This document shows positions 1 through 11,789 of a DNA stretch of 11,789 nucleotides, piece by piece. Below the pieces are notes generated by a model. That model did no database searches. It was not told where the DNA came from and saw nothing but the letters and a program-made list of their open reading frames with translations. Position numbers and translations under genes: made by a program. The first letter of the stretch is position 1, and each line of letters starts with the position of its first letter. Origin of the DNA: Candidatus Dadabacteria bacterium (GTDB taxonomy: Bacteria; Desulfobacterota_D; UBA1144; Nemesobacterales; UBA2774); NCBI GenBank assembly GCA_030632765.1, contig DAOVUC010000022.1:1-11789 (forward strand), written 5' to 3'.

Positions 1-478
1 GAAGCTCCTTATTATTCCTCTCTATATTATCGATCATATGGTTAAAAGCTTGCACTAGAGTATTTATTTCACCGCTAGATTGAACCCCATCTACTCTATA
101 AGAGTAATCACCTTCTCCTACGGATTCCGCGGCTTTAAACAAATTGAAGATAGGCTTAGTTATCACTCTGGGGATAAAGAAGGTAAGAATAATTCCAAAT
201 ACGAGTATTACTCCTATTACGGTAAACTCTGTGATATAGGAATACTTGATCTTCTCAGCTGAGATCTGGAATGCTTCAAGCAGCAGCTCATTGGCAAAGA
301 ACCCTTCGTTTACCTCTTCTTTATCCGTTATGATCTTAGACAACGTAGTATAACGACCTTTAATATTCTCAGCCGCTTTATCAAGGTTATATATGCTGTA
401 CACGGAGAATCCGCTTATAAGAAGCATAAGAAGGAACATCAAAGCATATCCTAGTGTTATCTGTTTACTTAGATTCAA
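1..478 (-). CDS. membrane sensor/signal-transduction protein, N-terminal part with HAMP linker (partial)
   Basis: Read on the minus strand from a TTG start, this gives 159 residues and runs off the left edge. Residues about 7-30 are a first membrane segment (ITLGYALMFLLMLLISG). Residues 31-82 form a short charged extracytoplasmic part, and about 83-103 a second membrane segment ending in FFIP. Residues 103-155 match a HAMP linker: Pro109, LFKAAESVGEGDYSYRV, then SSGEINTLVQAFNHM. This layout is typical of sensor histidine kinases, chemoreceptors and HAMP-cyclases; the output domain is outside the window, so the class cannot be told. The start is chosen because an in-frame TAA lies directly before the TTG and no ATG occurs before residue 14, which is inside the membrane segment. 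A weak AGGTG lies upstream. It is divergent from the lipoprotein gene at 667. The family call is firm at the HAMP level only. Confidence 0.8.
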   Translation of the reverse strand, partial: MNLSKQITLGYALMFLLMLLISGFSVYSIYNLDKAAENIKGRYTTLSKIITDKEEVNEGFFANELLLEAFQISAEKIKYSYITEFTVIGVILVFGIILTFFIPRVITKPIFNLFKAAESVGEGDYSYRVDGVQSSGEINTLVQAFNHMIDNIERNNKEL

Positions 479-666
479 TTACCATGCACCTAACCGAGTG
501 ATTCATATATAAAATTTTACCTGTTATTATTCCCAACTCATATCTATATTTTACAAACGATTAGATAAATTGAATACATTTAGGTAAATTTACTGTTAAT
601 ATTAATTGCGGTATTGAATATATGTCTGCAAAATAGAAGGTAGCCATACCAACAAATATAGAACCT
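479..666. promoter_or_regulatory. divergent intergenic region; candidate extended -10 and palindrome for the lipoprotein gene
   Basis: This 188-bp AT-rich spacer separates the sensor gene (leftward) from the lipoprotein gene (rightward). On the plus strand, TGTTAATAT at 594-602 looks like an extended -10 element (TGn followed by TAATAT), without a convincing -35. It would give a leader of roughly 55 nt. Directly upstream, GTAAATTTAC at 584-593 is a perfect 10-bp palindrome that could be an operator. I saw no clear promoter for the sensor gene. All of this is pattern matching in AT-rich DNA, where chance hits are common. Confidence 0.3.
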
Positions 667-1224
667 ATGAAAGTATATTGCTTAACATTAGCACTATCAG
701 CGATATTCCTTTTCGGATGTATTGCCAGCCCCGGAACAATCAGAGAGTTAACTCAGCGCCAGGATGCCCTTGAATCCAAGATGGACGAGATTTTAGAAGA
801 GCTTCAAGCAAACAATTCTAATATTAACCGTGATGTTGAGAGAATCGAGAACAACCAGATGCTACTTGCGGGAGAAATTGAAAGTATGCAGAAGAAGAGT
901 ATTACCCTTGGCAAAAAAATAGATAACGTTACCAATAGCGATAATAAAAACAATCAGAAAACAGCCTCCGCAAACGGTATCTACACCAAAGCTGAGACCA
1001 GCTATAATGAACGTAAGTATGAAAACGCTATATTGGAATTCCAACAATTAATAGACACTTATCCACAAGACTGGAGGGTTCCAAACGCCTATCTTAAACA
1101 GGGAACAGCCCTTATCAACTTGGGAAGGAAAAAAGAGGCCGCCTTTTTCTTTAACACTCTCATTGATAAATATCCCAACTCCCGAGAGGCCAAAATCGCT
1201 AAGCAAAAACTAAAAACCATTTAA
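667..1224 (+). CDS. CpoB/YbgF-like lipoprotein with coiled coil and TPR domain
   Basis: The 185-aa product starts with a lipoprotein signal peptide: hydrophobic LALSAIFLFG and a lipobox Cys18, so it is probably anchored in the outer or inner membrane facing the periplasm. Residues about 25-85 are a heptad-rich, charged coiled coil. After a polar linker, residues about 102-182 hold tetratricopeptide-like repeats (ENAILEFQQLIDTYP, then KEAAFFFNTLIDKYP). This order is that of the CpoB/YbgF family, which in known bacteria works with Tol-Pal and peptidoglycan synthesis during envelope constriction. No tol or pal genes are visible here, so the Tol role is inference; a BamD-like or generic TPR lipoprotein is the alternative. 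The ATG is the only start after the in-frame stop at 634. It has no good Shine-Dalgarno at the usual distance; an AGAAGG lies about 27 nt upstream. No terminator is seen after it. Confidence 0.8.
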   Translation: MKVYCLTLALSAIFLFGCIASPGTIRELTQRQDALESKMDEILEELQANNSNINRDVERIENNQMLLAGEIESMQKKSITLGKKIDNVTNSDNKNNQKTASANGIYTKAETSYNERKYENAILEFQQLIDTYPQDWRVPNAYLKQGTALINLGRKKEAAFFFNTLIDKYPNSREAKIAKQKLKTI

Positions 1225-1433
1225 TAAATTCTGCCCATCATCAAGTAACTAGCTAAATACTTCTTATCTGCACAGTTCTAATTACTTACCTCGAATTAGA
1301 TCGCTTTATTAAACAACTTAGCTCTATTCCGCAACTATCTCACGTTATCTGAAGTAACGGCCAAACCATTTCCGCACAAGTATTATCCTGCAATTTCAGT
1401 GGGTTACGTATCTTTCAATAAAAATCCTCCGGT
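1225..1433. other. intergenic spacer, mostly without recognisable features
   Basis: About 210 bp follow the lipoprotein gene with no ORF that I can support on either strand and no RNA gene. The one structured spot is CGTTA-N7-TAACG at 1343-1359, a 5-bp interrupted inverted repeat about 75 bp upstream of the sigma-54-type -24 element. That is the right place for an enhancer-binding-protein site, but it is short enough to be chance. Confidence 0.4.
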
Positions 1434-1449
1434 TTGGCACATCCATTGC
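1434..1449 (+). promoter_or_regulatory. sigma-54 (RpoN) -24/-12 promoter before the cupin gene
   Basis: TTGGCACATCCATTGC fits the sigma-54 consensus TGGCAC-N5-TTGC without a mismatch in the core. The -24 GG (1436-1437) and the -12 GC (1448-1449) are separated by exactly 10 bp. The start of transcription would fall near 1461, giving a leader of about 28 nt that carries the Shine-Dalgarno AGGAGGT at 1474-1480. Sigma-54 promoters need an ATP-dependent enhancer-binding protein; no such gene is in the window. A sigma-70 reading (TTATAT at 1451-1456) is possible but lacks a -35. Confidence 0.7.
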
Positions 1450-1488
1450 GTTATATGGATGTAAATCAATTTTAGGAGGTATTAAAAA

Positions 1489-1869
1489 ATGAGTACTGAC
1501 TTTAAGCAAGACCCTATTTTAGTAATGCCCGGGGGCGGGGATGAATTGCTCATGGGCGGAAGCCACTTTCTTCACAAGGTTAAGAGTGAAGATACGAAGG
1601 GTGTATTTTCCGTAATCGAGATCATAAGCCCGCCGGGTAAGGGTGTATCCCTTCATGTCCACGAACAAGAGGACGAGCTCGTTTATCTTCTGGACGGTGA
1701 GATTGAGGTCACACTGGGAGATCAAACTATGACTGCCGTCGCTGGAGTAATCATAGTTGTATGCCAATCGTTTCTGGCAAGGTCCATCCCTTTAAACAGC
1801 TCTTTTCCCGCGCTGCAGAGCTTACCGTCAGGAATTATTTCCCGGTGCATATCGTTAGCGTTCCCCTGA
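1489..1869 (+). pseudogene. truncated cupin-domain protein fused to antisense LPMO sequence
   Basis: The open frame is 126 residues, but only the first ~83 look like protein of common descent. Residues 50-70 carry a complete cupin motif 1, G-X5-HXH-X4-E-X6-G, with His56, His58, Glu63 and Gly70; three of these are the usual metal ligands. Soon after GDQTMTA the expected continuation (a loop leading to the P-x-G-x-x-H of cupin motif 2, with the fourth ligand) is absent. From about base 1745 the frame only reads the reverse strand of an LPMO gene, giving an unrelated tail up to the stop at 1867. The start is secure: ATG with AGGAGGT 8 bases upstream and a sigma-54-type promoter before it. Small cupins of this type are often quercetinase-like or sugar/auxin-binding proteins of unclear substrate. 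The fragment lacks half the barrel and is probably not functional. Confidence 0.75.
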
Positions 1870-2090
1870 TTGACCCCGTTCCAGTCATAAAGAGCCTGCG
1901 TCCCACCTTGCTCCACTGCCGCCTTACAGGCATCTGACTTAGGGTTTTCAGGGTTTTCTAAAAAACAGTTATATATCCTGCTGACAGGAGTCTCCATCGT
2001 ACCGTGACCGAATGCTTCCTGCCCAACGATAATAAAGGACAATACGTAAATAAAAATACTAGAATATAAAAGAAATCTCTTTGTCTTCAT
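1722..2090 (-). pseudogene. truncated AA10 lytic polysaccharide monooxygenase (chitin-binding type), 5' half only
   Basis: The 122-aa frame begins with a Sec-type signal peptide (MKTKRFLLYSSIF..., cleavage after AFG at residue 28). The mature protein would then start with His29-Gly30, the N-terminal histidine that forms one arm of the copper histidine brace in LPMOs. Family AA10 hallmarks follow in order: PVSRIYNC (35-42), Cys55, GGTQALYDWNGV (62-73), IPDGKLCSAG (86-95) and FKGMDLARNDW (99-109). AA10 enzymes cut chitin or cellulose oxidatively. The sequence stops being LPMO-like soon after TMITPA (residue ~117), before the segment that carries the second copper histidine, so the fragment cannot complete the active site. 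The full domain would need roughly 80 or more further residues. The start has a good GGAGG six bases upstream. It converges with the broken cupin gene, which lost its 3' end at the same place. Confidence 0.82.
1725..1758. repeat. 8-bp inverted repeat spanning the cupin/LPMO junction
   Basis: AACTATGA at 1725-1732 is repeated in inverted form as TCATAGTT at 1751-1758, with an 18-bp spacer. The left copy is within cupin coding sequence and the right copy within LPMO coding sequence. The break between the two genes must lie in or next to the spacer, because cupin similarity fades after about 1738 and LPMO similarity is present from about 1741 upward. Shared short sequence at the join fits illegitimate recombination, or a template-switch chimera during amplification or assembly. 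Confidence 0.5.
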
Positions 2091-2148
2091 TTGTATCCTC
2101 CGGTTGTTTTTTAGGATACTAACTCATAAATTTTAAGAACAAAGCACT

Positions 2149-2177
2149 ATTATACTATTTAGGAAAAAATGTGTAAC
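2149..2177 (-). promoter_or_regulatory. sigma-70-type promoter of the LPMO gene
   Basis: On the minus strand a perfect TATAAT (plus-strand 2149-2154) is preceded, after 17 bp, by GTTACA (2172-2177), a 4/6 match to the -35 consensus. Transcription would start near 2142, leaving a leader of about 50 nt with GGAGG before the ATG. The -35 lies inside one copy of a tandem repeat, so the promoter is probably controlled by the protein that binds those repeats. Confidence 0.6.
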
Positions 2178-2207
2178 TGTGCGCAACTATAGTGTAATTG
2201 TGCACAA
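2171..2207. promoter_or_regulatory. tandem 16-bp direct repeat, probable operator of the LPMO gene
   Basis: GTGTAACTGTGCGCAA (2171-2186) and GTGTAATTGTGCACAA (2192-2207) agree at 14 of 16 positions and start 21 bp apart, two helical turns, so two protein dimers could bind on the same face. The second copy contains the perfect palindrome TTGTGCACAA. The copy nearer the gene overlaps the -35 region of the LPMO promoter. The arrangement fits either a repressor or an activator that contacts RNA polymerase. The regulator itself is not in the window. Confidence 0.6.
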
Positions 2208-2252
2208 AAAAACATATGTTCGTTTGTAAATTTTGGGTATCACAGAATAAAA

Positions 2253-3347
2253 TTACAGTTTTGAGCTCATACTTTTAAGCACTTCGTTGGTTTCTGTAAC
2301 TAAGGCATTAATAAGTTCTTGCGCTGAGCTTTTTCGTGACATCGCTGACCCCTGTCCTGCCCAGAGAGATATAAAATCCGCATTTCCCTTATCCTTAGAA
2401 GCGTTTCTGAGTAATCTTGTAAGACTATTTTGAATCGGATAGTTAGGAACTTCATTCTCAAGTGGGGACATCTCATCAATAAAGCGGTTTTTTATACCAC
2501 GAGCGTATTTGCCGCTGAATGTTCTGGTCAACAAAGTACTTGTATCCTTTGAATTTTGAAGAGAATCAAGCCATGGCTTTGATACAGCTGCCTCTATACA
2601 TGAAAGAAATGCGGTCCCCATCTGTACTGCAGACGCACCAAGCGCAAGAGAAGCAGCAATACCGCGGCCATCCATTATACCCCCTGAGGCGATCACAGGA
2701 ATTTGCGCCTCATCTACAATCTGCGGCACTAAAGCTAACCCTCCTATCATTGGAGTGCCCTCTGTTGATCCGAAGGTGCCTCTGTGGCCTCCCGCCTCAC
2801 TGCCTTGAGCAACTACGGCGCTACACCCTGCTTCCGCAAGAGCCCGAGCCTCACCAACACAAGTAGCGGTCCCGATGACAGTTATATTTTTCTCATGTAC
2901 CCGATCAACGATATTTTTTCCCGGCACTCCGAACGTAAAGCTGAAAACCTGCACATCGTTATCAAGTAAAACATTGATCTGTTCTTCAAAAGTAAATTCG
3001 GCTTCAAGAGTCACTTCAGGCAATTCAACGCCAAGTTCTCTTGAGAATTTCTCAAGCTGCTTTAAAACCTTCTCTGAGATAACTAAAGAGCTTATTTCCT
3101 CAGGCATGAAGAGATTGACCGAAAAGGGCTTATCGGTAAGCTCCTTCACTTTATGAATCTCTGAATCAATCTGCTCGGGCGATAGATACCCCGCTCCTAT
3201 TGAGCCAAGGGCTCCGGTATTCGACACGGCAGCCACCAGCTCAGGAGTGCTCGGCCCCCCGGCCATAGGAGCCTGAATTATAGGATGTTCTATTCCTAGC
3301 TTCTCGAGTAGTCCCCTCACCTGTTCCGGCCAGAATCCACTTTGCAT
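2253..3347 (-). CDS. nitronate monooxygenase family flavoprotein (2-nitropropane dioxygenase type)
   Basis: The product is an FMN-dependent TIM-barrel enzyme of the class I nitronate monooxygenase type. In this family such enzymes oxidise toxic nitronates (for example propionate-3-nitronate) to carbonyl compounds and nitrite; some relatives act as enoyl-ACP reductase-like enzymes, so substrate is not certain. Family signatures (numbered from the chosen start) are QAPMAGG (25-31), VNLFMP near the N-terminal third, SFTFG (136-140), AQGSEAGGHRGTF with candidate catalytic His188, ASGGIMDGRG, and QMGTAFL for FMN phosphate binding. No signal peptide is seen, so it is cytosolic. I chose the second ATG (3347, 364 aa) because AGGAG sits five bases before it; an in-frame ATG at 3374 would add nine residues and has a weaker AGGAAA. 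The stop is at 2253. It is transcribed divergently from the efflux operon and points toward the LPMO promoter region. Confidence 0.9.
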   Translation of the reverse strand: MQSGFWPEQVRGLLEKLGIEHPIIQAPMAGGPSTPELVAAVSNTGALGSIGAGYLSPEQIDSEIHKVKELTDKPFSVNLFMPEEISSLVISEKVLKQLEKFSRELGVELPEVTLEAEFTFEEQINVLLDNDVQVFSFTFGVPGKNIVDRVHEKNITVIGTATCVGEARALAEAGCSAVVAQGSEAGGHRGTFGSTEGTPMIGGLALVPQIVDEAQIPVIASGGIMDGRGIAASLALGASAVQMGTAFLSCIEAAVSKPWLDSLQNSKDTSTLLTRTFSGKYARGIKNRFIDEMSPLENEVPNYPIQNSLTRLLRNASKDKGNADFISLWAGQGSAMSRKSSAQELINALVTETNEVLKSMSSKL

Positions 3348-3409
3348 ATTAACTCCTATAGATTGAATAATCATAATAAACTTTCCTAACCTTACAAGAA
3401 AAAAAACTA

Positions 3410-3428
3410 TTTCCTTTTTACAAGGAAA
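3410..3428. promoter_or_regulatory. inverted repeat in the flavoenzyme/efflux divergent region, candidate operator
   Basis: TTTCCTTtttacAAGGAAA is a perfect 7-bp inverted repeat with a 5-bp spacer. It lies in the shared intergenic region between the nitronate monooxygenase gene (leftward) and the efflux operon (rightward), about 36 nt upstream of the Shine-Dalgarno of the former and about 55 bp upstream of the -10 of the latter. TetR- or MarR-type repressors of efflux pumps often bind sites of this size, but no such gene is nearby, so the role is inference. Confidence 0.35.
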
Positions 3429-3480
3429 CCTAGAATATATAGTTCTAATTATTGTATACTTGGTCTAAAACATTAAAACC

Positions 3481-3489
3481 TGTTATAAT
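3481..3489 (+). promoter_or_regulatory. extended -10 promoter of the efflux operon
   Basis: TGTTATAAT is a perfect extended -10 element (TGn plus TATAAT). The -35 is poor: TTGGTC at 3460-3465 with an 18-bp spacer matches only half the consensus. Transcription would begin near 3496, about 70 nt before the chosen start codon of the adaptor gene. Confidence 0.55.
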
Positions 3490-3564
3490 GATTCACCCTA
3501 GTGGGGGATGATTTTTGAACTAAACATATTTATAGAAAAAATACAATTACATAGAGAAAGAACT

Positions 3565-4722
3565 ATGACCAATAAAGTTCTAAGCGCGGTATTAATTATC
3601 ACTATTCTCATTTTTTCCTGCGGAGGAGATGAACAATTAAATCTCCCACCCCCAACTGTCCAAGTTTATGTAACCACTGCGACAGATGTCCCGATATTTA
3701 GAGAATTTGTTGGAGAAACCCTAGGAGAGACAAGCGTTGATATAGCAGCACGAGTACAGGGATTTCTTGAGACCAGAGACTTCGAAGAGGGTTCCTTCGT
3801 GAAAAAGGGGCAACTTCTATATACAATAGAGAGTCAACCATTTGAAGAGAAAGTCGCTCAGGCAAGTAGTCAAGTTGCTGCTTCACAAGTAAATTTAACC
3901 AATGCACAGAATGATCTCAGCAGGATAAAACCCCTTGCTGCAGAAAATGCAATAAGTCAAATTGACCTCGATGCGGCCCAAGCACGCTATGAAGCAGCAA
4001 TAGAATCAGTCAAAGCTTCTGAAGCGAATCTCAGGGCAGCCGAATTACAGTTAAGCTACACAAAAGTATATTCGCCCATTAATGGCGTTATAGGCAAAAC
4101 ACAAGCTAACGAAGGTGATTACGTCGGAGCGAGCGCTAACGCAATTGTCCTAACTACAGTTTCATACATAGATACTATGGCTGTACAGTTTTATTTAACT
4201 CAGACAGAATATCTTGAAGCAGCACGTAGAATCATTGATGCAGAAAAAACCCTAGAAGATAATACAAACAAAGAAGAAGACGATGACCTGGTACTAATAC
4301 TTTCGGATAGTTCTGTATATGAATATAGAGGCAAATTCGATTTCATAGACAGAAATTTTGATACTGAGACTGGATCGATACTTGTACAGACCTTGTTCCC
4401 AAATCCCAATCAACTACTTCGCCCTGGTCTATTTGCCAGAGTTCGTGCCGAGGTAGATGTAGTAAAGAGCGGAATACTAGTTCCTCAGAGATGTATTATG
4501 GAACTTCAGGGGAAATTTAGTGTTTTTGTCGTAGGGGAAGGTAACAAAGTGGAAACCAGGCTAGTGCAAACGGGGCCTACAGTTAAAGAATTCTGGCTTA
4601 TTAAAGAAGGACTTAAGCCCGGAGAGAAGGTCATATATGAAGGACTCCAACAAGTTAGAGAGGGACAGGTTGTAAACCCTGAAATTGTAGATATCAAAAT
4701 CCCGGATCTAGAGAGCATATAA
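3565..4722 (+). CDS. RND efflux periplasmic adaptor lipoprotein (AcrA/MexA-type membrane fusion protein)
   Basis: This 385-aa protein bridges the inner-membrane pump and the outer-membrane channel. The signal peptide MTNKVLSAVLIITILIFS is followed by lipobox Cys19, so the mature protein is lipid-anchored in the inner membrane like AcrA. Next come the first half of a lipoyl-like domain (DIAARVQGFLETRDFEEGSF), a long alpha-helical hairpin rich in Ala, Gln and Glu (about 92-165), the second half of the lipoyl domain (YTKVYSPINGVIGK, then EGDYVGA), a beta-barrel, and a membrane-proximal domain. A charged stretch with EEDDD near residues 235-240 interrupts the barrel region. An earlier in-frame ATG at 3508 would add 19 residues before the signal peptide; I prefer 3565 because the signal peptide then begins normally, with AGAGAAAG upstream. 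It is the first gene of the operon, and the pump gene starts 6 bp after its stop. Confidence 0.93.
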   Translation: MTNKVLSAVLIITILIFSCGGDEQLNLPPPTVQVYVTTATDVPIFREFVGETLGETSVDIAARVQGFLETRDFEEGSFVKKGQLLYTIESQPFEEKVAQASSQVAASQVNLTNAQNDLSRIKPLAAENAISQIDLDAAQARYEAAIESVKASEANLRAAELQLSYTKVYSPINGVIGKTQANEGDYVGASANAIVLTTVSYIDTMAVQFYLTQTEYLEAARRIIDAEKTLEDNTNKEEDDDLVLILSDSSVYEYRGKFDFIDRNFDTETGSILVQTLFPNPNQLLRPGLFARVRAEVDVVKSGILVPQRCIMELQGKFSVFVVGEGNKVETRLVQTGPTVKEFWLIKEGLKPGEKVIYEGLQQVREGQVVNPEIVDIKIPDLESI

Positions 4723-4728
4723 GAAAAT

Positions 4729-7700
4729 ATGGGCAATTTTTTCGTTAACAGACCAATTGTAGCGATGGTGATCGCTATAATTATGGTGATCGTGGGCTTA
4801 GTATTCATGGGAGGCCTGCCGGTCGAGCAGTATCCCGATATAACCCCCCCAATTGTTCAAGTTAGAGCTACCTTTACCGGAGCTAACGCTATAAGTGTAG
4901 AGGAATCCGTAGCGACCCCGCTTGAGCAGGCTATCAACGGCGTTGATAACATGATCTATATGAAATCGACCAACTCTAACGACGGAACAATGACTATAGA
5001 CGTCTCCTTTGAAGTAGGCACTGACCCAGATATGAATACGGTCTTTACTCAAAATGAGGTCTCGGCGGCCACGGCAAAACTTCCCGAAGAGGTTACAAGA
5101 CTCGGAGTAACAACTGAAAAATCGCTCCCTAATATACTTATGCTCATCACTTTAACTTCTGAAGACGGGAGATTCGATCAAGACTTCCTTGGAAACTATG
5201 CAATTATAAATCTTCAAGACTCTCTAGCCCGAATTAAAGGAATCGGTCGTGTACTGGTCTTGGGTGCTAGCGATTATTCAATGAGAATATGGATAAAGCC
5301 CGACCGTATCGCACAGCTTGGTATTACAGTCCCTGAAATAGTTGACGCAATAAGGCAGCAGAGTGTTATTGTCCCTGGGGGAAAATTCGGTGCCGAACCC
5401 GCGCCTCCCGGCACTGATTTTACATACACGGTTAGACTGCCCGAACGCCTCAATTCACCCGAAGAATTCGGTGAGGTTGTTGTTAGAACTGGCGAGGGTG
5501 GCTCTCAAGTAAAAATTAGAGATATTGCCCGTGTAGAGCTTGGAGTTGAAACTTATAACTCATTCACGAGGCTGGACGGAAAAGTTTGTTCTATTATAGC
5601 TCTTTACCAAGCACCGGGATCAAACGCAACTGAGCTTGCTAGTATAGCTAAGCAGACAATGGAGGACTTATCCAAATCTTTCCCCGAAAGCATGCGTTTC
5701 ACCATTTCAATGGACACCACACTTGCCATCACTGCTGGTATTAAAGAAATAATAGTAACTCTTTTCATAGCATTAGCTCTCGTAATATTAGTTGTTTTTA
5801 TATTTATACAGGACTGGAGAGCAGCCCTGATTCCTACTATCGCAATACCAGTGTCTCTAATAGCTGCTTTTATGGTATTCCCATTATTAGGCTTTACAAT
5901 TAATGTGCTTTCACTTCTGGGTCTTGTGCTTGCTATTGGTATTGTGGTCGACGACGCAATTGTAGTGGTAGAAGCAGTACAGTCACATATTGAAAACGGC
6001 ATGTCCCCAAAGGACGCAACCGTAAAGGCCATGAGTGAGGTTACAGCACCGGTTATTGCCACTACGCTTGTACTTGTTGCGGTTTTTATTCCTGTTGCTG
6101 TAATGGCCGGTATTACCGGTAGGCTTTATCAACAGTTTGCTATAACAGTCGCCGTTTCTGTTGTTTTTTCTTCAATCAATGCTCTCACTCTTAGTCCTGC
6201 ATTATGTTCAATGCTCCTTAGAAAAAGGGAGCCCGCCACTGGGATACTCGGACATTTCTTCGACAAATTCAATGACGGTTTTGAAAAGCTGACAACTAAA
6301 TATGTAAGCCTTACTCGAGTAGTGGCAACAGAGATCAAACGTGGACTTGTATTTATTGGAATCTTAGTAATAGGCTTAGTTTTTCTAGCAAAGCTAATTC
6401 CCGGAGGTTTTATGCCCGAAGAGGACATGGGATATCTATTTATAAATATACAGCTTCCGGATGCAGCTTCACTACAAAGGACTGACGCTGTAACTAAAAA
6501 AGTAGAGACCATAGTCGCTCAGTTTGATCAGGTTGAGTATGTTACATCCGCTGCAGGATTCAGTCTTCTGTCAGCGAGTTTTAATTCAAACGCATCCTTT
6601 CTTTTCGTTTCACTTAAGAACTGGAGCGATCGGGATGAGACAGCAAATGAAATAGTAGATCTATTAAATATTGCCTTTCGGACTCAAATTAATGAAGCAC
6701 AGGTTTTTGCTTTCGGACCTCCTGCTATTCCGGGTCTTGGAAGTGGTTCTGGTTTTACAATGATGCTTCAGGATATGAGCGGAAACACTACTGAATATCT
6801 TGCTCAGCAATCCGCTAATTTCATACAAGCTGCCATGCAGAGACCTGAGATTGGGTCTATTTTCACTACTTTCCGCGCAAATGTTCCCCAGAGATTTATG
6901 GACATTGACACGGACAAGGTTCTAAAGGCGGGTATCCCATTAAATAATATCTATAGCACGGTGGGGGCATTTCTGGGCGGCACATACGTAAATGATTTCA
7001 CGAGATTCGGCAGACTATACAAGGCTTATATTCAGGCGGAACCCGAGTACAGACAGAGCCAAAATCAGATCAATTTTTATTACATAAAGAATTCAAGCGG
7101 AGACAGTGTTCCGCTTGCCGGATTCGTTGACATTAGAGATATAGCAGGTCCTGATTTTACAAACCGGTTTAATTTATTCAGGTCCGTAGAACTCACCGGG
7201 GGTCCGGCTCCCGGATATACTTCGGCTCAAGCCCTAAGTACTCTGGAGGAAGTTGCAGCAGAAGTCCTGCCCGCAAACATGGGCTATGCATGGAGCAATA
7301 TGTCCTATCAGGAAGAAGCTGCTTCAGGATCGGCTGGGGTAGTATTTTTATTCGCTCTAGTATTTGTATTTCTTATACTTTCTGCTCAGTACGAGAGCTG
7401 GTCTTTACCATGGAGTATCTTGTTAGGTACGCCGTTTGCAATTTTCGGTGCGTTTTTTGCACTATTCATAGCTAGGTTATTCAGTGAGAGCTATGAGCTT
7501 AATATATTTGCTCAGATAGCGCTTGTAATGCTTATAGCCATGGCTGCCAAGAACGCCATTCTTATCGTGGAATTCGCAAAACTTGAATTTGATAAAGGCC
7601 TTTCGTTATTTGATGCCGCAATAAAAGCCGCGCAAATGAGGTTCAGACCGATTTTGATGACTGCTTTTTCATTCATTCTTGGAGTGCTTCCACTTGTTGT

Positions 7701-7863
7701 AGCGTCAGGAGCGGGCGCTGAAGCAAGGGTCGTTATGGGTATGGCTCTTGTTGGCGGTATGTCTTTGGCAACATTATTAGGTGTGTTCTTTTATCCGATG
7801 TTTTTTGTAATGATAGGAAAACTAGGCAAATACGAAGAGAAAAGAGATCTCGCAAAAAGTTGA
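4729..7863 (+). CDS. RND multidrug efflux pump, AcrB/MexB-like (HAE1 family)
   Basis: The 1044-aa length is that of complete AcrB-type pumps. It is an inner-membrane, proton-driven trimer that takes hydrophobic or amphiphilic compounds from the membrane or periplasm and passes them to the channel. Residues 1-30 form TM1 with the family start FFVNRPI; the porter domain follows with PVEQYPDITPP and the NPxV/ExxV-like segment. The proton-relay residues are present: Asp408-Asp409 in TM4 (GIVVDDAIVVVE), Lys941 in TM10 (AMAAKNAILIVEF) and Arg971/Arg973 (RFRPILMTA). A second porter half (560-870) and the C-terminal membrane bundle are intact, with no frameshift. The GSGSGF loop at 671-676 corresponds to the Gly-rich switch-loop region. 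The start matches the family N-terminus; its Shine-Dalgarno is weak, so translation is probably coupled to the adaptor gene 6 bp upstream. Drug substrates cannot be read from sequence. Confidence 0.96.
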   Translation: MGNFFVNRPIVAMVIAIIMVIVGLVFMGGLPVEQYPDITPPIVQVRATFTGANAISVEESVATPLEQAINGVDNMIYMKSTNSNDGTMTIDVSFEVGTDPDMNTVFTQNEVSAATAKLPEEVTRLGVTTEKSLPNILMLITLTSEDGRFDQDFLGNYAIINLQDSLARIKGIGRVLVLGASDYSMRIWIKPDRIAQLGITVPEIVDAIRQQSVIVPGGKFGAEPAPPGTDFTYTVRLPERLNSPEEFGEVVVRTGEGGSQVKIRDIARVELGVETYNSFTRLDGKVCSIIALYQAPGSNATELASIAKQTMEDLSKSFPESMRFTISMDTTLAITAGIKEIIVTLFIALALVILVVFIFIQDWRAALIPTIAIPVSLIAAFMVFPLLGFTINVLSLLGLVLAIGIVVDDAIVVVEAVQSHIENGMSPKDATVKAMSEVTAPVIATTLVLVAVFIPVAVMAGITGRLYQQFAITVAVSVVFSSINALTLSPALCSMLLRKREPATGILGHFFDKFNDGFEKLTTKYVSLTRVVATEIKRGLVFIGILVIGLVFLAKLIPGGFMPEEDMGYLFINIQLPDAASLQRTDAVTKKVETIVAQFDQVEYVTSAAGFSLLSASFNSNASFLFVSLKNWSDRDETANEIVDLLNIAFRTQINEAQVFAFGPPAIPGLGSGSGFTMMLQDMSGNTTEYLAQQSANFIQAAMQRPEIGSIFTTFRANVPQRFMDIDTDKVLKAGIPLNNIYSTVGAFLGGTYVNDFTRFGRLYKAYIQAEPEYRQSQNQINFYYIKNSSGDSVPLAGFVDIRDIAGPDFTNRFNLFRSVELTGGPAPGYTSAQALSTLEEVAAEVLPANMGYAWSNMSYQEEAASGSAGVVFLFALVFVFLILSAQYESWSLPWSILLGTPFAIFGAFFALFIARLFSESYELNIFAQIALVMLIAMAAKNAILIVEFAKLEFDKGLSLFDAAIKAAQMRFRPILMTAFSFILGVLPLVVASGAGAEARVVMGMALVGGMSLATLLGVFFYPMFFVMIGKLGKYEEKRDLAKS

Positions 7864-7874
7864 GACTTTTGAAC

Positions 7875-9329
7875 ATGGGCACTATAAATAAAATAACATC
7901 ATTTAATGCTGTAATATTAATGACTGTATTAGTACTGCTTACAGGCTGTCTGGTAGGTCCGGATTTTGAACAACCGCAATTTGAAGATCTGCCCGATGAG
8001 TTCAGATTTTCCACTCCAAGTGATCAAGAAGAAGTAAACCTCAAGTGGTGGGAACTCTTTAACGACCCGATGTTGGTTTCCCTTGTAAACACAGCGCTAA
8101 ATGAGAATAAAGATCTACTCATAGCTATAAGCCGAATAGAAGAAGCTCGCTCATTTTTGGTTTTTACAAAAGCTGATCTCTATCCCAGGTTTGATTTACA
8201 GGGCGGAGCGAACAAAGGCAACTTCACGGGCACTCTAATAGTTAGTGATCCTGATGAGCCCAGTAATAGTGCATTTATTTCTCCAGTTGTAAATTGGGAA
8301 ATAGATTTCTGGGGCAAATTCCGAAGAGCCAATGAATCTGCAAAAGCACAGCTACTTGCAACAGAATATGCTAAGACAACTGTTCAGATAAGTTTAATCT
8401 CTGAAGTAGTTGGAGCATATTTTATGCTGCTGGATTTCAAAGAGAGGCTCAGGGTGTCGGAACAAACACTTGAGTCACGCGACGAGAGCCTGGTAATCAT
8501 ACAAAAACGTCTTGACCGCGGAGTAATTCCCGAAATTGATCTCAATCAGGCTGCGGTGCAAAGAGAAATAGCTGCTGCAGCAGTCCCTATAAACAAGCGT
8601 CTAATCTCACAAACAGAAAATGCAATTAGTATCTTACTTGGCAAATTTCCTGAGGGTATCAAAACAGACCTTGACCTCTATCAGCAAACAATACCGCCTA
8701 ATGTCCCCAGTGGGCTGCCCTCCACACTGCTTGAACGAAGACCTGATATATTAGAAGCTCTATATCTAATTCAAGCGCAAAACGCTTTAATAGGAGTTGC
8801 GGTGGCAGAAAGGTTCCCTGCCATAAGCCTCTCAGGTGCTCTTGGTGTGGCAACAACTGATACAGCTCAGCTAACAGTTGATGGTTTCGCATGGTCCGTA
8901 GCGGCGGGACTCGCCGGTCCTATTTTTAACTTCGGCCAGGATAAAGCAAGAGTTGAGATTGAAGAGACCAGAACAGAACAGGCCCTATACATTTACCAGA
9001 ACGTAGTACTAAATGCGTTTAGAGAAGTTTCAGATTCCCTTGTGGAAATTCAGACCTACAGAGTACAAATTGTAGCGCTTAAGAGCCAAGTCAAAGCGGC
9101 TGAAAACGCTAACAGACTCTCAAAACTCAGATACGACCAGGGCTTCTCCAGCTATTTAGAGGTGCTAGACTCAGAACGTTCCCAGTTTTCAGCTCAGCTA
9201 GACCTATCTCAAGCCACACAGGAATACTACAATTCTTATGTCCGGCTCTACAAAGCGCTTGGAGGCGGATGGATATCGCCTGAAGAAATGTCAGAGAGCG
9301 AAAACGCAGAAAAACTAGAAACCCCTTAG
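7875..9329 (+). CDS. efflux outer-membrane factor lipoprotein, NodT/OprM family
   Basis: The product (484 aa from the chosen ATG) is the TolC-like outer-membrane channel of the pump. The signal peptide ends in LVLLTG followed by lipobox Cys25, then the family start LVGPDFEQP. Two OEP repeats follow: WWELFNDPMLVSLVNTALNE with the long helices of repeat one, and LLERRPDILEALYLIQAQN plus AERFPAISLSGALG opening the second. Later GPIFNFGQDKARVE and LRYDQGFSSYLEVLDSER are typical of the NodT group, and the end LYKALGGGW is intact. A TTG at 7860 that overlaps the pump stop could also serve as start and would add five residues; I prefer the ATG 12 bp downstream of the pump gene because the signal peptide is then of usual length. 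Neither has a strong Shine-Dalgarno. As third gene of the operon it completes the tripartite system. No terminator is visible after the stop. Confidence 0.93.
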   Translation: MGTINKITSFNAVILMTVLVLLTGCLVGPDFEQPQFEDLPDEFRFSTPSDQEEVNLKWWELFNDPMLVSLVNTALNENKDLLIAISRIEEARSFLVFTKADLYPRFDLQGGANKGNFTGTLIVSDPDEPSNSAFISPVVNWEIDFWGKFRRANESAKAQLLATEYAKTTVQISLISEVVGAYFMLLDFKERLRVSEQTLESRDESLVIIQKRLDRGVIPEIDLNQAAVQREIAAAAVPINKRLISQTENAISILLGKFPEGIKTDLDLYQQTIPPNVPSGLPSTLLERRPDILEALYLIQAQNALIGVAVAERFPAISLSGALGVATTDTAQLTVDGFAWSVAAGLAGPIFNFGQDKARVEIEETRTEQALYIYQNVVLNAFREVSDSLVEIQTYRVQIVALKSQVKAAENANRLSKLRYDQGFSSYLEVLDSERSQFSAQLDLSQATQEYYNSYVRLYKALGGGWISPEEMSESENAEKLETP

Positions 9330-9376
9330 AGATCAGATTTCTTAAACAACCCACGTATTCAATTCACTTCCAATTG

Positions 9377-9385
9377 TGCTAATAT
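9377..9385 (+). promoter_or_regulatory. extended -10 element, possible leaderless promoter of the nuclease gene
   Basis: TGCTAATAT (TGn plus TAATAT) ends only 6 bp before the ATG at 9392, so transcription would begin at or within a base or two of the start codon. There is no Shine-Dalgarno before that ATG, which fits a leaderless mRNA. No good -35 is seen. Read-through from the efflux operon, 62 bp upstream without a visible terminator, is the alternative. Confidence 0.4.
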
Positions 9386-9391
9386 TGAAAC

Positions 9392-10876
9392 ATGTATTTA
9401 TCCAAAACTGATTTCCGGGAATACCTTCAATGCTCAAAGTGTCTTTGGCTCAAGAAAAACAGCCCAGATTTATATGTTCGTCCAAGCATATCTGAATTTG
9501 ACCAAAAATTAATAGATGAAGGTTATGAAGTCGAACTTGTAGCTCGAGAAATGTTTGGTCAGGGTGTGCTCGTGGAAGGCAGTAACGAGAGTGCGGCACT
9601 ACAAACACTGGAGCTAATAAAATCTAAAGTATCCCCTATTTTTCAGGCAACATTTATAACAAACACAGGGCTTTTAGCTAAAACTGACATACTTATTCAC
9701 AATGAGTTCTCAGGTGCCTGGACCATATACGAGGTTAAATCTTCAACAAGTATAAAAACCAGCGGTAATGAAAACCACATATATGACATTACATTTCAAC
9801 AAGTTGTGATGAATCAGGTAGGAATACCCGTTGATCAGGCTTATATAGTTCATTTAAACAAGGACTTCAAAAAAAATGGTGAGATAGAATTATTCGAACT
9901 CTTTACAACTACCGATGTTACTGAAACCGTTGCACAGGAGTATAGTAGAATAGAAACAGAAGCGGGTATGGCTTTGAAATTTCTACAAGACAAAAACATA
10001 GACTTAAGTTTATGCTCTTGTCTCTATTCCTCAAGAAGAAATCATTGTTCATCATTTAGCGTGTTAAATCCGAATATCCCTGATTATTCCATACACGACA
10101 TTTCGAGAATAAGTGCTAAGAACTTACGACTGCTGGTTGACGACCTTATAATGAATATTTGGGACATACCTGAGGATTTTAAGCTCACTCAAAATCAAAA
10201 AACTCAGGTTGAGCTTGAGAAATCCCAGAAACCGGAAATTAAGATAGAAAACATCAAACAAACCTTAGAAGAGCTGGAGTACCCCTTAATATTTTTAGAT
10301 TATGAAACATATGTTTCCGCAATCCCAAAGGTTGAGGGCTTTTCCCCTCATCAACATATCCCTTTCCAGGTATCTGTTCACATACTTCAATCAAATAAAA
10401 AATTAGGGCACTTTGAATATCTCGCTGACAACATAGAAAACGCACCTCTCCAACTAATCGAATTTCTGCACGATACTATCCCAGATAGTGGAGCTTTAAT
10501 CTCATGGCACGCCTCATTTGAAAACACCAGAAACAAGCAAATTGCCGAGATATATCCGGAATATAGCCAGTTTCTATTGGACTTAAACAACAGAACCTTT
10601 GATTTAGAGTCAATTTTTAAAGACAATTACAGACATCCCGGATTTAAGGGCAGAACATCTATTAAAAAAGTCCTTCCTGTACTATGTCCGGAATTTTCTT
10701 ATAAGAATCTTGATATACAAAGCGGCACGGAGGCAATGGAAAACTGGAATAGGACAATATTTGATCAGGATTTAGAGGAATCTGAGAGGGCTCAAATCCA
10801 AAAATCGTTATTGGCATATTGTGAATTGGATACTCTGGCAATGGTAAAAATATTTAAACATTTGCTAGATGTCTGA
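9392..10876 (+). CDS. DUF2779-type protein: Cas4/RecB-like nuclease domain fused to DEDDy exonuclease-like domain
   Basis: The 494-aa product has two nuclease-like halves. Residues 1-220 resemble Cas4/RecB-family PD-(D/E)XK nucleases: SKTDFREYLQCSKCLWL with Cys14 and Cys17, then Asp99 (AKTD), Glu114-x-Lys116 (IYEVKSS), a helix with Gln136/Gln137, and a late cysteine group Cys208, Cys210, Cys219. In Cas4 and AddB a cysteine before and three after the nuclease core hold an iron-sulfur cluster, so a cluster is plausible here. Residues 297-494 match the DUF2779 region and look like a ribonuclease H-fold exonuclease: DYE at 303-305, SWHASFEN (371-378), FDLE with Asp404, GRTSIKKVLPVLCPEFSY, and YCELD with Tyr476 and Asp480, the spacing of a DEDDy motif III. 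No signal peptide is present. The biological role of this family is unknown to me; DNA repair or defence are guesses. The start fits the family N-terminus. Confidence 0.8.
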   Translation: MYLSKTDFREYLQCSKCLWLKKNSPDLYVRPSISEFDQKLIDEGYEVELVAREMFGQGVLVEGSNESAALQTLELIKSKVSPIFQATFITNTGLLAKTDILIHNEFSGAWTIYEVKSSTSIKTSGNENHIYDITFQQVVMNQVGIPVDQAYIVHLNKDFKKNGEIELFELFTTTDVTETVAQEYSRIETEAGMALKFLQDKNIDLSLCSCLYSSRRNHCSSFSVLNPNIPDYSIHDISRISAKNLRLLVDDLIMNIWDIPEDFKLTQNQKTQVELEKSQKPEIKIENIKQTLEELEYPLIFLDYETYVSAIPKVEGFSPHQHIPFQVSVHILQSNKKLGHFEYLADNIENAPLQLIEFLHDTIPDSGALISWHASFENTRNKQIAEIYPEYSQFLLDLNNRTFDLESIFKDNYRHPGFKGRTSIKKVLPVLCPEFSYKNLDIQSGTEAMENWNRTIFDQDLEESERAQIQKSLLAYCELDTLAMVKIFKHLLDV

Positions 10877-10971
10877 TTTGACTCTGTCTAGATTTAACAA
10901 TTCTGAGCTTTTCAACTGATTTTTTGGAAAGAATGGTATTAAGCGGAGTATTAAGTTGCAGAAATTACTGA
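10877..10971. other. intergenic spacer after the nuclease gene
   Basis: About 95 bp of AT-rich sequence separate the nuclease stop from the tRNA fragment. There is a run of six T at 10920-10925 but no convincing GC-rich hairpin before it, so I do not call a terminator. Nothing else is recognisable. Confidence 0.4.
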
Positions 10972-11010
10972 TAGCGGCGGCAGGATTTGAACCTGCGACC
11001 TTCGGGTTAT
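10972..11010 (-). other. 3' half of a CAU-anticodon (Met-like) tRNA; probable attachment site
   Basis: On the minus strand, 39 nt read as the 3' part of a tRNA: ATAACCCGAAGGTC (end of a CAU anticodon, loop end, 3' anticodon strand CCCGA, variable loop), the T arm GCAGG-TTCAAAT-CCTGC, and the 3' acceptor strand CGCCGCT with discriminator A. No CCA is encoded. The anticodon-to-variable part matches bacterial initiator tRNA-Met closely; position 72 is T rather than A, so an elongator Met or Ile(CAU) tRNA is also possible. Upstream of the anticodon the sequence is not tRNA: no D arm and no 5' acceptor strand. A break at the anticodon is where many tyrosine integrases recombine, so this is most simply the distal att copy of an element whose intact tRNA would lie beyond the right edge. 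It cannot make a functional tRNA. Confidence 0.75.
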
Positions 11011-11114
11011 AAAAGCGAAATTTATAGTATAAATGGGTTAAAGAGCAAACAAGAACAGGAAACAAACTGCCTTTATTGATAAGGGTTAAATTTTATTTAA
11101 TCAATTTCGCTTTT
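11011..11114. repeat. 12-bp inverted repeat enclosing 80 bp, abutting the tRNA fragment
   Basis: AAAAGCGAAATT at 11011-11022 and its exact reverse complement AATTTCGCTTTT at 11103-11114 bound a 104-bp unit. The left arm starts at the very base where tRNA similarity ends. Inside, GGGTTAAA occurs twice in direct orientation (11035-11042 and 11083-11090). No target-site duplication is visible (TTAT on the left, GCCC on the right), which argues against a simple miniature transposon. Integrase or excisionase binding sites next to an att core are a possible reading. Confidence 0.5.
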
Positions 11115-11250
11115 GCCCAGAGGGTTGCTCCAAATAATAAGGTGAGCATAAGTTTACTAGTAAAGAAAAAACCTGCAGGCTCAATTGTAATTGGTAGAAT
11201 TCGACCGGCTTTAGCTTCCGACTATTATCTATATCTTTCTATAAATTTAT
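11115..11250. other. intergenic, no gene recognised
   Basis: No supported ORF or RNA gene. The only structured element is TTTACTAGTAAA at 11153-11164, a perfect 12-bp palindrome of unknown meaning. With the tRNA fragment and inverted repeat, the gene-free stretch from 10877 to 11338 covers about 460 bp. Confidence 0.35.
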
Positions 11251-11290
11251 GAAAGAGAATTAGGTTGTGCGAACAACCCAATTCCCTTTC
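11251..11290 (-). terminator. long hairpin downstream of the barrel gene, possible terminator or 3' UTR structure
   Basis: Arms 11251-11268 and 11273-11290 pair over 18 bp around a 4-nt loop. Read as minus-strand RNA, all 18 positions pair, two of them as G-U; read as plus-strand RNA the same two become A-C mismatches. This points to the transcript of the minus-strand barrel gene, whose stop lies 48 nt before. No T-run follows the stem, so it is not a textbook intrinsic terminator; it may stabilise the 3' end or stop transcription weakly. Confidence 0.5.
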
Positions 11291-11338
11291 AATAACCATT
11301 GAACTACTCAACCGAATTAATCGCTTTCCGGGTAGTTC

Positions 11339-11789
11339 CTAGAAATTGATTACGGTTTGAGCATAGAACCAATCGAGATCATCCTTCTTATCAAAAACCA
11401 CTCCTACACCGTCGCCTCCAAAGAAGTGAGAGTAACCGACTTGGAAAGACAGAAAATCCAGAGCTACTATATTTGCGCTTAAATCGATCTCCCCACCCAG
11501 GTCTTTCTCTATATCATTTCCTTCAACGGGGTTTCTAAACGCATAGCCGAAAAGCGCGTCGTTAAAAGGTCCTGATCCGCCGATCCAAACTTCGTCATCC
11601 GAGGCTAACCAAAACAGATGTCCGTCAACCGCAAGATTGACCCTCTTGTGCGGGGATAATAAAAACTGAAAATAGGTATCTATGAGATTACTAAAAGCGT
11701 TTACATCCTCAGAACCGTAAAACTTGTGATTCGTGGGAACCATATTGAAGAAAGTACCGTTATCGGAATCATCGGGATCACCATCCCCC
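11339..11789 (-). CDS. alginate-export-family outer-membrane beta-barrel, C-terminal part (partial)
   Basis: The reading frame enters from the right edge and gives 150 residues. It opens with GDGDPDDSDNGTFFNMVPTN followed by HKFYG, a segment typical of the Alginate_exp porin family (AlgE-like barrels). Alternating polar and hydrophobic beta-strands follow (FQFLLSPHKRVNLAVDGHLF, then GGEIDLSANIVALDFLSFQV), then GYSHFFGGDGV and the last strand DLDWFYAQTVINF. The terminal Phe after an alternating strand is the usual signal for the Bam assembly machinery, so the protein sits in the outer membrane. AlgE itself exports alginate in Pseudomonas; most homologues elsewhere have no proven substrate. The ATG at 11743 is internal and not the start. 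A hairpin follows the stop. If the tRNA fragment is an att site, this gene lies inside the inserted element. Confidence 0.85.
   Translation of the reverse strand, partial: GDGDPDDSDNGTFFNMVPTNHKFYGSEDVNAFSNLIDTYFQFLLSPHKRVNLAVDGHLFWLASDDEVWIGGSGPFNDALFGYAFRNPVEGNDIEKDLGGEIDLSANIVALDFLSFQVGYSHFFGGDGVGVVFDKKDDLDWFYAQTVINF

Follow-up and report, generated by a model that had tools for sequence, protein, structure and literature searches.

Probable single deletion behind the truncation of a cupin gene and a convergent AA10 LPMO gene in Candidatus Dadabacteria

In AA10 lytic polysaccharide monooxygenases (LPMOs), the histidine that becomes N-terminal after signal cleavage forms the first part of the histidine brace. 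The LPMOs of relatives carry the second copper histidine in a TAPH motif. Microhomology-bounded deletion with pseudogene formation is a known kind of bacterial gene erosion. The locus described here stands close to all three of its nearest counterparts, with its own distinctions. With AA10 LPMOs that carry a GbpA_2 domain (G004, P0165) it shares the start, the signal peptide and residues 29–114 including the first copper histidine, but it lacks the second catalytic half, the second histidine and GbpA_2, and its residues 115–122 are made by a junction. With single-domain Cupin_2 proteins of 151–157 aa (G002, G003) it shares the promoter element, the ribosome-binding site and residues 1–87, but motif 2 and the C-terminal part are replaced by 39 residues read antisense from an LPMO gene. 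With microhomology-bounded deletions it shares colinear flanks, a missing block, open remnants and probably a short word common to both sides of the junction, and it differs solely in hitting two convergent genes at once. It is highly probable, in our judgement, that a single deletion, probably bounded by microhomology, joined codon 87 of the cupin gene to codon 114 of the LPMO gene and left two young pseudogenes. The junction is not mentioned in any title or abstract opening among the papers listed in literature searches, including the one paper listed for Dadabacteria and LPMO (PMC9765126).

Two open frames, each with half a domain

The window, that is, the whole stretch of DNA analysed (11,789 nucleotides), is the entire contig C154 of an assembly of 1,826,191 bases in 292 contigs that is 83.6% complete. 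Both frames are present as an earlier reading made from the sequence alone had described them, with intact starts and ribosome-binding sites (Table 1). Beyond the nitronate monooxygenase (NMO) gene, the right flank presumably represents an RND efflux operon.

Table 1. Features of the window around the junction.
Feature	Position	Strand	Remarks
Left flank gene, TPR lipoprotein-like	667..1224	+	Syntenic in G001, G002, G003, G004 and G006
Sigma-54 -24/-12 type element	1435..1449	+	TGGCACATCCATTGC; perfect pattern match, starts 54 bp before the cupin start
Cupin ribosome-binding site	1474..1479	+	AGGAGG, read from the sequence
Cupin frame	1489-1869	+	126 aa; overlaps the LPMO frame tail to tail
Cupin, native part	1489..1749	+	Codons 1-87; cupin motif 1 HVHEQEDELVYLLDG; relatives' alignments
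Cupin, tail made by the junction	1750..1869	+	Codons 88-126 and stop; LPMO gene read antisense
LPMO, tail made by the junction	1722..1748	-	Codons 115-122 and stop; cupin gene read antisense
Deletion junction (probable)	1744..1751		GGAGTAAT; 8-bp overlap of both similarities; pairwise alignments, blastn boundaries
AA10 LPMO frame	1722-2090	-	122 aa; overlaps the cupin frame tail to tail
LPMO, native part	1749..2090	-	Codons 1-114; signal peptide and N-terminal half, first copper histidine at residue 29
LPMO ribosome-binding site	2097..2101	-	GGAGG, read from the sequence
Pair of similar 15-bp repeats	2171..2206		GTGTAACTGTGCGCA and GTGTAATTGTGCACA, 21 bp apart, upstream of the LPMO start
Right flank gene, NMO family	2253..3374	-	Found in 7/7 genus genomes

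Pfam Cupin_2 matches residues 48–91 of the cupin frame with 35.6 bits (cut-off 27.2), covering profile positions 6–48 of 70 only, whereas positions 6–69 are covered in the G002 cupin. LPMO_10 matches residues 29–118 of the LPMO frame at profile positions 1–90 of 183 only, against 1–183 in all three relatives scanned. The latter match starts at histidine 29 (EAFG-HGTM), where the signal peptide is putatively cleaved. The second copper histidine, residue 132 in the intact homologue P0165 and thus 18 positions beyond the last native residue 114, is absent from the window, as is cupin motif 2 (PRGIPHGFVN in G002 and G003), leaving the barrel incomplete. Pfam and the alignments agree with the sequence-only reading that a good cupin motif 1 and a good AA10 N-terminal half are each deprived of their second motif or histidine. 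The tails are accounted for by the other gene: the opposite strand of relatives' LPMO genes matches the tail region of the cupin frame. Proline 116 of the LPMO frame belongs to the junction-made tail yet agrees with the family because of a shared GG.

A block missing between colinear flanks

In G002 and G003, two genomes of the same genus, the flanks have the order and orientation seen in the window, with no rearrangement. Window positions 1–1751, and those from 1744 or 1749 onward, match a single contig in order in each genome, and residues 1–91 of the cupin frame are 85–87% identical to the cupins found there. The two broken points lie 5.2 kb apart in G002 and 4.3 kb apart in G003. The block common to both comprises the motif-2 half of the cupin gene, a gene for a YHS-like protein (below the Pfam cut-off in G002), a sigma-54 activator gene and the rest of the LPMO gene, which encodes the second histidine, a GbpA_2 domain and two CBM_2 modules. 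The activator has PAS and GAF domains in the G003 copy, which was the one scanned; the G002 copy is shorter. The G002 block additionally contains genes for a DUF4142 protein and a cupredoxin, together with a frame of 118 aa that no Pfam family matches.

These comparisons bear directly on the sequence-only reading, which had attributed both losses to one event, namely a deletion across the ends of convergent neighbours, an inversion or a chimeric assembly. A cupin gene convergent with a full AA10 gene is indeed found in G002 and G003. The two genes are convergent there but not neighbours, since 4.3–5.2 kb of other genes lie between them. The colinear flanks, with a block missing between the same two points, support one event and single out deletion among the three options. 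An inversion with one breakpoint at the junction, its 3′ halves now elsewhere in the genome, would likewise break both genes at one point. It is unneeded, however, since both flanks are ordered and oriented as in G002 and G003, and searches of the 84%-complete assembly did not recover the missing halves at another place; we regard it as extremely unlikely.

The deletion would have removed roughly 4–5 kb, an estimate taken from G002 and G003. The block in the window's own ancestor may have differed from theirs, because the convergent pair occupies the locus in only two of the six other genus genomes and other arrangements occur: in G004 the TPR and LPMO genes stand side by side and the cupin gene is missing there; in G010, of the same family, the TPR gene, a sigma-54 activator gene and the LPMO gene follow in order with the cupin gene on another contig; and in G009 nearly 3 kb without match to the labelled genes lie between TPR and LPMO.

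The boundaries of similarity converge on the junction. DNA similarity from the left stops at 1751 in L064, L065 and L067, and that from the right begins between 1742 and 1756 (L069 at 1742, L064 and L066 at 1744, L065 at 1749, L068 at 1756). The blastn boundaries and the pairwise alignments meet within 8 bp (1744–1751), confirming that family similarity of both frames ends at one point. A search of 57 genomes of the phylum returned the cupin side at 1642–1751 (G002 twice, G003) and the LPMO side from 1744 (G004, G002). A match across the junction was obtained in the own genome and in none of the 56 others, a search with one genome per species, in which a segregating allele would be missed.

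On the cupin side, the junction word reads GGAGTAAT in all three aligned relatives; on the LPMO side it reads GGAGCAAT in G002 and G004 and GGGGCAAT in G003. The parental endpoints, as represented by relatives and not by the window's own parent, have 7 of 8 bp of the word in common in G002 and 6 of 8 in G003. The LPMO position corresponding to 1748 is C in all three relatives, and if the parent also had C there, the exactly shared word is AAT (3 bp) only. The deletion probably arose at an imperfect microhomology of 8 bp, GGAGYAAT, through slippage or end-joining. It removed the 3′ half of each gene and presumably also the genes found between them in G002 and G003. Two young pseudogenes with open frames and intact starts would result: the cupin lacks motif 2, and the secreted LPMO fragment lacks both the second copper histidine and the GbpA_2 domain.

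A second haplotype and the search for the lost halves

The junction is represented by more than one assembled sequence. The cluster of the 126-aa frame (P0001) has two member sequences and five contigs, the window contig being the longest, and these five may include the window and repeated deposits and may not all be independent. P0106, encoded on a contig of 1739 bases, has 122 aa, is 96% identical to the LPMO frame of the window and ends in the identical tail TPATAVIV. The differences fall at residues 11, 17, 20, 21 and 23, all in the signal peptide, while residues 29–122 are identical; the cupin side of this contig would follow from the junction-made tail. All five variants are shared with P0160 (406 aa), P0161 (545 aa), P0170 (469 aa) and P0171 (406 aa), a pattern that may reflect haplotype recombination or ancestral states that all of them share. 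At least two haplotypes carry the deletion allele, and near kin have intact ones. Full-length homologues including the tails would, for the sequence-only reading, have counted against it. P0106 fits that wording but represents another copy of this truncated gene, and the intact 408-aa homologues P0165, P0166, P0167 and P0169 do not have the junction-made tail.

These data also weigh on a chimera of assembly or amplification, in which fragments of one intact locus were misjoined and both genes are really whole. The assembly is fragmented, as its contig number and completeness show, and amplification chimeras also display short direct microhomology. Against this, the same tail on two haplotypes, which differ at five residues, is not what an accident of a single assembly would give, and the 126-aa frame represents five contigs. 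The shared word of 8 bp with one or two mismatches is too short for a k-mer misjoin, which usually involves a k of 21 or more, and searches of the 83.6%-complete genome turned up no intact version of the lost parts. These sequence comparisons make a one-off chimeric assembly a very unlikely origin of the junction. A double truncation in an assembled genome can thus be largely resolved without reads, with synteny pointing to the event and the recurrence of the tail on another haplotype making an artefact very unlikely.

Searching the own genome for the two 3′ halves, as the sequence-only reading had proposed, recovered neither: the LPMO middle was not found by protein search, nor the cupin tail by DNA search, in the 83.6%-complete assembly. 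The YHS protein was not found there either, in a search without a positive control. That these parts are missing from an assembly only 84% complete is weak evidence of their loss. The only match resembling the LPMO tail lies on contig C89, in the CBM_2 part of a gene for a GH5 cellulase; it was ruled out as the missing tail because the cellulase has two CBM_2 modules of its own. These modules (L083 1711–3657 for the cellulase) share 63–68% identity with the CBM_2 part in the LPMO of G002; the genome retains this cellulase though its LPMO is broken.

Age of the break, constraint and regulation

Among the best 120 of 813 listed LPMO matches, the 408-aa proteins P0165 and P0166 are 96.6% identical, and P0167 and P0169 95.7% identical, to residues 1–116 of the window LPMO. 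P0165 and P0166 are recorded as lytic polysaccharide monooxygenase of Candidatus Dadabacteria bacterium. Intact LPMOs about 96% identical to the remnant indicate that the window lineage parted recently from intact alleles, and the loss looks recent by this sequence comparison. These nearest intact forms have no CBM_2, in contrast to the 548-aa forms of G002 and G003; the G004 LPMO has 406 aa. The dN/dS of the cupin remnant against three whole cupins is 0.046–0.063, near the 0.016–0.054 among those three, consistent with a recent break. For the LPMO, synonymous sites were saturated in 13 of 15 pairs, leaving two estimates: 0.210 for the window and G004 and 0.078 between the intact genes of G002 and G003, pairs whose divergences differ much. 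The higher value could reflect slight relaxation in the remnant.

Comparison of the window with G004 (L066) gave a synonymous difference (pS) of 0.39 for the LPMO remnant (1749–2090) and 0.64 for each of two flanking genes. The low value relative to the flanks suggests that LPMO alleles have been exchanged between lineages.

A retained function would mean that the shortened frames are not pseudogenes, the secreted LPMO half with its first histidine, or the shortened cupin, being kept for what it still does. Both frames are open, the cupin remnant is without codon-level decay, and the two known truncated haplotypes agree throughout residues 29–122, with 5 differences among the 28 residues of the signal peptide. 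Intact LPMOs are equally patterned, however: P0165 and P0160 differ at 8 of 28 signal-peptide residues and 4 of 86 in the mature part. A variable signal peptide with a steady mature part is therefore explained by recent loss. The LPMO dN/dS of 0.210 also exceeds the intact 0.078, the copper site and fold core are incomplete, and the G001 genome has lost nearly everything at this locus; we consider a retained function very unlikely. There is an equally small chance that the truncated LPMO is a circulating, recombining allele under selection, whose 94-residue secreted product, with one copper histidine, still binds copper or substrate; such an allele would explain the unchanged mature part on two signal-peptide haplotypes.

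In 60 genomes searched as relatives, an LPMO match was found in nine (the own genome and the G001 relic counted) and a match to the 126-aa frame in 20, a number that includes antisense readings of LPMO genes as well as cupins. Among the seven genus genomes the LPMO is whole in G002, G003 and G004, halved in the window and reduced to a relic in G001, and the search detected none in G005 and G006; the G005 contig ends inside a flank gene, so the locus is unreadable there. Whole cupin genes occur in G003 and, at two loci, in G002, and the window has half of one; there was no match in G001, G005 or G006, and the sole G004 match is its own LPMO read antisense. In the sister genome G001, the sequence corresponding to window 1228, just past the TPR stop, continues directly with that of window 2014 in the LPMO signal peptide, leaving a signal-peptide relic that ends in a stop (L084 11191–11274). 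This deletion is larger and contains the site of the window's deletion, which it may have followed or arisen independently of. Bootstrap support for grouping the window with G001 is 98% for the joined TPR and NMO proteins and 99% for NMO by itself; TPR alone does not group them. The genus thus shows LPMO loss at different stages (intact, halved, signal-peptide relic, not found), and the window locus is gene erosion of the ordinary kind caught early.

The stretch of about 830 bp that separates TPR from NMO in G006 (L092 1190–2019) has no similarity to the window; relatives carry cupin and LPMO at this place.

The promoter claimed earlier for the cupin gene proved to be a perfect sigma-54 type element in a scan with the -24/-12 consensus pattern. 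The window, like L064 and L065, contains no second perfect copy, and the same scan detected no perfect copy in L066 and L084. Of seven other cupins, the three from the genus (two of G002, one of G003) are preceded by a perfect element and those of G010 and G013 by one with a single mismatch; before those of G021 and G011, the scan gave no match even when two mismatches were allowed. The missing block has a sigma-54 activator gene in both G002 and G003, and the second G002 cupin locus has one as well; this linkage makes the lost activator the likely one of the cupin promoter. The deletion probably also disconnected the cupin remnant from its regulation.

Another sigma-54 activator persists in the own genome on contig C118 and could act in trans. 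It was rejected as the missing regulator itself: the gene encodes 645 aa and matches the lost regulator over only 563 bases of DNA, at 67%. The set of cupin, YHS, DUF4142, cupredoxin and activator genes looks like a small sigma-54 regulon. Upstream of the LPMO gene, the pair of 15-bp repeats represents a putative operator; similar pairs precede the LPMO genes of G002 and G004 and the relic of G001, and weaker ones those of G003 and G010.
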